DNA of 64,000 bases from an uncultured Spirochaetota bacterium (GTDB lineage: Bacteria > Spirochaetota > UBA4802 > UBA5550), in the NCBI GenBank assembly GCA_937872225.1, contig CALMRZ010000038.1, positions 62,001 through 126,000 on the forward strand, given 5' to 3'. The translations under genes and the position numbers were made by a program. The notes beneath the pieces were generated by a model. It had not been told where the DNA came from. It saw nothing but the letters and a program-made list of their open reading frames with translations, and did no database searches. Position 1 is the first letter of the stretch. Each line of letters starts with the position of its first letter. Below are positions 1 to 64,000 of the stretch, one piece after another.

Positions 1-294
1 GGAGGCCGCCTGGCCTATGCAGATGGTGGCCACGTCCGGCTTGATGTACTGCATGGTGTCGTAAATCGCAAGACCGGAGGTCACGATTCCCCCCGGGGAA
101 TTGATGTACAGGTAGATGTCCTTGTCCGGGTCTTCGGCCTCAAGGAACAGCATCTGGGCTATGACCAGGCTTGAAATATGGTCGTCGATGCCTTCGCCGA
201 GAAAAATGATCCTGTCTTTCAGCAGGCGGGAATATATATCATAGGACCGCTCGCCGCGGCTTGTTTGCTCTATTACAAAGGGGACCAGACTCAT
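1..294 (-). CDS. clpP: ATP-dependent Clp protease proteolytic subunit ClpP (partial, C-terminus off the window)
   Basis: Reading the minus strand from an ATG at 294 gives 98 codons beginning [19 protein letters not shown] and continuing through [10 protein letters not shown], the conserved ClpP strand leading to the oxyanion-hole glycines. The catalytic serine and histidine lie beyond the window edge. ClpP forms the tetradecameric serine protease that degrades substrates unfolded by ClpX or ClpA. A GAGGTG ribosome site lies at 303-308. The gene follows tig on the same strand, the usual tig-clpP order, but with a 456-bp gap that holds an inserted repeat. Identification is firm. Confidence 0.95.
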
Positions 295-612
295 GTTTTT
301 TTCACCTCGGATTTTTATTAAGCCGGCCCTGCAATCAGGGCCTTATGGCTTATCAGAATGTATACAATTAATGATTTAGAATCCACTAAATCGTTACAAC
401 TTTTATGTATTTTGTAATAATATTAGTTTCGGCAGAATGATCGGATTCCAACTACCCATTTTTCCATTTATATACATTCAGTATATCAAGATATATTAAA
501 ATGAGACATATATCAAGTAATTAATCGGCATATCTTTTTAATTTACCGTCCAACAGGCTTTTACAGGGATAAATCAGCATAAAACATAAAATCGAGGAAA
601 CTCATATCTGCT

Positions 613-735
613 GTCATCGCGAGCCGAGTGAAGCGATCCCGAAAATAACTTTATGCGGCAATGGGAATATACAGAATGCGCATCGGTAGTTTACAGAAAA
701 CAGGATTACTTCGTCGCCGCGCTCCTCGCAATGAT
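613..735. repeat. Palindromic intergenic repeat between tig and clpP
   Basis: The left end reads TCATCGCGAGCCGAGTGAAG and the right end, inverted, reads ATCATTGCGAGGAGCGCGGC; both are versions of the 'cattgcgagNNNcgaagcgaag' sequence found as mobile-looking intergenic repeats in many bacterial genomes. The two arms can pair imperfectly around a 60-bp middle. It occupies the tig-clpP spacer and separates two genes normally close together. No protein is supported here. The rest of 295-750 is AT-rich with no recognised element. Confidence 0.6.
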
Positions 736-750
736 AATAGAAAAACTGCC

Positions 751-2097
751 CTATCTCCTGCCCCTGGTGCGGGCGAATTCCTCGAAGGTTATCGGCTTCA
801 GCTTTTTCACCTTGGCGTTGTCATAGATGAATTCCATGGCGCCGTCCAGGAGGAGCTCCATTTCGATATTCTCCCGGCTCTCATTTTCGATTATGATCTT
901 CTCTATTTCTTCCACGGTCTTGTTGTTCCGCTTTGCTATGTTTTCAACAACCTCTTTGTAGCGGTTTTCATCGACCTTGATATCTTCTTTCTTGGCGATC
1001 TCCAACAGGGCCAGGGTCGTTTTGATCGTCCGGGTCGCCTCGTCATGGAGCCGGTTCCGGAAGCCCTCGGGCTCGATGCCCATCAGGGAGGCGAATTCAT
1101 CAAGGTTCTCGGAATAGTAACCGACGCTTTCGCAGGTCCTTTTGAAAAGCCTGCCCATCTCGTTCTGAATCATCGACTCGGGGAGATCAAACGTGCTGTC
1201 TTCGACGATCTGCTTGAGTATCTGGGCCTTGGCGTCGCCCTTCGTTTTTTCCGCGGTGTACTTTTCGAGATATTCCCGGGTCTTCGTACGGTACTGTTCA
1301 ACGGTATCGTAACCCATTTTCTTCGCAAATTCATCGTCAAGGGGCGGCAGTTCCATCGTGTTTAACTCGGTAACGACGACCAGGTATTTGACCTTCTGGC
1401 CGGCAAGGTCCGTAAGGTAATAATCCTTGGGATACTTGACCTCGACTTCTTTTTCCTCGCCGGCCTTCATGCCGGCGATATGCTTATCCAGGGCGGAATC
1501 GTCCTTGCTTCTCCCGACGACGATCTGGTATTCCTTGAAGTCAACGCTGTCGCGCTCCGAAGCGGCCACGTCATCGACCCGCTTCACCTGTATCTTGACC
1601 AGGTCGCCGTTCTGCACCGCGGCGCCCTCTTCTTTCTTATCTATCTTGGCCAGGCGCTCCCGCATGGCGGTAATCTCGGCTTCGACATCCCCGTTAACGA
1701 TCTCGCAGACCTGCTCGTCGGCGGACAATCCCTTGTACTTTCCCAGCTCGATCGTGGGAGGCACCTCGAAGGTTGCCTTGAAGGAAAAAGGCTCCCGGCG
1801 GGATATCCGCTCGAATTCGTACTGGGGATAGGCGATCGGATTGTACTGCTTTTCCTGCACCGCCTCGAGAAACATCGATTTCAATAAATTCTCCGCCACC
1901 TCCTGGTCGGCTTCCTTCTGGTAGCGGGCCTCCACCATGTGCAGGGGGGCCTTTCCTTTCCTGAAACCGTCGATCTTGGCGTAATTCTTGAACTTGTCAA
2001 ATACAGCCTTGTATTCCAGCTCGACTTTTTCTATCGGAACGCTGATCTGCAGTTCCATTCTCGCGTTATCAAGTTTTTTCTCGGTGATGTTCAGCAT
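751..2097 (-). CDS. tig: Trigger factor, ribosome-associated chaperone/peptidyl-prolyl isomerase
   Basis: Trigger factor binds at the ribosome exit tunnel and shields nascent chains. The 448-residue length is typical. The N-terminal domain contains the ribosome-docking signature GFRKGKAP at about residue 45, followed by a central FKBP-like region (about 150-240) and a long helical C-terminal chaperone domain. I place the start at the ATG at 2097 (MLNITEKKLDN) because AAGGGG lies about 6 bases upstream; an ATG six codons earlier (2115) has no ribosome site. It is followed on the same strand by clpP, the common chaperone-protease arrangement. Confidence 0.95.
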   Translation of the reverse strand: MLNITEKKLDNARMELQISVPIEKVELEYKAVFDKFKNYAKIDGFRKGKAPLHMVEARYQKEADQEVAENLLKSMFLEAVQEKQYNPIAYPQYEFERISRREPFSFKATFEVPPTIELGKYKGLSADEQVCEIVNGDVEAEITAMRERLAKIDKKEEGAAVQNGDLVKIQVKRVDDVAASERDSVDFKEYQIVVGRSKDDSALDKHIAGMKAGEEKEVEVKYPKDYYLTDLAGQKVKYLVVVTELNTMELPPLDDEFAKKMGYDTVEQYRTKTREYLEKYTAEKTKGDAKAQILKQIVEDSTFDLPESMIQNEMGRLFKRTCESVGYYSENLDEFASLMGIEPEGFRNRLHDEATRTIKTTLALLEIAKKEDIKVDENRYKEVVENIAKRNNKTVEEIEKIIIENESRENIEMELLLDGAMEFIYDNAKVKKLKPITFEEFARTRGRR

Positions 2098-2270
2098 GAG
2101 GTTCCCCTTGCGCATATCATATTAATGTACTTTCAGGTGCAAAGACCAGAGCCGCCCGAAACGGCAGGAATGTATCAAATATTTTAACGCTGACTTATGA
2201 GTCAAACATTTTTTTACATTTTGCCCATATTGTATACTCTGCCGGTAATAGAAGCGATACATCGATTATA

Positions 2271-2314
2271 ACAATAAAAAAGCCACCCATAATTCAAATT
2301 CTTACGGGTGGCTT
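2271..2314 (-). terminator. Rho-independent terminator of the Leu-Gly tRNA unit
   Basis: On the minus strand an AGCCACCC stem, a loop and GGGTGGCT are followed by TTTTTTATTG. It lies directly after the tRNA-Gly gene. Confidence 0.85.
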
Positions 2315-2320
2315 TCACTG

Positions 2321-2392
<72 letters not shown>

Positions 2393-2397
2393 AAAAT

Positions 2398-2479
2398 TGC
2401 GAGCGAAGGGAATCGAACCCCCACGCCTTTCGGCACTAGATCCTAAGTCTAGCGTGTCTGCCAGTTCCACCACGCTCGC
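2398..2479 (-). tRNA. tRNA-Leu (TAG)
   Basis: The acceptor stem GCGAGCG pairs with CGCTCGC; the anticodon stem-loop CTAGACTTAGGATCTAG gives anticodon TAG; a class II variable arm and T-arm GGGGTTCGATTCCC follow. Discriminator A, no encoded CCA. It is transcribed with tRNA-Gly, which follows 5 bases downstream. Confidence 0.96.
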
Positions 2480-2530
2480 GCAGAATCTATGGCAACTATG
2501 GTTCGACCCCTGTAAATTACAAGTTTTTTT

Positions 2531-2764
2531 TTACTTGTGGCAGCCTGGACCGAGACACGCAGGCATCTTTTCAAGGGCCTTGACGTTCTGTCCTTTTTTC
2601 TTTTCGATCTTGTTCGCGGTGTGGCAATATCCGCAATTGATGTTTTTGCCGTCTTTTTTCTTGCCCGCGTGCTTCTGCTGAATAGCCGGGTTCCCCATTA
2701 CGTTCGAAACCGCAAAGGCCATAACCAGAGCCATTACCGCAGAAAACAGGTAGAATTTTTTCAT
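2531..2764 (-). CDS. Small secreted c-type-haem-like protein with CXXCH and CX4CH sites
   Basis: The 77-residue product starts MKKFYLFSAVMALVMAFAVS, a clear signal peptide. The mature part is lysine rich and contains C44-G-Y-C47-H48, a standard covalent haem site, and a C-terminal C70-LGPG-C75-H76, a CX4CH motif seen in some multihaem cytochromes. H32 could serve as an axial ligand. It is likely a periplasmic mono- or dihaem electron carrier, but no named family is recognised. An AAGGAG-type site (TCAAGGAGATTTCA) precedes the start. It stands upstream of the tRNA-Leu/Gly genes with no enzyme partner adjacent. Confidence 0.7.
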   Translation of the reverse strand: MKKFYLFSAVMALVMAFAVSNVMGNPAIQQKHAGKKKDGKNINCGYCHTANKIEKKKGQNVKALEKMPACLGPGCHK

Positions 2765-2882
2765 TGAAATCTCCTTGATTTAATGATATCCGATAACGTA
2801 GTGTAAATTACTGACAATGCCCCGAAGCGTCAATAAAATTTTTTTGAATATAACTAATAAATTTTTACTACTCCCCCCCTGT

Positions 2883-2944
2883 CCCGCGTTCTCAGGATGA
2901 GGTTGATGCCAACGCAGGGACAGGATGTCCCGAATGCGTCGGCC
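2883..2944 (+). repeat. Dispersed 60-bp structured repeat, copy A
   Basis: It begins CCCGCGTTCTCAGGATGAGG and contains the hairpin GGGACA-GGA-TGTCCC at 2917-2931. Diverged copies lie at 33454-33515 (inverted) and 49636-49696. The surrounding intergenic DNA (2765-3061) shows no gene. Confidence 0.75.
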
Positions 2945-3061
2945 CAAAGGGGGCGTGTGAGAAATACTTTATGCAATACGTTAATGACCAAATAGTGATA
3001 TAACAATCTTCTATCATCATAAAAAAAGTTTGATAATTACTGTGGCCTCTATAAGTACTAA

Positions 3062-3835
3062 TTGGATGATCATGGTTCATGCCCCCTCGGGGGGACAGGG
3101 GGATCACAACAATTGAAACTAACCATATTATTTGAGGACAACCACATCATAGCCGTGGAGAAAGAAGCCGGCATCCTTTCGCAGGGAGACTCAAGCGGCG
3201 AACCTTCCCTTCTTGACGAGGTCAGAGATTATATTAAGGAAAGATACAACAAGCCGGGCAAAGTGTTTATCGGCCTGGTGCACCGGCTGGACAGGCCGGT
3301 TTCCGGCATCATGGTCTTCGCCAGGACCTCCAAGGCGGCGGAGCGGCTCCACCGTGAGTTCGCCGGCCGCGGCGTGATCAAGATGTACCTCGCACTGGTG
3401 GAAAAGAAAGGCGCGCTACCGTCCGATGAATGGGTTGAATGCGAAGATGAGCTGGTGGGAAAGCGCGGATATTCGGAACGGGCCGGAAGCGGCAGCAGGA
3501 ACGTCAGGACCGCGAAAATGCGCTACCGCCTGGCGGTTTCGAACGGGCGCTACGCTTTGCTCCTGGTCCATCTCCTCACCGGAAGGAAGCACCAGATCAG
3601 GGCGCAGCTTTCGATGCGGGGGATGCCCATCGTGGGCGACGAGACCTACGGGTCCGGCGAAAGGCTCCCTGACGGCTCCATCTGCCTCCACGCGGCGTAC
3701 ATGGGCTTCAGGCATCCCGTTAAAGACGAGCGCGTGGAACTGTTTTCTGAAGCGCCGCGGAGGATTGCGGAGAGGATTGAGGCAGACGATACCATAAGGG
3801 AAAAAATCATTTCATCATTGGATAATTTTTCATAG
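3062..3835 (+). CDS. RluA/RluD-family RNA pseudouridine synthase
   Basis: The enzyme converts uridine to pseudouridine in rRNA or tRNA. The family signature HRLDRPVSG with catalytic Asp is at about residue 77, followed by the KMYLALVEKK strand and the RKHQIRAQLSMRGMPIVGD motif. No S4 domain is seen. The annotated start adds about 17 unlikely residues (glycine-rich MDDHGSCPLGG) read from repeat-like DNA; a TTG at 3113 giving LKLTILFEDNHIIAVEKE, preceded by GGGGGA, is a better start. The closest E. coli relatives would be RluA, RluC or RluD, and the substrate uridine cannot be told from sequence. Confidence 0.9.
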   Translation: MDDHGSCPLGGTGGSQQLKLTILFEDNHIIAVEKEAGILSQGDSSGEPSLLDEVRDYIKERYNKPGKVFIGLVHRLDRPVSGIMVFARTSKAAERLHREFAGRGVIKMYLALVEKKGALPSDEWVECEDELVGKRGYSERAGSGSRNVRTAKMRYRLAVSNGRYALLLVHLLTGRKHQIRAQLSMRGMPIVGDETYGSGERLPDGSICLHAAYMGFRHPVKDERVELFSEAPRRIAERIEADDTIREKIISSLDNFS

Positions 3836-3971
3836 GACGAACCTCCTTTCCAGCCGGCGTACAACCCGTGGCGGCCTTCCTTTATCCTTTTTATGGAGCG
3901 GAGACCGCGGGGGGTGAGGATAACATCCGGGGTTCAGAGCCTCATGCCGGAAACAGGGGGGTCAAAGCGCC

Positions 3972-6479
3972 CTACCGGGACTTTTCCGGCTTCAGCACCA
4001 GCACGTCCTCGTACTGCTCCTCCACCGCCTTCTTCCCGAAGGGAAGCGGATGGTTCTTCCCGTTCAGCCAGAAGGGAAGCATGTCGTCATAGTGTCCGCT
4101 GGAGGGATTGCCCGACTGGCCCGGCACATGGACCAGGAATGCCGGCTCTTTCAGGCCGAAATCCACGACCAGGCGCATGGCGGGTATTTCAACCACATCA
4201 AAGTTCTTTCCATAGGCGGGCGTGGCGACATTGACGGTGTGACCGTCGCCCCCGGCGAGATAGGGCCCGCGGTTGAAAAAACCATGGAACACCGGGATGC
4301 TCCCGGTGACATGGTGCTTCCAGTGGTAGGTATGGAGCCTGCCCCACTGCCACTTGGCGCGGTTGCCGCCCATGCGGTCCTCGCACAGGAGGATGGCGCT
4401 GCTGAGGGCCTCGGCGAGGACGTCCCACTTGGTTTCCTTCCGTTTGGTTTTCACGTTGTCCCAGAAGGGGGAATCCTCCCTTCCCAGTACGTGGTCCTGC
4501 GGTGCCCCGTATTTCATGAGAGGCAACGACAGGAACGACTCCCACGCCATGCCGTTTTCCGGGCCCAGCTCATCAAAGAATAGTTCCCTCGTCGCGCAGT
4601 GCATGAAGGCGCCCAGCACGGCCGCCGACGCCGAGTTCTCGTCCATGACGGCGTTGAAGCGCTCCGGCTTCAGGAATTCCAGGGCCTCCCGGGCGTTCCC
4701 CGCCTTTTCCTCGCCCATTGCGGCAATGGCCCTGCGGACCCTGACGGCAGAATTCCCCCTGAAGAGAAGGTCCTGTATCTTTCTGGCCATGAGGGAAAGG
4801 CGGTCAAACTGGAGCTTCATCATGTCGCCGGCGGTCGCCTTCCGCGTGTGCCCCAGGACCTGGTTGATGCGCTCAACCCGTTCCGGGGGGCACCAGCTCG
4901 ACGTCAGATGATACTGGTATTTTTTATCAACGGTCCGGTCATTTGCCGTTGCGATGAAGCCCGAGGCCGGGTTTTCCAGGTGGGGGTTCTTGTCCATCGG
5001 CACGAAGCCGTTCCAGTCATAATCGCCGTCCCAGCCGGGAGACGGGAGCTGGCCGGTCCCCTTTTTTCTGGTCGGGAACTTGCCGGACACCTGCCACCCG
5101 ATGCCGTCGCGGTCGGCATAGACGAAGTTCAGGTAGGCGGTTTCTATGTTCAGTACGGCTGAACGCAGCTCGGCCGCGGTCCTGACCCTGCCGAGGTCCA
5201 TAATGCCTTTCAATGATTTGGCGCCGTCCCCCAGGGCCCATGAAAGGGCCAGGCCGTACCCGGTCCTGACCGGCAGGGGCCGCATCGGCATCTCCGGCGG
5301 AAAAGGCATCTCGGCCAGGGCGTCGTTGAGGAGCGGCCCGTGCTGCGTGGAAGAGATTTCTCTGACCACCGTCTTTCCGTCGCGGATTTTAAACTCTTCG
5401 CGGCGCACCTGGAGGGGAAGCCACTGGTTCTTGTAAAGATAGCGCTTTTCGCCGCCCTCGGTCCTGATCTGTTCCACGAAGATGTCCTGGTTGTCGGCCA
5501 TGACCATGGTGACGCCCCAGGCGACGGCGCCGTTGGAGCCCAGGATCACCGGGGGGATGCCGGGGGCGGTCACGCCGGCGGCCTCGTAGGTGGGGCACTT
5601 CAGGTGGACCATCATCCACGAGTTGGGCATCATCAGCTCAAGGTGCGTGTCATTACACAGGATGGGACGGCCGCTTTTCGTTTTAGACCCGGCAAGGGCC
5701 CAGTTATTGGAGGCCGGCAGGCCGACAGACAGGTACCGACGGAGGCCGTCCCTGAGGACGCCCGCCTTCACCGCGAGGCGGTTCAGATCGCGCGGGTTTA
5801 TCGGGGCCAGTTTTTTCGCCTCTTCGACGGGCAGATCCTCATCGGGATAGACCGGGAAGAGCCACGCGGCGCGGTCATACCCGACACGGCCCGCAAGGTT
5901 CAAAAAATCGAGCTCTTCAAGATAATTATAGGAAAGTGAAAAATTCATCATCGCGACCACGAAGAGGGAGTCGCGGGCCTGCCATTTCTCCGGCCGGTAG
6001 CCGGCAAGGGTAAACTCGACCGGCAGATGAGGGTGGTTCGCGACATAGGCGTTGACCCCCCGTGCGTAGCTTTCAAGGACGGCCAGCGACTGGGGGTCCA
6101 GTTTTTTCATCGTATCTTCGACGGCGGCGGCAGCGCCGAGGGTCCTCATGAACAGGTCTATTGCAAATCCCTCTTGGCCGATGACCTCGGAAATCCTTCC
6201 CTGCATGACCATCTTCATCATTATCATCTGCCAGAGCCGGTCAGAGGCGCTGACATAGCCGGCGGCGAAGAACAGGTCCTCCTCGCTTTTTGCCTCTATG
6301 TACGGAACCCCGAGCCTGTCGCGCCGGACGATCACCCTTTCAGCGAGGCCTTTGATCGTTACCGTCCCGTCGGGGTCATCCACCGACCTGGCGAACTGCT
6401 GCTTCAGGTTGTATTCAAGGGAAAAGACGGCTGTCAGGATGATGATCAGGGAGATGACAACGGCCTTGGCCACTTTCAT
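3972..6479 (-). CDS. Penicillin acylase family (Ntn-hydrolase) amidohydrolase
   Basis: This 835-residue protein has an N-terminal signal/anchor (VVISLIIILTAVFSLEY) and the features of penicillin amidases, which self-cleave to expose an N-terminal serine nucleophile. The site is GLPASNNWALAG with Ser257, preceded by the linker region that would be removed. Downstream are the expected TAPGIPPVILGSNGAVAWG stretch and an asparagine-rich motif. Substrates in the family include acyl-homoserine lactones, beta-lactams and other N-acyl amides; none can be assigned here. I use the ATG at 6479 (MKVAKAV), which has GGAG 8 bases upstream, rather than one 15 codons earlier. It is probably periplasmic. Confidence 0.9.
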   Translation of the reverse strand: MKVAKAVVISLIIILTAVFSLEYNLKQQFARSVDDPDGTVTIKGLAERVIVRRDRLGVPYIEAKSEEDLFFAAGYVSASDRLWQMIMMKMVMQGRISEVIGQEGFAIDLFMRTLGAAAAVEDTMKKLDPQSLAVLESYARGVNAYVANHPHLPVEFTLAGYRPEKWQARDSLFVVAMMNFSLSYNYLEELDFLNLAGRVGYDRAAWLFPVYPDEDLPVEEAKKLAPINPRDLNRLAVKAGVLRDGLRRYLSVGLPASNNWALAGSKTKSGRPILCNDTHLELMMPNSWMMVHLKCPTYEAAGVTAPGIPPVILGSNGAVAWGVTMVMADNQDIFVEQIRTEGGEKRYLYKNQWLPLQVRREEFKIRDGKTVVREISSTQHGPLLNDALAEMPFPPEMPMRPLPVRTGYGLALSWALGDGAKSLKGIMDLGRVRTAAELRSAVLNIETAYLNFVYADRDGIGWQVSGKFPTRKKGTGQLPSPGWDGDYDWNGFVPMDKNPHLENPASGFIATANDRTVDKKYQYHLTSSWCPPERVERINQVLGHTRKATAGDMMKLQFDRLSLMARKIQDLLFRGNSAVRVRRAIAAMGEEKAGNAREALEFLKPERFNAVMDENSASAAVLGAFMHCATRELFFDELGPENGMAWESFLSLPLMKYGAPQDHVLGREDSPFWDNVKTKRKETKWDVLAEALSSAILLCEDRMGGNRAKWQWGRLHTYHWKHHVTGSIPVFHGFFNRGPYLAGGDGHTVNVATPAYGKNFDVVEIPAMRLVVDFGLKEPAFLVHVPGQSGNPSSGHYDDMLPFWLNGKNHPLPFGKKAVEEQYEDVLVLKPEKSR

Positions 6480-6739
6480 TGCGCTGCTCCGGTTACAATA
6501 AAGATCACAAGCTGCAGAATGCAAAATGTCACACAGGCGCCGTAATAAATCAAGATAATTATTGCATCGTTTCTCACCGCTGGGGCCCCGGCGCGACGCC
6601 TAAAACAGGCTTGACAAAATGCAATTGCCGTGTATTCAAATACATCGCCTGCGGGGCGGATCCGGCAAGCAGTACAAGGCGGCAGTGGGCCGCTGTTTCG
6701 ACCGAACGCCCCACTCGACAGGGATGGAGACAGGGCACC

Positions 6740-7633
6740 ATGGCCACAGACGAATTTGACTCATTGTTCGACGACGAACCGGTAGACAGTAAAAAAAGCA
6801 AAGAGGTCGACGATCTTTTTACCTTTGACGAACCGCTGCCTCAAAAACCGGCCGAAAAACCGCAGCAGGCGCTGAAGCAAGCACCCCATGACAAATCCGA
6901 GCCCGGGCCGCCCCAGCACCCCCAGCAGAGGAAGCGCTCCTCGGAGGACTTCCAGCCCGACATGGACGCCCTGGTCATAACCGCCCAGTCACCCCTTATC
7001 ATAGAAGGGATGAAGTGCCTCACCATGAAGGATTTCACCGCCAACACGACCCAGGTCTACGCCGAGGCCATGAAGGGCGTGGAGGTCTTCATTAAAATAC
7101 TGGAGCGCAACCCGAACAATTACAACAAGCTCTCCGCGGTGATCAACTCGGACCCCGACTGCAAGGAGATCGAGTCCGTCGCATTCCGGCTCTACAAGAC
7201 CAAGAACCGCGTCATGCCGGAATCGGACAACCAGAGGCTCAATGCCTACGAGATGCTGCGCAACCGCCTTAAGATCGGCTACAACAAGGCCCTCATCAGC
7301 ACATCGATGCTTTCCATCAAGAAATATTTTCTTCTTTCGGGGACCCTCGACCAGGAAAAAATAACCCAGATGGTGCTGAACAACAACAAGGAGCTCAAGA
7401 GCGACGTCATCAAGTACATCCAGCACCTGAACATCGCGGTGCAGCTCATGAAAATCGGCGATTACGAGATCACCCGGGGGCTGCGCGGCCGGGACCTCAA
7501 CACCTTCGTCATCAGGGCCAGCCAGCTCCTCGCCTATTACTACCTCGCCGCCGGCGACGGCAGCGCCGAGGAATATTACCGCCGCATGCACGACAATTAC
7601 AAGAAGTACTTCATTATCCGCGACCCGGACTGA
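6740..7633 (+). CDS. Conserved-looking protein of unknown function
   Basis: The 297-residue product is not recognised. Residues 1-70 (MATDEFDSLFDDEPVDSKKS...) are acidic, proline- and glutamine-rich and probably disordered. Residues 75-297 look globular and helical (YAEAMKGVEVFIKILERN, YEMLRNRLKIGYNKALIS) with a C-terminal tyrosine cluster LLAYYYLAAGDG. No signal peptide or membrane segment is seen, so it is likely cytoplasmic. The start is the ATG at 6740 with GGAGA 9 bases upstream; the open frame extends further upstream but that part reads as low-quality sequence. It converges with hemW, leaving 6 bases between stop codons. Confidence 0.75.
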   Translation: MATDEFDSLFDDEPVDSKKSKEVDDLFTFDEPLPQKPAEKPQQALKQAPHDKSEPGPPQHPQQRKRSSEDFQPDMDALVITAQSPLIIEGMKCLTMKDFTANTTQVYAEAMKGVEVFIKILERNPNNYNKLSAVINSDPDCKEIESVAFRLYKTKNRVMPESDNQRLNAYEMLRNRLKIGYNKALISTSMLSIKKYFLLSGTLDQEKITQMVLNNNKELKSDVIKYIQHLNIAVQLMKIGDYEITRGLRGRDLNTFVIRASQLLAYYYLAAGDGSAEEYYRRMHDNYKKYFIIRDPD

Positions 7634-7639
7634 CCGTCC

Positions 7640-8782
7640 CTACAACAGCGGCTCCAGGATGCCATAAATGACCCGGTCGGCGACCATGATGCCCCGCGCC
7701 GTCAGCCGCACCGTCCTCCGCGCATCCGTATCAACCGCCGCCAGCCCGTCCGATACCGCTTTCCCGATCCTCTCCATGACGGCTGGCGGAAGGGGGAAGG
7801 AAAGCCGCTCCTCCATTTCATCAAGGGAGATGCCTTTCAGAAGGCGCAGTCCGGTCATGAGGTATTCGACCGCGGCCGATTCCGGGGAACGCGCGTCATG
7901 TACCAGGACTGCGCGGTCAGCGGCGAGATACTCCTCCACGGTCATGGCATTGATGTAACGCTCGCCCCCGACAAAGGAATGGGCGCCGGGCCCCAGGCCG
8001 AGGTACGGCTCGAAGCGCCAGTACTTCATGTTGTGCCTTGATTCAAAGCCGGGCAGCGCGTAGTTGGAGATCTCGTAATGGCCATAGCCGTGTTTTGAAA
8101 GAAGTTCCATGGTCAGCCCGAAGAGGCGGGCCTGCCCGGCTTCAGCGGCCTCGTCGGGGACCATCCTCCGGGACAGGGGCGTGTTCTTTTCGATTGAAAG
8201 GACATAGGCCGAAATGTGCCGCGGCCGGTACGCCGCCACCAGGTCGATATCGCGGGCCAGTTCCCCGGCGGTCTGCGTCGGGATGCCGGTGATGATATCG
8301 GCGCACTGGGCGATGCCGGGAACGCTGAAAAAAACCTCCAGATCCCGGGCCGTGCAGGGCAACGCCGATCTGCCGATCAGCCGGTGGAGCCGCTCCGAAA
8401 GGGTCTGCACGCCGAGGACGACGCGGGTCACGCCGGCGTCCCGGAAGGAGTCCAGGGCGTCTGCCGACACGCCGCCGGGATTCATCTCCAGGGTTATCTC
8501 GGCCGCGGGGGCCAGCGCGACGTTCTGACGGACACCATCCAGCAGTTCCTTCACCTGCCCAGCGGTCAGGAGGGACGGCGTGCCGCCGCCGAAGTAGACG
8601 GTGTCGGCCGATGAAAAACCTGCGGCCGGCAGCCGGCGCCTAATTTCATCGGTGAGGCGGCGGATATAATTCGCCGGTATGACGGCATCTCCCGGGATAT
8701 GCCCCAGCGGCACGGAATAGAAATTACAGTAATCGCATTTCCTTCGGCAAAAGGGAACATGGATATAGACGCCGCCGGTCAT
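7640..8782 (-). CDS. hemW: Radical SAM haem chaperone HemW (coproporphyrinogen III oxidase-like)
   Basis: HemW proteins insert haem into respiratory enzymes using a SAM-bound 4Fe-4S cluster. The product (380 residues) opens MTGGVYIHVPFCRRKCDYC with cluster cysteines C12, C16 and C19, followed by YFGGGTPSLL and EITLEMNPG, all typical. The YC followed by N rather than DF-rich HemN sequence, and the C-terminal YEISNYALPGF and MKYWRFEPYLGLGPGAHSF motifs, favour HemW over true HemN. Its ATG overlaps the stop of nagZ by ATGA, so the two are translationally coupled. Confidence 0.9.
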   Translation of the reverse strand: MTGGVYIHVPFCRRKCDYCNFYSVPLGHIPGDAVIPANYIRRLTDEIRRRLPAAGFSSADTVYFGGGTPSLLTAGQVKELLDGVRQNVALAPAAEITLEMNPGGVSADALDSFRDAGVTRVVLGVQTLSERLHRLIGRSALPCTARDLEVFFSVPGIAQCADIITGIPTQTAGELARDIDLVAAYRPRHISAYVLSIEKNTPLSRRMVPDEAAEAGQARLFGLTMELLSKHGYGHYEISNYALPGFESRHNMKYWRFEPYLGLGPGAHSFVGGERYINAMTVEEYLAADRAVLVHDARSPESAAVEYLMTGLRLLKGISLDEMEERLSFPLPPAVMERIGKAVSDGLAAVDTDARRTVRLTARGIMVADRVIYGILEPLL

Positions 8783-10413
8783 TTCCCCTTCTCGTTCCCC
8801 AGAAGAAGGGAACCGCCGGCTGCGGGCCGGAACTCGCCGTTGAGGCAGCGGCCCAGCTGGCGCACCGATTCCGCGGTATCGGAAAAGGAGAGCAGCCCCG
8901 CCGGCGCCGCCCCCGCCACCGTTATGGGGAAGGGGTTGCCGCTCGACACCACCACGAAGCCGATGCCCGCCTTCCGGCAAAAATCGGCGGCGCTCCGGAC
9001 AGGCGCGGGATCGGGGGAGGATACATGGAGGTAGAACACGGCCTTCTTTCCCGGCGCCGGCCGGTAGCGGCCCACCTCGCCCAGGCCGCTGACCAGCACG
9101 TTATCTTTTTTCCGCGACAGCTCATTCCGCAAAATGGGGTTCCCGGTCATGAAAATGCGGACAACGCCGGCGGGCGGCGCCACCAGCCCCCTGTCGCCGA
9201 AGAGAAGGATGCCCCTGCGCGAGAGCTCGGCGTTCACCCGGTCGGCGTCGGCGAGGGCATTCCGGTCCTTTTCGGTGAGGACGAACCTCCCCGGCGCGCA
9301 TACCCCCTTCTCCGGGGCCATGATGCCGTACCTGATCTTCGCTTCAAGTATCCTGTTCACCGATTCGTCGATCCTGGCTTCGGGTATCCGCTTGTCCATG
9401 ACGGCCTTCCGTATGGCGTTGAAGATGGCCGGTATGCTTTTCTCGTAGGAGCTGAACAGGATGATATCGGAGCCGGCCAGTATCGACCGCACGGCCGCTT
9501 CGCCGATGTCCTGACGGCGGGCGATGGCGTGCATCTCCATGTCGTCGGTGATGACCAGCCCCCTGAAGCGCAGGTCCTCCCTCAGAATGCCGGTCAGAAA
9601 TTTTTTCGATACCGTCGCCGGGTCGTTGCAACCCAGGATCGCGGGATAGGCGATGTGCGCGGTCATGATCCCCTCGACGCCGGCCCTGACGGCCTTCCGG
9701 AAGGGCGCCAGCTCCACGCGCTCCAGCCGCTTGATGTCATAGGGGATCACCGGCAGGGTGAGATGTGAATCCTTGTTGGTGTCGCCGTGGCCGGGGAAGT
9801 GCTTCCCCACGGCCATGCAGCGTGAATCCTGGAGCCCCCGGAGATACGCGGCGCCCAGCTCCGACACCCGGCGCGGGTCGCTTCCGAACGACCGTGTGTT
9901 GATGACCGGGTTATGGGGATTGTTATTCACGTCAAGGGCCGGCGCCAGGTTCATGTTGATGCCGGTAAGACGAAGCTGCAGCCCCAGGGCGCGGCCCCAC
10001 CGGTACGCCAGCCCCCGGTCGCCGCTGACCCCGGCGGCCATGTTTCCGGGAAACTGGGTAACGCCGTCGACAATGCGCACCACCCTTCCCCCTTCCTGGT
10101 CGATTGACACGAACAGGGGGATGCCACCGTAGGCGCAGGAGGCCTTCTGCATATCCTCGATAAAACGCCTGTTGTTTGATTCAGTGGAAAGATTATACCC
10201 GAATAAAATCACACCGCCCGGACGGTATTGTTTTAATATGAAATCCACATCCCTGTTCATACTCCTGCCGGGAATCGCCATCATCAACATCTGACCGATC
10301 TTCCAGTCAAGCTTCATTTCACGGGACAGGGCAGCGGCTTCTTCGGTATATCTCTTCTGAATGCATCCGGCGGCCATCATGATGATAATTAAAACAGGGA
10401 AAAGTTTCTTCAT
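8779..10413 (-). CDS. nagZ: Lipoprotein beta-N-acetylhexosaminidase (GH3, NagZ-like)
   Basis: The enzyme removes N-acetylglucosamine from peptidoglycan fragments during wall recycling. The 544-residue product has a lipoprotein signal (MKKLFPVLIIIMMAAGC, Cys17), then a GH3 TIM barrel with FVSIDQEGGRV, the NagZ-specific catalytic loop KHFPGHGDTNKDSH (about residue 210) and VITDDMEMHAI carrying the nucleophile Asp. About 200 further residues form a C-terminal domain absent from short NagZ proteins. The start at 10413 rather than 10509 is chosen because it gives a proper lipoprotein signal, with AGAGGA upstream. The lipid anchor suggests it acts outside the cytoplasm. Confidence 0.88.
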   Translation of the reverse strand: MKKLFPVLIIIMMAAGCIQKRYTEEAAALSREMKLDWKIGQMLMMAIPGRSMNRDVDFILKQYRPGGVILFGYNLSTESNNRRFIEDMQKASCAYGGIPLFVSIDQEGGRVVRIVDGVTQFPGNMAAGVSGDRGLAYRWGRALGLQLRLTGINMNLAPALDVNNNPHNPVINTRSFGSDPRRVSELGAAYLRGLQDSRCMAVGKHFPGHGDTNKDSHLTLPVIPYDIKRLERVELAPFRKAVRAGVEGIMTAHIAYPAILGCNDPATVSKKFLTGILREDLRFRGLVITDDMEMHAIARRQDIGEAAVRSILAGSDIILFSSYEKSIPAIFNAIRKAVMDKRIPEARIDESVNRILEAKIRYGIMAPEKGVCAPGRFVLTEKDRNALADADRVNAELSRRGILLFGDRGLVAPPAGVVRIFMTGNPILRNELSRKKDNVLVSGLGEVGRYRPAPGKKAVFYLHVSSPDPAPVRSAADFCRKAGIGFVVVSSGNPFPITVAGAAPAGLLSFSDTAESVRQLGRCLNGEFRPAAGGSLLLGNEKGK

Positions 10414-10554
10414 TGAATATTCCGGTCCTCTTTTGTATATGTTAAAAATGACAGACTCTACAGATATAAATCCCCGGGCCGGCTCCATGGCAACAAAAAA
10501 AATCGTCACGACACCTGTTTATCTGTCACTTTAATAGTGAAGGTTTGGTCACAC

Positions 10555-10590
10555 CCCTGCAGGCGGGGTCACGTGACCCCGCCTGCAGGG
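10555..10590. repeat. Perfect palindrome repeat, copy 1 (36 bp)
   Basis: The left arm CCCTGCAGGCGGGGTCAC is followed immediately by its exact reverse complement, with centre CAC|GTG between 10572 and 10573. The inner 24 bp recur at 46839-46864 and 56933-56956. It sits in the divergent spacer between nagZ and the RsbW-like gene. Confidence 0.9.
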
Positions 10591-10662
10591 ACACATAACC
10601 TGCTCGCGGATAATAATCCACCGCGGGGCAACTGACAACTGACATAAGAACGTTAAAAAGAT

Positions 10663-10691
10663 TTGCTTTATCGCATAAAATTTGGTATAAT
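10663..10691 (+). promoter_or_regulatory. Probable sigma-70-type promoter for the ATPase-LOG pair
   Basis: TTGCTT at 10663-10668 and a perfect TATAAT at 10686-10691 are separated by 17 bases, about 90 bases upstream of the ATG at 10779. Confidence 0.55.
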
Positions 10692-10778
10692 CCCTAGTGG
10701 CGGTAAATTAATAATTGATTTTTTTATATAACGCTTTCAATGTGTTGCAGATTGGTTAATTAGCAGTTTTTTCACAGC

Positions 10779-11369
10779 ATGAGCAACCGTAATCTTGACA
10801 TAGATTTCCTGAACAGTTATTCGGCGAATACCGCCGTGATTCCGGAGGTTATCGAACGTCTGATCGGCGACCTGCGAAAAGTCAGGTACACCCAGGATGA
10901 TATTGACGAAATTGTGCTTTCAATGGACGAAGCGATCACCAACGCCGTGCAGGAAACCATGAAAACCAACCAGAACCTCCACCGCAGGGTTGAAGCCGAC
11001 GACGACCGCCGCGATATCACCGTCCGGTACACCATATCGAAAGACATATTCGACGCCACCATCATAGACCATGGCAAGGGCCTTGATATATTCAACATCC
11101 TGCACTCGACGCCCCAGACCGGAACGACGACCTACATGAACCAGATTATCAGCTACGCCACGGAATCGGAAAAGAGCAAGATCAAGGTGCGGCTGAACGG
11201 CCGGGAAATACCGCTCCGCGGCATCGGCGCGGGACTTAAAGTAATCCTCCACTTCATGGACGCCATCACCATCGACCTCATCGACAAGGAAAAAATCCTG
11301 TCGCAATCAGTCTCCGAGCACACCGACGGCACCATCTTCAACATGAAGCGCAAGCGCAGATATAAATGA
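10779..11369 (+). CDS. RsbW-like anti-sigma factor / serine kinase ATPase (HATPase_c)
   Basis: GHKL-fold ATPases of this type phosphorylate STAS-domain antagonists or bind sigma factors. The 196-residue product has the N-box DEAITNAVQE (residues 50-59), G1 box DHGKGLD (97-103) and G2 box GIGAGLKVI (148-156), and no receiver or histidine-kinase dimerisation domain. The stop overlaps the next gene by ATGA, so it is co-translated with the LOG protein. A STAS protein at 35983-36345 is the only visible candidate partner in the window. Target sigma factor unknown. Confidence 0.85.
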   Translation: MSNRNLDIDFLNSYSANTAVIPEVIERLIGDLRKVRYTQDDIDEIVLSMDEAITNAVQETMKTNQNLHRRVEADDDRRDITVRYTISKDIFDATIIDHGKGLDIFNILHSTPQTGTTTYMNQIISYATESEKSKIKVRLNGREIPLRGIGAGLKVILHFMDAITIDLIDKEKILSQSVSEHTDGTIFNMKRKRRYK

Positions 11370-12136
11370 AAAAAGAGAAAAAGCTGGCACCGGCCTACGA
11401 CGATCCCGACTTCATGCACTCCCGGGAAGCGAGGTCACTCCGCATCCTGAGCGAATACCTGGAGCCGGAAAAGCGCTTCAGGGACATGAACATCAATCAC
11501 ACGGTGGTATTTTTCGGGTCGGCCCGCACCCGCCCTGACGGCACGGCCGATGAACAGCGGTATTACCACATGGCGGCCGATTTTGCCTTTGCCCTGGCCA
11601 ATCTCAGCAGGGAGATCGAAAGGGAAACGGGGAATCCCTTCTACATCTGCACCGGCGGAGGCCCCGGCATCATGGAGGCCGCCAACCTGGGGGCGACCCG
11701 GGCCGGGACGCAGAGCATCGGCCTGAATATAGATCTGCCCTTCGAACAGGCGCCCAACAAGTATATCACCCCGGAGCTGATGTTCAAGTTTCACTACTTT
11801 TTCATGAGAAAGCTCTGGTTCCTGTACCAGGCAAAGGCGTTCATCATATTTCCCGGAGGTTACGGGACCATGGATGAGCTCTTTGAAACCTTGACCATGG
11901 TGCAGACGAGAAAAATGGAAAAAATCAACGTACCCATACTCCTCTATGACAGGGAATTCTGGAGCGACATCATCAATTTTGACCGCCTTGCCAGTGACGG
12001 TTTCATCTCACGGGAGGACACGGGCCTGTTTAACTATTTTTCGGAAATACAGGAAGGGATAGACTTTCTGCGGCCGAAATTGATTACCCTGATGAAAAAT
12101 ATAGATTACTACCTGAAAATGAGGTTCCCGATCTGA
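11366..12136 (+). CDS. LOG family protein (TIGR00730-type, nucleotide 5'-monophosphate phosphoribohydrolase-like)
   Basis: Family members cleave the N-glycosidic bond of nucleoside monophosphates; some release cytokinins. The 256-residue product shows the two signatures GGGPGIMEAANLGA (about residue 95) and PGGYGTMDELFE (about 165), which build the nucleotide pocket, and FFGSARTRPDG near the start of the Rossmann fold. It is longer than the minimal LOG proteins (about 190), with an extra N-terminal helix. Translationally coupled to the upstream RsbW-like ATPase; this pairing is unusual and its meaning is unclear. Confidence 0.87.
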   Translation: MKKEKKLAPAYDDPDFMHSREARSLRILSEYLEPEKRFRDMNINHTVVFFGSARTRPDGTADEQRYYHMAADFAFALANLSREIERETGNPFYICTGGGPGIMEAANLGATRAGTQSIGLNIDLPFEQAPNKYITPELMFKFHYFFMRKLWFLYQAKAFIIFPGGYGTMDELFETLTMVQTRKMEKINVPILLYDREFWSDIINFDRLASDGFISREDTGLFNYFSEIQEGIDFLRPKLITLMKNIDYYLKMRFPI

Positions 12137-12150
12137 GGCCTGTGCGCCAT

Positions 12151-12235
12151 TGCCCAGGGAGGGACTTGAACCCTCACGACCAAAAAGGTCAAGGGATTTT
12201 AAGTCCCTTGTGTCTACCAATTCCACCACCTGGGC
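12151..12235 (-). tRNA. tRNA-Leu (TAA)
   Basis: The acceptor GCCCAGG pairs with CCTGGGC; anticodon stem-loop AGGGACTTAAAATCCCT gives TAA; the long variable arm ACCTTTTTGGT and T-arm AGGGTTCAAGTCCCT follow. Discriminator A, no encoded CCA. It is downstream of tRNA-Cys by 8 bases. Confidence 0.96.
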
Positions 12236-12243
12236 GGGATATG

Positions 12244-12316
12244 AGGCGCCGAGCGGATTCGAACCGCTGCATAAAGGTTTTGCAGACCTCTCCCTTAGCC
12301 ACTTGGGTACGGCGCC
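12244..12316 (-). tRNA. tRNA-Cys (GCA)
   Basis: The acceptor GGCGCCG pairs with CGGCGCC; anticodon stem-loop AGGTCTGCAAAACCT gives GCA; T-arm GCGGTTCGAATCCGC; discriminator U as usual for Cys. A TTGACA at 12354-12359 on the minus strand may be the -35 box of this two-tRNA unit, though the -10 (AAAAAT) is poor. Confidence 0.96.
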
Positions 12317-12773
12317 AGAATTCTCCTACCCATTTTTGAATTTACTGTCATGTTGTCAACTTAAAATAGTGGCGGGAAATTAAAAATTCGGCCATTATCC
12401 GGTAATTAATAGCCCGCACTGTTGCAGGAACTGACATCCATATCAAAAATACAACTATGTCCGCTTTTTCCGTCCGCAGCGGTCATAGACGCATAAACAC
12501 CGGCGATGCCGAAGAGAAACACGATTCTTTCCACTATTTTTTTCACGTGGAAAAGATAACTTTTTTAAGGCCATTTCAAGCCGGGTCCTTTATAACTATT
12601 GACATTTTGTACAACCAAATAATGATTGACCTATATGAAACATAATTTTATTTAGTTTCCTGTGGACTGGAAATGGAGAAAAACTTTATCATTGTTATAT
12701 ATCAACAGACGTACGATAGCTTTTCTCCCAAAAAAATATATTCAAAAATATCAGACTTAAACAGGAGGTCTCT
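12317..12773. other. Intergenic region upstream of fadN
   Basis: AT-rich, 457 bp, no gene. TTGACA at 12599-12604 could belong to a fadN promoter but no convincing -10 follows at the right distance. The fadN ribosome site AACAGGAGG ends about 6 bases before its ATG. Confidence 0.4.
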
Positions 12774-15182
12774 ATGGTTAGAAGGATCCAAAAAGTAGCC
12801 GTTATAGGCTCTGGCATAATGGGTGGAGGTATAGCCGCTCTCTGTGCCAGCGCGGGCATTCCTACTCTGCTACTGGATATCGTTCCATTCGATCTGAAAG
12901 ACGAAGAGAAGAAAGATCCTAAAGCGAGGAACAGGATTGTCAACGCCGGATTCGAGGCGGTAATGAAAGCAAAACCCGGGCTTTTCATGGACAAGGAAAA
13001 AGACTCCAAACTTGTTTCACTGGGAAACCTGGAAGATGATTTCAAAAAGCTCGCCGATTGCGACTGGATCGTTGAAGTTGTCGTCGAGAACCTGAAGATT
13101 AAGCAGGATCTCTTCGCAAAGATCGAAAAAATAATGAAGAAAGACGCTATCGTTTCTACAAACACGTCTGGTCTCCCCCTGAACAAGATATCCCAGGGCC
13201 GGAGCAAAGCGTTCAAAGAGCATTTCCTCGGAACGCACTTCTTCAACCCGGTGCGGTACATGCACCTGCTGGAAATCATCCCCGGCAAAGAAACCAAGAA
13301 AGACATACTGAAGTTCATGGCCGAATTCGGCGAGAAGATCCTTGGTAAAGGCATCGTCTGGGCGAAGGATACCCCGAACTTCATAGGAAACCGGATCGGC
13401 GTTTACTCCATGGTTTCCGCCATGCAGATAATGATGGACATGAAGCTGACCGTTCCCGAAGTCGACGCGATGTCCGGCCCCGCCCTCGGCAGGCCGAAAA
13501 CCGCTTCCTTCAAGACCGCCGATCTCGTTGGTCTCGACACCTTCAAGCATGTTGCCGACAACTGCTATGAACTGTGCCCGAAAGACGAGTCCCGCGAAGG
13601 CCTCAAGCTGCCGGAATTCGTTGCCAAGATGGTCGCCAACAAGTGGCTCGGAAACAAGACCAAGGGCGGATTCTACAAGAAAGAGATTACTCCCGACTGG
13701 AAAAAGGTCAACAAGGTCCTCGACTACAACACCATGGAATACGTGACCTACGACAAGGTCGACTTCCCGTCTCTCCAGGCCGCGAAGAAGAAAGCGACCC
13801 TGGCCGAGAAAGTCGCCACCGTCATGTACGGTACCGACAAAGGCGCCCAGTTCGCATGGAGGGCGACCGCCGGAACGTTGATCTATTCGGCAAACCGGAT
13901 CCCCGAAATCGCCGACAACATTGTCGAGATCGACAACGCGATGAAATGGGGATACAACTGGGAAATGGGCCCCTTCGAGCTGTGGGACGCCATTGGCGTT
14001 AAAAAAGCCTGCGATCGCATGAAAAAAGAAGGGATGAAAGTTCCCAAGAAAGTACAGGCCATGATCACCAAGAAGGTCAACTCCTTCTACAAGATCGAAA
14101 AGGGCAAAAAGATGTACTTCGACCTCAAGACCATGAAGTACAAGGAAGTACCGACCAGCGACCTGGCGATCAGCCTCGTCAACCTCCGCGCCAACAAGAA
14201 GTTCGTCAAGGGGAACGACTCCGCCTCCCTCATCGACCTGGGCGACGGCATCTTCGACATCGAATTCCACACCAAGATGAACGCCGTGAACAAGAACATG
14301 GTCGACTTCATGCAGGTGGCGGCCGAATACGTGGTCGAGAACGGCCGCGGCATCGTTTTCGGCAACCAGGCTCCGGGATTCCCGGGAGCGTTTTCAGCCG
14401 GCGGAGACCTCGCCTTCATGCTCGGCCTTGCCAAGGCCAAGAAGTTCACCGAAATCGACGCCTTCATCCGCAAGGTGCACGAAGGGATCATGGGCATGAA
14501 ATACGCCCCGATTCCCATCGTGGCGGCCCCCTACGGCATGACCCTGGGCGGCGGATGCGAACTCTGCCTCGCGGCCGACAAGATCGTCGCGCACGCCGAG
14601 CTGTACATGGGCCTCGTTGAGATAGGCGCCGGCCTCGTACCGGGCGGATGCGGCATGATCCACCTGTGGCAGCGCGTCATGGACACCGTTCCCGGCAACG
14701 TAAAGCTCGCCGACTACGCGGCGTACTTCATCCCGGCCTTCATGTGCGTGGCACAGGCGAAAGTCAGCATGTCCGCGGCCGAAGCCCGCAAGAACGGCTT
14801 CCTCCGCCCGACCGACCGCATCGTCTTCAACAGGGACAACCTGATCGGCGAAGCGAAGAAAGAGTGCCTCAAGCTCCTGGACGACGGCTATGTCCCCCCC
14901 GCGAAGAAGAAATATCCGGTCATGGGTCTGGAAGCCCAGGGCATGATCTGGGCCGAAATGCTCAACATGAGGAACGGCGGGTACATTCCGAAGCACATGG
15001 AGACAATCGCGAAGAGGATCGCCTACTGTATGTCCGGCGGCGAAGCCCGGCAGGGCCAGCTCGTATCCGAAGAATATCTCTTGAAACTCGAGCGGGAAGC
15101 TTTCGTCGACCTCTGGAAGACCGAAGAGACCCAGAAGATGGCCGAGCATATTCTTAATACCGGCAAGCCGTTGATGATATAA
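12774..15182 (+). CDS. fadN: 3-hydroxyacyl-CoA dehydrogenase / enoyl-CoA hydratase fusion, FadN type
   Basis: This 802-residue enzyme performs the hydratase and NAD-dependent dehydrogenase steps of fatty-acid beta-oxidation. The dehydrogenase is N-terminal: VAVIGSGIMGGGIAALCASA (NAD-binding, residues 8-27), THFFNPVRYMHLLEIIPG (about 155) and a C-terminal helical domain. The crotonase fold occupies about 480-690, with FSAGGDLAFML and YGMTLGGGCELCLAAD forming the oxyanion hole. This order is the reverse of E. coli FadB/FadJ and matches Bacillus FadN. AGGAGG precedes the ATG. It is followed 29 bases later by fadA, so the two form an operon. Confidence 0.93.
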   Translation: MVRRIQKVAVIGSGIMGGGIAALCASAGIPTLLLDIVPFDLKDEEKKDPKARNRIVNAGFEAVMKAKPGLFMDKEKDSKLVSLGNLEDDFKKLADCDWIVEVVVENLKIKQDLFAKIEKIMKKDAIVSTNTSGLPLNKISQGRSKAFKEHFLGTHFFNPVRYMHLLEIIPGKETKKDILKFMAEFGEKILGKGIVWAKDTPNFIGNRIGVYSMVSAMQIMMDMKLTVPEVDAMSGPALGRPKTASFKTADLVGLDTFKHVADNCYELCPKDESREGLKLPEFVAKMVANKWLGNKTKGGFYKKEITPDWKKVNKVLDYNTMEYVTYDKVDFPSLQAAKKKATLAEKVATVMYGTDKGAQFAWRATAGTLIYSANRIPEIADNIVEIDNAMKWGYNWEMGPFELWDAIGVKKACDRMKKEGMKVPKKVQAMITKKVNSFYKIEKGKKMYFDLKTMKYKEVPTSDLAISLVNLRANKKFVKGNDSASLIDLGDGIFDIEFHTKMNAVNKNMVDFMQVAAEYVVENGRGIVFGNQAPGFPGAFSAGGDLAFMLGLAKAKKFTEIDAFIRKVHEGIMGMKYAPIPIVAAPYGMTLGGGCELCLAADKIVAHAELYMGLVEIGAGLVPGGCGMIHLWQRVMDTVPGNVKLADYAAYFIPAFMCVAQAKVSMSAAEARKNGFLRPTDRIVFNRDNLIGEAKKECLKLLDDGYVPPAKKKYPVMGLEAQGMIWAEMLNMRNGGYIPKHMETIAKRIAYCMSGGEARQGQLVSEEYLLKLEREAFVDLWKTEETQKMAEHILNTGKPLMI

Positions 15183-15211
15183 CACTTTAAACCGAATACA
15201 GGAGGAAACAT

Positions 15212-16429
15212 ATGAGAGATGCTTATATAGTCAGTGCAGTAAGAACACCCGGTTGCCGCCGCGGCAAGGGTGCCCTTGCTCAAACCAGACCCGAGAAACT
15301 TATCGTCCAGGCCATGAAAGCCGCGGTTGAGAGGATCAAGCTCGACCCGGCCGCCATCGACGATTTCATGCTCGGGTGCGCCTTCCCCGAGGCCGAACAG
15401 GGCCTGAACCTGGGCCGCGTCGCCCTCCAGATGGCGAAGTTCCCCGATTCAGTTTCCGGCGCCACGGTAAACCGTTTCTGCTCTTCCGGGCTTGAGTCGA
15501 TAGCCATATCCGCCCTGAAGGTCATGGCGGGATGGTCAGAAGTCAACATGGCGGGCGGCTGCGAATCGATGTCCATCGTTCCCATGGGCGGCAACCTCCC
15601 GCGGCCGATGGCAGAGTGGGCGAAAGAAAATCCGGACGTCTACATTTCCATGGGTATCACCGCGGAGAACGTCGCCAAGCGGTACGGCATCACCCGTGAA
15701 ATGCAGGACGAGTTCGCCTATCATTCAAACATGAAGGCGGCAGCAGCCCAGAAGAACAAGTACTTCACCGAGATAGTACCCACCACGGCCGACAAGTTCG
15801 TAGAGAAGCCTGACGGCACCATCGTGCGGGAAACCTTCGTGCAGGATTTCGACGACGGCGTCCGGGCCGAAACGACCATAGAAGGCCTGAAAAAGCTGAA
15901 GCCGGCCTTTTCTTCAACCGGCTCGGTCACCGCGGGCAACTCCTCCCAGACCACCGACGGCGCCGCCGCTTCGATCATCATGAGCGAAGACGCGGTCAAG
16001 AAATACGGGATGAAGCCCCTGGTCAAGCTCGTGGGATACACCGTGGCCGGCTGCAAGGCCGACGAAATGGGCGTAGGCCCCGCGTACGCGATTCCGAAGC
16101 TCTGCAAGCAGGTCGGCTGGGACCTCAAAAAGCTCCAGACCGAAAGCCTCATCTTCGAACTGAACGAGGCCTTCGCGTCCCAGGCCATCTACTGCGCGCA
16201 GCAGCTCGGCATTGGCGACAAGAAGTATTGGGCCTCCGATTCTTCGGAATGCAGAATCAACCTCAACGGCGGCGCCATCGCGTTGGGCCACCCGCTGGGA
16301 TGCACCGGTTCCAAGATCTTCGCCACCCTCGTAGCAAACATGGTACGGAAAGGGGTCAAGTACGGCATCGAGTCGATGTGTATCGGCGGCGGCATGGGCG
16401 CTGCGGCCCTGTTCGAACTCTGCGACTAA
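15212..16429 (+). CDS. fadA: Acetyl-CoA C-acyltransferase (3-ketoacyl-CoA thiolase)
   Basis: The thiolase cleaves 3-ketoacyl-CoA with CoA to release acetyl-CoA, the last beta-oxidation step. At 405 residues it is standard length. The acylated nucleophile is Cys90 in VNRFCSSGLESI; GGAIALGHPLGCTGSK carries the catalytic His and CIGGGMGAAALFE the second Cys. AGGAGG lies 6 bases before the ATG. It is co-transcribed with fadN and closed by the terminator at 16452-16481. A matching acyl-CoA dehydrogenase lies at 33625-35499. Confidence 0.94.
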   Translation: MRDAYIVSAVRTPGCRRGKGALAQTRPEKLIVQAMKAAVERIKLDPAAIDDFMLGCAFPEAEQGLNLGRVALQMAKFPDSVSGATVNRFCSSGLESIAISALKVMAGWSEVNMAGGCESMSIVPMGGNLPRPMAEWAKENPDVYISMGITAENVAKRYGITREMQDEFAYHSNMKAAAAQKNKYFTEIVPTTADKFVEKPDGTIVRETFVQDFDDGVRAETTIEGLKKLKPAFSSTGSVTAGNSSQTTDGAAASIIMSEDAVKKYGMKPLVKLVGYTVAGCKADEMGVGPAYAIPKLCKQVGWDLKKLQTESLIFELNEAFASQAIYCAQQLGIGDKKYWASDSSECRINLNGGAIALGHPLGCTGSKIFATLVANMVRKGVKYGIESMCIGGGMGAAALFELCD

Positions 16430-16451
16430 TACCGTTTTTAACGAATTGCGC

Positions 16452-16481
16452 AAAAAGGCCCCGGTTTTGGGGCCTTTTTTT
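16452..16481 (+). terminator. Rho-independent terminator of fadN-fadA
   Basis: An AAAAAGGCCCC stem pairs with GGGGCCTTTTT across a short TTTT-containing loop, ending in seven T residues. It lies 23 bases after the fadA stop. Confidence 0.9.
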
Positions 16482-16557
16482 ATGATTATTTTCTGCATAT
16501 AATCGGACTCACTCGTATTGCTGGATAACACATACATTACACAACGAGGTTGCTTTT

Positions 16558-16791
16558 ATGAAACAAACGGTGCTGTCAATTATTCTTATGTTAAGCTTTT
16601 TCATGACCGCCTGCGAGCTGAAGGACGCCGAGACCGAAACAGAAAAATGCGAAAAGAAGCAGCGCGAACTGGCCGTTCTTTCCATTGCCCAGTGCAGCCT
16701 GAAATACATCCCGGGGTCAGATGATTATAATCTCTGCGTGAATTTAAACCTGATTGCCTTCATGGAAAACTACGTAAACTGCAAAGACTGA
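16558..16791 (+). CDS. Small cysteine-containing lipoprotein
   Basis: The 77-residue product has a lipoprotein signal ending FFMTAC (lipidated Cys19). The 58-residue mature part starts with charged ELKDAETETEK and has four further cysteines (in EKCEKK, IAQCSL, NLCVN and the C-terminal NCKD), suggesting two disulphides. No family is recognised. GAGG lies upstream of the ATG. It follows the fadA terminator and so has its own promoter. Confidence 0.7.
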   Translation: MKQTVLSIILMLSFFMTACELKDAETETEKCEKKQRELAVLSIAQCSLKYIPGSDDYNLCVNLNLIAFMENYVNCKD

Positions 16792-16917
16792 CGGGGGGTT
16801 GTGACGTCATGGATGCCATACGCCGTGAAGCAGGCCCATTAGTACACTATTTGGCTAAAGCGCATGCCCCATAATGCCGATATGATAATAAAACTATCAC
16901 TCGGGAGGAATCATGCT

Positions 16918-17061
16918 ATGATTACCAATAATCATGATGCCAATAAATGGAAACGGGAACAGCTTGAATACTTCAGGCGGTATCTCGACACCTTTCATAT
17001 CGACTCCAGGGAATACAGGATCATTCTGAAAGGCATCGAGGACCTGGAAAAAAGCCTCTAG
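16918..17061 (+). CDS. Small protein of unknown function (47 residues)
   Basis: MITNNHDANKWKREQLEYF and the following residues form a charged, probably helical peptide with no signal or membrane segment. GGGAGGAA at 16903-16910 sits 7 bases before the ATG at 16918, which is the main support for expression and for this start over the in-frame ATG at 16864. No homologue is recognised. Confidence 0.5.
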   Translation: MITNNHDANKWKREQLEYFRRYLDTFHIDSREYRIILKGIEDLEKSL

Positions 17062-17168
17062 CCCCGCCCCGGCGGGACCGGGCATCAATAAATTGTTGAC
17101 ACTGACACAAAGCGTATGCACTGATAGGTCATACGTTTTTTTTCTATACCACTGTACTGACCGGACCA

Positions 17169-17783
17169 ATGACCGAACAACAGCCACAACATGAATCGCT
17201 GGCCGAGCAGACCATACGGAGATACCGGTCGCCGGAAAGCCTCCAGCGCACGGAAAAACGCAGAAGATTTTCCGCCATTATCTTCGTTGTCAACATCGTC
17301 CTGATCATGGTGCTGTACCTGTTTTACGCCGGCGACAGGCCCCGCGACCTGTACCAGTCGTCCACCTTCAATTACGGGGACCTGCAGTTCAGGTTTTCGG
17401 TCATGAAAGAACGCAATACGGGGAACTACATCTTTTCCCTGACGACCCGGAGCGCCCCGGGCAAACAGGCCTTCGCGCGCTTCAATAACGGCATTGCCGA
17501 CCTGGTCGTCGCCCACGGCTCCACGGTACTGGTGAAAATGCCGGTCGGGAAAGAGGTCGCCGCGCTGGCCCTGAAGCCCGGCGACATGGACCTGCAGAAA
17601 GTGGTCATAGACCGTGTCGAAATGAATGTCTATACCGACGGACACCCGGAATACGTGGTTTCGCCGCGTCGGTCCCTGCTCAGTCCCGACAGGCCGTACA
17701 TCCCCCTCACCGCCGAGATCACCATACACGCGGACCGGCCGGTGTCGACGACGCTCAAATTCAAGCACGAGGTGGACCAGTGA
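17169..17783 (+). CDS. Single-pass membrane protein of unknown function
   Basis: The 204-residue product has a charged N-terminal tail ([20 protein letters not shown]), one membrane helix at about 38-55 ([20 protein letters not shown]) and an extracytoplasmic beta-rich domain ([30 protein letters not shown]). No family recognised. Its stop overlaps the dCMP deaminase start as TGATG, so it opens the run 17.2-22.5 kb. Confidence 0.7.
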
Positions 17784-18241
17784 TGGGAAGACCGGGCTGG
17801 GACGATTATTTCATGAAATTGGCGGAAGACGTTTCAACGCGCTCGACCTGCATACGCCGCAGCGTCGGGGCCATCATCGTAAAAGACAAGCGCATACTCT
17901 CGACCGGTTACAACGGGGCGCCGACCGACATCTCACACTGCACCGAGGAAACCTGCCTCAGGACAAAATTCAACGTCCCCTCGGGAGAGCGCCACGAACT
18001 CTGCCGCGGTCTTCACGCCGAGCAGAACGCCATCATACAGGCGGCATACCACGGCGTATCTATCAAGGACGCAACGATATATATCACCCATCAGCCCTGC
18101 TCGATCTGCACCAAGATGCTCATCAATGCCGGCATCAGGACCATAATCTGCAAGTCTCCGTACCGTGACCCCCTGGCGGATGAAATGATCAATGAATCGG
18201 GCATCGAGTTGATATTGATAGGCGACACCAAAAAAAAATAA
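17783..18241 (+). CDS. Deoxycytidylate (dCMP) deaminase, ComEB-like
   Basis: This zinc enzyme converts dCMP to dUMP for dTTP synthesis. The 152-residue product contains the zinc-binding GLHAEQNAI (His and catalytic Glu) and [13 protein letters not shown] (two Cys), plus the N-terminal [25 protein letters not shown]-type strand and the family's extra cysteine-rich loop HCTEETC. The ATG at 17783 overlaps the upstream stop. About 185 bases separate it from the first TPR gene. Confidence 0.9.
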
Positions 18242-18428
18242 GGGAAAAACACCGTGGTTCCGGCATCAAGGACGTCCGGTGCCACAAAAAGAAAAAAAAA
18301 CAAAAAAATTGTCCTCTTTAAAGGCAAATCCGTGTCTAACTAATCAGTAAATGGAAAAACGCCTTACTACACGCCGCGAGGGCAACAACGGGCTTAGCAG
18401 CGGCAGTCGCACGGAGGCACGAAAGAGT

Positions 18429-19142
18429 ATGGCAACAAAAAACATCCTCCTTAAAATTCTCCTGGCTACCATCCTGGCCATTCCCTCCCCCTCCTTCCCG
18501 CAGGAAGAAGGCGAAGAAGAACTGCTCAGGAAAGCGACGGGCTATTTCTTTCAAAAAAAATTCGACATGGCGGAATCACTCTTCCAGCAGATTATCGACA
18601 AAAACCCGGACAACGCCCAGGCCTGCGCCTATCTCGGCGATATCTTTCTTATAAAAAAGCGCTATGACGGGGCCCTTGATCTTTACCAGAAAAGCGTCCA
18701 GATAAACCCGGAAGCGGGGGAGAATTATTTCCGCATCGGCCAGATCTATTATTACCGGAAGGACGGGAAGCAGGCGGTCGACAATTTTAAAAAAGCCATC
18801 GAGGTCGATACCCAGCTGAGGTTTGCCTACTATCACATAGGCCTTACCTACCTGATGATCCTGCGCGACAAGGGAAACACCATTGCCAACTGGGAGACCT
18901 ACCTCCAGGTGGCGCCGGACGACCCGCAGTACGACAGGATCAAGCGGGCCATCGAGCTTCTAAAAGATCCGAATTTCGTCATTCCCCCGCCGGGGAGCGA
19001 CATGACGATCGAGGAAGCCCTCATGCTGGGGGGCGTGACCATAGACAAGACGACGCACCGCACGACCGACAAGGAAGCCGGGCACGAGTCGAAGAAAACA
19101 AAGCAGAAGCTTGAAGACATATATCTTGACGACGACCTTTGA
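18429..19142 (+). CDS. Secreted TPR-repeat protein
   Basis: The 237-residue product starts MATKNILLKILLATILAIPS, a signal peptide ending near PSFPQ. It then has at least four tetratricopeptide repeats (GYFFQKKFDMAESLFQQIID; AYLGDIFLIKKRYDGALDLY; YFRIGQIYYYRKDGKQAVDN; YYHIGLTYLMI) and an acidic lysine-rich tail. TPRs are protein-protein scaffolds. The start is set at 18429 by the signal peptide and GGAGG upstream, not the ATG at 18351. Nine bases separate it from the next, larger TPR gene, so they likely act together. Confidence 0.85.
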   Translation: MATKNILLKILLATILAIPSPSFPQEEGEEELLRKATGYFFQKKFDMAESLFQQIIDKNPDNAQACAYLGDIFLIKKRYDGALDLYQKSVQINPEAGENYFRIGQIYYYRKDGKQAVDNFKKAIEVDTQLRFAYYHIGLTYLMILRDKGNTIANWETYLQVAPDDPQYDRIKRAIELLKDPNFVIPPPGSDMTIEEALMLGGVTIDKTTHRTTDKEAGHESKKTKQKLEDIYLDDDL

Positions 19143-19151
19143 GAGGACACC

Positions 19152-21527
19152 ATGCGGTACTACAATGACAGGCGGAAATACATAATCGGCGGCATCCTGC
19201 TGGCCCTGCTCCTGATAACGGCAGTGGTCCTCATGGTGACCCTGATCCCGGGCAAACGGTCCGGTGACAAAATAGATGACCAGCGGCTGAAGCAGATCGA
19301 GGCCTATACACGGGTGCTGGACGCCAACCCGGCCGACGTCAACGCCATGATCCAGATCGGGAACCTGTACAAGTCCCTTGGCGAACTCGACAGGGCGATC
19401 GATTATTACAAGAAAGCCCTGAAGGCCGACCCGATCAATTACGACGCCCTGAACGAGCTGGGCCACGCCTACGCCCTCAAGGGCGATTACGACAAGGCCA
19501 TTGAAACGTTCGAACTGGCGAAGAAGAACCGTCCCGCCTACCCTTCCGCCTACAACCGCCTGGGCAACGTGTATGACGAACAGGAAAAGATAAAGAAGGC
19601 CCTCGACGAGTACCAGAAGGCGAAGAAGGTTGCCCCGAAAGACCAGGACAGCTACCGCAACATGGCGCGCCAGCGCCTCCGCGCCGGGGACGTGAACGGC
19701 GCCATAAAGATCCTCAGGGAGGGCATCAAGGCGAACCCCGACGATGCAGAAGGCCACTATAATCTCGGCAACCTCTATTTCGAGATAAAGAAATACGACG
19801 ACGCCCTCAAGAACTACAAAAAGGCCGTAGATAAAAACCCGAAAAAATCGAAGTACCACCGGGGCGAGGCGGAAGCGCTGCTGAAGCTCGGAAGGACCGA
19901 TGACGCCCTGGCATCCTTCGAGAAGGCCCTGTCCGTGGACCCGTCTGACGCCCTTGCCGCCGAGCGCCTCGGCGACATCTACGGCGTGAAAGCCGACTGG
20001 CCGCGGGCCGTCGCAAGCTACCGCAAGGCCCTGGAGTACAACAGCAGGGACAGGAACCTCAGGAAGAAGTACGAAGATGCCCTGAAAAAGCTCAACAGGG
20101 ATAAGGCCCCGGCCCGGAAAGCAGAGCCGGCCGAAGACAGGACCGCCGAAAAAACCGCGGCAAAGAAAAAAACCGAGCTCCTTGAGACCGACTCGCTGAG
20201 CGACACATCGAAAAAAGAACCTCCCCAAAAAGAGACGGCCAGGAAACCGGGAACCGACTGGCGGGCGATCGGCGACCAGCGCCGCAAGGAAAAGGACTAT
20301 GACGGCGCCGCCGAGGCATACCGGAAGGCGGTGGAAGCGGACGACCGGGACGACCATTCCTGGTACTGGATGGGAAGAATCTATTACAGCAAAAAGAAAA
20401 ACCACAATGCCGCCGACGCCTTCGAAAAAGCCGTGGCGGCGAACCCGAGGCATGCCGACGCATGGTATCACCTGGGGCTGGTATACTACATCCAGAAAAA
20501 ATACCGTCAGGCGGAGGGCGCCTTCGACAAGGCCGTGACGGCAAAACCGACCTTCCCCAAGGCGTATTACTCGCGGGGCCTCGCCCGGATACAGCTGCAG
20601 AACAAGCCGGGCGCCATCAGCGATTTCAAGAAGTCCCTTGAACAGGACCCCACCCTTGACCGGGCCTATTTCAACCTCGGCGACGTCTATTTCGAGAGCA
20701 GGGAATACCGGAAGGCCCTGGAATACTTCTCCAAGGACCTCGAGCGGAGACCCAATAATCCCGACACCAATTTCAAGACGGGCGAGACCTACCATGAGAT
20801 GAAGGATTATGCCAGCGCCATCAAGTACTACGAGCGGACCATCGAGCTTGACCCGGAATACCACCAGGCCTACTTCAACCTGGGACTGGTTCATTACCTC
20901 ACGGGCAGCTATTCGAAGTCGATAGACATGTACGCCAAGGCGGCACAGATCAAGAAAAACGATTTCGCCGCGTATTACGAGATGGGAAAATCGTACGACG
21001 CCATGAAAAACGAGGAAAAGGCGCTGGAGTGCTACAACCAGGCCATCGAGATGAACCCCAAAGACCCCAAGGCGTATATCAATCTCGGGAAAATCTACTC
21101 AAAGAACAGGCAGTATGACAAGGCCATAGAGCTGAACAAGAAAGCGGTGGAGCAGAACCCGGATTCCTTTACGGCGCGCCACAACCTTGCCAACGCCTAC
21201 CGGGAATCGAAGCTCTACGGCCAGGCGATCGACGAGTACCGGAAAGCCCTGCAGATCAAGCCCCTGGACGCGCAGACCCATTTTTTCCTCGGCCTGGCGT
21301 ACCGCGACGCCGGAAGCTATCCGGAAGCGGCCCAGTCCTTCGAGAAGGCCCTGGCCCTGGACGGCTCACTCTACAACGCCCACGAGGAACTGGGCATGAT
21401 CTATTACCGGAAGATAAAAAATAAAGAAAAAGCTTTACAGCATTTTGAAAAATTGCTTTCTGTCAAACCGGGGCATCCCCGTGCCCGGGAGATCCAAAGC
21501 ATCATCGATGCCCTTAAAAACAACTGA
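19152..21527 (+). CDS. Large membrane-anchored TPR protein
   Basis: 791 residues. One membrane helix at about 12-32 (IIGGILLALLLITAVVLMVTL), then two arrays of tetratricopeptide repeats: about six repeats at 50-310 and about twelve at 370-780. A charged, probably disordered linker rich in K, E and A (RKAEPAEDRTAEKTAAKKK) joins them. Repeats follow the NLGxxYxxxxxYxxAxxxYxKAxxxxP pattern. It is likely an extracytoplasmic assembly scaffold. GAGAGGACACC precedes the ATG. The downstream lipoprotein genes follow at 14 bases and then by overlap, suggesting one complex. Confidence 0.87.
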   Translation: MRYYNDRRKYIIGGILLALLLITAVVLMVTLIPGKRSGDKIDDQRLKQIEAYTRVLDANPADVNAMIQIGNLYKSLGELDRAIDYYKKALKADPINYDALNELGHAYALKGDYDKAIETFELAKKNRPAYPSAYNRLGNVYDEQEKIKKALDEYQKAKKVAPKDQDSYRNMARQRLRAGDVNGAIKILREGIKANPDDAEGHYNLGNLYFEIKKYDDALKNYKKAVDKNPKKSKYHRGEAEALLKLGRTDDALASFEKALSVDPSDALAAERLGDIYGVKADWPRAVASYRKALEYNSRDRNLRKKYEDALKKLNRDKAPARKAEPAEDRTAEKTAAKKKTELLETDSLSDTSKKEPPQKETARKPGTDWRAIGDQRRKEKDYDGAAEAYRKAVEADDRDDHSWYWMGRIYYSKKKNHNAADAFEKAVAANPRHADAWYHLGLVYYIQKKYRQAEGAFDKAVTAKPTFPKAYYSRGLARIQLQNKPGAISDFKKSLEQDPTLDRAYFNLGDVYFESREYRKALEYFSKDLERRPNNPDTNFKTGETYHEMKDYASAIKYYERTIELDPEYHQAYFNLGLVHYLTGSYSKSIDMYAKAAQIKKNDFAAYYEMGKSYDAMKNEEKALECYNQAIEMNPKDPKAYINLGKIYSKNRQYDKAIELNKKAVEQNPDSFTARHNLANAYRESKLYGQAIDEYRKALQIKPLDAQTHFFLGLAYRDAGSYPEAAQSFEKALALDGSLYNAHEELGMIYYRKIKNKEKALQHFEKLLSVKPGHPRAREIQSIIDALKNN

Positions 21528-21541
21528 TCCCATGGAGCAAC

Positions 21542-22069
21542 ATGAAACCGATCCGCCTGAATGTACTAGTGCCGTTCCTCGCAGCCGTTGCGCTCGCCGT
21601 CCCTTCCTGCGGCCTCAGCGTCAGGGAATCCAGTGAAATCAAGACCAACGGTTTCCTGACAGACAACTGCTACCAGGCCATCCTTGAAGTCGAGCCTGAG
21701 GACGGCTCCCGGGGGCTCGTGGCCAGGCGTGAAAGCGCGTACCTGCGGGCAAAGAACATCAACGTGAAGGAGCTGGCCATCCTCAACCTGGCCGATTACT
21801 GCATTGACGCCCAGTTGAAAACCGGGATAAAGGACAAGAACAAAAAAGACGCCGTCCCGGCTGAAACGAAAAACGATCTGATCAAAAAACTGAAAGGGTA
21901 TGTCATCGGCGGCAGTATAGCCTTTGTTTATTATAACGAAAAGGGATCAATGATCATCGGCTACCGCATATTCAGGCCGGGCTTTAAAAAAAAGGTTGCC
22001 TCCATCATCAATCCCCCGGTTGAGCAGAAGCAGGAAGCCGCAATCACAACGCAAGGAGCCAAATCATGA
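21542..22069 (+). CDS. Lipoprotein of unknown function, related to the next gene
   Basis: The 175-residue product has a lipoprotein signal (VALAVPSCGLS, Cys23). The mature domain begins IKTNGFLTDNCYQAILEVEP and ends with a basic segment and a glutamine/alanine-rich tail. It resembles the following gene product in the opening GF(L/I)(T/S)xxxY motif, the central KAK/RAK helix and size, suggesting tandem duplication. No named family is recognised. It overlaps the next gene by ATGA. Confidence 0.72.
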   Translation: MKPIRLNVLVPFLAAVALAVPSCGLSVRESSEIKTNGFLTDNCYQAILEVEPEDGSRGLVARRESAYLRAKNINVKELAILNLADYCIDAQLKTGIKDKNKKDAVPAETKNDLIKKLKGYVIGGSIAFVYYNEKGSMIIGYRIFRPGFKKKVASIINPPVEQKQEAAITTQGAKS

Positions 22070-22527
22070 AGAAATCGTTCGTGCCGGTCTCTATCCTGAC
22101 CGCTGCGGTCATTGCATTCTCGCCGCTGGCCTGTACAAAGAAAGCCACGAAGGACAACGGTGTAAAACCGGACGCCGACATATCCCTGGACAGCGTCGAC
22201 ATCGAAAAGAAATATCTTACCGAAGGCTTTATTTCAAACGACCTGTATCGGGTGGTGATCATTTCACCCAAAGAGGCCGGCCAGTCTGACATGGAGTATA
22301 TCCAGAACAAGGCCAAAAAAAGGGCGCGGGTTTCAATGGAGCAGAACCTGGCAGCCAGCAATATACCCGTAGACCGCAATACCAGGGCTGAAATCCTGAA
22401 TCTTATCGATCAGCACGGCCGGCTCAGCCGGAAGGACATCGAGCACCGGCGCTACAACGTGTTCTACTACGAGATCACGAAGAAGAACATGAAAAACTAC
22501 CTGAAAAACGCGGCTTCACAGAAGTAG
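22066..22527 (+). CDS. Lipoprotein of unknown function, paralogue of the preceding gene
   Basis: The 153-residue product has signal MKKSFVPVSILTAAVIAFSP with lipobox PLAC (Cys23). The mature part contains EGFISNDLYRVVIISPKEAG and a helical KAKKRARVSMEQNLAA segment, then a basic tyrosine-rich tail (RRYNVFYYEITKKNMKNYL). ATGA overlap couples it to the upstream lipoprotein, and it closes the TPR/lipoprotein run. Function unknown. Confidence 0.72.
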   Translation: MKKSFVPVSILTAAVIAFSPLACTKKATKDNGVKPDADISLDSVDIEKKYLTEGFISNDLYRVVIISPKEAGQSDMEYIQNKAKKRARVSMEQNLAASNIPVDRNTRAEILNLIDQHGRLSRKDIEHRRYNVFYYEITKKNMKNYLKNAASQK

Positions 22528-22548
22528 GGAGCGGGCCAGGGGGCCGGT

Positions 22549-23106
22549 CTATTCCGAGTAGATATAATACGAAAGATTCTTCAGGATAAAAAGATCGAGA
22601 CGCTCCTTGTTCGGTTCGTATATGCTGCTGAACATGATCCCGATGCCGTAATCCTCCTCGGGGAGCCTGTCGCTCCTGATGACCATGGCCAGGGCCTCGA
22701 CCTCGTTGAGGTCCTTGTCAACGCCCGAAAAATCGATGACCACCTTTATTATGGATGAAATCTCGATCGGCTGGGATGATTTAAAATAAAGTCCGCCGCG
22801 GCTTATGTTGACTATCTTCCCGATAAATTCCATCGCATGCTTGTCGTCGCGGGACGATTCGATCAGGGTGTCGATTATGCGGATGGGGATCTCGACCTCA
22901 AGTCGGAAAAACTTCCTCTTCCCCTGATGTTCATCGCCGCTGTAACGCTTTAACAGCCATTCATCAAACCTGTTCTCGAACCATTCAGCCATGGATTCGT
23001 CAAAAACGGCCTCGCTTTTCCGGGCCTTCATCGACTGGTGATAATTGTGGATTTCATCCTTGATTTCATTGGACAGTTTTTCGTATTTAATGAATGAATG
23101 TTTCAT
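22549..23106 (-). CDS. PilZ-domain protein (c-di-GMP effector)
   Basis: PilZ domains bind cyclic di-GMP. In this 185-residue product the domain spans about 60-180 with both binding motifs: R64-KFF-R68 (RxxxR) and N100-I-S-R-G-G105 (NxSxxG). The N-terminal 55 residues are helical (YEKLSNEIKDEIHNYHQSM) and may be a partner-binding extension. It is convergent with the TPR/lipoprotein run and stands alone on the minus strand. Confidence 0.88.
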   Translation of the reverse strand: MKHSFIKYEKLSNEIKDEIHNYHQSMKARKSEAVFDESMAEWFENRFDEWLLKRYSGDEHQGKRKFFRLEVEIPIRIIDTLIESSRDDKHAMEFIGKIVNISRGGLYFKSSQPIEISSIIKVVIDFSGVDKDLNEVEALAMVIRSDRLPEEDYGIGIMFSSIYEPNKERLDLFILKNLSYYIYSE

Positions 23107-23358
23107 GCATGCACGCTCCGTAGTGACTGGCAGATGAACATCGTAATACTGCAGCCTTTATATCATAACGCATATTTTTTTCAATTAAAACAAATAAAAA
23201 TCAAATAAATTCTTGAAATAATTCGATATTATAAGTAAGATTCATTATTTCATGGACAATAATCTTGAATCTGTTGATTTTTCAACGATAAAAGAGATTG
23301 GACGCAGGGCCTGCGGGCAGTCGTATTCTTTGTAATAATTGCATAAGAGATAGAGATA

Positions 23359-25128
23359 ATGAGCCCACGACATATTGTGACAGCAGCACTTACAATTTTT
23401 ATCTTCATCAGCGCATACGGTTATTCCGCTACTGAACAGCACGACGGGAACCGTCAGCCCCAATCCATCATTAACATACTTAACAGCGAAAAAAACGCGG
23501 CCCACCGCGAGAAAATAAACGAGATCGTGAACCGGATAGACAACACCTACGGCAGGCTCCATGAGAACCTGCAACAGGGCAAAAAGATAGTTATTTTCAT
23601 CGACCCGGCCCACGGGAAACTCCCCAACGGCATGTGGCAGGGCGGCGACGCCACCCGGAGGACCAGCTGCACCGGTCTCCCTGAGGAATATTACTCGATA
23701 CTGCTCTCGAGAAAAATGTATGAACTGCTCTCCAAAAACAGGCATATCGAAGTTAAAACCACCGATGACTACATGGCGGTACTCAAGGGAACCAGCGACA
23801 CCTACAATGACATCTCCTTCACGAGGACCGTCGAGCTCGCGGAAAAAGCCGGCGCCTTCATCATCATCTCGGAACACCTGAACAACATTTCGGTGCTCTA
23901 CAAGGCCGACGGCAGGGTCAACCTGCCCGGCATCCACATCACCAGGAACGGGAACAACTGGAAGGTGCTTCAGGTCGTCAGGGACACCTATGACGGTTTT
24001 CTCACCCTGTACAACAGGGTGGACGCCAGCGGCTTCTGCCCGAACTACGCGCAGAGGCTGAAAAAGATGCATGTCGCAAAGGGACTTAAGCCGAACAGCT
24101 GGAATTTCGGCGCCGTCGGCGATACCAGGTTCAGCTATTTCATCGATTTCCCCATGTCGGTCATATATGAGTCAGGTTTCATATCAAACCCCGATGAAGA
24201 AAAAAAGCTGAGGGACCCCGAGCATATCAACAGGATAGTCGAGAACCAGTACAATGCCCTCATTGAACAGATAAAAGAGACATTTTCCGTCGATATTACG
24301 GGGCCAACGGTCCAGAAAACCGGCGAGACCTCACCGGAGCGGATCGAGCTGCTCAAGCTGGCCCGGCTCGCCATTTACTACATCCAGGCGGTCGATTCGG
24401 GCAAGGCAATCCGCGTCATACGGGAGATGGAAAAGAGATACTCCGGCACCAGGTATGCGGACAATATTGCTTTCTTTTCAAGCGTGAAAATGAACCTGGT
24501 AAATTCATCGCGGTATTACCAGCTTGCCGCCAAGTACAAGCGCCAGAAAAAGAACAGGCTGGCCCGCAAGTATTTCTGCATGGCGAGGCGGTACCTCGTG
24601 AGGGCTCCCTTCTTCGCCAAGATGCGCGAACATTACCGCACCGAGTTTGACGCCGCGAAATTCCCCTCGGAAGTCAAAAGCAAGCCGGCATCGGCCATTG
24701 AGATTTCCCCGGTCAAAAACTATAGTTTCTCACCCTACATAGCGAAGTCGCCCCTGCAGAGGAGCATCATATTCCCCATAGAAAACAACCAGAGCCTCGA
24801 GAAGGCCATTGAGCTGGCCCTGTCTCCGGACCCGGAAACGATGAAGAAGTTGGTTAAGTCTTTCAGGAACGCCCATAACATCAGCAGGATAAAAACGGTC
24901 GAGCATATAACCAAGAACAAGAAAAAGAAAAAAGTCGTGCGGTGGAAGGAAATCTTCCATAATGTTAAATTCGCCGCCGGCATATACGTCGTCAGGCTCG
25001 ACAAGAACTGCAATGTCGTCAGCGCGCAGTACGTGAACAGCGTGGCCCTCAATCCGAACATGTACCAGAACCAGCAGTATCTCAAAAATTCATATTTCGC
25101 AAATGAAACGAGAGAGAGATCCCTCTAG
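23359..25128 (+). CDS. N-acetylmuramoyl-L-alanine amidase-like secreted protein (Amidase_3) with long C-terminal extension
   Basis: Amidase_3 zinc enzymes cut the amide between muramic acid and the stem peptide. After a signal peptide (TAALTIFIFISAYGYS), the catalytic domain spans about 72-315: FIDPAHGK (zinc His85), SEHLNN (His173) and YESGFISNPDEEKKL (Glu271). The spacing between His85 and His173 is wide, with inserted loops, so activity is probable but unproven. Residues 320-589 form an unrecognised basic region. The gene end overlaps the YhcC-type gene by 26 bases. Confidence 0.8.
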   Translation: MSPRHIVTAALTIFIFISAYGYSATEQHDGNRQPQSIINILNSEKNAAHREKINEIVNRIDNTYGRLHENLQQGKKIVIFIDPAHGKLPNGMWQGGDATRRTSCTGLPEEYYSILLSRKMYELLSKNRHIEVKTTDDYMAVLKGTSDTYNDISFTRTVELAEKAGAFIIISEHLNNISVLYKADGRVNLPGIHITRNGNNWKVLQVVRDTYDGFLTLYNRVDASGFCPNYAQRLKKMHVAKGLKPNSWNFGAVGDTRFSYFIDFPMSVIYESGFISNPDEEKKLRDPEHINRIVENQYNALIEQIKETFSVDITGPTVQKTGETSPERIELLKLARLAIYYIQAVDSGKAIRVIREMEKRYSGTRYADNIAFFSSVKMNLVNSSRYYQLAAKYKRQKKNRLARKYFCMARRYLVRAPFFAKMREHYRTEFDAAKFPSEVKSKPASAIEISPVKNYSFSPYIAKSPLQRSIIFPIENNQSLEKAIELALSPDPETMKKLVKSFRNAHNISRIKTVEHITKNKKKKKVVRWKEIFHNVKFAAGIYVVRLDKNCNVVSAQYVNSVALNPNMYQNQQYLKNSYFANETRERSL

Positions 25129-26065
25129 GGCCGGGAGCTGGTTCGGCAAGCCATACCACTCATTCAGCGACTACCTGCGCAACAAGTACAACTGCCGCGT
25201 ACTGAAAATCCCCATTAACGCCGGCCTGTCCTGTCCCAACAGGGACGGCACGGCGGGCCGCGACGGCTGCATCTTCTGCTCCGCAGACGGGTCCGCCTCT
25301 CCCGGCATGACCCCGGGCTCCCCCATAGGCGAGCAGATGGACCTGGCGAAAAAAGCGTTCAAGCGGTCCGATAAGTCCACGCGGTACATTGCCTATTTCC
25401 AGGCCTTTACCAACACCTATGGCCCTCCTTCCCTCCTGAAAGGGCTCTACGACCGGGCCGTCGGCCGGGATGACGTCGTGGGCATCATGATCGGGACCAG
25501 GCCCGACTGCGTTCCGGACGAAACCCTGGACATCATCGCGTCATACCTGAGGCCCGGCTTCGAAGTATGGCTCGAGATAGGCATGCAGTCGAGCCATGAT
25601 AAAAGCCTTGAATTTTTACTCCGCGGCCATATCAATGACGTTACTGTTGACGCGGTCCGCCGGGCCGCGCTGCGCGGAATACCGGTATGCGTGCATCTCA
25701 TACTCGGCATCCCCGGCGAATCATGGCAAGATATGATGGCAACCGCCGCGGCCCTCAGGGCCTTGCCGGTGCGGGGCATCAAGTTCCATCACCTCCACGT
25801 CATCAGCGGAACAACCCTGGAGGGAATGTTCCGGGCTGGACTCATGAAACCGCTGTCGATGAACGAGTACGTTTCCGCGGTGTGCGATTTCATCGAAAGG
25901 GTTTCGCCTGACATCCTCATTCACCGTCTCATGGGGGACCGAGAAGAGAACACCCTGGTCGCCCCGCGGTGGGGCCTTCACAAGGGCACCGTCATCAAGG
26001 CCATAGAGGACGAGTTCCTCCGCCGGGGTTCATTCCAGGGCATCCTGTACGATTCGGGCTGGTAA
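25103..26065 (+). CDS. Radical SAM protein, TIGR01212/YhcC family
   Basis: The 320-residue product carries the family's unusual cluster motif SCPNRDGTAGRDGCIFCSAD (three cysteines spaced wider than CX3CX2C), GIMIGTRPDCVPDE and the EIGMQSSHDKSL strand. YhcC-family proteins bind SAM and a 4Fe-4S cluster; their reaction is not settled. The start overlaps the upstream amidase and the stop is 5 bases before mnmA, so it is part of a compact transcript. Confidence 0.9.
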   Translation: MKRERDPSRAGSWFGKPYHSFSDYLRNKYNCRVLKIPINAGLSCPNRDGTAGRDGCIFCSADGSASPGMTPGSPIGEQMDLAKKAFKRSDKSTRYIAYFQAFTNTYGPPSLLKGLYDRAVGRDDVVGIMIGTRPDCVPDETLDIIASYLRPGFEVWLEIGMQSSHDKSLEFLLRGHINDVTVDAVRRAALRGIPVCVHLILGIPGESWQDMMATAAALRALPVRGIKFHHLHVISGTTLEGMFRAGLMKPLSMNEYVSAVCDFIERVSPDILIHRLMGDREENTLVAPRWGLHKGTVIKAIEDEFLRRGSFQGILYDSGW

Positions 26066-26070
26066 CGACA

Positions 26071-27141
26071 ATGAAAATCGCCGTAGCCATGAGCGGGGGA
26101 CTCGATTCCTCGATGGCGGCGCTGCTCCTGAAGGAAGCGGGCCACGAAATCATCGGCATAACCGCCGAGCTCTCCGCGGGCATCATCGCCCGCCACTACG
26201 GTACCCCGGCCGCGCCGGGCGCCGTTGAATCGGCGCGGGCCGTGGCCGACGCCCACGGCATTCCCCTCCACGTGGTCAACCTCGAGGACGATTTCCAGTC
26301 GCTGATCGTGGAGCCCTTCTGCAACGAGTACCTCCGCGGCGCCACTCCCAATCCCTGCGTCAGATGCAACGCCCTGATAAAATTCGGCCGACTCCTCGAC
26401 CGCGCGCGGTCCCTCGGCTGTGAGGCCATCGCCACCGGCCATTACGCGCTGATCAGGCATTCCGCCGCGGGACGATATTACGTGGCCCGGGGCAAGGAAA
26501 CGGCCAAGGACCAGTCATATTTCCTCTACCGGATCACGCAGGAAAGCCTGGAGAGCATCATGTTCCCCCTGGGCGGCTTCACCAAGGAGGAAGTCCGGCG
26601 GATGGCGCTTGAGCGCCGCCTTCCCGTTGCGGAACGGCCCGAAAGCCAGGAGATATGCTTCATCCCCGACAACCGCTATGACGAATTCATCGGACGCGCC
26701 GCCGGCCGGGTACCCGAGCCGGGCGACATCGTCGATACCGGCGGCGCCGTGATCGGACGCCACCGGGGAATCCACCGGTATACCATAGGCCAGCGGCGGG
26801 GACTCGCCATAGCGGCGCCGCGCCCCCTCTATGTCGTCCATATCGATGCCGACCGCAACGCCATCGTCGCCGGTTACCGCGAGGACCTCGAGACGACTTC
26901 GCTCTTCGCCGGCGCCATCCATTTCATGAAGGAAACCGCCCTCGACGGGAAGCGGGCCCTGGTCAAAACGCGCTCCACCCAGCCGCCGGTCCCGGCGCTC
27001 CTTGTCGAGGAATCAGGCGGAGTCACGGTCCGATTTGACGAGCCCCAGATCGGGATATCGCCGGGCCAGGCGGCCGTTTTCTATAATGACGAAATCGAGG
27101 TCCTTGGCGGCGGCACCATACTACAAGGATTTAAATCATGA
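26071..27141 (+). CDS. mnmA: tRNA-uridine 2-sulfurtransferase MnmA
   Basis: MnmA thiolates U34 of tRNA-Lys, -Glu and -Gln. The 356-residue product has the PP-loop AVAMSGGLDSSMAALLL at the N-terminus, TPNPCVRCNALIKFG with the nucleophile Cys99, ATGHYA, and SQEICFIPDN with the second catalytic Cys. The C-terminal beta-barrel domain holds YTIGQRRGL. The ATG at 26071 is chosen because upstream codons overlap the radical SAM gene. It overlaps the next gene by ATGA. Confidence 0.95.
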   Translation: MKIAVAMSGGLDSSMAALLLKEAGHEIIGITAELSAGIIARHYGTPAAPGAVESARAVADAHGIPLHVVNLEDDFQSLIVEPFCNEYLRGATPNPCVRCNALIKFGRLLDRARSLGCEAIATGHYALIRHSAAGRYYVARGKETAKDQSYFLYRITQESLESIMFPLGGFTKEEVRRMALERRLPVAERPESQEICFIPDNRYDEFIGRAAGRVPEPGDIVDTGGAVIGRHRGIHRYTIGQRRGLAIAAPRPLYVVHIDADRNAIVAGYREDLETTSLFAGAIHFMKETALDGKRALVKTRSTQPPVPALLVEESGGVTVRFDEPQIGISPGQAAVFYNDEIEVLGGGTILQGFKS

Positions 27142-28088
27142 AAAAATACCCCCTGTTGTCATTACTTGCAACCATGCCGCTCTGCGCGGCCCGCTGCGCC
27201 GATATAGACCTGTACCAGTCACTGCTTGTCAAAGAAACTCCCCGTCACGGGGAAGGCATCACTGTCACCTGTCTGGGAACGGCGGGGTTACTCATCTCGG
27301 ACGGTCAGACCGCCCTTCTTATTGATCCCTACGTGAGCAGATTCGGCATGGGGAAAGTCTTTTTTCAAAGACCTCTTGCTTCGGACAGGGAGCTGGTCCG
27401 GAAGTGGTCCGAAAAGTTGGGGAAGAAGAACATCCGGGCAGTCATCGTAAGCCATTCCCATTTCGACCATCTCGCAGACGCGCCTTTATTCGCCAGGGAA
27501 ACCGGCGCTCCTCTCATTGGCACGGAAAGCACCCTCAATGCAGGCCGCGGAGCCGGCCTCAGGGAGGACGAATTGCGACTCGTGAAACCGGGCCAGGCGA
27601 TGCCTCTCGGCCGGTTCACACTACGGTTTATCGAAAGCGTCCACGGCCCCGTGTTCGGCAGTGTGCCCTACCCCGGCGTCATCGACAAGCCCCTTGCCCA
27701 GCCGGCACGGGCGAAGGACTATAGGCTGGGGGGCGTCTTCGGGATAGTCATCGGCCACCCGTCAGGAACAATCCTTCACCATGGCAGCGCGGGGTTCGTC
27801 CCCGGAATGTATGACGGCGTTACGGCGGATGTCGTGTTCCTGGGAATCGCCAGCAGCGGCGGTATCGAGGAGTATATCAGGGAAGTGCCCCTGAGGGTAA
27901 AGGCAAAGACGCTGATTCCGGCGCACGTTGACAATTTCTTCAAGCCCCTTGAGCAAGGGTTCTCACTGCTGCCCCTCTCTGTTAAATTCAAGGAGTTCTG
28001 CGACACCGCGGGGCGTTACCGGGATTCATTTGCGTTGAAAACCCTCCCAATCGGGAGGCCGGTGCGGGTATTGCCCGTTGCCCGTTGA
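27138..28088 (+). CDS. Metallo-beta-lactamase-fold hydrolase
   Basis: The 316-residue product has a likely signal peptide (MKKYPLLSLLATMPLCAARC) and the metal-binding SHSHFDHLAD (H106, H108, D110, H111), with downstream VHGP and IPAHVD supplying further ligands. It resembles UlaG-like or general MBL-fold hydrolases. The substrate is unknown. It is translationally coupled to mnmA but the export signal argues for a different job. Confidence 0.82.
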   Translation: MKKYPLLSLLATMPLCAARCADIDLYQSLLVKETPRHGEGITVTCLGTAGLLISDGQTALLIDPYVSRFGMGKVFFQRPLASDRELVRKWSEKLGKKNIRAVIVSHSHFDHLADAPLFARETGAPLIGTESTLNAGRGAGLREDELRLVKPGQAMPLGRFTLRFIESVHGPVFGSVPYPGVIDKPLAQPARAKDYRLGGVFGIVIGHPSGTILHHGSAGFVPGMYDGVTADVVFLGIASSGGIEEYIREVPLRVKAKTLIPAHVDNFFKPLEQGFSLLPLSVKFKEFCDTAGRYRDSFALKTLPIGRPVRVLPVAR

Positions 28089-28122
28089 CAGCCGATAGGC
28101 GGGCAATCCTTCCACAGATGCG

Positions 28123-29073
28123 TTACGTGCCGTCCTTGGGCCTGCCTGAATGGGGATGGAACTTTTCGAAGACCTTCCGGAGCCGTTCCTTCGTGGTATG
28201 GGTATAGACCTGCGTGGTCGACAGGTGCCTGTGGCCCAGCATTTCCTGGACCGCCCGTATATCGGCCCCGCGGTCCAGCAGCTCCGTGGCAAAGCTGTGG
28301 CGCAGAGTATGGGGCGACACGCGTTCGAGAAGCCCTGCCGCCCGGGCACGCCTGGCCACAATGTCATAGACGCCCCGCACCGTTATCCTCCCTCCCCGGC
28401 TATTGACGAAGAGGGGATCCCCCAGGGCGCCGAACCTGCGCTTCCGTTCCTCGAAATACCGCTTCAGCATGGCCGCCGTCCCGTCAGTGATGAAGACGAT
28501 GCGCTCCTCCGAGCCCTTGCCGGTGACCCTGAGCCGACCGGAATCAAAGTCAACATCGACGACATCGGCAGCGCAGAGCTCCGCCACCCGCGCCCCGGTC
28601 GAGTAGAAGGTCTCCAGGACCGCCCGGTCCCGGTAATCGATGAATGTCACCGGTTCGAAATCGAGCAGTGACTCAATCTGGTTAAGGTGGAGAAATTTCG
28701 GGAGACGCGATTCCTTTTTCGGATAGCCCACTCTGACCGCCGGATTATGTTCGATGTAACCCTTGTTATAAAGGAAGGTGAAAAAAGACCTGATTGCCGC
28801 TATCCTGCGCTCGATGCTGGAGCGCTTCAGGCCGCGGTCATAGGAAAACTCGATGAAGGCAGTTATATCTTCGCTGCAGACCGTTTCAACGGGAACATCA
28901 TCATCCACGACCGGCGCCCGCACTTCGTACTTTTCCCGGACACCGGCGCCGAGACCGCCTGCCAGGAAAAGGTAGAATTGGTACAGCTCCCGCTGGTACG
29001 CTTCAAGCGTCTTGGGGGACGAGTTTTTCTCGGTGCCGAGATAACTCATGAATTGTTCTATTTCGGCTGTCAT
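28123..29073 (-). CDS. Tyrosine recombinase XerC/XerD family
   Basis: At 316 residues with a SAM-like core-binding N-terminal domain (about 1-115) and a catalytic domain holding all expected residues: R162 (GARVAEL), K186 (TGKGSEER), H255 and R258 (HTLRHSFATELL), H281 (LGHRHL) and Y290 (QVYTHTT). Xer proteins resolve chromosome dimers at dif. An acidic insertion at about 45-65 lengthens the N-terminal domain. Its start overlaps the topA stop by ATGA, a housekeeping arrangement rather than a mobile integrase. XerC versus XerD cannot be told. Confidence 0.9.
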   Translation of the reverse strand: MTAEIEQFMSYLGTEKNSSPKTLEAYQRELYQFYLFLAGGLGAGVREKYEVRAPVVDDDVPVETVCSEDITAFIEFSYDRGLKRSSIERRIAAIRSFFTFLYNKGYIEHNPAVRVGYPKKESRLPKFLHLNQIESLLDFEPVTFIDYRDRAVLETFYSTGARVAELCAADVVDVDFDSGRLRVTGKGSEERIVFITDGTAAMLKRYFEERKRRFGALGDPLFVNSRGGRITVRGVYDIVARRARAAGLLERVSPHTLRHSFATELLDRGADIRAVQEMLGHRHLSTTQVYTHTTKERLRKVFEKFHPHSGRPKDGT

Positions 29074-31220
29074 GCCTCCTGCTGCTCGGTGCCGTTAGCG
29101 TTCTGCCCGCTGCCGTTCGCGGGCTGTGTCTCATCGAGAAGATCCACCTGGTAGTTGCATGATTCGTTGAGACAGATGAGCTTTTCCCCCTTGTGTCTGA
29201 TGATTTTCTTGAACAGGAGCCGGCCGCAGCGCGGGCAGGCCTTTTCCGCCGGATTGTCGCGGGTAAAAAACTCGCAGGTCGGATAGTTGGTGCAGGCATA
29301 AAAGGTGCCGCCCCTTCCCTTCTTGGACGAGCGCTTGACGACATCGCCGTTTTCGCACCGGGGGCATTTCCCCAGGGGGAGCGGCTTGGAGTTCCTGCAC
29401 TCCGGGAAGCCCGGGCACGCCAGGAAAAAACCGAACTTGCCCAACTTCTTCACCATTTTGCGTCCGCACTGCTCGCAGATGATGTCCGTTTCCACGTCAA
29501 GAATGCCTTTCATTTCTTCAATGTTGTGCTCCGCCTGGTCAATGGAGACCTTGAAGGGCGCGTAAAACTCATGGAGCATCTTTTTCCAGTCCGTCTTCGC
29601 GTCTTCGATGTGGTCCAGACGGTCTTCCATGTTGGCGGTGAAATCGATCGAGACAAGGGAGGTGAAATGCTTGCCCATGATGTCATTGACCAGCTTCCCC
29701 AGGATGGTCGGCACCAGCTGCTTGCCCGACCTGGTCACATAGTAGCGCTTGACCAGGGTATTGATCGTCGGGGCGTAGGTCGAGGGCCGCCCGATGCCCG
29801 ATTCCTCCAGGAACTTGACCAGGGAGGCGTCATTGTACCGCGGCGGCGGCGTCGTGAAATGCTGCTCCGGGAAAAACCCATGGACCTGCACCTCGTCGCC
29901 GACGGCAAGGTGCGGCAGCGACGAGCGATCCGACTTGTCGGTCTTGTCAACGGCGGTGAAGCCCTTGAAAAGGACCCTGCTTCCGTTCGCCCTGAAGAGG
30001 TATTCGCCCGCCTCGATGTTCACGGTGGTGACCTCGGAAACCTCGGGCGTCATCTGCGACGCGACAAAGCGCTTCCAGATGAGGTCGTAGACCTTGTACT
30101 GGTCACGCGTCAGGTCGCCCTTCAGCGAATCAGGGGTCCTGAACACGTCCGTGGGCCGGATCGCCTCGTGGGCGTCCTGGGCCCCTTTTTTGTTTGAATA
30201 AATATTTATGGTTTCCGGAAGATAGTCATTGTTAAATTCATCAAGGATGTACTTCCTCACGGCCAGGATGGCCGAATCGGCGACCCGCGTTGAATCGGTC
30301 CGCATATAGGTGATGAGGCCCGTGGGCCCCTCGCCGGTGATGTCGATCCCTTCGTACAATTGCTGGGCGATGATCATCGTCTTCTGCGACGTGAAGCCGA
30401 GGCCGTTTGCGGCATCCTGCTGGAGCTTGCTGGTTATGTAAGGGGCGACCGGCCTGCGCCTCCGCTCCTGGACCTTCACGTCCTTCACGGTCATCGTTTT
30501 CCCCTTCAGGTTTTCCAGGACCGCGTCGATTTCCGCCTTCGACCGAATCCTGATCTTTTCATTGCGGAACAGGGCCAGCTGCGCCCTGAAGGTCTTTCCC
30601 TTCCGCGCCAGTTCCGCGTCGAGGGTCCAGTATTCATCGGGGATGAAGTTGTCGATCTCCCGTTCCCGGTCGCAGATGACCTTCAGCGCGACGGATTGCA
30701 CCCTGCCCGCGGACAGGCCCTTCTTCACCTTCTTCCAGAGGATGGGACTTATGTGGTAGCCGACGATGCGGTCGAGGACCCGCCGCGCCTGCTGGGCGTT
30801 CACCAGGTCCATGTTGATCTCCCGCGGATGTGAGACTGCTTCCTTCACCGCATGCTCGGTGATCTCGTTGAACTCGATGCGCTTGATGTCGCTGTTTTTT
30901 TCGGACAAAGCGTTGGAAAGGTGCCAGGAAATGGCCTCACCCTCGCGGTCAGGGTCAGTCGCCAGGAGGACCCGGTTCACGGAGCCGGCCTGTTTCTTCA
31001 GCTCGTTGAGGATCTTCGCCTTGCCGCGGATCGTTATGTATTCCGGCTTGAAATCGTTCCCGATATCGATGGCAAGCCTCGATTTCGGCAGGTCAATGAT
31101 ATGCCCCACGGAGGATGATATGATGTAGTCGTCGCCCAGGTATTTATGGATGGTTTTCGCCTTGGACGGTGACTCGACGATTACCAGCGTGCCCGCCTTG
31201 CTGCTGTTCTTTTTACTCAT
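29070..31220 (-). CDS. topA: DNA topoisomerase I
   Basis: Type IA topoisomerase that relaxes negative supercoils. The 716-residue product has the Toprim domain (TLVIVESPSKAKTIHKYLG; ATDPDREGEAISWHL), the active-site Tyr in GLITYMRTDSTR (about residue 305) and three C-terminal zinc fingers: CEQCG...CPGFPEC, CPRCENG...CTNYPTC and CPRCG...CLNESC. It is coupled to the Xer recombinase downstream and preceded by a haem membrane protein and dprA on the same strand. Confidence 0.97.
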   Translation of the reverse strand: MSKKNSSKAGTLVIVESPSKAKTIHKYLGDDYIISSSVGHIIDLPKSRLAIDIGNDFKPEYITIRGKAKILNELKKQAGSVNRVLLATDPDREGEAISWHLSNALSEKNSDIKRIEFNEITEHAVKEAVSHPREINMDLVNAQQARRVLDRIVGYHISPILWKKVKKGLSAGRVQSVALKVICDREREIDNFIPDEYWTLDAELARKGKTFRAQLALFRNEKIRIRSKAEIDAVLENLKGKTMTVKDVKVQERRRRPVAPYITSKLQQDAANGLGFTSQKTMIIAQQLYEGIDITGEGPTGLITYMRTDSTRVADSAILAVRKYILDEFNNDYLPETINIYSNKKGAQDAHEAIRPTDVFRTPDSLKGDLTRDQYKVYDLIWKRFVASQMTPEVSEVTTVNIEAGEYLFRANGSRVLFKGFTAVDKTDKSDRSSLPHLAVGDEVQVHGFFPEQHFTTPPPRYNDASLVKFLEESGIGRPSTYAPTINTLVKRYYVTRSGKQLVPTILGKLVNDIMGKHFTSLVSIDFTANMEDRLDHIEDAKTDWKKMLHEFYAPFKVSIDQAEHNIEEMKGILDVETDIICEQCGRKMVKKLGKFGFFLACPGFPECRNSKPLPLGKCPRCENGDVVKRSSKKGRGGTFYACTNYPTCEFFTRDNPAEKACPRCGRLLFKKIIRHKGEKLICLNESCNYQVDLLDETQPANGSGQNANGTEQQEA

Positions 31221-31293
31221 TGCACATCCCCGTGGTACGTTCGGCCTTTACGGCCCATATCCGCAACATTATAACAACTGGAAATATATTGCC

Positions 31294-31905
31294 TTATTTG
31301 TCAAATAATTCTTTTATATTCCTGCCCGGGTCCCAGCGCAGCACCGCGTAGAGAAGGGCGCCCAGGACAATCGTTATGATCACAAAGATGATGACCCGCT
31401 CCGACGAATAATAAACGACCGCGTCATAGGGCCTCTCGAAACCGAGGGCGCCGATCACCTCCCTCCTGTTCCATCGGGTGTGGCAGAACCTGCATTCGCC
31501 CCTGGCCGTGAGCGGTATGATGGAGACGTATCTTCCGCCATGTATTTCGGAATGCGGGACGGGATTGAGCCGATTTATAACTTCATAAACTTTCCTGTCC
31601 TGTCTGCTCCCCTTCTCCCCCGGGGCGGGGACGGCATAGCCGCGGTAATCATACACCGATATCCTCATGTCGTTATTGACCCCGACGTCCTTGAGAAAAA
31701 TCCACGCGTATTCCGGCTTTGACATCGACTTGATCCCGATGAAAGAATCAGCGATAACGCCGAATCCCCGGTCAAGCTCCCTGAAGTAGCCCGACCTGTA
31801 TACCGTGAATATGTCCCCCGCATAGGGCGGTATCGAAAAAATCTGGGAGATCGATACCGCCATGAGGAATGAAATCAGCAGTGCGAATATCAGTTTTACT
31901 TTCAT
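31294..31905 (-). CDS. Membrane protein with periplasmic c-type haem site (DUF3365/Tll0287-like)
   Basis: 203 residues: membrane helix 1 at about 4-24, a periplasmic domain, and helix 2 at about 170-190 followed by a short cytoplasmic tail. The periplasmic domain contains ECRFCHT (C138, C141, H142), a covalent haem site in the position seen in Tll0287-like/DUF3365 sensor domains, plus an Fe-ligand candidate H118 or H122. No signalling output domain is attached, so it may report redox or gas state to a partner or carry electrons. It sits between dprA and topA. Confidence 0.75.
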   Translation of the reverse strand: MKVKLIFALLISFLMAVSISQIFSIPPYAGDIFTVYRSGYFRELDRGFGVIADSFIGIKSMSKPEYAWIFLKDVGVNNDMRISVYDYRGYAVPAPGEKGSRQDRKVYEVINRLNPVPHSEIHGGRYVSIIPLTARGECRFCHTRWNRREVIGALGFERPYDAVVYYSSERVIIFVIITIVLGALLYAVLRWDPGRNIKELFDK

Positions 31906-31972
31906 TTCAGCATCCTGGGCATATATAACGCGCCTCCGCCGTCAGCGGCGCAGGCGCGCGCTACTCATTCCC

Positions 31973-33151
31973 TCACAGCCGCGACAGCATGGCGCCGTTC
32001 CGCATGATGAATCCATCAAGCTCCAGAGCGACAACGGCCTCGTTGACCTCGGCGGCGCACGCGGAAAGTTCCCGCACAATGGAATCTATGTCGCGCACCC
32101 CTGATGAAAGAAGCCCGAGGATCCTTCCTTCCATCGAATCAGGAGGAAGGTCCTTACGGGATCCCTTCGCCTTCCCCTCACCGGTCCCGTCGCCGGCACC
32201 CGCCGCCCCGCCGGAGATTACCGGGGCGGCGACCGGGAGCCGCGACAGCTCCGCGACAATGTCCTCGGTGCGCGAGACAAGGACCGCGCCTTCCCTGACC
32301 AGGCGGTTGCACCCGGCGTATTCCTCGTCAAAGGAGTTGCCCGCGCAGGCGAATACCTCGCGGTTCTGCTCAACGGCGTGGCGCGCCGTGATCAGGGCCC
32401 CGCTCCTCATGCCGGCCTTCACCACGACCGTGCCGGCGCTGAGACCGCTGATGATCCGGTTTCTCCGCACAAAGGTCCACTTCCCGGCGAAGATCCCCGG
32501 GGGATATTCCGAGACCAGGGCGGAACCATCGGTTTTTTCTATCAGGCGGTAGAGGTCCCTGTTGGGCGACGGATATATGATATCGATGCCGTTGGCAAGG
32601 ACGCCGACGGTCCTCCCCCCCGCGTCCAGGGCGCCGAGATGGGCCTCCCGGTCTATGCCGACGGCCATGCCGCTCACGATGGCGCAGCCCAGGGCCGCCA
32701 GTTCCCTCGAAAGGCGCCGCGCCACGGCCGTTGACCTGATGTCGGATTTCCGCGTGCCCACAACCGCCACGGCGGTGCCCGCGGCAAGGGTGCCCTTCAG
32801 GTAAAGCACCAGGGGCGGGAACGGTATCTCCCTCAACAGGGAGGGATAATCGCTGTCCCAGTAGGTCATGATCCTGACTGAACTTCTTTCGGCCTTCCTG
32901 ACGATCAGTTGAGCCGCATCCATCGGATCATGCGGATACGATGCGGTGAAAAAGCTGCTGGTGGCGGGCACGGACCGGTCGCGGACCATCCGGTAAATAT
33001 CAAGGGGCCTGTGCTCGGCAATCATAGGCCATAGCCCGCAGCTACCGGGCGATGACAGCAATGATACGGCAACGGCACTGATCCTTTCTTCCTCGGTCAG
33101 GGGGGACCTGCAGACAAAAGGATCATCAGGCGCAAACAGTGTTCCCTGCAT
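31973..33151 (-). CDS. dprA: DNA-processing protein DprA/Smf
   Basis: DprA loads RecA on incoming single strands in natural transformation. The product is about 392 residues from the ATG at 33151 (MQGTLF), preferred over 33232 because AGGAGA lies upstream. The Rossmann domain holds VVGTRKSDIRSTAVARRL, CAIVSGMAVGIDREAHLGAL and EYPPGIFAGKWTFVRRNRI. After a disordered GAGDGTGEGKAKGSRK linker, the C-terminal winged-helix DML1-like domain (GRILGLLSSGVRDIDSIV) is intact. A second, diverged dprA-like gene lies at 37181-38104. Confidence 0.92.
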   Translation of the reverse strand: MQGTLFAPDDPFVCRSPLTEEERISAVAVSLLSSPGSCGLWPMIAEHRPLDIYRMVRDRSVPATSSFFTASYPHDPMDAAQLIVRKAERSSVRIMTYWDSDYPSLLREIPFPPLVLYLKGTLAAGTAVAVVGTRKSDIRSTAVARRLSRELAALGCAIVSGMAVGIDREAHLGALDAGGRTVGVLANGIDIIYPSPNRDLYRLIEKTDGSALVSEYPPGIFAGKWTFVRRNRIISGLSAGTVVVKAGMRSGALITARHAVEQNREVFACAGNSFDEEYAGCNRLVREGAVLVSRTEDIVAELSRLPVAAPVISGGAAGAGDGTGEGKAKGSRKDLPPDSMEGRILGLLSSGVRDIDSIVRELSACAAEVNEAVVALELDGFIMRNGAMLSRL

Positions 33152-33453
33152 GGCGATCGGCTTTCTCCTGTCCAGTCTGTTGTTATGTCCGTTAACGAAC
33201 AGGCGCCGCCCTGTGTGAAAAATTTTCGTCATTTTTGGCCGTCATTGATTATATATTCTCTAATGTGACATAAATATGTACAGTATATAATTTTTATCAA
33301 TATAAATTTTATTTTTTTGCCATTACATAGCTGATATATGTTCCCTCACCCTGTCCCCATAATACATACTCACCCTCGTCCCCTTCCCCAAAAATGGAGA
33401 GGGTAATTGAAGAACTGCCACTGGACTGCTCCCCTTCTCCCTATCAAGGAGAA

Positions 33454-33515
33454 GGCAAACGCTTTCGCCACATCCTGTGGCTGCGTTTGCATCAACCTCA
33501 TCCAGAGAACGCGGG
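33454..33515 (-). repeat. Dispersed 60-bp structured repeat, copy B (inverted)
   Basis: On the minus strand it begins CCCGCGTTCTCTGGATGAGG and contains the hairpin CCACA-GGA-TGTGG (33468-33480). It matches copy A at about 32 of the first 35 positions. The rest of 33233-33566 shows short hairpins only and no gene. Confidence 0.75.
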
Positions 33516-33566
33516 ACGGGGGATGTGGCCACAATGCAGTCAGGGAGGCGATGGTACACTTGAGAC

Positions 33567-33602
33567 CAAAAAAAGGCCGTCCACAAGGGACGGCCTTTTT
33601 GC
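33567..33602 (-). terminator. Rho-independent terminator after the acyl-CoA dehydrogenase
   Basis: On the minus strand AAAAAGGCCGTCC pairs with GGACGGCCTTTTT, ending in seven T residues. It lies about 25 bases beyond the stop at 33625. Confidence 0.9.
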
Positions 33603-33624
33603 ATCATTCGTTGCGTCTTTTCTG

Positions 33625-35499
33625 TTACTGTTCGAGCATCCCGGTGAAGATCGGATCCGACGCCTTGATGACGGCCGTTTCGCCGAACAGCAGGGCTTCG
33701 ATCTTGCCGAAGTATTTGGGGAACTCGGCGCCCAGGTAGAACTGGGAGGCAAGCACCTTGCCGGTGTAGTACGCGGCTTCGGCGTTGTCTTTGAGCAGCT
33801 TTTCCCGCTCTTCGCCTTTCTTGTCGCCCACGAGCTCTTTCATCTTGGGCTGGGTGATGGTAAGTGAGGAAATGTGGCCCCATGCCATGCAGAGCATGAA
33901 CATCGCCTGCTGCAGCGGCGTCGCGTTCATGAACAGGTGCAGGAACTGCCCCTTCGCCATCTGGTCCTTCATCATATTTATGACCTCGTCGAGCTTCTGC
34001 ACGCCTTTCTCAACCAGGGCGACATACTTGTCGTCCACAACGCCCTTGGCCTTATTGATGGCTTCCGCTATCCTTTTCTTGAGGATGGTGTAGTTGTACT
34101 GCTCGGGGTTCATGAGTATCTTCCTCATGGTCAGGTCCATGGACTGGATGCCGTTGGTGCCTTCGTAGATCGTGGTGATCTTGGAATCCCTCATCATCTG
34201 CTCGACCGGATATTCCTGGCAGAATCCGTATCCGCCGTATATCTGCATCGCCTCGGAGCATATTTCAACGCTCTTATCGGTGTTGCCGGCCTTGTTGATC
34301 GGAACCATGATTTCGGCTATCGCCATCGCTTCCTTGGCCTCTTCGCCCTCGGCAACGTGGGCAACGTTCAGCGCGTGGGTCAGGTAGTAGGTGATGAACC
34401 GCATTCCCTCGATATGCGACTTGATCCAGAGGAGCATCCGCTTGACATCGGGGTGCTGGCTGATGTTGACGCCCTTGGCTTCGGGGTTCAGCATCTGGGT
34501 GACATGAGCGCCCTGGATCCGGTTCTTCGCGTACGTGGCGGCGTGCATGTACGCGGCGCTGGCCACCGCAAGACCCTGCATGCCGACGCCCAGACGGGCC
34601 TCGTTCATCATCTGGAACATGATCTTCATGCCCTTCCGCTCTTCGCCGAGGAGGAAGCCCTTGCAGTTCCCATTGTCGCCGAAGCTCAGGGTACAGGTCG
34701 CTGAGCCCTTGATGCCCATCTTGTGCTCGATGCCGGCGCAGTTAACGTCGTTATGTGCGCCGAGGGAGCCGTCAGGGTTCACCAGAAACTTGGGAACGAT
34801 AAATATGGAGATGCCCTTCGTACCCGCCGGGTCTCCTTCGATCCGTGCAAGGACGGGGTGTATCATGTTCTTGTAATAGTCGTTGTCGCCGGAGGAGATG
34901 AAAATCTTCTGCCCGGTGATCTTGTAGGTGCCGTCGGGCTGTTTGACGGCCTTGGTCTTCAGGGCGCCGACGTCGGAACCGGCATCGGGCTCGGTCAGAC
35001 ACATGGTTCCGCCCCATTCGCCGGACATCATCTTCGGGATATACATGTCCTTCTGCTCCTGGGTGCCGAAGGTGTTGATGAGTTCCATCGAACCGTGGGA
35101 AAGACCGGGGTACATCATGATGTTATAGTTGGCTGCGCAGAGGAATTCATTAACGGTCATGTACATGAGGGCCGGCATTCCCATGCCGCCGATCTCGGGA
35201 TCTTCCATGGTGCCTATGAAACCGGACTCATAATAGGCATCCAGGGCCGGCTTATAGCATTTCGGGATTTTAACGGCTTTCGTCTCGGGAACGAAGGTAC
35301 ATCCTTCCCTGTCGCCTTCCTTGTAAGTGGGATAAATCTTCTCGACAGCCAGCTTCTCGGCGAGGTCGAGGGTGCTTTCCAGGGTATCCCTGTCAAAATC
35401 AGCATAGCGGGGATACTTGGCGCAGAATTTGTCGAGCTCCAGCTGTTCAAAGAGAATAAAGCGTACGTCTCTGGAGTCGATTAAGTTATTTAATGCCAT
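33625..35499 (-). CDS. Acyl-CoA dehydrogenase (FadE-like, long form)
   Basis: FAD enzyme for the first step of beta-oxidation. At 624 residues it is longer than the 380-residue short-chain forms, with an N-terminal helical extension and a C-terminal extra helical domain (about 450-600). The fold's markers are present: CLTEPDAGSDVGALKT, ITGQKIFISSGDNDY, and YEGTNGIQSMDLTMRKIL carrying the catalytic Glu. A strong GAGGAGG site precedes the ATG. It stands alone with its own terminator, 20 kb from fadN-fadA, with which it would complete the cycle. Confidence 0.93.
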   Translation of the reverse strand: MALNNLIDSRDVRFILFEQLELDKFCAKYPRYADFDRDTLESTLDLAEKLAVEKIYPTYKEGDREGCTFVPETKAVKIPKCYKPALDAYYESGFIGTMEDPEIGGMGMPALMYMTVNEFLCAANYNIMMYPGLSHGSMELINTFGTQEQKDMYIPKMMSGEWGGTMCLTEPDAGSDVGALKTKAVKQPDGTYKITGQKIFISSGDNDYYKNMIHPVLARIEGDPAGTKGISIFIVPKFLVNPDGSLGAHNDVNCAGIEHKMGIKGSATCTLSFGDNGNCKGFLLGEERKGMKIMFQMMNEARLGVGMQGLAVASAAYMHAATYAKNRIQGAHVTQMLNPEAKGVNISQHPDVKRMLLWIKSHIEGMRFITYYLTHALNVAHVAEGEEAKEAMAIAEIMVPINKAGNTDKSVEICSEAMQIYGGYGFCQEYPVEQMMRDSKITTIYEGTNGIQSMDLTMRKILMNPEQYNYTILKKRIAEAINKAKGVVDDKYVALVEKGVQKLDEVINMMKDQMAKGQFLHLFMNATPLQQAMFMLCMAWGHISSLTITQPKMKELVGDKKGEEREKLLKDNAEAAYYTGKVLASQFYLGAEFPKYFGKIEALLFGETAVIKASDPIFTGMLEQ

Positions 35500-35982
35500 T
35501 ATGAACCTCCTCTTATTTGTTTGTTTTAATTAATTTACTGCCCGAAAAGATAGAATCAATCTGGTTGGCCAAGTTCCAGGGGCCGATGGTGCCATACCGC
35601 TGAAAATTGAATGCTAACCTGATCTAAAAATCTCTCTGCCGTCTACCAGGTCAAGCCATAAATTGTATTTGTATGCAAATTTTATTCTATTTCAGGGTAA
35701 ATTCCATTAATTATCTGTCAACGGAATTAATTGGATTCCAGTCAAAATTTGTCGGGTTTCTCTTTTAAATGATGGTTTCGGCAGGATGCGATACCATGTC
35801 ATGGTAGATGATCGTTTACTTTATAAGGCATGCCTTCAGTATTCCCGGTTAACAGAGCTACAGAGCCAGTAGTTGCCTTCTGGTCAAAAGACCCGTTGGT
35901 ATGCCGGATTTATCAGATAGATCTCTTATCCCTGAATACCGGGATTCTTCGAAATGAAAGCACTGCACCGTATGAATTTATT
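35500..35982. other. Intergenic region upstream of the acyl-CoA dehydrogenase
   Basis: 483 bp, AT-rich, no gene. It holds imperfect inverted repeats around ATTCCATTAATTA (35701-35713) and GGAATTAATTGGATTCC (35723-35739) that could be operator half-sites. No convincing -10/-35 pair was found. Confidence 0.4.
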
Positions 35983-36345
35983 TTACATATCCTGCAAACT
36001 GTTTAAATAATCAGCTGCCTTGTCCCTGGTCCCAAAAACCTGCATTATTTGAGTCACCTTGAGCATTCGCATGATATGCAGAACCTCCGGGTCACTGCAT
36101 ACAATGGCTATATCATTCCCATGTTTTTCAACACTAGTGCGCACTTCAAGGAGGAAGCCGAAGACGCTGGAATCAATAAACCTGACCCCGGTGAAATCAA
36201 AGATGATCGATGGGTGGTGCCGTTCTTCCAGGAGGCCCCTCAATCGAACGGAATGTTCTGAGATGAGGAAGAAATCGAACTTTTCCACCATCACTTCAAT
36301 AATAAGAAGACCCCGGTAGTCAGCAATATTGAAATCGCCGTCCAT
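35983..36345 (-). CDS. STAS-domain anti-sigma factor antagonist
   Basis: The 120-residue product is a single STAS domain with the phosphorylatable-serine loop VRFIDSSVFGFLLEV (Ser59) following strand IIFDFTG. Such proteins bind RsbW-type kinases when unphosphorylated. An RsbW-like ATPase is encoded at 10779-11369, a plausible partner. Isolated, with 480 and 835 bp of gene-free DNA on its two sides. Confidence 0.88.
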   Translation of the reverse strand: MDGDFNIADYRGLLIIEVMVEKFDFFLISEHSVRLRGLLEERHHPSIIFDFTGVRFIDSSVFGFLLEVRTSVEKHGNDIAIVCSDPEVLHIMRMLKVTQIMQVFGTRDKAADYLNSLQDM

Positions 36346-36480
36346 ATATTAAATTATAATGATTATTTGCTATATTAGCAAGGATTTTATACATGCAACA
36401 CCAAGGGTGGCCTTTCTCTGTTTTCATTTCATTTGCCCTGAACCAGGGCAGGGACGCGACCGGGATCCGGTCGGGATTAT

Positions 36481-36516
36481 GAAAGGGGAAGAGGGTGGCA
36501 TCCCTCTTCCCCTTTC
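36481..36516. repeat. Long perfect hairpin
   Basis: A 15-bp arm GAAAGGGGAAGAGGG is followed by TGGCAT and then its exact reverse complement. No U-run follows on either strand, so it is not a standard terminator. It is downstream of nothing obvious and may be part of a repeat. Confidence 0.7.
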
Positions 36517-36612
36517 GATCCCCATCACCCCGCTCGTTCAAGCGCCACGAGGGGCTACGGGGTGAACTCGGCTCGCCCACCACGTGGGACTCGCCTCAGA
36601 CACCACCCCGAT

Positions 36613-37045
36613 TGTTATCCGCCCTGCAGGCGGATGTTTTGAGGGCTCAATCTAAGATATACTTTATAATCGTTGCATGGTTCTAAGTTTTTAAGATAGC
36701 AAGTAGTACTTATTGGCTTTCGCTCCGGAAGCCGCCTCCTGCACGACGATTGATAATATAAGTTACTACGAACACCTGCGGCAGCTAAACCCGCCCCTCT
36801 GTTTCGCCGAGCATCGCAGACAGACGCGGAAAAAGGGCGAGGACTGTTTGAACCTGCCGCAGGCAGGTGAGTTCCGCAGCCCCCGCGTCTGTTGAGAAGC
36901 GCAGGGGAGCCGAAGGCCGAAACAGCAGGCGGGCACTTTACTTTTGCACACTTTTCTTTTGCACACTTTTCTTTTGGTGACAAAAGAAAAGTGTGACGCC
37001 CCCGCCCGGGGAACCCGGGCGCACCACGCCCTGGTCTAGGGCACC
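36613..37045. repeat. Gene-free repeat-like block with hairpins
   Basis: The block contains tandem copies of CTTTTGCACACTTTTCTTTT (about 36941-36975), then CACACTTTTCTTTTG-GTGA-CAAAAGAAAAGTGTG, a 15-bp perfect hairpin (36962-36995), and GCCCGGG-GAA-CCCGGGC. The GTGACAAAAGAAAAGT sequence is familiar from repeat elements in unrelated genomes. It opens several ORFs with no coding character, none of which is credible. The remaining 36346-37180 holds no gene. Confidence 0.6.
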
Positions 37046-37180
37046 TTTTCTTCTCCTGGGCAAACAGAATGTTTGAACAATCAGCTTTTTATTGACTTTT
37101 TATTCATATCCCGCTACTGTCGCCTGACCATGTCAGCCGGACGTCCTTAATACCGGCAGTGGAAATTACAGCGAAACACC

Positions 37181-38104
37181 ATGAACGACACCAAGTACTG
37201 GATAGCCCTTGAGCAGACCCATGGCATCGGTCCCGCCCACATGATCGAGGTCCATGACGCTCTGAAGGGACAGAACCTTTCAGTGGGGGACCTGTGCGGC
37301 CTTTCCGGCGAAGAAATACGGAAGGAATTCCGGTTTCCGGACAAGATCGCCGAAGCCATTACGGGCATGGAGGCAACCCTCGAGAAGATCGAGGAGGATT
37401 ATTTCAAGCTCCTCGAATCGGGCATTGACGTGATCCCCTTTTTCTCTGAGCAGTATCCTGCCCGGCTGCGGGAGGTGCTGGGCAACGCGATCCCTCCACT
37501 CCTCTACGTGTACGGCAACGTCCGGCTGCTAAAACAGCGGGGAGTGGCCATACTCGGCGACAAGGACGTGAGCGACAAGGGTGAAATGATCGCTTTCGAG
37601 GCATCGCGGCTGCTGGCAAAGCACCGGGTCCCGGTCATCAGCGGCTACGCCAGGGGGGCCGACCTGATCGCGCACCGATCAGCCCTTGTAAACGGCGGCT
37701 CCACCATCGCCCTGGTCCCCTACGGCATCTTCCACCTGACCGTCCCGAACATTCTCGGCGACGTCATGAACCCGGACGCCATGGCCGTTGTCTCGCCCTT
37801 CTATCCCAGCCGCGAGCCGAACAAGTTCAATGCTTTTATCAGAAACAAGATCATATGCGCCCTTGCGTACGCCGTGTTCATCGTCGAAGCGCCCCCCGAC
37901 GGCGGCATTTTCGAGGCGGCGAAATCGGCCGGCAACCTGAAGGTGCCCCTCTTCACCGCGGAATACGGCGAGTATCCGAAAAATGCCGGCGGCAACAGGA
38001 AAATCATGGAAGAGATGGGGGGGATCCCGGTAAAGGGAAAGATGGAAAACGGCATGCTGGTCCCCAACATGGACCGGATCATCGGGCTGGCGAAGTTCGG
38101 GTAG
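37181..38104 (+). CDS. Divergent DprA-like protein (Rossmann domain only)
   Basis: 307 residues. The N-terminal helix-hairpin-helix-like region IALEQTHGIGPAHMIEVHDA and FFSEQYPARLREVLGNAIPPLLYVYG resemble DprA, followed by VAILGDKDVSDKGEMIAFEA, RVPVISGYARGADLIAHRSAL and RNKIICALAYAVFIVEAPP, which correspond to GTR..., SGMAVGID... and RNRI... of DprA. The GTR motif is replaced by GDK and the C-terminal winged helix is absent. The role may differ from transformation. It sits upstream of mltG, 4 bases away. Confidence 0.82.
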   Translation: MNDTKYWIALEQTHGIGPAHMIEVHDALKGQNLSVGDLCGLSGEEIRKEFRFPDKIAEAITGMEATLEKIEEDYFKLLESGIDVIPFFSEQYPARLREVLGNAIPPLLYVYGNVRLLKQRGVAILGDKDVSDKGEMIAFEASRLLAKHRVPVISGYARGADLIAHRSALVNGGSTIALVPYGIFHLTVPNILGDVMNPDAMAVVSPFYPSREPNKFNAFIRNKIICALAYAVFIVEAPPDGGIFEAAKSAGNLKVPLFTAEYGEYPKNAGGNRKIMEEMGGIPVKGKMENGMLVPNMDRIIGLAKFG

Positions 38105-38108
38105 GATC

Positions 38109-39068
38109 ATGAAAAAATTCATCGGCACAGCTTTAATTCTTTTACTGGGAGGCCTGTCGCTCCTCCTGTACCTGAACTCGCCGCCGGCGGGGATGAAGGA
38201 GCAGTCCGTTGCCGTGTCCTACGGCGACCCCGTGCGGCGGATAGCGGGCAACCTGGAAAAGAACGGCCTGATACGGAGCAGGCACTTCTTCGTGTCCCTG
38301 TCATACGCCCTGAACCGGCGTCACATACGGGCCGGCACCTACAGGATCTTCGCCGGCATGAATTCCTTCGAGATACTGAGGAAGCTCACCCGGGGCGACA
38401 TCCTGTCCCGGAAGGTCACCATACCGGAGGGGTTCAACCTCTACCAGATCGCGGACCGCCTGGAGGCAAACAGCATATGCGGATCAGGAGGGTTCCTCGA
38501 CTACGCGTCGGATGAGACCTTCCTGAAGTCCCTTGGTATCGACGCGCCTTCCGCCGAAGGGTACCTCTTCCCCGACACCTATGTCTTCCCCGCAGGTTCC
38601 GACCCCCGCGATATCATCGGCGTCATGTATAAAAAGATGAAATCCGTGGTGGGCGACAGGCCCGCCTACGGCCCGGGCATGACCCTCCACGAACTGCTGA
38701 CCATGGCGTCCCTGGTGGAAAAAGAGGCAAAGGTGTACAACGAGCGGGAGTTCATCTCCTCGGTGTTCCATAACCGGCTCCGTAAAAACATGAAGCTTGA
38801 TTGTGATCCCACGGTGCGGTACGCGGTGAAGAAATTCACCGGCCCCATCACCGTGAGCGATCTGAAATCCGACTCGCCCTACAACACCTACCGGCACGGC
38901 GGCCTCCCGCCGACGCCCATATGCTCTCCCGGCCGGGAATCGATCCTGGCGGCCATGTACCCGATGAAGTCGGAATATCTCTATTTTGTCGCGAAGAACG
39001 ACGGGTCCCATCATTTCTCGAAAACGCTGAAGGAGCACAACGAGGCGGTGCGGAAGTACCAGAGGTGA
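38109..39068 (+). CDS. mltG: Endolytic murein transglycosylase MltG
   Basis: MltG cuts nascent glycan strands at the inner membrane. The 319-residue product has one N-terminal membrane helix (FIGTALILLLGGLSLLLYL), a LysM-like region and the YceG core: LVEKEAK with catalytic Glu near residue 200, FHNRLRKNMKLDCDPTVRYA, SPYNTYRHGGLPPTPICSPG and the terminal YFVAKNDGSHHFSKTLKEHN. It begins 4 bases after the DprA-like gene. Confidence 0.94.
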   Translation: MKKFIGTALILLLGGLSLLLYLNSPPAGMKEQSVAVSYGDPVRRIAGNLEKNGLIRSRHFFVSLSYALNRRHIRAGTYRIFAGMNSFEILRKLTRGDILSRKVTIPEGFNLYQIADRLEANSICGSGGFLDYASDETFLKSLGIDAPSAEGYLFPDTYVFPAGSDPRDIIGVMYKKMKSVVGDRPAYGPGMTLHELLTMASLVEKEAKVYNEREFISSVFHNRLRKNMKLDCDPTVRYAVKKFTGPITVSDLKSDSPYNTYRHGGLPPTPICSPGRESILAAMYPMKSEYLYFVAKNDGSHHFSKTLKEHNEAVRKYQR

Positions 39069-39446
39069 CGGCGTTCAGTATCCGGAATGGATTTACTGTC
39101 GGTATTGCCATCAAGATAGAAATAGACGTTTTTTGTAGAAGAAGCGGTTTCCTGCCGACCACATGTAAAGACGATCCAATGTCAGTCTGCATCCGCTGTT
39201 ACAGTCAAAGAACTTGTAACGATCCGCTCCGTTTACATGGCAAGTATATACCAAACATCCAGGCTACCACCGGTTAAGCGGCACGACCATCCACCAGGAT
39301 CACTGAATATATTTTACTATCATTGAAATAATTCAGCTGCATGGTGCTGCAGCGACAACAGCACCTTGACCCATCGGCTCGAACCGGCACAGCGCAGGTC
39401 GTACAGTAGCATACGCATAACACCAAACATCACGGGAGGCGTTTCT
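39069..39446. other. Intergenic region
   Basis: 378 bp with no gene. A GCTGCA-TGGTGC-TGCAGC hairpin lies near 39338-39355. GGGAGG at 39434-39439 is the ribosome site of the next gene. Confidence 0.4.
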
Positions 39447-39731
39447 ATGGAAAGATGGCTACCATTAATTATCCAGCTTGTCAGCGGCGCTATCGGGGGC
39501 AATGCCGCGGGCGCATTGCTTAAGAACCAGTCCCTCGGCACCGTGGGCAATTCGATTGCCGGTATCGTCGGCGGCGGTCTTGGCGGTTTCCTGCTTGGTC
39601 TAGCGGGGATTGCCACGGGCAGCGGCGGCATGGACATCGGCGGTATTGCCGTGAGCGTTGCCGGGGGCGGCGTCGGCGGCGGCGTTCTTATGATTATTAT
39701 TGGGCCGATAAAAAAAGCGCTGGGAAAATAA
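39447..39731 (+). CDS. Glycine-zipper small membrane protein
   Basis: 94 residues, rich in glycine, with hydrophobic segments LPLIIQLVSGAIGGNAAG, GIVGGGLGGFLLGLAGIA and VAGGGVGGGVLMIIIGPI. Glycine-zipper spacing (GxxxG) suggests tightly packed membrane helices or a pore-like oligomer. This type occurs in several bacteria, often called hypothetical. The ATG at 39447 has GGGAGG 8 bases upstream; the frame extends to 39366 but with unlikely sequence. Function unknown. Confidence 0.75.
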   Translation: MERWLPLIIQLVSGAIGGNAAGALLKNQSLGTVGNSIAGIVGGGLGGFLLGLAGIATGSGGMDIGGIAVSVAGGGVGGGVLMIIIGPIKKALGK

Positions 39732-39737
39732 TACGCG

Positions 39738-39769
39738 CGCCGGCGCGGGGCCCGGACTCCGCGCCGGCG
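39738..39769. terminator. GC-rich hairpin between convergent genes
   Basis: CGCCGGCGCGG pairs perfectly with CCGCGCCGGCG across a 10-base loop. It separates the glycine-rich gene from the convergent histidine kinase and may end both, although no U-run follows. Confidence 0.45.
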
Positions 39770-39791
39770 GCAGATCACCGCGCTGTTTCAA

Positions 39792-42164
39792 TCAAGCGAG
39801 AATGCCGTGAATCTTGACCGAAAGATCCCGCGCCGAATAGGGTTTGTTGACGAAGTCCTTTATTCCCAGGGCGACTGCCTGTTCCTTCGACTCGTTGTCG
39901 AGCATGCCCGATGACAGGACCGCCCGGACCCCGGGATGGATATCCTTCAACGCCCTGAACACCTCCAGGCCGTTCTTGCCCGGCATGGCCAGGTCGATGA
40001 TGACCGCCGCTATCGAGCCATGGAGCTCCCTGAATATGTCTATGCCCCTCTCCGGATTGTCCGCGGTAACGACCGCATAGCCGCTCAGTTCGAGAAACCC
40101 CCTCGCCACATTGAGTATCATCGCCTCGTCATCGATAACGAGAATGGTACCGCTGCCCCTGACCAGCTCGTCTTTTGCCGGAGGGGAAGGCTCATGTTCC
40201 GTCTCAGCTGCGCTGTACGGAAAGAAGAGCATGAATCGCGACCCGACCCCCGGCTCTGATTGAATCCGAATGTGCCCGCCATGTTTCTGAATGATGTTGT
40301 ACGAAATCGAAAGTCCGAGGCCGGTGCCTTCGCCGCGCTTCTTCCTGGTGTAAAACGGCTCGTAGATATGCTTGACCGTTTCCCGGTCCATGCCCACCCC
40401 GGTATCGCCAATGCTGATCCTCACCCACTCGTGACCGGAAGGAACGCCGTTCTCCGCCGAACCGTCAGGGCCATGGCCAGGTCCGATTACGTCCACGGAG
40501 ACCGACAGCCGTCCCCCCTGCCGCTCGCCGGGCCCGCGCATAATGGTCATTGCATGGGACGCGTTGATGCAGAAATTCAGCAGAACCTGGCCGATCTGCA
40601 CCATGTCGCCCATGATGACAGGCCGGTCAGGGGCGTAGGTAAAATCGAGTTCGATCGATTTCGGGAAGCTGTTCGTGCAGAGCTCGTTGATATGGCGGAC
40701 AGCCTCGTTCATGTCGACCGGTTCAAGCTTTATCTCATGGCGCTGCGAAATGGCGAGAAGCTCCCTGATGAGGTTCACCGACCTCGTGGCCGACTGCAGG
40801 CCGAGGTCCAGATATTTATCGACGGTCTCCCGGTCCACGAGATTTTCCTTCCCGAGGGTCAGGCGCAGGAGATCGAAGCTGCCCAGGATGCCGCTCAGGA
40901 TGTTGTTGAAATCATGGGCGATGCCGCCGGCCAGCGTTCCGATGGCTTCCATCTTCTGCGCCTGCGCGAGCTGCTCCTGCATCGTCTCGTTTTCGCGCTG
41001 GGCCTGAACCCGCTCGGTGACATCGCGCGCTATTCCCACGATGCCTGCCGGCTTCCCCGATTCATCCCGTATGAAGGAAGCCCTGATCTCGACGTCGAAG
41101 AGGGATCCGTCCTTGCGCCTGTGTTTGAGCAGTAATACGACGTTCCGGTCAGGATCAGCCCCCCGGCTCTTTTCGAGTTCCATCTGCTCGGCGAAGAACT
41201 TCATGACTTTCTTCAGCGATTCCGGCGTGTGGATGTCCTTCATGGTGAGGGCCAGCGCTTCCTGCGTCGTATAGCCGTACATGGATGTGATCGAAGGGCT
41301 GATATACAGGACCCTGAATTGGAGGTCCAGGGAGAAAATCAGGTCAGTCACGTTGTCGGCAAGAAGGCGGTATCGCTTCTCGCTCTCCACGAGCTCCAGG
41401 TTGTACCGCTGGAGCTCACGGGTGCGCTCATCGACGATCTCCTCCAGATGGTCGCGGTGTTTCCGGAGCTCGTCCTCGATGACGATGCGGATGTCCATCT
41501 CCTCCCGGAGGCGACGGTTGATCAATTCCACCTCGGAATTCGCCGCCGCCAGCTGTTCCTTCTCCCGGAGGATAAGCAGCTGTTCCTTCTCGATGGCCTT
41601 TGTGGACCGTTCCCGCACCGATTCATAGGAATAGGTGAAAACAAGTATTACGAACAGGGCAATCAGCAGCCGGATGACATATTCGGGCGGGTATGCCCAT
41701 ACATCCATCAGAGAAAAGGGGTTTACGAAAAACAGGATGGTCCCGGCCGTGATAATACCGGTCCAGAAGAGGCCCTCCCGGCGGCCGGTCAGGAAAAAAA
41801 TAAAAAGCGGCGTCGTGAGGACCCATACGCTCGCATAACCCTGGACGGCCCCTGTTTTGATCCAGTACAGGAACAGGGTCCCGATCATGATAATCGTTCC
41901 CCGGTAGAGGACGGCGCCGCTTTTCATCCTTCTGAGAACGAGCATGAAAACGGCAAGTATGACGGCAGCGCCATGGTCCAGTATCCAGTAAATATAAACG
42001 CCATTTATGAGATGGACAGTGCCGAAAAAGAAGAGAAAGGTGGCGAGGAACGCCACAAACAGCAGAAACAGTCTTTTCCTGTCCAGTTCCTTGACGCTGG
42101 AGACCTTCGGCGGCAGGAGGAATTCGGATATTCGTTCAATGATCGTTCTTACGTTGAGTGCCAT
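39792..42164 (-). CDS. Hybrid sensor histidine kinase with PAS and receiver domains
   Basis: 790 residues, in order: hydrophobic N-terminal domain with five or six membrane helices (about 30-190), coiled coil (about 195-265), PAS/PAC domain (about 265-390, YISPSITSMYGYTTQEALAL), HisKA with GTLAGGIAHDFNNILSGILG carrying the phospho-His, HATPase (QVLLNFCINASHAM, ISIGDTGVGMD, GLGLSISYNII) and a C-terminal receiver (ILVIDDE, IIDLAMPG with acceptor Asp, FVNKPY). Signal unknown. No separate response regulator is adjacent. Weak ribosome site. Confidence 0.93.
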   Translation of the reverse strand: MALNVRTIIERISEFLLPPKVSSVKELDRKRLFLLFVAFLATFLFFFGTVHLINGVYIYWILDHGAAVILAVFMLVLRRMKSGAVLYRGTIIMIGTLFLYWIKTGAVQGYASVWVLTTPLFIFFLTGRREGLFWTGIITAGTILFFVNPFSLMDVWAYPPEYVIRLLIALFVILVFTYSYESVRERSTKAIEKEQLLILREKEQLAAANSEVELINRRLREEMDIRIVIEDELRKHRDHLEEIVDERTRELQRYNLELVESEKRYRLLADNVTDLIFSLDLQFRVLYISPSITSMYGYTTQEALALTMKDIHTPESLKKVMKFFAEQMELEKSRGADPDRNVVLLLKHRRKDGSLFDVEIRASFIRDESGKPAGIVGIARDVTERVQAQRENETMQEQLAQAQKMEAIGTLAGGIAHDFNNILSGILGSFDLLRLTLGKENLVDRETVDKYLDLGLQSATRSVNLIRELLAISQRHEIKLEPVDMNEAVRHINELCTNSFPKSIELDFTYAPDRPVIMGDMVQIGQVLLNFCINASHAMTIMRGPGERQGGRLSVSVDVIGPGHGPDGSAENGVPSGHEWVRISIGDTGVGMDRETVKHIYEPFYTRKKRGEGTGLGLSISYNIIQKHGGHIRIQSEPGVGSRFMLFFPYSAAETEHEPSPPAKDELVRGSGTILVIDDEAMILNVARGFLELSGYAVVTADNPERGIDIFRELHGSIAAVIIDLAMPGKNGLEVFRALKDIHPGVRAVLSSGMLDNESKEQAVALGIKDFVNKPYSARDLSVKIHGILA

Positions 42165-42284
42165 TGTTACGAATAATAACGAGATCGGGTGAAATTACAA
42201 TATTAATTTGAGATCGCCGGTATAATAATGCTGCGATAGTATTGCAGGGGAATTCCCGCGGCACAGGAGCGGCCTGGAAAGGGA

Positions 42285-42326
42285 ATTACAAGGAGGAGGC
42301 GACAGTGAGCGCCCCCTCCTTGTAAT
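42285..42326. terminator. Hairpin downstream of the GGGtGRT gene
   Basis: ATTACAAGGAGG and a short GGCG extension pair with the reverse-complement CGCC...CCTCCTTGTAAT with one bulge. It lies just after the stop at 42332. Only a CCCTTTCC tract follows, so termination is uncertain. Confidence 0.45.
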
Positions 42327-42331
42327 GACAA

Positions 42332-43333
42332 TTACTTCTTCATCGCCTCTTCAACGGCCACGGCCACGGCCACCGTCGCCCCGACCATCGGGTTGTTCCC
42401 CATTCCGAGGAACCCCATCATTTCAACATGGGCCGGAACCGAAGAGGAGCCGGCGAACTGGGCGTCGGAATGCATCCTTCCCATGGTGTCCGTCATCCCG
42501 TACGACGCGGGGCCGGCCGCCATGTTGTCGGGATGGAGGGTCCTGCCGGTCCCGCCGCCGGAGGCCACGGAAAAATACTTTTTGCCCTGCTCAAAGCATT
42601 CTTTCTTGTATGTTCCCGCCACGGGATGCTGGAACCGCGTGGGGTTGGTGGAATTTCCGGTGATAGAAACGTCAACGCCTTCATGGTGCATGATGGCGAC
42701 GCCTTCCCGCACGTCATCGGCACCGAAGCACCGCACCTTCGCCTTGTCTCCCTTTGAATACTGCGTCTCTTTCACTATGGTCAGCTTCCCGGCAAGATAG
42801 TCGAACTTGGTCTGCACATAGGTGAAGCCGTTAATCCGTGATATGATCTGCGCGGCGTCTTTCCCGAGACCGTTCAGTATTACCTTCAGGGGCTCTTTCC
42901 TGATCTTATTCGCCGAACGCGCGATCCCTATCGCCCCTTCGGCCGCGGCGAAGGACTCATGGCCGGCAAGGAAGGCGAAACATTTTGTTTCCTCGCGCAG
43001 GAGCATCGCCGCGAGGTTGCCGTGTCCCAAACCGACTTTCCTGTCATCCGCGACCGAGCCGGGGATGCAGAAGGCCTGGAGCCCCTCCCCTATGGCCTCG
43101 GCGGCATCGGCGGCCTTTTTGCATCCCTTCTTGATCGCGATCGCCGCGCCCGTTACATAGGCCCACGATGCGTTCTCAAAGCATATCGGCTGGATTCCCT
43201 TCGCCAGATTGTACGGGTCGATGCCCCTGCCGTCGCATATCTTTTTCGCCTCCTCCAGGGAATCTATCCCATATTTTTTTAGAGCGGCGTTTACCTGGTT
43301 TATTCTTCTGTCATAGCTTTCAAAAAGTGCCAT
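42332..43333 (-). CDS. GGGtGRT family protein
   Basis: 333 residues including the family-naming motif SVASGGGTGRTLHPDNMA, plus GHGNLAAMLLREETKCFAFL and the C-terminal GMGNNPMVGATVAVAVAVEEA. The family has no proven function; it is repeatedly encoded beside the scaffold protein found here, suggesting a joint role in iron-sulphur or metal chemistry. Conserved cysteines (PICFENASWA, KCFAFL, VRCFGAD) fit this. GGGAGGAA precedes the ATG, and the scaffold gene lies 20 bases upstream. Confidence 0.85.
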   Translation of the reverse strand: MALFESYDRRINQVNAALKKYGIDSLEEAKKICDGRGIDPYNLAKGIQPICFENASWAYVTGAAIAIKKGCKKAADAAEAIGEGLQAFCIPGSVADDRKVGLGHGNLAAMLLREETKCFAFLAGHESFAAAEGAIGIARSANKIRKEPLKVILNGLGKDAAQIISRINGFTYVQTKFDYLAGKLTIVKETQYSKGDKAKVRCFGADDVREGVAIMHHEGVDVSITGNSTNPTRFQHPVAGTYKKECFEQGKKYFSVASGGGTGRTLHPDNMAAGPASYGMTDTMGRMHSDAQFAGSSSVPAHVEMMGFLGMGNNPMVGATVAVAVAVEEAMKK

Positions 43334-43353
43334 CGCGATGTTCCTCCCGTCAA

Positions 43354-44046
43354 TTATTCATGCCTGGGGTCGATGACCCTGGCGGCCTCGTCGATACGGC
43401 CGTATTTTCCCGATGCCTTTTTCAGCGCCTCGTTGGCGTCGGTGCCTTTTTTGATCATGTCCATCATTTTGCCCAGATGCACGAACTCATAGCCGATGAT
43501 CTCATCATTCGAGTCAAGGCCGATGCGGGTCACGTATCCCTCGGCCATTTCCATGTACCGCGGGCCCTTTGCCAGCGTCCCGTACATGGTTCCGATGGTG
43601 CTCCGCAGTCCCTTGCCGAGGTCTTCCAGCCCCGCCCCGATGGGAAGGCCGTTTTCCGAAAACGCCGTCTGGGTCCTCCCATAAACGATTTGAAGGAATA
43701 ATTCCCTCATCGCGGTATTGATGGCGTCGCAGACCAGGTCCGTGTTCAGCGCCTCAAGGATCGTTTTGCCGATCAATATTTCCGATGCCATGGCCGCGGA
43801 ATGGGTCATGCCGGAACATCCTATCGTCTCCACCAACGCTTCCTGTATAATTCCATCCTTGACGTTAAGGGTAAGCTTGCACGCGCCCTGCTGCGGGGCG
43901 CACCAGCCGACCCCATGGGTCAGGCCCGATATGTCCTTCACTTCCTTTGCCTGCGTCCACCTGCCCTCCTGGGGAATGGGCGCCGGGCCGTGATTGGCTC
44001 CTTTTGCGACATGGCACATTGTTTCAATCTCGTGACTGTAGATCAT
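43354..44046 (-). CDS. NifU/IscU-like iron-sulphur scaffold protein, GGGtGRT-associated
   Basis: 230 residues. The IscU-like segment has VGWCAPQQGACKLTLNVK and TIGCSGMTHSAAMASEILIG, with cysteines in the positions used to hold a nascent cluster; the C-terminal half contains a helical extension (YVTRIGLDSNDEIIGYEFV) not found in IscU. It pairs with the GGGtGRT gene downstream. AAGGAG precedes the ATG. The target enzyme is unknown, and no cysteine desulphurase is in the window. Confidence 0.83.
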   Translation of the reverse strand: MIYSHEIETMCHVAKGANHGPAPIPQEGRWTQAKEVKDISGLTHGVGWCAPQQGACKLTLNVKDGIIQEALVETIGCSGMTHSAAMASEILIGKTILEALNTDLVCDAINTAMRELFLQIVYGRTQTAFSENGLPIGAGLEDLGKGLRSTIGTMYGTLAKGPRYMEMAEGYVTRIGLDSNDEIIGYEFVHLGKMMDMIKKGTDANEALKKASGKYGRIDEAARVIDPRHE

Positions 44047-44306
44047 GTTACAACTCCTTGCTATCGCCTAATTTGAGAAAGGAATTTGCCGGGACTTCTG
44101 CCGGCCGCATATCAGGCAAACTCCCTTATTAACAAGTGTAAACAGGCATTGCATGAGTCAATAACATTTCTTTTAATTTTGAGGAACTCATTTTTTGAAG
44201 AACATCGATATCACCGTTTTCCATGCATCGGCCGCTCCATCAAGCTCCGATTAGTCCCGTTTACAATTTCAGCAACATCCAAAATACATTCCGGGAAAGA
44301 AATAAA

Positions 44307-44335
44307 TTGACATCAACAGGCGGTCATTTTTCATT
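44307..44335 (+). promoter_or_regulatory. Probable promoter of the fluoride riboswitch transcript
   Basis: A perfect TTGACA at 44307-44312 is followed after 17 bases by a weak TTCATT at 44330-44335. Transcription from it would start near 44342, exactly at the riboswitch 5' end. Confidence 0.5.
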
Positions 44336-44340
44336 AACCC

Positions 44341-44387
44341 GGGTGATGGGGTTCACCTTAAACCGCCTCGATGGCTGATGACTCCTG
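44341..44387 (+). promoter_or_regulatory. Fluoride riboswitch (crcB motif)
   Basis: The sequence GGTGATGGGGTTCACC, TTAAACCGCC, TCGAT and GGCTGATGACTCCT matches the crcB RNA motif consensus. GGTGA pairs with TCACC, GCC with GGC around TCGAT, and GGGGT with ACTCC (one wobble) to close the core, leaving the conserved AAAC and CTGATG nucleotides. It switches on expression when fluoride is bound. The ATG of crcB lies about 30 bases downstream, close enough for translational control; no intrinsic terminator hairpin is evident between them. Confidence 0.93.
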
Positions 44388-44417
44388 TAATATTCATTTT
44401 CTTCGAGGGGCCACGGC

Positions 44418-44880
44418 ATGAGGCATTTGCTTTTTTATTGCGTTAGGCGGAAGCCTGGGAGCGATAATCCGTTATATCGTTTCGAAAAACATCCAATATC
44501 TTTCAAATCACATTTACCCCCTCGGGACCCTCTTCGTCAACGCCACAGGCTCTTTCCTGATCGGCTTTTTGTTCTTCTTCTTCGAGAACATTATACTTTC
44601 AAATGACATCAAATCCTTTTTAACGATCGGGTTTCTCGGTGCCTACACGACGTTTTCAACCTATTCCCTTGAAACGATCAATTTTATAAGGGATGGGGAA
44701 ATAAAAGTTGGACTTGTTGACATAATTGTGAGCAATATAGTGTGTCTCACAATGGTGATAGCGGGCATGATATGCTCACGGCTTATATTCAAAGCGTTAC
44801 GGTATGAAAATAATGAAACTGCCAGAACAAGCGGTACTGGTGCGGATATTCATCGGAGAGAACGACCGTCACAAAGGTAA
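44418..44880 (+). pseudogene. crcB: crcB (fluoride channel) with a +1 frameshift in a T6 tract
   Basis: The fluoride exporter Fluc/CrcB is a small four-helix membrane protein. Its body is intact: ALGGSLGAIIRYIVSKNIQ, PLGTLFVNATGSFLIGF, FLGAYTTFSTYSLETINF. It has no ATG in its own frame, where a TGA lies at 44419. The best start, ATG 44418 with GAGGGG 7 bases upstream, reads MRHLLF in another frame; removing one T from the T6 run at 44431-44436 joins it as MRHLLFIALGGSLGA. So one T is extra: a mutation, an assembly error or a slippage site. The end overlaps the DUF190 gene. Confidence 0.85.
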
Positions 44881-45145
44881 ACCCCTCTACGAACGGATTG
44901 CCCTCAAGGCCCGGGAACTGAATCTTGCGGGAGCAACGGTCACCCGGGGTATCCTCGGCTTCGGCGCCGACAGCCGAATACACTCATCAAAGATACCGTA
45001 ACTGTCCGAAGACCTGCCCATTATCATCGAAATAGTCGACACGGAAGAGAATATAAAAAAACTCATGCCGTTTATCGATGAAACAGTCGTTGAAGGACTC
45101 GTTACCATGGAAAAAATGCGGGTTATTAAATACCGCCACAGCTGA
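44804..45145 (+). pseudogene. DUF190 protein gene with in-frame TAA
   Basis: DUF190 proteins are small cytosolic proteins commonly encoded with crcB. Codons 1-65 read MKIMKLPEQAVLVRIFIGEN to the RIHSSKIP motif; codon 66 is TAA at 44999-45001; the same frame then continues LSEDLPIIIEIVDTEENI through EGLVTMEKMRVIKYRHS to TGA at 45143. The post-stop half is full-length and well conserved, so the TAA is a recent nonsense change, a sequencing error or a readthrough codon. It overlaps the end of crcB. Confidence 0.82.
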
Positions 45146-45156
45146 TGTCTCTATGG

Positions 45157-46791
45157 TCAGATGCTGAGACGCTGATGGCCGTGATAGCACTCGTCCCTGA
45201 TGGCCCTGACCTCGTCGCTGTTGATGTATTCCTCGAAGGTCATGGCCCGGTCGATCACGCCGGAGGGCGTTATCTCGACGATCCGGTTCGCGATGGAATC
45301 GATGAACTGGTAGTCATGTGACGAGAAGAGGAGCACGCCGTTAAAGTTTATGAGGCCGTTGTTCAGCGACGTGATCGATTCCAGGTCAAGGTGGTTGGTG
45401 GGGTCGTCCAGCACCATGGCGTTGGCCCCGGAGAGCATCATCCGGGCAAGCATGCACCGGACCCTCTCCCCGCCGGAGAGGACGTTCACCTTTTTGAGTG
45501 ACTCCTCGCCGGAAAAGAGCATCCTGCCGAGAAAACCGCGCACGTAGGTCTCGTCGTTGATCGCGGTGTACTGCCTGAGCCAGTCGACCAGGTTTTTCTC
45601 GCCTTCGAAAAACGAGCTGTTTTCCTTAGGGAAATAGGCTGATGTTATGGTCTCCCCCCACCTGTAATCGCCCGAATCGGGCTTCATCTCCCCCATGATG
45701 ATCTGGAACAAAACTGTTTTTACCAGATTATTGGGCCCCACGAAGGCGATCTTGTCGTTCCGGTTCGCGACAAGGTTGAAGCCGGTCAGGACCGCTTCCC
45801 CGTCGATGGCCTTGCCCAGGTTCTCTATGGAGAGCACCATCTTGCCGCACTCCCGGTCCGGTTTGAAGGCCACATAGGGGAACCGGCGCGATGTCACCGG
45901 GATCTCGTCGAGGGTGAGCTTTTCCAGGAGCTTCTTCCTCGACGTGGCCTGACGCGCCTTTGACGCGTTGGAGCTGAAGCGCTCGATGAAGGACTGCAGC
46001 TCTTTTATCTTGTCTTCCTTCTTCTTGTTTTCCTCTTTCTTCTGCTTTATGGCCAGCTCGATGGACTGGGCCCAGAAATCGTAGTTCCCGGCGTAGACCA
46101 TGATCTTGCCGAAATCGATGTCGGCGATGTGGGTGCAGACCTTGTTGATGAAGTGACGGTCGTGGGACACCACGATAACGGTATTGCTGAAGTTATAGAG
46201 AAAGTTCTCGAGCCAGGTGATGGACTCTATGTCGAGGTTGTTCGTGGGCTCATCGAGGAGCAGGATGTCCGGGTTCCCGAACAGGGCCTGGGCCAGGAGG
46301 ACCCGCACCTTTTCGCCCCCCTCCAGCTCCTTCATCTTTTTTTGATGCAGTTCGTCGGCGAGTCCCAGTCCGCTCAAGAGCGTCGCGGCGTCCGCTTCCG
46401 CCTCGTACCCGTTCATCTCGTCGAGGAGCTCCTCCAGCTCGGCGGCCCGATGGCCGTCCTCGTCGGTGAAATCCTCCTTGGAGTATATCAGGTCGCGCTC
46501 CTTCAGTACGTCGTGCAGTTTCGGATGTCCCATGATGACCGTTTCCAGGACCGGCAACTCGTCAAAGGCGGACTGGTCCTGGCGGAGGACGGCGATGCGC
46601 TCTTTGGGGTTGCGCACCACCTCGCCGCTGTTCGGCTCGATCTCCCCGGAGAGTATTTTTAAGAAGGTGGACTTCCCGGAACCGTTGGCCCCGATGAGGC
46701 CGTAACAGTTCCCCGGGGAGAAATTGATGTTCACATCTTTGAAAAGCACTCTCTTGCCGAAGGCGAGCTTAACGTCCACAACATTGAGCAT
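45157..46791 (-). CDS. ABC-F family ATPase (YbiT/EttA-like translation factor)
   Basis: Soluble tandem ATPase that acts at the ribosome rather than a membrane. 544 residues: first ABC domain (Walker A GANGSGKST; LEGGEKVRVLLAQALFGNPD; LLLDEPTNNLD), a linker (P-site tRNA-interaction) rich in KKEENKKKEDK (about 250-310), then a second domain (GPNNLVKT as a variant Walker A; LSGGERVRCMLARMM; LDDPTNHLD). The second Walker A departs from GxxGxGKS/T (GPNNLVKT), so that site may bind but not hydrolyse well, and LDDP replaces LDEP. A palindromic repeat lies upstream. Confidence 0.9.
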   Translation of the reverse strand: MLNVVDVKLAFGKRVLFKDVNINFSPGNCYGLIGANGSGKSTFLKILSGEIEPNSGEVVRNPKERIAVLRQDQSAFDELPVLETVIMGHPKLHDVLKERDLIYSKEDFTDEDGHRAAELEELLDEMNGYEAEADAATLLSGLGLADELHQKKMKELEGGEKVRVLLAQALFGNPDILLLDEPTNNLDIESITWLENFLYNFSNTVIVVSHDRHFINKVCTHIADIDFGKIMVYAGNYDFWAQSIELAIKQKKEENKKKEDKIKELQSFIERFSSNASKARQATSRKKLLEKLTLDEIPVTSRRFPYVAFKPDRECGKMVLSIENLGKAIDGEAVLTGFNLVANRNDKIAFVGPNNLVKTVLFQIIMGEMKPDSGDYRWGETITSAYFPKENSSFFEGEKNLVDWLRQYTAINDETYVRGFLGRMLFSGEESLKKVNVLSGGERVRCMLARMMLSGANAMVLDDPTNHLDLESITSLNNGLINFNGVLLFSSHDYQFIDSIANRIVEITPSGVIDRAMTFEEYINSDEVRAIRDECYHGHQRLSI

Positions 46792-46836
46792 GGTCTATTT
46801 ACCTGGTTTTTCCAAATTCGTTGTCATTGCATTTGC

Positions 46837-46866
46837 TGCAGGCGGGGTCACGTGACCCCGCCTGCA
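46837..46866. repeat. Perfect palindrome repeat, copy 2 (30 bp)
   Basis: Left arm TGCAGGCGGGGTCAC followed immediately by its exact reverse complement, centre between 46851 and 46852. Core identical to copy 1 and copy 3. It lies in the spacer between the ABC-F gene start and the SUI1 gene. Confidence 0.9.
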
Positions 46867-46899
46867 AAAATAATTTTCGTTCGAAACGACAGATGCCTA

Positions 46900-47256
46900 T
46901 TATGAAGCCCCGGCCCGCTTCACCGTAAATCCTTCTTGCTGGAGGAGCTGGATGATCATGTCGACCTTGTCGCCCTGGATGAGAATGATGCCGTCCTTGA
47001 CGGTGCCGCCGGCGCCGCACTTCTGCTTCAGCCGCGCCGCCATGTCCATCATGGCAATTTCAGACAAAGGAAGACCGTATATGGCGGACACGGTCTTGCC
47101 GCCCCGCCCCTTGCTCTCCTTCTGGACCCGCACGGTGCCGTCCTTTTTAAAGGCATGGGTGTTCTTAAAGACATGGTTCACCTTTTTCCGGTCCCTGTCG
47201 TCACCCGCTTCTCTCAAGTCACCATGTTCGGTGGAGTATACTATTTTATCTTTCAT
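46900..47256 (-). CDS. SUI1/YciH-like translation initiation factor
   Basis: 118 residues matching bacterial SUI1 (eIF1-like) proteins, which improve start-site fidelity. Core motifs are VQKESKGRGGKTVSAIYGL and LKQKCGAGGTVKDGIILIQGD, with the basic N-terminal tail FKKDGT before them. The ATG at 47256 (MKDKIVYS) is chosen because AAGGATAG precedes it; a frame extension to 47316 lacks a ribosome site. It is on the strand of, and upstream of, the ABC-F factor, both being translation proteins. Confidence 0.87.
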   Translation of the reverse strand: MKDKIVYSTEHGDLREAGDDRDRKKVNHVFKNTHAFKKDGTVRVQKESKGRGGKTVSAIYGLPLSEIAMMDMAARLKQKCGAGGTVKDGIILIQGDKVDMIIQLLQQEGFTVKRAGAS

Positions 47257-47441
47257 TCTATTGTCTATCCTTCTTAAGAAATAAACCACCGCGACGGTAT
47301 GCAAATAACGATCCATATGTTGGCGGGGCGCTCACGCTCACAGGGACCAGGAGGGTCCCGCCGGCCACAGCACAGGGAGGTACTATTGTGGCGGGTGAGC
47401 GGGAGTGGCCCCCAACATATTCTAATACATTACACGGTGCT

Positions 47442-47945
47442 TTATTTCTTAATCTTCGCGTTCCATTCCTTCAATTTAACGCCGACCTTCGCGAAGAGCT
47501 CCGACGTATCGCCCTCGATGGTGATCGACACGATCGAATCGCCCTGGCGGATACTGTTCACGGTCTTCTGGTCCGAATCGTCGACGACGGCGCCGAAGAC
47601 CGTGTGCTTGCCGTTGAGCCAGGGCGTGGGTACGTGGGTGATGAAGAACTGGCTCCCGTTGGTGTTGGGACCCGCGTTGGCCATGGACAGGACCCCCGGC
47701 CGGTCATGCTTCAGCTCCGGGGTGCATTCGTCCTTGAAGTTATAGCCCGGGCCGCCGGTGCCGGTCCCCAGGGGGCATCCGCCCTGGATCATGAAGTCGG
47801 CGATGACGCGGTGGAACGTGAGGCCGTTGTAAAATCCCTTCTGGGCCAGGTTCGCGAAATTAGCCACGGTGAGGGGCGTTTTATCGGCATACAGGTTCAG
47901 CCTGATGTCGCCCTTGTTCGTCTTGATTGTTGCGGTAAGCGCCAT
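47442..47945 (-). CDS. Cyclophilin-type peptidyl-prolyl cis-trans isomerase
   Basis: 167 residues, no signal peptide, so cytoplasmic. The cyclophilin core is complete: [47 protein letters not shown], and [11 protein letters not shown]. The catalytic Arg of FHRV and the FFIT strand are present. AGGAGA lies 7 bases before the ATG at 47945; upstream codons to 48044 are not coding-like. It may belong to either the ppiA or ppiB branch. Confidence 0.95.
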
Positions 47946-48066
47946 GTAATTGTCTCCTGTTATCATTATTAAACAGTCTTTTCGACGAGCGGCAGCGAGG
48001 AGAAATCTTTTGTCGTATACTGAAAAAGATTTCCCACCCCGCAAGCTGGGTCCGAAATGACAGGCC

Positions 48067-48864
48067 TTATTTCTTGCTTATACTCCGGTACTGGGCGATC
48101 TGCCTCGATATGACCGCCAGGTTCCCGTCCTCGTCCCACATCTCCCCGTCCTCCTCCACGAGGCCGCAGCTGACGAAGCGGGTGCGGAAAAATCCCTTGA
48201 GCCACTTCGTCTGCGGGATGTTCCTGACGCTCACGCTGAGCTCCAGGGTGGGGACCCAGGCCGCGAGGCCCTGGCTCGCGAAGATGGGCGGCGGGAAAGC
48301 ATCGGCCATCAGCAGAAGCGAAAGCATGTCAAAGGGGCGCCCGTCCCTGAACCGTATCCATCCCTTGTGCTCCGATTTATCCGTCAGCTTTCCCTGCATC
48401 CACCCGGCGCACGACGGGTCCAGCCTGATGTCGAGGTTCTCCATGAGGGTGTACTTCGGGATCGCGGGGACGGGCACACACGACTCAAGCGGCGCAAGCT
48501 CCGGCGCGGCGGTTTCGTACCGGTCAAGGACGCACTCTATCTTTTCTTCCGCGAAGGTGCCCCAGGCGCGGATCCGTTCGCTCCCCTCCTGGAGGAGCCG
48601 CGCCTGTATGCGGCTGAACTGGCTCGACTCGGAAATCACGTCGACCCGCAGGTCGGCGTCGCCGGGCACGCACCGCGCGATATAATTAACGGTCATTATG
48701 GGGATCGACTTCCTGGCGCTGCGCTGGAGCATGGCGCTGGCGGCCAGGGCCATCAGGTATCCGCCGTTGGGATTCCCGTTGATGAGCCAGTTGGGGGAAA
48801 CGGTCCCCCTGAAAAGCGATTCATCCTGTTTTGTGACAGCAATGTCCTGATCGAAAACGCTCAT
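48067..48864 (-). CDS. Acyl-CoA thioesterase-like double hot-dog protein
   Basis: 265 residues with two hot-dog folds, as in TesB-type thioesterases. The first domain has [21 protein letters not shown], a variant of the GGxxxG hot-dog helix; the second has [16 protein letters not shown] and [15 protein letters not shown]. Family enzymes hydrolyse acyl-CoA. The substrate is unknown; it may connect to the beta-oxidation genes. AGGAGG lies 6 bases before the ATG at 48864. Confidence 0.8.
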
Positions 48865-48874
48865 GCGCAACCTC

Positions 48875-49501
48875 CTATTGCCTGGTAAGGGCCAGCTTTA
48901 CCGCCAGGACGGCGAATATGGCACCGGCCGTCATGTTCAGAATCTTTTCGAATTTTCCCGACTTCTGCAGCCAGGCGCCGATGTATCCGGCGAGCTGGCT
49001 GATCAGCCCGAAGACGATGATCGTCACGGCGATGAACATCAGCCCCAGGATCACCAGCTGCAGGGTCATGGAGCCCCGGGCGGGGTCCGCGAACTGCGGG
49101 AGAAAGGCCAGAAAAAATATCGACACCTTGGGGTTCGTCACGTTCATGATAATGCCCCGGCGGTAGAGATGCCAGGACGGGATCTCCCCGTCTTTTTCAA
49201 TTTTGATGCCGCCCGACGAGGCGCGGAAGGACTTCCATGCCAGGAAGAGCAGATAGGACGCGCCCAGGTATTTGAGGACATTGAAGGCAATGACCGAGGT
49301 CTTGAAGAGCGCCGCGACCCCCAGGGCCACGACCGTGGTATGCACCAGGAGGCCGGTGCAGAGCCCGAGGGTTATCCTGAAGCCCGCGGACCTTCCGTAG
49401 AGTATCGACTGGGTCAGGACGAAGATGTTGTCAGGCCCCGGCGCGAAACCCAGGAGGGCCGAGGCGGTGATGAACATGAGGATCGTATTCAGGTCAAACA
49501 T
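48875..49501 (-). CDS. LysE/RhtB family amino-acid exporter
   Basis: 208 residues, six membrane helices. The LysE signature region FITASALLGFAPGPDNIFVLT near the N-terminus and helix-rich FRITLGLCTGLLVHTTVVALG are typical of RhtB/LysE exporters. Substrate unassigned. It lies 10 bases upstream of the thioesterase gene on the same strand, so they may share a transcript. Confidence 0.9.
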   Translation of the reverse strand: MFDLNTILMFITASALLGFAPGPDNIFVLTQSILYGRSAGFRITLGLCTGLLVHTTVVALGVAALFKTSVIAFNVLKYLGASYLLFLAWKSFRASSGGIKIEKDGEIPSWHLYRRGIIMNVTNPKVSIFFLAFLPQFADPARGSMTLQLVILGLMFIAVTIIVFGLISQLAGYIGAWLQKSGKFEKILNMTAGAIFAVLAVKLALTRQ

Positions 49502-49635
49502 CGGGGCTCTTACCTTGACTCCTTTAACTCAATTCCCGTGCAGAAGACCGCCGGTATACAGAACCAGAACAGTTAAAACCGGTTCCTTGTCAATGAAATA
49601 TTGATCCGATATTTGTGCCTTTGCGGCCTCCCGAT

Positions 49636-49696
49636 CCGCGTTCTCAAGACAAGGTTGGTGCCAACGCAGGTACAGGATGTACTGAACGCGCCGGCC
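49636..49696 (+). repeat. Dispersed 60-bp structured repeat, copy C
   Basis: Starts CCGCGTTCTCAAGACAAGG and includes the hairpin GTACA-GGA-TGTAC (49670-49682), replacing the stems of copies A and B with different but complementary bases. Other DNA of 49502-49880 contains the orphan CRISPR repeat and no gene. Confidence 0.7.
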
Positions 49697-49739
49697 TAAA
49701 AGAAACCTTTAACCTAGCAGTTAACATCATATAATAACC

Positions 49740-49771
49740 GTTTCAATCCACGCGCCCGCGTGGGGCGCGAC
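49740..49771 (-). CRISPR. Orphan type I-C-like CRISPR repeat (one copy)
   Basis: On the minus strand it reads GTCGCGCCCC, ACGCGGGCGC, GTGGATTGAAAC (32 nt), the standard type I-C repeat form with the palindromic CCACGCG...CGCGTGG core and the ATTGAAAC 3' end. Only one copy is present and no second repeat or spacer-like array lies within the flanking 150 bases; no cas gene is in the window. An IS66-family element begins 110 bases away. Confidence 0.8.
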
Positions 49772-49880
49772 TGTATATATATTAACTTCTGGAAAAACCA
49801 GCAGTTAGCCATTCAAATGCGCTAAACCTAAAAATATTCGGATTTTGTTTTAAAAGAGCAATCGCTTTATAATCTCTTAA

Positions 49881-51398
49881 GTAACTATTCAGCAAATTGA
49901 GGCATAAACGGCCTGCCCTCGAACAATCCCTGCAATGCCCCAAATACCGGAACTCCATTTTTTCACGGTGGAAATATACCCGCGAATCCGTGCGAAAAAT
50001 ATGCCGCCTTCACTGCTCCTGAAGCAACCTGATATTTTCTGCTGAACTTTTGCCATTCTCAAATCTCGCTCAGCCTGATTGTTGTCGAATGGGACTGTTA
50101 CATCGTACATGAATGACAGTATCTCTTTTTTGTAATTTTTCATACGCTCAAGCAGGTTGAGCGGTTTTGATTTCTTTTTTCGCCCTCGACGGCCTGCGAT
50201 GCCCGGCGGATGAGGATTTGCCCGGAATCCTTCGGCGATAATACGATCATAAATCTTTTCATATCCTCGAATCGTGGACTCATTCAATCGATATACGCGG
50301 GCATCCGCCTGTTTCTTAATGGATACCAGCAGATCAATCATCTCGCAAGCCCACGATTGCCCGTAGTTTTCGTCAATCCCGTTTAGCTCACGCATCAAAT
50401 GGGCATTGCAAAACATATGATTGCAATCATATGCCAGATATGAGCTCCAGAAATCATGCATGAGACGGTCCCGGTATCCCGGGATTATTCCCATATCATC
50501 TATCGCCCCTTTCCCTCGCTTTTCGTGAACGCAATAACAGGTCAGCCGCTCCGTCGAAAGCACGTGCAGCCACCGCAAGAAGCCTCCGCAAAACACCCCG
50601 GTCTCGTCTGCATGGAGCAATGGTTCCTTCGCCAGTAGGCCCTTAATGCTTTCTTCTACCGGACCACTCGCTTCATACGCCTGCCGGTTGGCGTTGTAAA
50701 TCGTCCCCGTGCTGATGCGAATGCCGAGAATATCCCCGCAAAATTCAGCAATCCTGTCATAGGGAATCAGTTGGTACTGACTCAAATAGGTCAGAAGTCC
50801 CCTAATCCGGCTCCCGTATTGGGCCGGTCTTGTTACCCCCGCAGGAAAACTCGCCTCAGCGATAAAGCCGCAGTGCGAGCATTCTTTAACTTCAACCTGG
50901 TGTTCCGTCACCTCAATCTTTATCTCCGGCATATCGAACACTTGGCGCTTCCTGATCTTCGTAGGCACACCGGATAGAGGGCAATTGCATCTGCCGCATT
51001 TGTCAACTGAACGAACGTCGACTTTATCAGGGTGGGTACTCATCTTAAGTTGGTTCCCCTCGTGTCCCTTTTGACCGCCGCGTTTCTTCTTACTCTTGCG
51101 CTCTTGTAACCGTCGATCTTTTCTGCTCAATCCGTCACTCGAGGGGGGACGGTTGCTGTTTGAACTGTTCTGGTTAATTCGCGATTCCAGCTCCTGCATC
51201 CGCAGGGTAAGTTGCTTCACCATTTCCTTGAGCGCTTGTATCCCGTCATTCTGCTTCTGAATGATCTCGATTACAGCCTCGGGACCTTTGTTGTATATCT
51301 CAAGTATTTCGTCGCGTGTCATGCGACATAATCTAACCTATGCCGGGAAAATTAATACTAAAAAAATCCACTTGCTATTTTTTTTGCTGAATAGTTAC
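49881..51398 (-). mobile_element. IS66-family insertion sequence (ISBst12-like, transposase only)
   Basis: 1518 bp bounded by 16-bp perfect inverted ends, GTAACTATTCAGCAAA at 49881-49896 and its complement at 51383-51398. It carries only the tnpC transposase; the tnpA and tnpB accessory genes of classical IS66 are absent, as in the ISBst12 group. The flanks (TCTCTTAA and GAAAACTT) show no 8-bp duplication. The transposase stop codon lies inside the inverted repeat. Confidence 0.88.
49889..51322 (-). CDS. IS66-family transposase (TnpC)
   Basis: 477 residues. N-terminal coiled coil (leucine-rich, residues 20-55), an SNSNRPPSSDG linker, zinc-like CGRCNCP and CSHCG motifs, and a DDE catalytic core: D239 (LLHADETG), D290 (MHDFWSSYLAYD) and E418 (NNQAERDLRMAK). 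The C-terminal KISGCFRSSEGG is family-typical. No frameshift or missing catalytic residue, so it may be active. Its stop TGA lies in the terminal inverted repeat. Confidence 0.95.
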   Translation of the reverse strand: MTRDEILEIYNKGPEAVIEIIQKQNDGIQALKEMVKQLTLRMQELESRINQNSSNSNRPPSSDGLSRKDRRLQERKSKKKRGGQKGHEGNQLKMSTHPDKVDVRSVDKCGRCNCPLSGVPTKIRKRQVFDMPEIKIEVTEHQVEVKECSHCGFIAEASFPAGVTRPAQYGSRIRGLLTYLSQYQLIPYDRIAEFCGDILGIRISTGTIYNANRQAYEASGPVEESIKGLLAKEPLLHADETGVFCGGFLRWLHVLSTERLTCYCVHEKRGKGAIDDMGIIPGYRDRLMHDFWSSYLAYDCNHMFCNAHLMRELNGIDENYGQSWACEMIDLLVSIKKQADARVYRLNESTIRGYEKIYDRIIAEGFRANPHPPGIAGRRGRKKKSKPLNLLERMKNYKKEILSFMYDVTVPFDNNQAERDLRMAKVQQKISGCFRSSEGGIFFARIRGYISTVKKWSSGIWGIAGIVRGQAVYASIC

Positions 51399-51416
51399 GA
51401 AAACTTTTTCATTAAA

Positions 51417-52886
51417 CTATACTTCCACCTTCCCCGCGAGCCCCTCCGGCCTTGAGGGGGGGATAGTTATCGGTGTTTCCTCGATGACCCGCATGCTTTT
51501 CCACCGTCCGCCCTTGAAGCGGAGCATAAAAACGATGCCGAGCAACATGACATACCCGGTGAGCACCGTCCAACCGGCATAAATGCCCAGGTCCAGGAGA
51601 AATAGAGCCGCGCCGGTGGGGACAATCAACCCGAAGATGGAGAGTATGATGATGGCCTTCATGACAAAATGGGTATCCCCCGCGCCCTTAATCGCGGAGG
51701 CAAAAATTATATTCATGGCGTCAAAAACGCTGTAGAGCGCGACAAACCTGAGCAGAACCTTCGCAAGCTCAGCGGTGGGCCTGAACTTTTCCGCGTCGGT
51801 TCCCGCGGCATAGAGGCACATAAAGAGATCTGGCACCCATATGTACAGGAGGGCAACGGCCCCCATGTACGCAACGGCAAGATGGAGGCCGGAGTAGACG
51901 CTGTACTCGGCCATGTCGGGATTGTTCATCCCCAGGTACTGTCCCACCAGCACTGACACCGTTATGCCGAGGCCGATCATGGGCATGAAGGCTATGGTAT
52001 TCACGTTGAAGGCGATGTTTGTGGATGCCAGACTGTCAGTGCCGAGGCGGCCTATTATCAGCACAAACACGGTGATGCCCATCATGTCGAGGAAGAACTG
52101 GACCCCGTTGGGCAGGCCGAACCGTATCAGCCGCTTCATGAGGGCCATGTCCGGCCGCCATCCCCTGACCGTGTTGAACGTATCGTTGTACGATGCCCTG
52201 AAGAGCACGGCGGCGTATATGGCAAAAGAAACGCATGCCGAGAGGACCGTTGCTATGGCCGCGCCCTCGATGCCCATGCGGGGAAAGCCGAAATTCCCGA
52301 AGATCAGCAGGTAATCCACGATGATGTTTTCCGCGGTGGCGGCAAAATTGGCGATCATTATGATCCAGGTCTTGCCGATGCCGGAGAAAAACCCCGACAT
52401 GGCCGACGAGGCCACCAGGGGCACGGCGCCGTAGCAGAGTATGCGGAAATAGACCGCTTCATATTCCCTCACTTTTCCGTCATGGCCCACCACGGCAAAG
52501 ATGCTGTCGGAAAAGGGGATGATGAACATGATGATGACGCCGGAAACGATCGAGATGTAGAGCGCCTGCCACAGGACCTTCCCCATCATTTTGTTCTGGT
52601 CCGATCCGTAATACTGGGCCACGAAGGTGCTCACGTAGCCGACCGTCCCCATGAAGAGGCTCACGAAGGTAAAATTGAGTATCCCGGCGGGCATGGACGC
52701 CGCCATCACCTCCGTGTCATACCAGTTGAGGAACATCCGGTCTATGAAATTCTGGAGGGCCCACGAGCCGGTTGTGAATATGAGGGGAATGGCGATTGAA
52801 AGGATATCCCTGTATCCGCCCTCGCTTTTGTAACGGCGGAAAAAGTACCCCTTCAGGCCGCCCGATGTTTCCGATATGTGCTGCAT
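51417..52886 (-). CDS. MATE family efflux transporter
   Basis: 489 residues, about 12 membrane helices. Characteristic segments: SIAIPLIFTTGSWALQNFIDR near helix 1, FVAQYYGSDQNKMMGKVL and VSVLVGQYLGMNNPDMAEY (the paired Q/GQxxG helix signature of MATE). Exports cationic drugs or metabolites using Na+ or H+. Its stop lies only 18 bases from the IS66 end, so the IS has landed just downstream. It is the only gene in the transcript visible here. Confidence 0.92.
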   Translation of the reverse strand: MQHISETSGGLKGYFFRRYKSEGGYRDILSIAIPLIFTTGSWALQNFIDRMFLNWYDTEVMAASMPAGILNFTFVSLFMGTVGYVSTFVAQYYGSDQNKMMGKVLWQALYISIVSGVIIMFIIPFSDSIFAVVGHDGKVREYEAVYFRILCYGAVPLVASSAMSGFFSGIGKTWIIMIANFAATAENIIVDYLLIFGNFGFPRMGIEGAAIATVLSACVSFAIYAAVLFRASYNDTFNTVRGWRPDMALMKRLIRFGLPNGVQFFLDMMGITVFVLIIGRLGTDSLASTNIAFNVNTIAFMPMIGLGITVSVLVGQYLGMNNPDMAEYSVYSGLHLAVAYMGAVALLYIWVPDLFMCLYAAGTDAEKFRPTAELAKVLLRFVALYSVFDAMNIIFASAIKGAGDTHFVMKAIIILSIFGLIVPTGAALFLLDLGIYAGWTVLTGYVMLLGIVFMLRFKGGRWKSMRVIEETPITIPPSRPEGLAGKVEV

Positions 52887-52953
52887 TAGTTTACCTTGCG
52901 GATTCTGATACTACAGCGAGGATTATGATACGGCATTTTTAGGCAAGAACAAT

Positions 52954-54888
52954 TTACGAGGGCGCGTCTTCGATCCTCTTCAGCAGGCTTTTTCTTTCCT
53001 CGAGGTCGGCGGCAAGGCGTTCGCTCATGCATTCATAGGCCACCTGATAGACAAAGGCGTTCATGCGGACAAAGACGCCGTCATAGAGCGAGTCCTCCAT
53101 CACCCTCTTTCCCGACAGTTCCTTTGACACCGCCGTGCCGTTTTTCACTTCCAGTATGACGCAGTCGTGGAACGGTATCGGCCGTGCCAGTTCATTTTTT
53201 TCATCAGGCAGCCGGTTTTTTAGGGGGTCCCGCACCGGCTCCAAGCCTGCAAGGGAACCCCGCTTCGCCGCCCAGCGACGGTGCTGGTCGTACACCACCT
53301 GCAGGTCCCTTCCAAAAAAATAAAAACAATCGCCGACGGTACGGATGAAGCGCCCCGCTTCGGCCTGATTCCCCGATACAACTTTCACGATCCTCTTCGC
53401 GTCCTCCCTGCTCAGGGCCAGGGTGGGGTTGTTCGTCCTGAAAAAATGCATTTCGTCGAGGACCTTGTTGAAAACAGCCAGATGTTTTTCGAAGTAGTCA
53501 AAGGAAAACAGGGCGCCCTCGTGCTCCTCCCTCCCCATGTCGCGGAACACGATGGTCGTTCCTTCCAGAAGGGGCAGGTACATGTTTTTGAAATATTGGA
53601 CCGCGGCATCAAGAAATCCTATAAAATTTTCATGATACATCATCCTCGGATTATGATGTTTTTTGTCGATATAGCGCCACTGGTCTTCAACGCCCTTGAA
53701 CAGAAGATTCTTTCCCTCATCATCATGACGGAGCAGCTTCGCCAGCGTCTCGTAGGGCTCGGCAACCTTCCGCAGGGAGTCCCGCTTCTTTTTCTCCAGC
53801 GATTCCGGGTCCTTGCCGACGGTAACCAGGTACTCCTCGCTGTAGTCCCAGGCGACGATGCTTACAAAGGGCGCGCCGATCCTGTAATAGGATATGATCT
53901 GCTCGGGTATGAGCGGCCGCTGGAACACCAGCGCCTCCTCGATGGCAAGGATGAGCTCCGCGAGGCTGCCGATGCCGAACTCCTGCTTCAGGCGTTTCGA
54001 CAACAGGCAATCCTGCTTTGGATCGATGGGCAGGAACGACCGGTACAACATCATGTATTCATAGATCTGCTTTTCCCTTTCCAGATTGTGTTTTTCCTTT
54101 TCGCGGCGGGACGACTCCGGCTCACCGTCAATCAGCTCTTCCTTGCGGAGGTCTTCCAGGGACCGGAGCCTTATCTCCGACTCCAGAATTATCCTTTCGC
54201 GGAGTTCCCCTTCCAGTTTCAGGAATGAATAGAACCAGCACGCCCAGGTCTTCAGTTCACGGTCAAACTGCGGGCGCTCCATCCATTTAATGACATCATA
54301 ATTCAGGTGTATCAGCGGCATTTCGGCAAGCCATTTCCTGATCAGGCGGAGATGGTTGAAAACGACGGGATCTATTTCTTCGGGGTCCTTTATGATTTCC
54401 ATCATGAACACCGAGAGCCTGGCCGTGATGACGCCCTGCACCTCCGCCAGGTACTTCATCACCCTTATCAGCTGCTTGGTCGGGACAAGGCGTCGCCTGA
54501 AGCCGATGCCGATGCGGTTGTTGCGGTGCGTTAAAAACCGTTTACGGAAAAGCTTCAACGGCCGGTATTTGCGGTACAGATAATCGACGTAATAGGAGGT
54601 TTCCGTGGGGGCCGATGCCGGATCGGGGGCCGGTTTCTGCGCCTCTGCCGGCGTCTTTTTCTTCCGCGCCGGCACCGGTCTGGGCGCCTCGCTGCGGTAC
54701 AGGACTGTTTTTTTATCTGGACATGACTGCACCAGCTCGATTATGGCCTGGTACTTCTCGCCGGGCCTGAGCTGCCTGTTGTTCATGAGGGTGCGCACCA
54801 CTTCCTGCTTGTGCGGCGGGATCTCCTTGCTGGTCAGCAGGGCCCGGGCGCGCCGTTCGATCTTCTTGATATCTTCCTTGTTGTTCAT
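52954..54888 (-). CDS. Large protein of unknown function
   Basis: 644 residues, not recognised. An N-terminal helical charged segment (DIKKIERRARALLTSKEIPP), a proline-rich linker with PARKKKTPAEAQKPAPDP at about 75-95, then a long largely helical region with YRKYRPLKLFRKRFLTHRNN and strong charged helices, ending in a conserved-looking ECMSERLAADLEERKSLL tail. No signal or membrane helix, so probably cytoplasmic. It is upstream of nothing obvious and about 105 bases from the OmpA-like gene. No function can be proposed. Confidence 0.75.
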   Translation of the reverse strand: MNNKEDIKKIERRARALLTSKEIPPHKQEVVRTLMNNRQLRPGEKYQAIIELVQSCPDKKTVLYRSEAPRPVPARKKKTPAEAQKPAPDPASAPTETSYYVDYLYRKYRPLKLFRKRFLTHRNNRIGIGFRRRLVPTKQLIRVMKYLAEVQGVITARLSVFMMEIIKDPEEIDPVVFNHLRLIRKWLAEMPLIHLNYDVIKWMERPQFDRELKTWACWFYSFLKLEGELRERIILESEIRLRSLEDLRKEELIDGEPESSRREKEKHNLEREKQIYEYMMLYRSFLPIDPKQDCLLSKRLKQEFGIGSLAELILAIEEALVFQRPLIPEQIISYYRIGAPFVSIVAWDYSEEYLVTVGKDPESLEKKKRDSLRKVAEPYETLAKLLRHDDEGKNLLFKGVEDQWRYIDKKHHNPRMMYHENFIGFLDAAVQYFKNMYLPLLEGTTIVFRDMGREEHEGALFSFDYFEKHLAVFNKVLDEMHFFRTNNPTLALSREDAKRIVKVVSGNQAEAGRFIRTVGDCFYFFGRDLQVVYDQHRRWAAKRGSLAGLEPVRDPLKNRLPDEKNELARPIPFHDCVILEVKNGTAVSKELSGKRVMEDSLYDGVFVRMNAFVYQVAYECMSERLAADLEERKSLLKRIEDAPS

Positions 54889-54993
54889 GCGGTGACCGGG
54901 TCAGCCAGATTACCCGGCGTCTCCCCGGAGCCGAATTTACCCGGCCCCGGGTTAACAATAATCCGTTCCTCTTTCCCGGTCAAGGAAAAAGCG

Positions 54994-56046
54994 TCACTTG
55001 CCGGACAGGCGCGGAACCACGACAATGTCGACCCTGCGGTTGAGGGCCCGGTTTGCCGGCGTATCATTGGGCACGATAGGGTTATACTCCCCGTATCCGG
55101 CCGCGCTGAAACGGGAAAGGTTGAGCCTCTTTTCCCTGAGTATGTAATTCAGGACCGACAGGGCCCGCTCCGTGGAGAGCTGCCAGTTGTCCCGGAACCT
55201 GCTGGTGCTGATGGGAACGTTGTCCGTATGGCCCTCGACAACGATTTTATACTCGGGAAAATCGTTCAGGATCCCGGAGATCTTCGCAAGGGCCGGCATG
55301 ACCTCTTTCTTCAGGTCGGCCTTCCCAGAATCAAAGGAAATCTTGTCATCGATATTTATGATGAGCCTGTCGTGGAACCGCTTGAGCTTGATGTCGCCTT
55401 TCCTGATTTCATCGGCGAGTTGCCTTTCCAGTTCCTTTGCCTGGTCTTCCATCCGTGAAAGTTCATCCTTCTGCTTCTCGGTAAGCTTCTTGAGGTTCGA
55501 CAGGTCGTTATTCAGCCCGGCAATCTCCTTTTTCAGTTCCGCTATCTTCTTTTCGTATTCATCGCGAAGGTCAGACAGCTCCTTCAGGCTCTTCTGCCGC
55601 TCTTTCACGAGGTCGTCCCGGAGCTTCGCCAGGTCGTCCTCGCAGCGCTTCTGTAGCTTCTGGTTCTCCTCTATGAGATTCTTTTCCCGGTCACCGCCTT
55701 TCTTTTTCAGGAGGTCGGTCATCTCCTCCATTTCCTTTATACGGCTGGCAGAGTTTTTACGCTCAGCCTCCTGTTCCTTGCGGAGGTTCTCCAGTTCCCT
55801 GTTCAGGCCGGCTATTTTATTGTTAAGGTCGCTAATCGTCGATTCAAGGTTCGCCTTGTCATTGCCGTATTGCCGCTTGAGGGAATCCAGCTCAAGCTGC
55901 AGCGCGACATTTTCATTATAGAGCTTGTTATACTGACCGGCCGTGTAGAGGATGGCCCCCTGCGCGCCGTAAGGCATCGCAAGCCAGATGACCGTCACGG
56001 CCGCAATGACCGCTGTTATCGAAACTTGGTGATTCTTTTTTTTCAT
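54994..56046 (-). CDS. Coiled-coil OmpA/MotB-type peptidoglycan-binding protein
   Basis: 350 residues. N-terminal membrane anchor (ITAVIAAVTVIWLAMPYGAQ), a coiled coil over about 35-215 (repeated KLxxLxxEYEKKIAELKKEI heptads), then an OmpA/MotB C-terminal domain: SFDSGKADLKKEVMPALAKI, VVEGHTDNVPISTSRFRDN (core HTDN), LSTERALSVLNY and NRALNRRVDIVVV. It binds peptidoglycan and may link the envelope to an inner-membrane or outer-membrane partner. The lipoprotein upstream is 13 bases away; they likely work together. Confidence 0.9.
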   Translation of the reverse strand: MKKKNHQVSITAVIAAVTVIWLAMPYGAQGAILYTAGQYNKLYNENVALQLELDSLKRQYGNDKANLESTISDLNNKIAGLNRELENLRKEQEAERKNSASRIKEMEEMTDLLKKKGGDREKNLIEENQKLQKRCEDDLAKLRDDLVKERQKSLKELSDLRDEYEKKIAELKKEIAGLNNDLSNLKKLTEKQKDELSRMEDQAKELERQLADEIRKGDIKLKRFHDRLIINIDDKISFDSGKADLKKEVMPALAKISGILNDFPEYKIVVEGHTDNVPISTSRFRDNWQLSTERALSVLNYILREKRLNLSRFSAAGYGEYNPIVPNDTPANRALNRRVDIVVVPRLSGK

Positions 56047-56058
56047 GACTCTGTTTCC

Positions 56059-56733
56059 TTAATTTTTCAGCTTGTCTTCAGCGATTTTCAGCTTCAAGGA
56101 AGCCTCATCCCTGGCGTTCCGTTTTTCCACGAGGATTTCCCGCTGCTTCTCCAGGTACTTGCGGTATTGTTCATCGTACTTGTCGGGATCGGCGGTCTTC
56201 TTCTTGTCCCCTTCGGCAGGCGGGTTCGCCACGAAGCGCTTCACCAAGTATTCCCGGGCTATTCTCGATTTTTCATAATTGAGTTCCGCCACCATGACGG
56301 ACAATTCGGCCTCACCGACCTCCCTCTGGGCCCGGGCAAACTCAAAAGCCGTTTTCGCGTGCTCGAGTTTCGTCTCCTGCGTTTTTATCTCCGCGTCCTT
56401 GACGGCCAGCTGTTTGTTGTTTTCGTCGATACCGGGGAGGTCGTTTTCCAGCTGGTACTGCTTCTTCTTTTCTTCCAGCAGGTTCTTTTCATTTTTCAGG
56501 ATATCGAGCCTTCCCTTTTCGACCTTCACCTTCTGTCCCGCAGCTTCATCCCTGTCCTTCAGGGTCTTTATCTCATGGTTCTTGGCGATAATCGAATTTT
56601 CCAGCTTTTCCAGGACCTTGCTCTGGTCCGCCGTTTTATCGACAAGGTAGTCCGCCGGAACCGGGTCAGGCATGGTAACGCATCCGGCCAGTGCAAGTAA
56701 CATCGCTGATGTCAGTATAACGAATGATCTCAT
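56059..56733 (-). CDS. Coiled-coil lipoprotein
   Basis: 224 residues; signal MRSFVILTSAMLLALAGC with lipidated Cys18, then a long coiled coil (KLENSIIAKNHEIKTLKDRD, KGRLDILKNEKNLLEEKKK) and a charged tail. The ATG at 56733 has AGAGGGAG upstream; a frame to 56781 gives an implausible extension. Probably tethered to the outer membrane by lipid. Paired with the OmpA-like coiled-coil gene downstream, suggesting a trans-envelope complex. Confidence 0.82.
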   Translation of the reverse strand: MRSFVILTSAMLLALAGCVTMPDPVPADYLVDKTADQSKVLEKLENSIIAKNHEIKTLKDRDEAAGQKVKVEKGRLDILKNEKNLLEEKKKQYQLENDLPGIDENNKQLAVKDAEIKTQETKLEHAKTAFEFARAQREVGEAELSVMVAELNYEKSRIAREYLVKRFVANPPAEGDKKKTADPDKYDEQYRKYLEKQREILVEKRNARDEASLKLKIAEDKLKN

Positions 56734-56932
56734 TTCCGTACTCCCTCTTGTATTGATCTTGCTGCACGCATCGAAACACACGCAAATTTTTTTCCTCTGT
56801 CTTTTATATTAGACAGTTTATCAGACAGGGAAGTCATATTTTTTTAAAAAAAATGACAATTTAACATTAATGATTATATTAATTATCCCAAATTTACAGA
56901 ATTTTAGGTATAAGTCAAGAATAATATCGGGT

Positions 56933-56956
56933 AGGCGGGGTCACGTGACCCCGCCT
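56933..56956. repeat. Perfect palindrome repeat, copy 3 (24 bp)
   Basis: Left arm AGGCGGGGTCAC followed by its exact reverse complement, centre between 56944 and 56945. It is the shared core of copies 1 and 2, located between the lipoprotein start and the MFS gene stop. Confidence 0.88.
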
Positions 56957-57011
56957 GAGCTAACGAAAAATCCTCAATCCTCTGTTATCTGCTTAAATAT
57001 CCCCCGCTACT

Positions 57012-58241
57012 TCAATCCTCGGTTATCTGGGGCGGAGGCACCTCTTCCTCCTGCCCCGCAGGTCCCGCGCCTGCCCTGACCCGGGACGCTGAAAAAAAGT
57101 TTACCAGGGCGATACCGGCGCCGATCAAAAAAACATACTGGTATCCCAGGAGGTCCCAGATGAGGCCACCCACCAGGGCGATGGCTATTGAAAACAGGTG
57201 GTCAATGCTTACTCCCATGGTAAGGGTCTGCGGAACATCCTCCGGCTTCACCGCTATCTTCTTTAAATACGTCGCCCGGGCCATCCCCACCGACATCAGG
57301 AGCTGGTCCGCCACGAAACAGGCAAAGGCCACCAGAAGCGCCGCCGTTTCGCCGAACAGCGTTTTCGAAAAGCCGTAGCCCGCGCACACGATGACAAGAA
57401 GCGCCGCCTCGCCCATAAGTATCCTCCTCTCGCCGAGGCGGTCAATGGCCCGGCCCAGGAGGGGATTGAAAAATATGCCGGCAATGCCGCCGACGGTGAG
57501 GAGGGTGGCCACCATTTCCGTCTTCTGGCCGAATATCTTTATCAGGACCCATGGCGCGAAGGTGAGGAAGATCTGCTTCCTCGTGCCATAAAGGATGTTC
57601 AGCCAGTAAAAGAGCCGATACTCCTTCCTCATCGTGAATTTCGTCCTCGCGGGATGGGAAGTCCCCGGCTTCATGAGGAACAGCAGGGCCGAGGCGATCA
57701 AAAAGCCGAGGGACGCGATAACGAATGAAACCGTGAAATTGAAATGAAGGTATTTGAATCCGACAAAGATAAGGAAGCTGCCCGCGATGGCGGCGACGTT
57801 CATCGTCCCCGTCAGCTGGCCGAGGCGCTTGCCGATGTTGCCCTCCCTGGCGAAATCCATGCCGAGGCTCTGGTTGAGGGGCAGGTAGATATGCTGCCCC
57901 ATGCTGTAAACAAGGAGCCAGACCAGCATGACCGAATACGTCGGGGACAGCAGGCCTATCAGGGCCACCCCGGCCGCGGCGAGAAAATTGGCGAAGGCCG
58001 CGAGTCGCCTCGCGCTCATGAAAAAGAAAAGAGCAGAGAAGAAGACGACAAGGAACCCGGGCATCTCCCGGGGAAGCTCCAGCATACCGCGCTGGTTGTT
58101 GGTGATGTGGAATATCTCGTTGAGGTAATTGTTGAACACCGAGTTGATGGCGCTCTGCGAGAAGCCGATAAGGGCTATCGCCATGATGAACAGGATAAAA
58201 TCCCTCGGCAGGCCCGCTATCTTTCTGTGTAAAGCAACCAT
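57012..58241 (-). CDS. Major facilitator superfamily transporter
   Basis: 409 residues, 12 predicted membrane helices. The N-terminal half has FNNYLNEIFHITNNQRGMLEL and VFFSALFFFMSARRLAAFA; the loop motif GRAIDRLGERRILMGEAALL is MFS motif A-like. The substrate is not evident. It is oriented toward the palindrome at 56933-56956. Confidence 0.88.
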   Translation of the reverse strand: MVALHRKIAGLPRDFILFIMAIALIGFSQSAINSVFNNYLNEIFHITNNQRGMLELPREMPGFLVVFFSALFFFMSARRLAAFANFLAAAGVALIGLLSPTYSVMLVWLLVYSMGQHIYLPLNQSLGMDFAREGNIGKRLGQLTGTMNVAAIAGSFLIFVGFKYLHFNFTVSFVIASLGFLIASALLFLMKPGTSHPARTKFTMRKEYRLFYWLNILYGTRKQIFLTFAPWVLIKIFGQKTEMVATLLTVGGIAGIFFNPLLGRAIDRLGERRILMGEAALLVIVCAGYGFSKTLFGETAALLVAFACFVADQLLMSVGMARATYLKKIAVKPEDVPQTLTMGVSIDHLFSIAIALVGGLIWDLLGYQYVFLIGAGIALVNFFSASRVRAGAGPAGQEEEVPPPQITED

Positions 58242-58322
58242 CGGCAGTCATCCTTGCATAAACCGAGATTGCCGATCTTTCCAGAAACCGGAACGTTTAG
58301 TCAAGAAATTTTCGCCGCCCCG

Positions 58323-58748
58323 TCAGTGGAATATCGTGTAGGCGATCCTGCTTATCGTGGCCAGCAGGTCATAGGCGGTCACGTCCTTCACTTCGCGGCT
58401 TCCCTCGTCGACCTGCCTGATATACTTGTGCATGTTCGCCAGCTCGTTTTTATCGAGCCAGAAGGAACCGCATGTCGGGCACCGGTCGATGACGATGTCC
58501 GAATAATCAAGAAAATGGATCTTGAGCATCACCGAATCGGGGCATTCACGGCACTTGATGATGGGACGCCGGTCATCGTCCGGAAGCGTATTGAACGAAC
58601 AGAGCTCGACGTCTCCGCCGCTCTCCTTCAGGAGATTATTGAGCTGGTGTTTATGGAGCCACATGCCGCCGCAGCTCCTGCATACCAGGATATCCTCCCC
58701 CTCCCTGTTTTCCCTGACCATCGTTTTCTTGCAACGGGGACATATCAT
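58323..58748 (-). CDS. Protein with two zinc-ribbon (TFIIB-type) motifs
   Basis: 141 residues. Two similar zinc-ribbon units: MICPRCKKTM with CRSCGGMWLHKHQLNNLL, and KCRECPDSV with CPTCGSFWLDKNELANM. Each resembles the zf-TFIIB family often seen in small bacterial proteins of unclear role. The ATG at 58748 has GGGAGG 7 bases upstream; the frame to 58766 is less supported. Its C-terminus is unusual (TISRIAYTIFH). Confidence 0.85.
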   Translation of the reverse strand: MICPRCKKTMVRENREGEDILVCRSCGGMWLHKHQLNNLLKESGGDVELCSFNTLPDDDRRPIIKCRECPDSVMLKIHFLDYSDIVIDRCPTCGSFWLDKNELANMHKYIRQVDEGSREVKDVTAYDLLATISRIAYTIFH

Positions 58749-59079
58749 AGAAGCCTCCCTTACCACCTTTCAATATAATCTGAATAACATCACAACGTCA
58801 AGCCAGTTTGTTTTTTTGATAATACCGCGCAGACCTCACCCCGCACCAGGCGGGCCCTCGCCCTCGCCTGGGACTGCTGATTTACCATGCTTATCCCGGG
58901 CTTCCCCCGCTCCCTTCGGGAGAGGGGGACTGCGGCGGCGCGGACATGAAAGCCAACCATACTCGGAAGCCGGAGCGAGCGTTAATTTTCAGAAAATCCC
59001 ACAAAACCATGTAAATTATTGGGACGATTATTTCGACAATATAAGTGGCTATATCTAGTATGTTGCGATTGACCGCCTT
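58749..59079. other. Intergenic region upstream of the potassium channel
   Basis: About 330 bp without a gene. It includes CTCCC-TTCG-GGAG (58911-58923), a short hairpin within a GC-rich stretch. Confidence 0.4.
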
Positions 59080-60447
59080 ATGTTAAAACTGAAACTTATT
59101 AACCTGTTCACAAACGTTAAAAATATGACGGGTAATGCGATACCCGGGGCAATCTCCTCGATGAAAAGGAAACTGTCCGATCTTGCAGTTTTCCAGAGCA
59201 AAACCCTGAGGTTTGTTGTCATGAAGGTCACCCGCAACTTTTTTTTCAAGCTGTTCCTGGTGGCTTTCATTTTTCTGTCCGTGCTGTCGGTGGCGGTATA
59301 TTACTTTGAAAGCAGATATGTTTTCTACAAAAACATAAACGGCCGTATGGTCGAGGACGAGGGCAGTTCAAGCAACATCCGTACCCTGAAAGACGCCGTC
59401 TGGTGGGCCTTCGTCACCTCCACCACGGTCGGATACGGCGATTACTACCCGAAATCCAACGCGGGCCGTCTCACGGGCATCCTGCTGATGTTCTTCGGCG
59501 TCTCCCTCGTCGGCGTCGTCACCGGTAATATCGCGTCAGCCCTGGTGGAGCAACAGCTAAAGGAGGGTCGCGGATTGAAAGAACTGAACCTTAAAAATCA
59601 TTTCATCATATGCGGATGGAAGCGGGACATGGCCAGCGTCCTGAGCAGCATCATGGAAAAGAACAGGGAGTTCCTTCCGTCGGAATACGTGCTGATCAGC
59701 ACCGCGGCCCCTGAAGAGATTGAGAACCTCAAATCCGACAGCAGGTTTTCCCATATCAACTTCATCCGCGGCGACTACATCGACGAGCGGGTCCTGAGCA
59801 GGGCCAACCTCAGGCAGGCGGCCCGGGTCATCGTCCTTGCCGACCGGCTGGTGCAGGGATCGGTGCAGGAAGTGGACTCGCGCACCGTCATGACCATCAT
59901 CACCATCAAGTCCATTTCAAAGACGATATACACCTGCGCCGAGATCCTTGACGAAAAGTTCGAGCGCTACCTGAGGTTCTCAAACTGCGACGAGATCATC
60001 CTTTCATCGGAATTCAACCGGTCCATCATAGCCAACGCCTCGGCCGGCAGCGGCATATCCCAGGTCATCAGCGAGCTCCTCAACGTGAACGCGGATGTCT
60101 CCATCGGGACCCAGGAGATACCGGGAAAATTCATCGGCAGGACCTACGGCGAACTATTTGACTATTACATGGGAAGGAACAGGACCGTTTTGATCGGCAT
60201 CCTCGAGAACACGGGGAACTTTTTCACCCGCAAGAACGAGGCCATCCGGGACGCCCAGAAGACCCCCGACATATCCAAGCTCGTGGACAACCTGAAAGTG
60301 GTAAAGCAGCTCATGGCGAACCTGCCCGTCATCAATCCCGCGACCGATTACCGGATCAACCGATACAGCAGGGCCATCGTCATCGCGGGTAGAAAGCAGG
60401 GGCCCGCACAACTACCGGAAAAAGGTGCCGAACATGCCGTTGTTTAA
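59080..60447 (+). CDS. Two-helix potassium channel with RCK/TrkA-N domain
   Basis: 455 residues. Membrane helix 1 at about 54-76, pore loop with selectivity filter TVGYG (116-120), helix 2 at about 131-155, then a cytoplasmic RCK domain from about 166 (FIICGWKRDMASVLSSIM, then IRGDYIDERVLSRANLRQA). The normal nucleotide-binding glycine motif is replaced by CGWKRDMA, so the ligand may differ. The next gene encodes a separate cyclic-nucleotide-binding protein, suggesting a split ligand-gated channel. Confidence 0.93.
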   Translation: MLKLKLINLFTNVKNMTGNAIPGAISSMKRKLSDLAVFQSKTLRFVVMKVTRNFFFKLFLVAFIFLSVLSVAVYYFESRYVFYKNINGRMVEDEGSSSNIRTLKDAVWWAFVTSTTVGYGDYYPKSNAGRLTGILLMFFGVSLVGVVTGNIASALVEQQLKEGRGLKELNLKNHFIICGWKRDMASVLSSIMEKNREFLPSEYVLISTAAPEEIENLKSDSRFSHINFIRGDYIDERVLSRANLRQAARVIVLADRLVQGSVQEVDSRTVMTIITIKSISKTIYTCAEILDEKFERYLRFSNCDEIILSSEFNRSIIANASAGSGISQVISELLNVNADVSIGTQEIPGKFIGRTYGELFDYYMGRNRTVLIGILENTGNFFTRKNEAIRDAQKTPDISKLVDNLKVVKQLMANLPVINPATDYRINRYSRAIVIAGRKQGPAQLPEKGAEHAVV

Positions 60448-60970
60448 AAAAACAAAGGGACTCCCCGAAGGGGACGACATCATCCTGAACAAGCTGAAGG
60501 AGGTTTCCTTCTTCTCCATGTTCGAGAACGACGCTGAGGTGCTCGGGAAAATCGCCAGCATTTGCGCACGCCGCCAGTACCGGAAGGGAAAGATGATCAT
60601 CCGCGAGGGAGACTTCGGGGACGAGCTTTTCATCATCCTGAACGGCGAAATCGACATCATCAAGAACACCCTCCAGAACGAGAGCTACACGGTGACCACC
60701 CTGAGCGCAGACCTGGGCAGCATCAACGTCGGCGAGATCGCCCTCATCGACAACGACCGGCGCTCGGCCTCGGTCGTCGCCCAGACCGACTGCGAGTGCC
60801 TGGTCATCAACCGTGACGACTTCATCAGGTTCGGCGACGAGAACCCGACGGCCGGCCTGGCCATAACCCGGGCCATAGCCAGCCAGCTCTGCGCCTACCT
60901 GCGCAAATCGAACAGCGACATCATCACCCTCTTCTCCGCCCTGGTGGAGGAGATCTCGGCAACCCAGTAG
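60434..60970 (+). CDS. Cyclic nucleotide-binding domain protein
   Basis: 178 residues, mostly one cNMP-binding domain: FFSMFENDAEVLGKIASICA, IREGDFGDELFIILNGEIDI and the phosphate-binding-cassette-like NVGEIALIDNDRRSASVVAQ, retaining the Glu and Arg that contact the phosphate. No DNA-binding domain follows, unlike CRP. It overlaps the channel gene by 14 bases and is followed by a small unknown gene 6 bases later. It probably regulates the channel. Confidence 0.88.
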   Translation: MPLFKKTKGLPEGDDIILNKLKEVSFFSMFENDAEVLGKIASICARRQYRKGKMIIREGDFGDELFIILNGEIDIIKNTLQNESYTVTTLSADLGSINVGEIALIDNDRRSASVVAQTDCECLVINRDDFIRFGDENPTAGLAITRAIASQLCAYLRKSNSDIITLFSALVEEISATQ

Positions 60971-60976
60971 GTCATC

Positions 60977-61303
60977 ATGGAACTGAAACTCGTGAAAATG
61001 TACCGGCACGGCGAAGACGACTCGATGGCGCACCTGTCGATTGAAGCCTCCTACGGTTACGGCGGGAAGATGTGCAGCGACATCATCCAGATCAACTACA
61101 ACGGGAAAAAACGCGAGGCCTTCATCGCCGCCAGGGTGCTGAACCCCGGCGCAGGCGCGGTCATTGAACGGATGATTGAAGCCATAACCACCGTCGACTA
61201 TGCCGCGCCGAAAGTGAAAAACCCTCCCCTCCTGATGCTGGAGGTCCTGGCCGAGCGGCTGAACCTCCGGTACGACAGCGATGAAGCGGCGCGGGCCCTG
61301 TAG
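60977..61303 (+). CDS. Small protein of unknown function
   Basis: 108 residues, MELKLVKMYRHGEDDSMAHL..., a mixed alpha/beta domain with no membrane segment and no recognised family. Six bases after the cNMP-binding gene, so in the channel transcript; it may be an accessory regulator. Confidence 0.7.
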   Translation: MELKLVKMYRHGEDDSMAHLSIEASYGYGGKMCSDIIQINYNGKKREAFIAARVLNPGAGAVIERMIEAITTVDYAAPKVKNPPLLMLEVLAERLNLRYDSDEAARAL

Positions 61304-61320
61304 GCCCTGCCGCTCACCCT

Positions 61321-62622
61321 TCACTCCAGCGACTTCCCGGTGATCACGAAATAGGCGATCGGCACCGACTCATTGCCCACGTCGCCGCCCGCGCCGGGAG
61401 CGGCAACGGAATCGCCCACCAGGAACAGGTTCGAGAACCCCGGCACCGCCGTTCCGGGCCGCCGGTGTTCGGTCTGGCCGGTGTTGATCTGCGCCCCGTC
61501 AACCATCTTCAGGGATGTTTCCCTCTTCCAGAGGATATGGTCCTCTATGTTGGGAAAATACTTCTTGATGGCCTGCCAGAGCTCCTCCTTGCGCTGCATG
61601 CGCAGGTTGGTGTCCCGCACGTCCTCCATCGTCGTCGGGTAGAACATGGTGAGGAGCTGGCCCCCTTCCGGCGCGATTCCCTCCGCGAGGTTCGACGTGA
61701 TCATGCCGTAGGTCATCGGGCTGTAGGTGTACAGGAGACCGTCGCAGTCCCCCACCCTCTTTTTCAGCGCGAGGTCGAAAAATATCCCCGATGTCGGGAC
61801 AAGGTTCTTGCACAGCTTCACGTATTCCTGGTCGAACCTGTCCTCCGGCAGGATACCGAAGATATCCTGCACCGGCAGGTTCAGCACGACGCGGTCGGCG
61901 CCGTATTGTTTCCGTCCCACGGCAACGCCGGCGGCCTTCCCTTTCCCCAGCAGAACCGAATCCACCTTTGCGCCGTAATGGATAACCCCCTTTTTCTCTA
62001 TCTCGCCGATGAGGGACCGGTACACCGGCTTCCATCCTCCCGACAGGTACTCCGCAGAGTGGCCCGTGGTGAAGACCTTATGCAGATTCCGGAACATCTC
62101 CCCCGCCGAGGTCTTTTCCATGAAGGGGCACACCATGACGGAGGCGCTGATGAGCTCGAGGTAGCGCCGGACGCCGCCGGTGATCCTGTTCAGGTTCAGC
62201 CAGTCGCGGAGGGACACGTCCATCAGGCCCTCGTTCAGGGCGCCCTTCTTTATTTTCAGGAGCAGTCCGATAAGCTGTATCCTCTCGAAGAAGGAGAACA
62301 TGTCGCTCTTGAAAATGCCGCCCGTGCTGGTGGGGAAGAGCGCCTTCTTCCCGTTCTGGTCTATGACGTAGGACGGGCCGAGCTTCCGGAAGGAAACCTC
62401 CGAGCCGATCCTTTTCATTATTTTGGCCAGGGCGCTTTCCGGGCCGAAGCGCGTGAGGTGGACGCCGTAGTCCACCACGTATCCGCCGTATTCGTACAGG
62501 AAGGCCCTCCCTCCGGGATGGCTGTTTTTCTCGAAGACCTCCACCTCTTCGCCTTCATGGGCGAGGAGCGCCCCCAGGAGAAGGCCATTGATCCCGGCGC
62601 CGACGATAATCGTACCGCCCAT
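61321..62622 (-). CDS. FAD-dependent phytoene desaturase/amine-oxidase-like oxidoreductase
   Basis: 433 residues. FAD/NAD-binding motif TIIVGAGINGLLLGALLAHE with GGRAFLYEYGGYVVDYGVHL downstream, typical of the phytoene desaturase/carotenoid isomerase superfamily, and the C-terminal NLFLVGDSVAAPGAGGDVGN. Its substrate is unknown; no carotenoid genes are nearby. Its ATG at 62622 overlaps the stop of the adjoining membrane protein. Confidence 0.88.
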   Translation of the reverse strand: MGGTIIVGAGINGLLLGALLAHEGEEVEVFEKNSHPGGRAFLYEYGGYVVDYGVHLTRFGPESALAKIMKRIGSEVSFRKLGPSYVIDQNGKKALFPTSTGGIFKSDMFSFFERIQLIGLLLKIKKGALNEGLMDVSLRDWLNLNRITGGVRRYLELISASVMVCPFMEKTSAGEMFRNLHKVFTTGHSAEYLSGGWKPVYRSLIGEIEKKGVIHYGAKVDSVLLGKGKAAGVAVGRKQYGADRVVLNLPVQDIFGILPEDRFDQEYVKLCKNLVPTSGIFFDLALKKRVGDCDGLLYTYSPMTYGMITSNLAEGIAPEGGQLLTMFYPTTMEDVRDTNLRMQRKEELWQAIKKYFPNIEDHILWKRETSLKMVDGAQINTGQTEHRRPGTAVPGFSNLFLVGDSVAAPGAGGDVGNESVPIAYFVITGKSLE

Positions 62623-63071
62623 CAGACCCGCTCCCTGCTGACCCGCCGGTAGAGCACAAGCATCAGTATACCCAGGGGCAGGTCAGTAAAAAATATGATC
62701 AGGTTTGCCAGGGTGTTCCACCCGGAACCGATGCCGGCAAAACCGGCAATAAAAAAAATGAGACCGAAGAGGGATGATGTGAACTTCGCCGTCACCAGGG
62801 GTATGGCCATTCGGTAATTGTTCTTAACATCTTTATATATCATGCATGATAATACCGTGATGGTGGCCATCATGGACACCGTGAGGGAAAGCCAGAACCT
62901 GCCCGAATCGGACGCCATGGGCAGCGACGGGAAAAAGGCCAGGGAGGCTGCGTTCATCACCGCGAACATCGGACCAGGAAGAAAAATAAACACCAGCACA
63001 GCGCCAAAGAAGGTCACGGCATAGGCCAGGCCCGCGTACTTCATGATCCTTTCGTTTTTTGTCAGTTCCAT
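62622..63071 (-). CDS. Four-helix membrane protein of unknown function
   Basis: 149 residues from the ATG at 63071 (MELTKNERIMKYAG), with four hydrophobic segments (AVTFFGAVLVFIFLPG, FWLSLTVSMMATITVLSCM, SSLFGLIFFIAGFAGIG, NLIIFFTDLPLGILMLVLY). GGAG precedes the ATG; upstream codons to 63170 are unlikely. It overlaps the oxidoreductase start, so the two are co-transcribed and may cooperate at the membrane. Confidence 0.75.
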   Translation of the reverse strand: MELTKNERIMKYAGLAYAVTFFGAVLVFIFLPGPMFAVMNAASLAFFPSLPMASDSGRFWLSLTVSMMATITVLSCMIYKDVKNNYRMAIPLVTAKFTSSLFGLIFFIAGFAGIGSGWNTLANLIIFFTDLPLGILMLVLYRRVSRERV

Positions 63072-63223
63072 CTGGTTCTCCGTTCGGGTCAAGGGAATGG
63101 GGCGACGTGATAACGACTGTATTCTAATACATGAAAAATACCGATTTGTCAACAAACTATTTGACATCATGTGCCATGCAATCTACAAGGGCATACGGTT
63201 CGGGGCATAAACCGCAGGCAATC

Positions 63224-63901
63224 ATGAAACAGAAGAAAATCATCATTATCGCCGACTCGGTTTCCATGCCGCGCCACGGCGTGGCGTACGAGGAAACGTG
63301 GATACACATGCTGAAGCGCGAGTTCCCGGCCTATGATATCATGGACCGTACCGCCCGCGGAAGCACCTCCACCCGCCTGGTCACCGAGGGGGGCGGCGGC
63401 GCCGACCTGCTGGAATCCTACATGCCTGACATTGTCATACTCCAGATTGGCATGGCCGAAGCGGCGCCGCGCCTCTTTGACAAGCGCGGCCTTGAGTATG
63501 CCCTTGTCAGCAGGTACATGCCGCCGCGCCTCAGGCAGCGGTATATCGAATACATTAAAAAAAGACGGGTCAGGAGCCCTGAGATAACCGATGTCGCCCC
63601 GGAGCAGTTCAGGAAAAATATAACGGCATTTTTTGAGCGTGCAAAAATGATATCCGCCCGGATAATCCTTATACCCATCCTCCCCACCACGGACGAATAC
63701 GCGAGGAAGAGCCCCCATGCTCCCAAAAACGTGGAACGCTATAACGCGATATACCGCGAAACGGCGGCCCTCTTTGAAAACGTCACCATCGTGGACCCCT
63801 TCCGCCCCGGGATCGATATCAATGCCATATCAATAGACGAGCTCCATATCAATCCCGAAGGGTCAAAATTGGTTTTCAATGCCCTCAAGCCGTTGCTCTG
63901 A
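63224..63901 (+). CDS. SGNH/GDSL-like hydrolase
   Basis: 225 residues. Block I is IIADSVSMPRHGVAYEETW with Ser12, and block V DELHINPEGSKLVF supplies the catalytic Asp and His. DIVILQIGMAEAAPR replaces the usual GxND block III with GMAEA, losing the block III Asn. No signal peptide from the chosen ATG at 63224. Family activities are esterase, lipase or carbohydrate-modifying. Reaction unknown. The remaining 63902-64000 contains no gene. Confidence 0.8.
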   Translation: MKQKKIIIIADSVSMPRHGVAYEETWIHMLKREFPAYDIMDRTARGSTSTRLVTEGGGGADLLESYMPDIVILQIGMAEAAPRLFDKRGLEYALVSRYMPPRLRQRYIEYIKKRRVRSPEITDVAPEQFRKNITAFFERAKMISARIILIPILPTTDEYARKSPHAPKNVERYNAIYRETAALFENVTIVDPFRPGIDINAISIDELHINPEGSKLVFNALKPLL

Positions 63902-64000
63902 CCCTCGTTTTCCGGTAAACAGCGTTCAATACATGTCAAAGTAAATACACATTTTAGTGAAGCCATCAGATTATTTTATTTACTTTTTAACTTGCCCCGG

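Follow-up and report, generated by a model that had tools for sequence, protein, structure and literature searches.

We identified a family of tandem GGA-loop hairpins whose stems covary, and whose best-supported explanation is a mobile palindromic DNA repeat shaped through folded single-stranded DNA, or by palindrome perfection, rather than an RNA gene. We think it fairly probable that these are MITE- or REP-like palindromic DNA repeats, non-autonomous and dispersed through genomes of uncultured Spirochaetota, and that they are mobile and recognised through their loops. This reading draws on their intergenic dispersal, lineage-specific presence and inverted composites copied as a unit, together with free stems around conserved loops and Watson-Crick pairing without a G-U excess.

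Three copies (A, B and C) lie in the window, the whole stretch of 64,000 nucleotides analysed here. A pattern search with the framework GCGTTCTC..AACGCAG..ACAGGATGT returned exactly three matches in the window, at 2886-2928 (+), 33470-33512 (-) and 49638-49680 (+), against 0 expected from shuffles, which bears out the three-copy family with a common framework described in the first-pass annotation. That annotation took the unit to be sixty bases; the family stands, and its element is in fact larger, at about 80-95 nt and preceded by a C-run. It had also proposed gathering all genomic copies, and a covariance model built from nine own-genome copies and run on the 4.69-Mb genome found 10 full copies and two halves at contig edges. 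Pattern and covariance model together place the whole elements at 2869..2958 (+) for copy A (C-run, H1, linker, H2 and G-run; 105 bits), 33441..33529 (-) for copy B (88.6 bits) and 49621..49710 (+) for copy C (87.7 bits). The framework is also found in 'Spirochaetes' metagenome bins (RBG_13_51_14, UBA5550, Zod_Metabat.30 and one more). We separately observed it in L092, a bin labelled candidate division WOR-3 (RBG_13_43_14), which reflects either inter-phylum transfer or mis-binning.

The unit consists of two hairpins in tandem on one strand, H1 and H2, joined by a short linker. In the main family H1 is an upstream mini-hairpin, CTCA-GGA-TGAG (CUCA-GGA-UGAG in RNA letters). H2 has 15 bp, GCCAACGCA-GNNACA-GGA-TGTNNC-GAA-TGCGTTGGC, with an outer helix (GCCAACGCA/TGCGTTGGC), an inner helix (GNNACA/TGTNNC), GGA at the tip of an AGGAU loop, and an A-rich 3' bulge (GAA). 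The earlier description of a single inner hairpin within the AACGCAG framework was right about that hairpin and overlooked H1, the second GGA hairpin, which is what gives the family its identity. In copy A, H1 (CTCA-GGA-TGAG) lies at 2891..2901 (+), with such GGA-loop H1 hairpins recurring in relatives' elements, and H2 lies at 2908..2943 (+), 15 bp with a GGA loop and the 3' GAA bulge. In copy B, H1 reads CTC-T-GGA-T-GAG (33497..33507, -), and H2 (33455..33490, -) has compensated changes in both its outer (GCAAACGC/GCGTTTGC) and inner helices. Copy C has a degenerate H1, CTCAAGACAAG, that has lost GGA (49643..49653, +), followed by H2 with GGTACA-GGA-TGTACT (49660..49695, +). The H2 inner stems, GGGACA/TGTCCC in A, GCCACA/TGTGGC in B and GGTACA/TGTACT in C, are as first annotated: the inner stem varies yet stays complementary around a GGA loop in all three window copies. 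The outer stem is imperfect, with one A.C mismatch in copy A and two in copy C. An alternative pairing of a 5' GCGTT with the first AACGC, judged by eye, is broken in diverged copies on C75 and C19.

A C-run precedes the element, and copy A also has a G-run after it; C-runs and G-runs flank the hairpin pair in copy A and in the copies on C4, C76, C86 and C91. Downstream of copy A we found a C/G-run companion hairpin at 3082..3102 (+), and the copies on C4, C57, C76, C86 and C91 have comparable hairpins after them. From its sequence, the companion at 3082..3102 may be where a composite unit enclosing copy A ends, and the C-run/G-run companions suggest inverted ends in own-genome copies.

Most of about 39 relatives carry elements of the same layout, with loops CAGGANG or CANGGANG. 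A parser that weighted G-U and A-C equally and demanded GGA in both loops yielded 101 elements, 65 of them non-redundant. The H2 loops of the 101 are CAGGATG (73), CAGGAGG (10), CAGGACG (7), CAGGAAG (3) and six-base CA(T/A)GGANG (8); the H1 loops resemble them, an identity that is partly by construction because the parser demanded GGA in both. H1 is not invariant, since the parser's rejects include elements whose H1 loop is, for example, CGA or GTA. GGA-GGA spacing is 25-28 nt in 92/101. Stem sequence is nearly free while loops and spacing are conserved, and no fixed motif was found outside the hairpins of the 65 non-redundant elements. The own genome contains 27 paired CAGGATG motifs, whereas the reversed pattern gave 0. 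Such pairs turned up in 38/39 genomes, and some of them are chance matches within genes. A scan of viral contigs for the same motif pair gave unspecific matches, and no plasmid match to the element was found. Adjacent copies occur in direct, head-to-head and tail-to-tail arrangements, and decayed copies are present. In three same-order genome sequences (L134, L136 and L137), two-hairpin GGA elements sit inside a long outer stem, nearer in form to an RNA with a three-way junction, and could be genuine RNAs.

The covariation is real. Across nine own-genome copies, 91.9% of cells are paired and double-change cells number 6, compared with 1.8 in shuffles. In 75 matches from the own and related genomes, 186 cells show double changes where shuffles give 53.5, and 13/15 pairs have double changes, which bears out the covariation that the first-pass annotation had observed. 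The covariation score of these 75 matches is 0.421; shuffling lowers it to 0.114 and sliding to about 0.05 or less. The alignment was fitted to the covariance model, and both controls are still far lower.

The same annotation read the covariation as a sign that a folded molecule, either RNA or single-stranded DNA, is under selection. G-U pairs are tolerated in an RNA hairpin, A-C pairs are not, and the elements show no G-U excess over A-C: their mismatches comprise 14 G-U and 20 A-C in the non-redundant set (26 and 29 in all elements), compared with 26 G-U and 3 A-C in tRNA stems of the same genome (Fisher, p=7e-5 non-redundant; p=1e-4 all). Intrinsic terminators, tried as the positive control (12 G-U, 8 A-C), gave too few clean events and were noisy, and tRNAs were used instead. 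These counts indicate that RNA-level selection does not maintain most copies, nor, probably, the elements they came from. With gene context taken from a simple codon-based gene caller, 0/101 parsed elements lie within genes and their orientation is random (43 on the strand of the downstream gene and 36 opposite to it; 32 and 44, respectively, for the upstream gene). A cis-regulatory leader was rejected on this random orientation. In the window, copy A is on the strand of a pseudouridine synthase gene, copy B on that of both its neighbours, and copy C is antisense to both of its own. RNA-level selection is unlikely given the absence of a G-U excess, the random orientation and the lineage-specific presence of copy B. 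Of the two halves of the earlier proposal, folded single-stranded DNA fits better than RNA selection, as does palindrome perfection by template switching.

The acyl-CoA dehydrogenase-dprA gene pair is conserved in eight relatives. Copy B is missing from this spacer in G004 (whose dehydrogenase has 94% protein identity), G001 and G005, in all of which the terminator and promoter region align; the alignment delimits a lineage-specific segment with copy B at 33318..33567, from the dehydrogenase terminator to the dprA promoter region. By this sequence comparison copy B appears to be a lineage-specific insertion, and the dprA locus thus displays the presence and absence at orthologous sites expected of a MITE. 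The G004 spacer has another palindrome in copy B's slot (L279:1348-1369), the core of a second repeat family. This second palindromic family, CTGCAGGCGGGGTCACGTGACCCCGCCTGCA, has three window copies (10557-10587, 46836-46866 and 56929-56959) with an exact 22-bp core, GGCGGGGTCACGTGACCCCGCC. In G001, two loci have a common 310-bp composite, 95% identical, that holds two elements in opposite orientation. In one of these the H2 GGA loop is replaced by TCCCGATTTCATCGGGA, and since the composite was copied in that form, this loop is dispensable for spread. Such a composite also occupies the G001 spacer that corresponds to copy A's, marking either a hot spot or an old insertion that was homogenised within the genome. 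Shortly after copy C, ahead of an IS66 transposase gene, we noted a lone 32-nt sequence, GTTTCAATCCACGCGCCCGCGTGGGGCGCGAC (49740-49771), which resembles a type I-C CRISPR repeat and has no second copy in the window.

These properties can be accommodated if a recombinase or transposase recognises extruded single-stranded hairpins via their loops, linker and bulge. Such recognition would keep the stems paired, and bulge and loops would give the element a strand. Against mobility stand a search of 54 Y1 loci that found no mobilising enzyme, a search of 65 elements that found no terminal tag, and an inspection of the copies by eye in which no target-site duplication was recognised. The occupied copy A slot in G001 also weighs against it, as it might reflect either a retained function or a hot spot.

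A DNA-only reading leaves one identity as coincidence, that of the loops with the CsrB repeat, and this identity motivates the strongest alternative. By analogy with CsrB/RsmZ, the element would act as RNA, either as a CsrA-binding element or as a small sponge, and a single CsrA dimer would occupy both GGA loops. The CsrB repeat is CAGGA(U/A/C)G and the CsrA SELEX consensus is RUACARGGAUGU (PMC5027483, PMC7652899); the element loops match the former, CAGGA(T/C/A)G in DNA letters, and ACAGGATGT is near the latter. The 25-28 nt spacing falls within the 10-63 nt that one dimer can bridge, and csrA is present in the own genome and in 37/39 genomes searched. Like the sponge RNAs, the element presents this motif in hairpin loops; unlike them, it offers only two sites in each unit, is present in numerous scattered copies and shows no visible RNA-strand constraint.

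Rfam supplies further likenesses. Within the window no gathering-level match was found for the element; a fluoride riboswitch (RF01734) lies separately at 44333-44394 (+, 58.9 bits). On the reverse strand, copy B matches RF01690 (Bacillaceae-1) at 27.1 bits, and its G004 relative aligns over the full length (1-67) at 32.5 bits, the best score of any close relative of the window family and under the gathering cut-off of 35; other same-order elements score 35.3-54.2 bits, above it. Our family has the RF01690 layout of two AGGA-type loops, outer and inner helices and an internal loop, and this layout is in the 101 elements. Bacillaceae-1, read on its reverse strand, likewise has two consecutive hairpins, the second built of an inner 5-bp helix, an internal loop and an outer helix, and the UCCU loops of the Rfam strand are our AGGA loops. 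The Rfam entry differs in being an sRNA of Bacillaceae on the opposite strand, whereas our family scores below its cut-off and behaves as a dispersed DNA repeat. RF01731 (TwoAYGGAY) shares two tandem GGA-loop hairpins inside a weak outer stem, with mostly six-base loops where ours are five-base; its best match, the own-genome cousin L052, reaches 35.3 bits of a cut-off of 43. Both families, which match weakly over their full length, are predicted to bind CsrA (PMC4333381). For Desulfotalea-1, the literature search found nothing beyond its founding description.

We consider a CsrA-binding RNA unlikely overall, given wobble pairs without strand asymmetry, random orientation, the lineage-specific insertion of copy B, the copying of a G001 subfamily whose H2 GGA loop has been replaced, a copy C H1 without GGA, and no promoter/terminator pair clearly above chance around copy A. 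Transcribed copies may still bind CsrA, by the same analogy.

It is very unlikely that the repeats are inert and that their paired changes arise without selection, through template switching between palindrome arms that repairs mismatches during replication. Near-perfect Watson-Crick stems with equal G-U and A-C rates are what such DNA-level palindrome perfection predicts, and decayed copies exist, but it leaves the fixed loops, linker, spacing and bulge across diverged genera unexplained.

The family resembles REP/REPIN elements, short intergenic palindromes that are sometimes bulged and often paired in opposite orientation (PMC3733652; PMC8266576), in its imperfect intergenic palindrome, bulged stem and opposite-orientation pairs. 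It differs in its double-hairpin unit, in conserving loops instead of the foot, and in lacking RAYT linkage and the GTAG/CGTC tag. REP elements of the GTAG and CGTC superfamilies carry GTAG, GGAG or CGTC at the hairpin foot (PMC3733652, PMC8266576), and none of these was enriched at either foot of our 65 elements. RAYT-like genes are present in most genomes, yet among 54 Y1 transposase/RAYT loci of the own and related genomes an element lies within 1.5 kb of only one, the IS200-like gene in G027; the RAYT genes are not flanked by the element, and G012 (72% complete) has elements and no Y1 gene that we could find. A classical REP element moved by a RAYT (Y1) transposase is accordingly highly improbable and largely refuted. 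Integron attC sites have RYYYAAC/GTTRRRY cores; the hairpin feet here, inspected by eye, are GCC/GGC instead, and an attC identity was rejected on that ground.

Covarying bacterial intergenic hairpins are routinely classed as RNAs. Because this family covaries without visible RNA-strand constraint, behaves like an insertion and has a layout related to RF01690, covariation alone cannot separate RNA from mobile DNA. The combination of G-U versus A-C asymmetry, orientation and empty sites is a cheap test that is applicable to other orphan Rfam families. The family also raises the question of whether dispersed CAGGATG hairpins load CsrA. It is conceivable, if rather doubtful, that mobile repeats carry a ready-made pair of CsrA-type sites and that Bacillaceae-1 and TwoAYGGAY are members of the same mobile class. 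If so, a transcript would gain a CsrA decoy or switch with each insertion, and selfish DNA would spread a post-transcriptional regulatory site.
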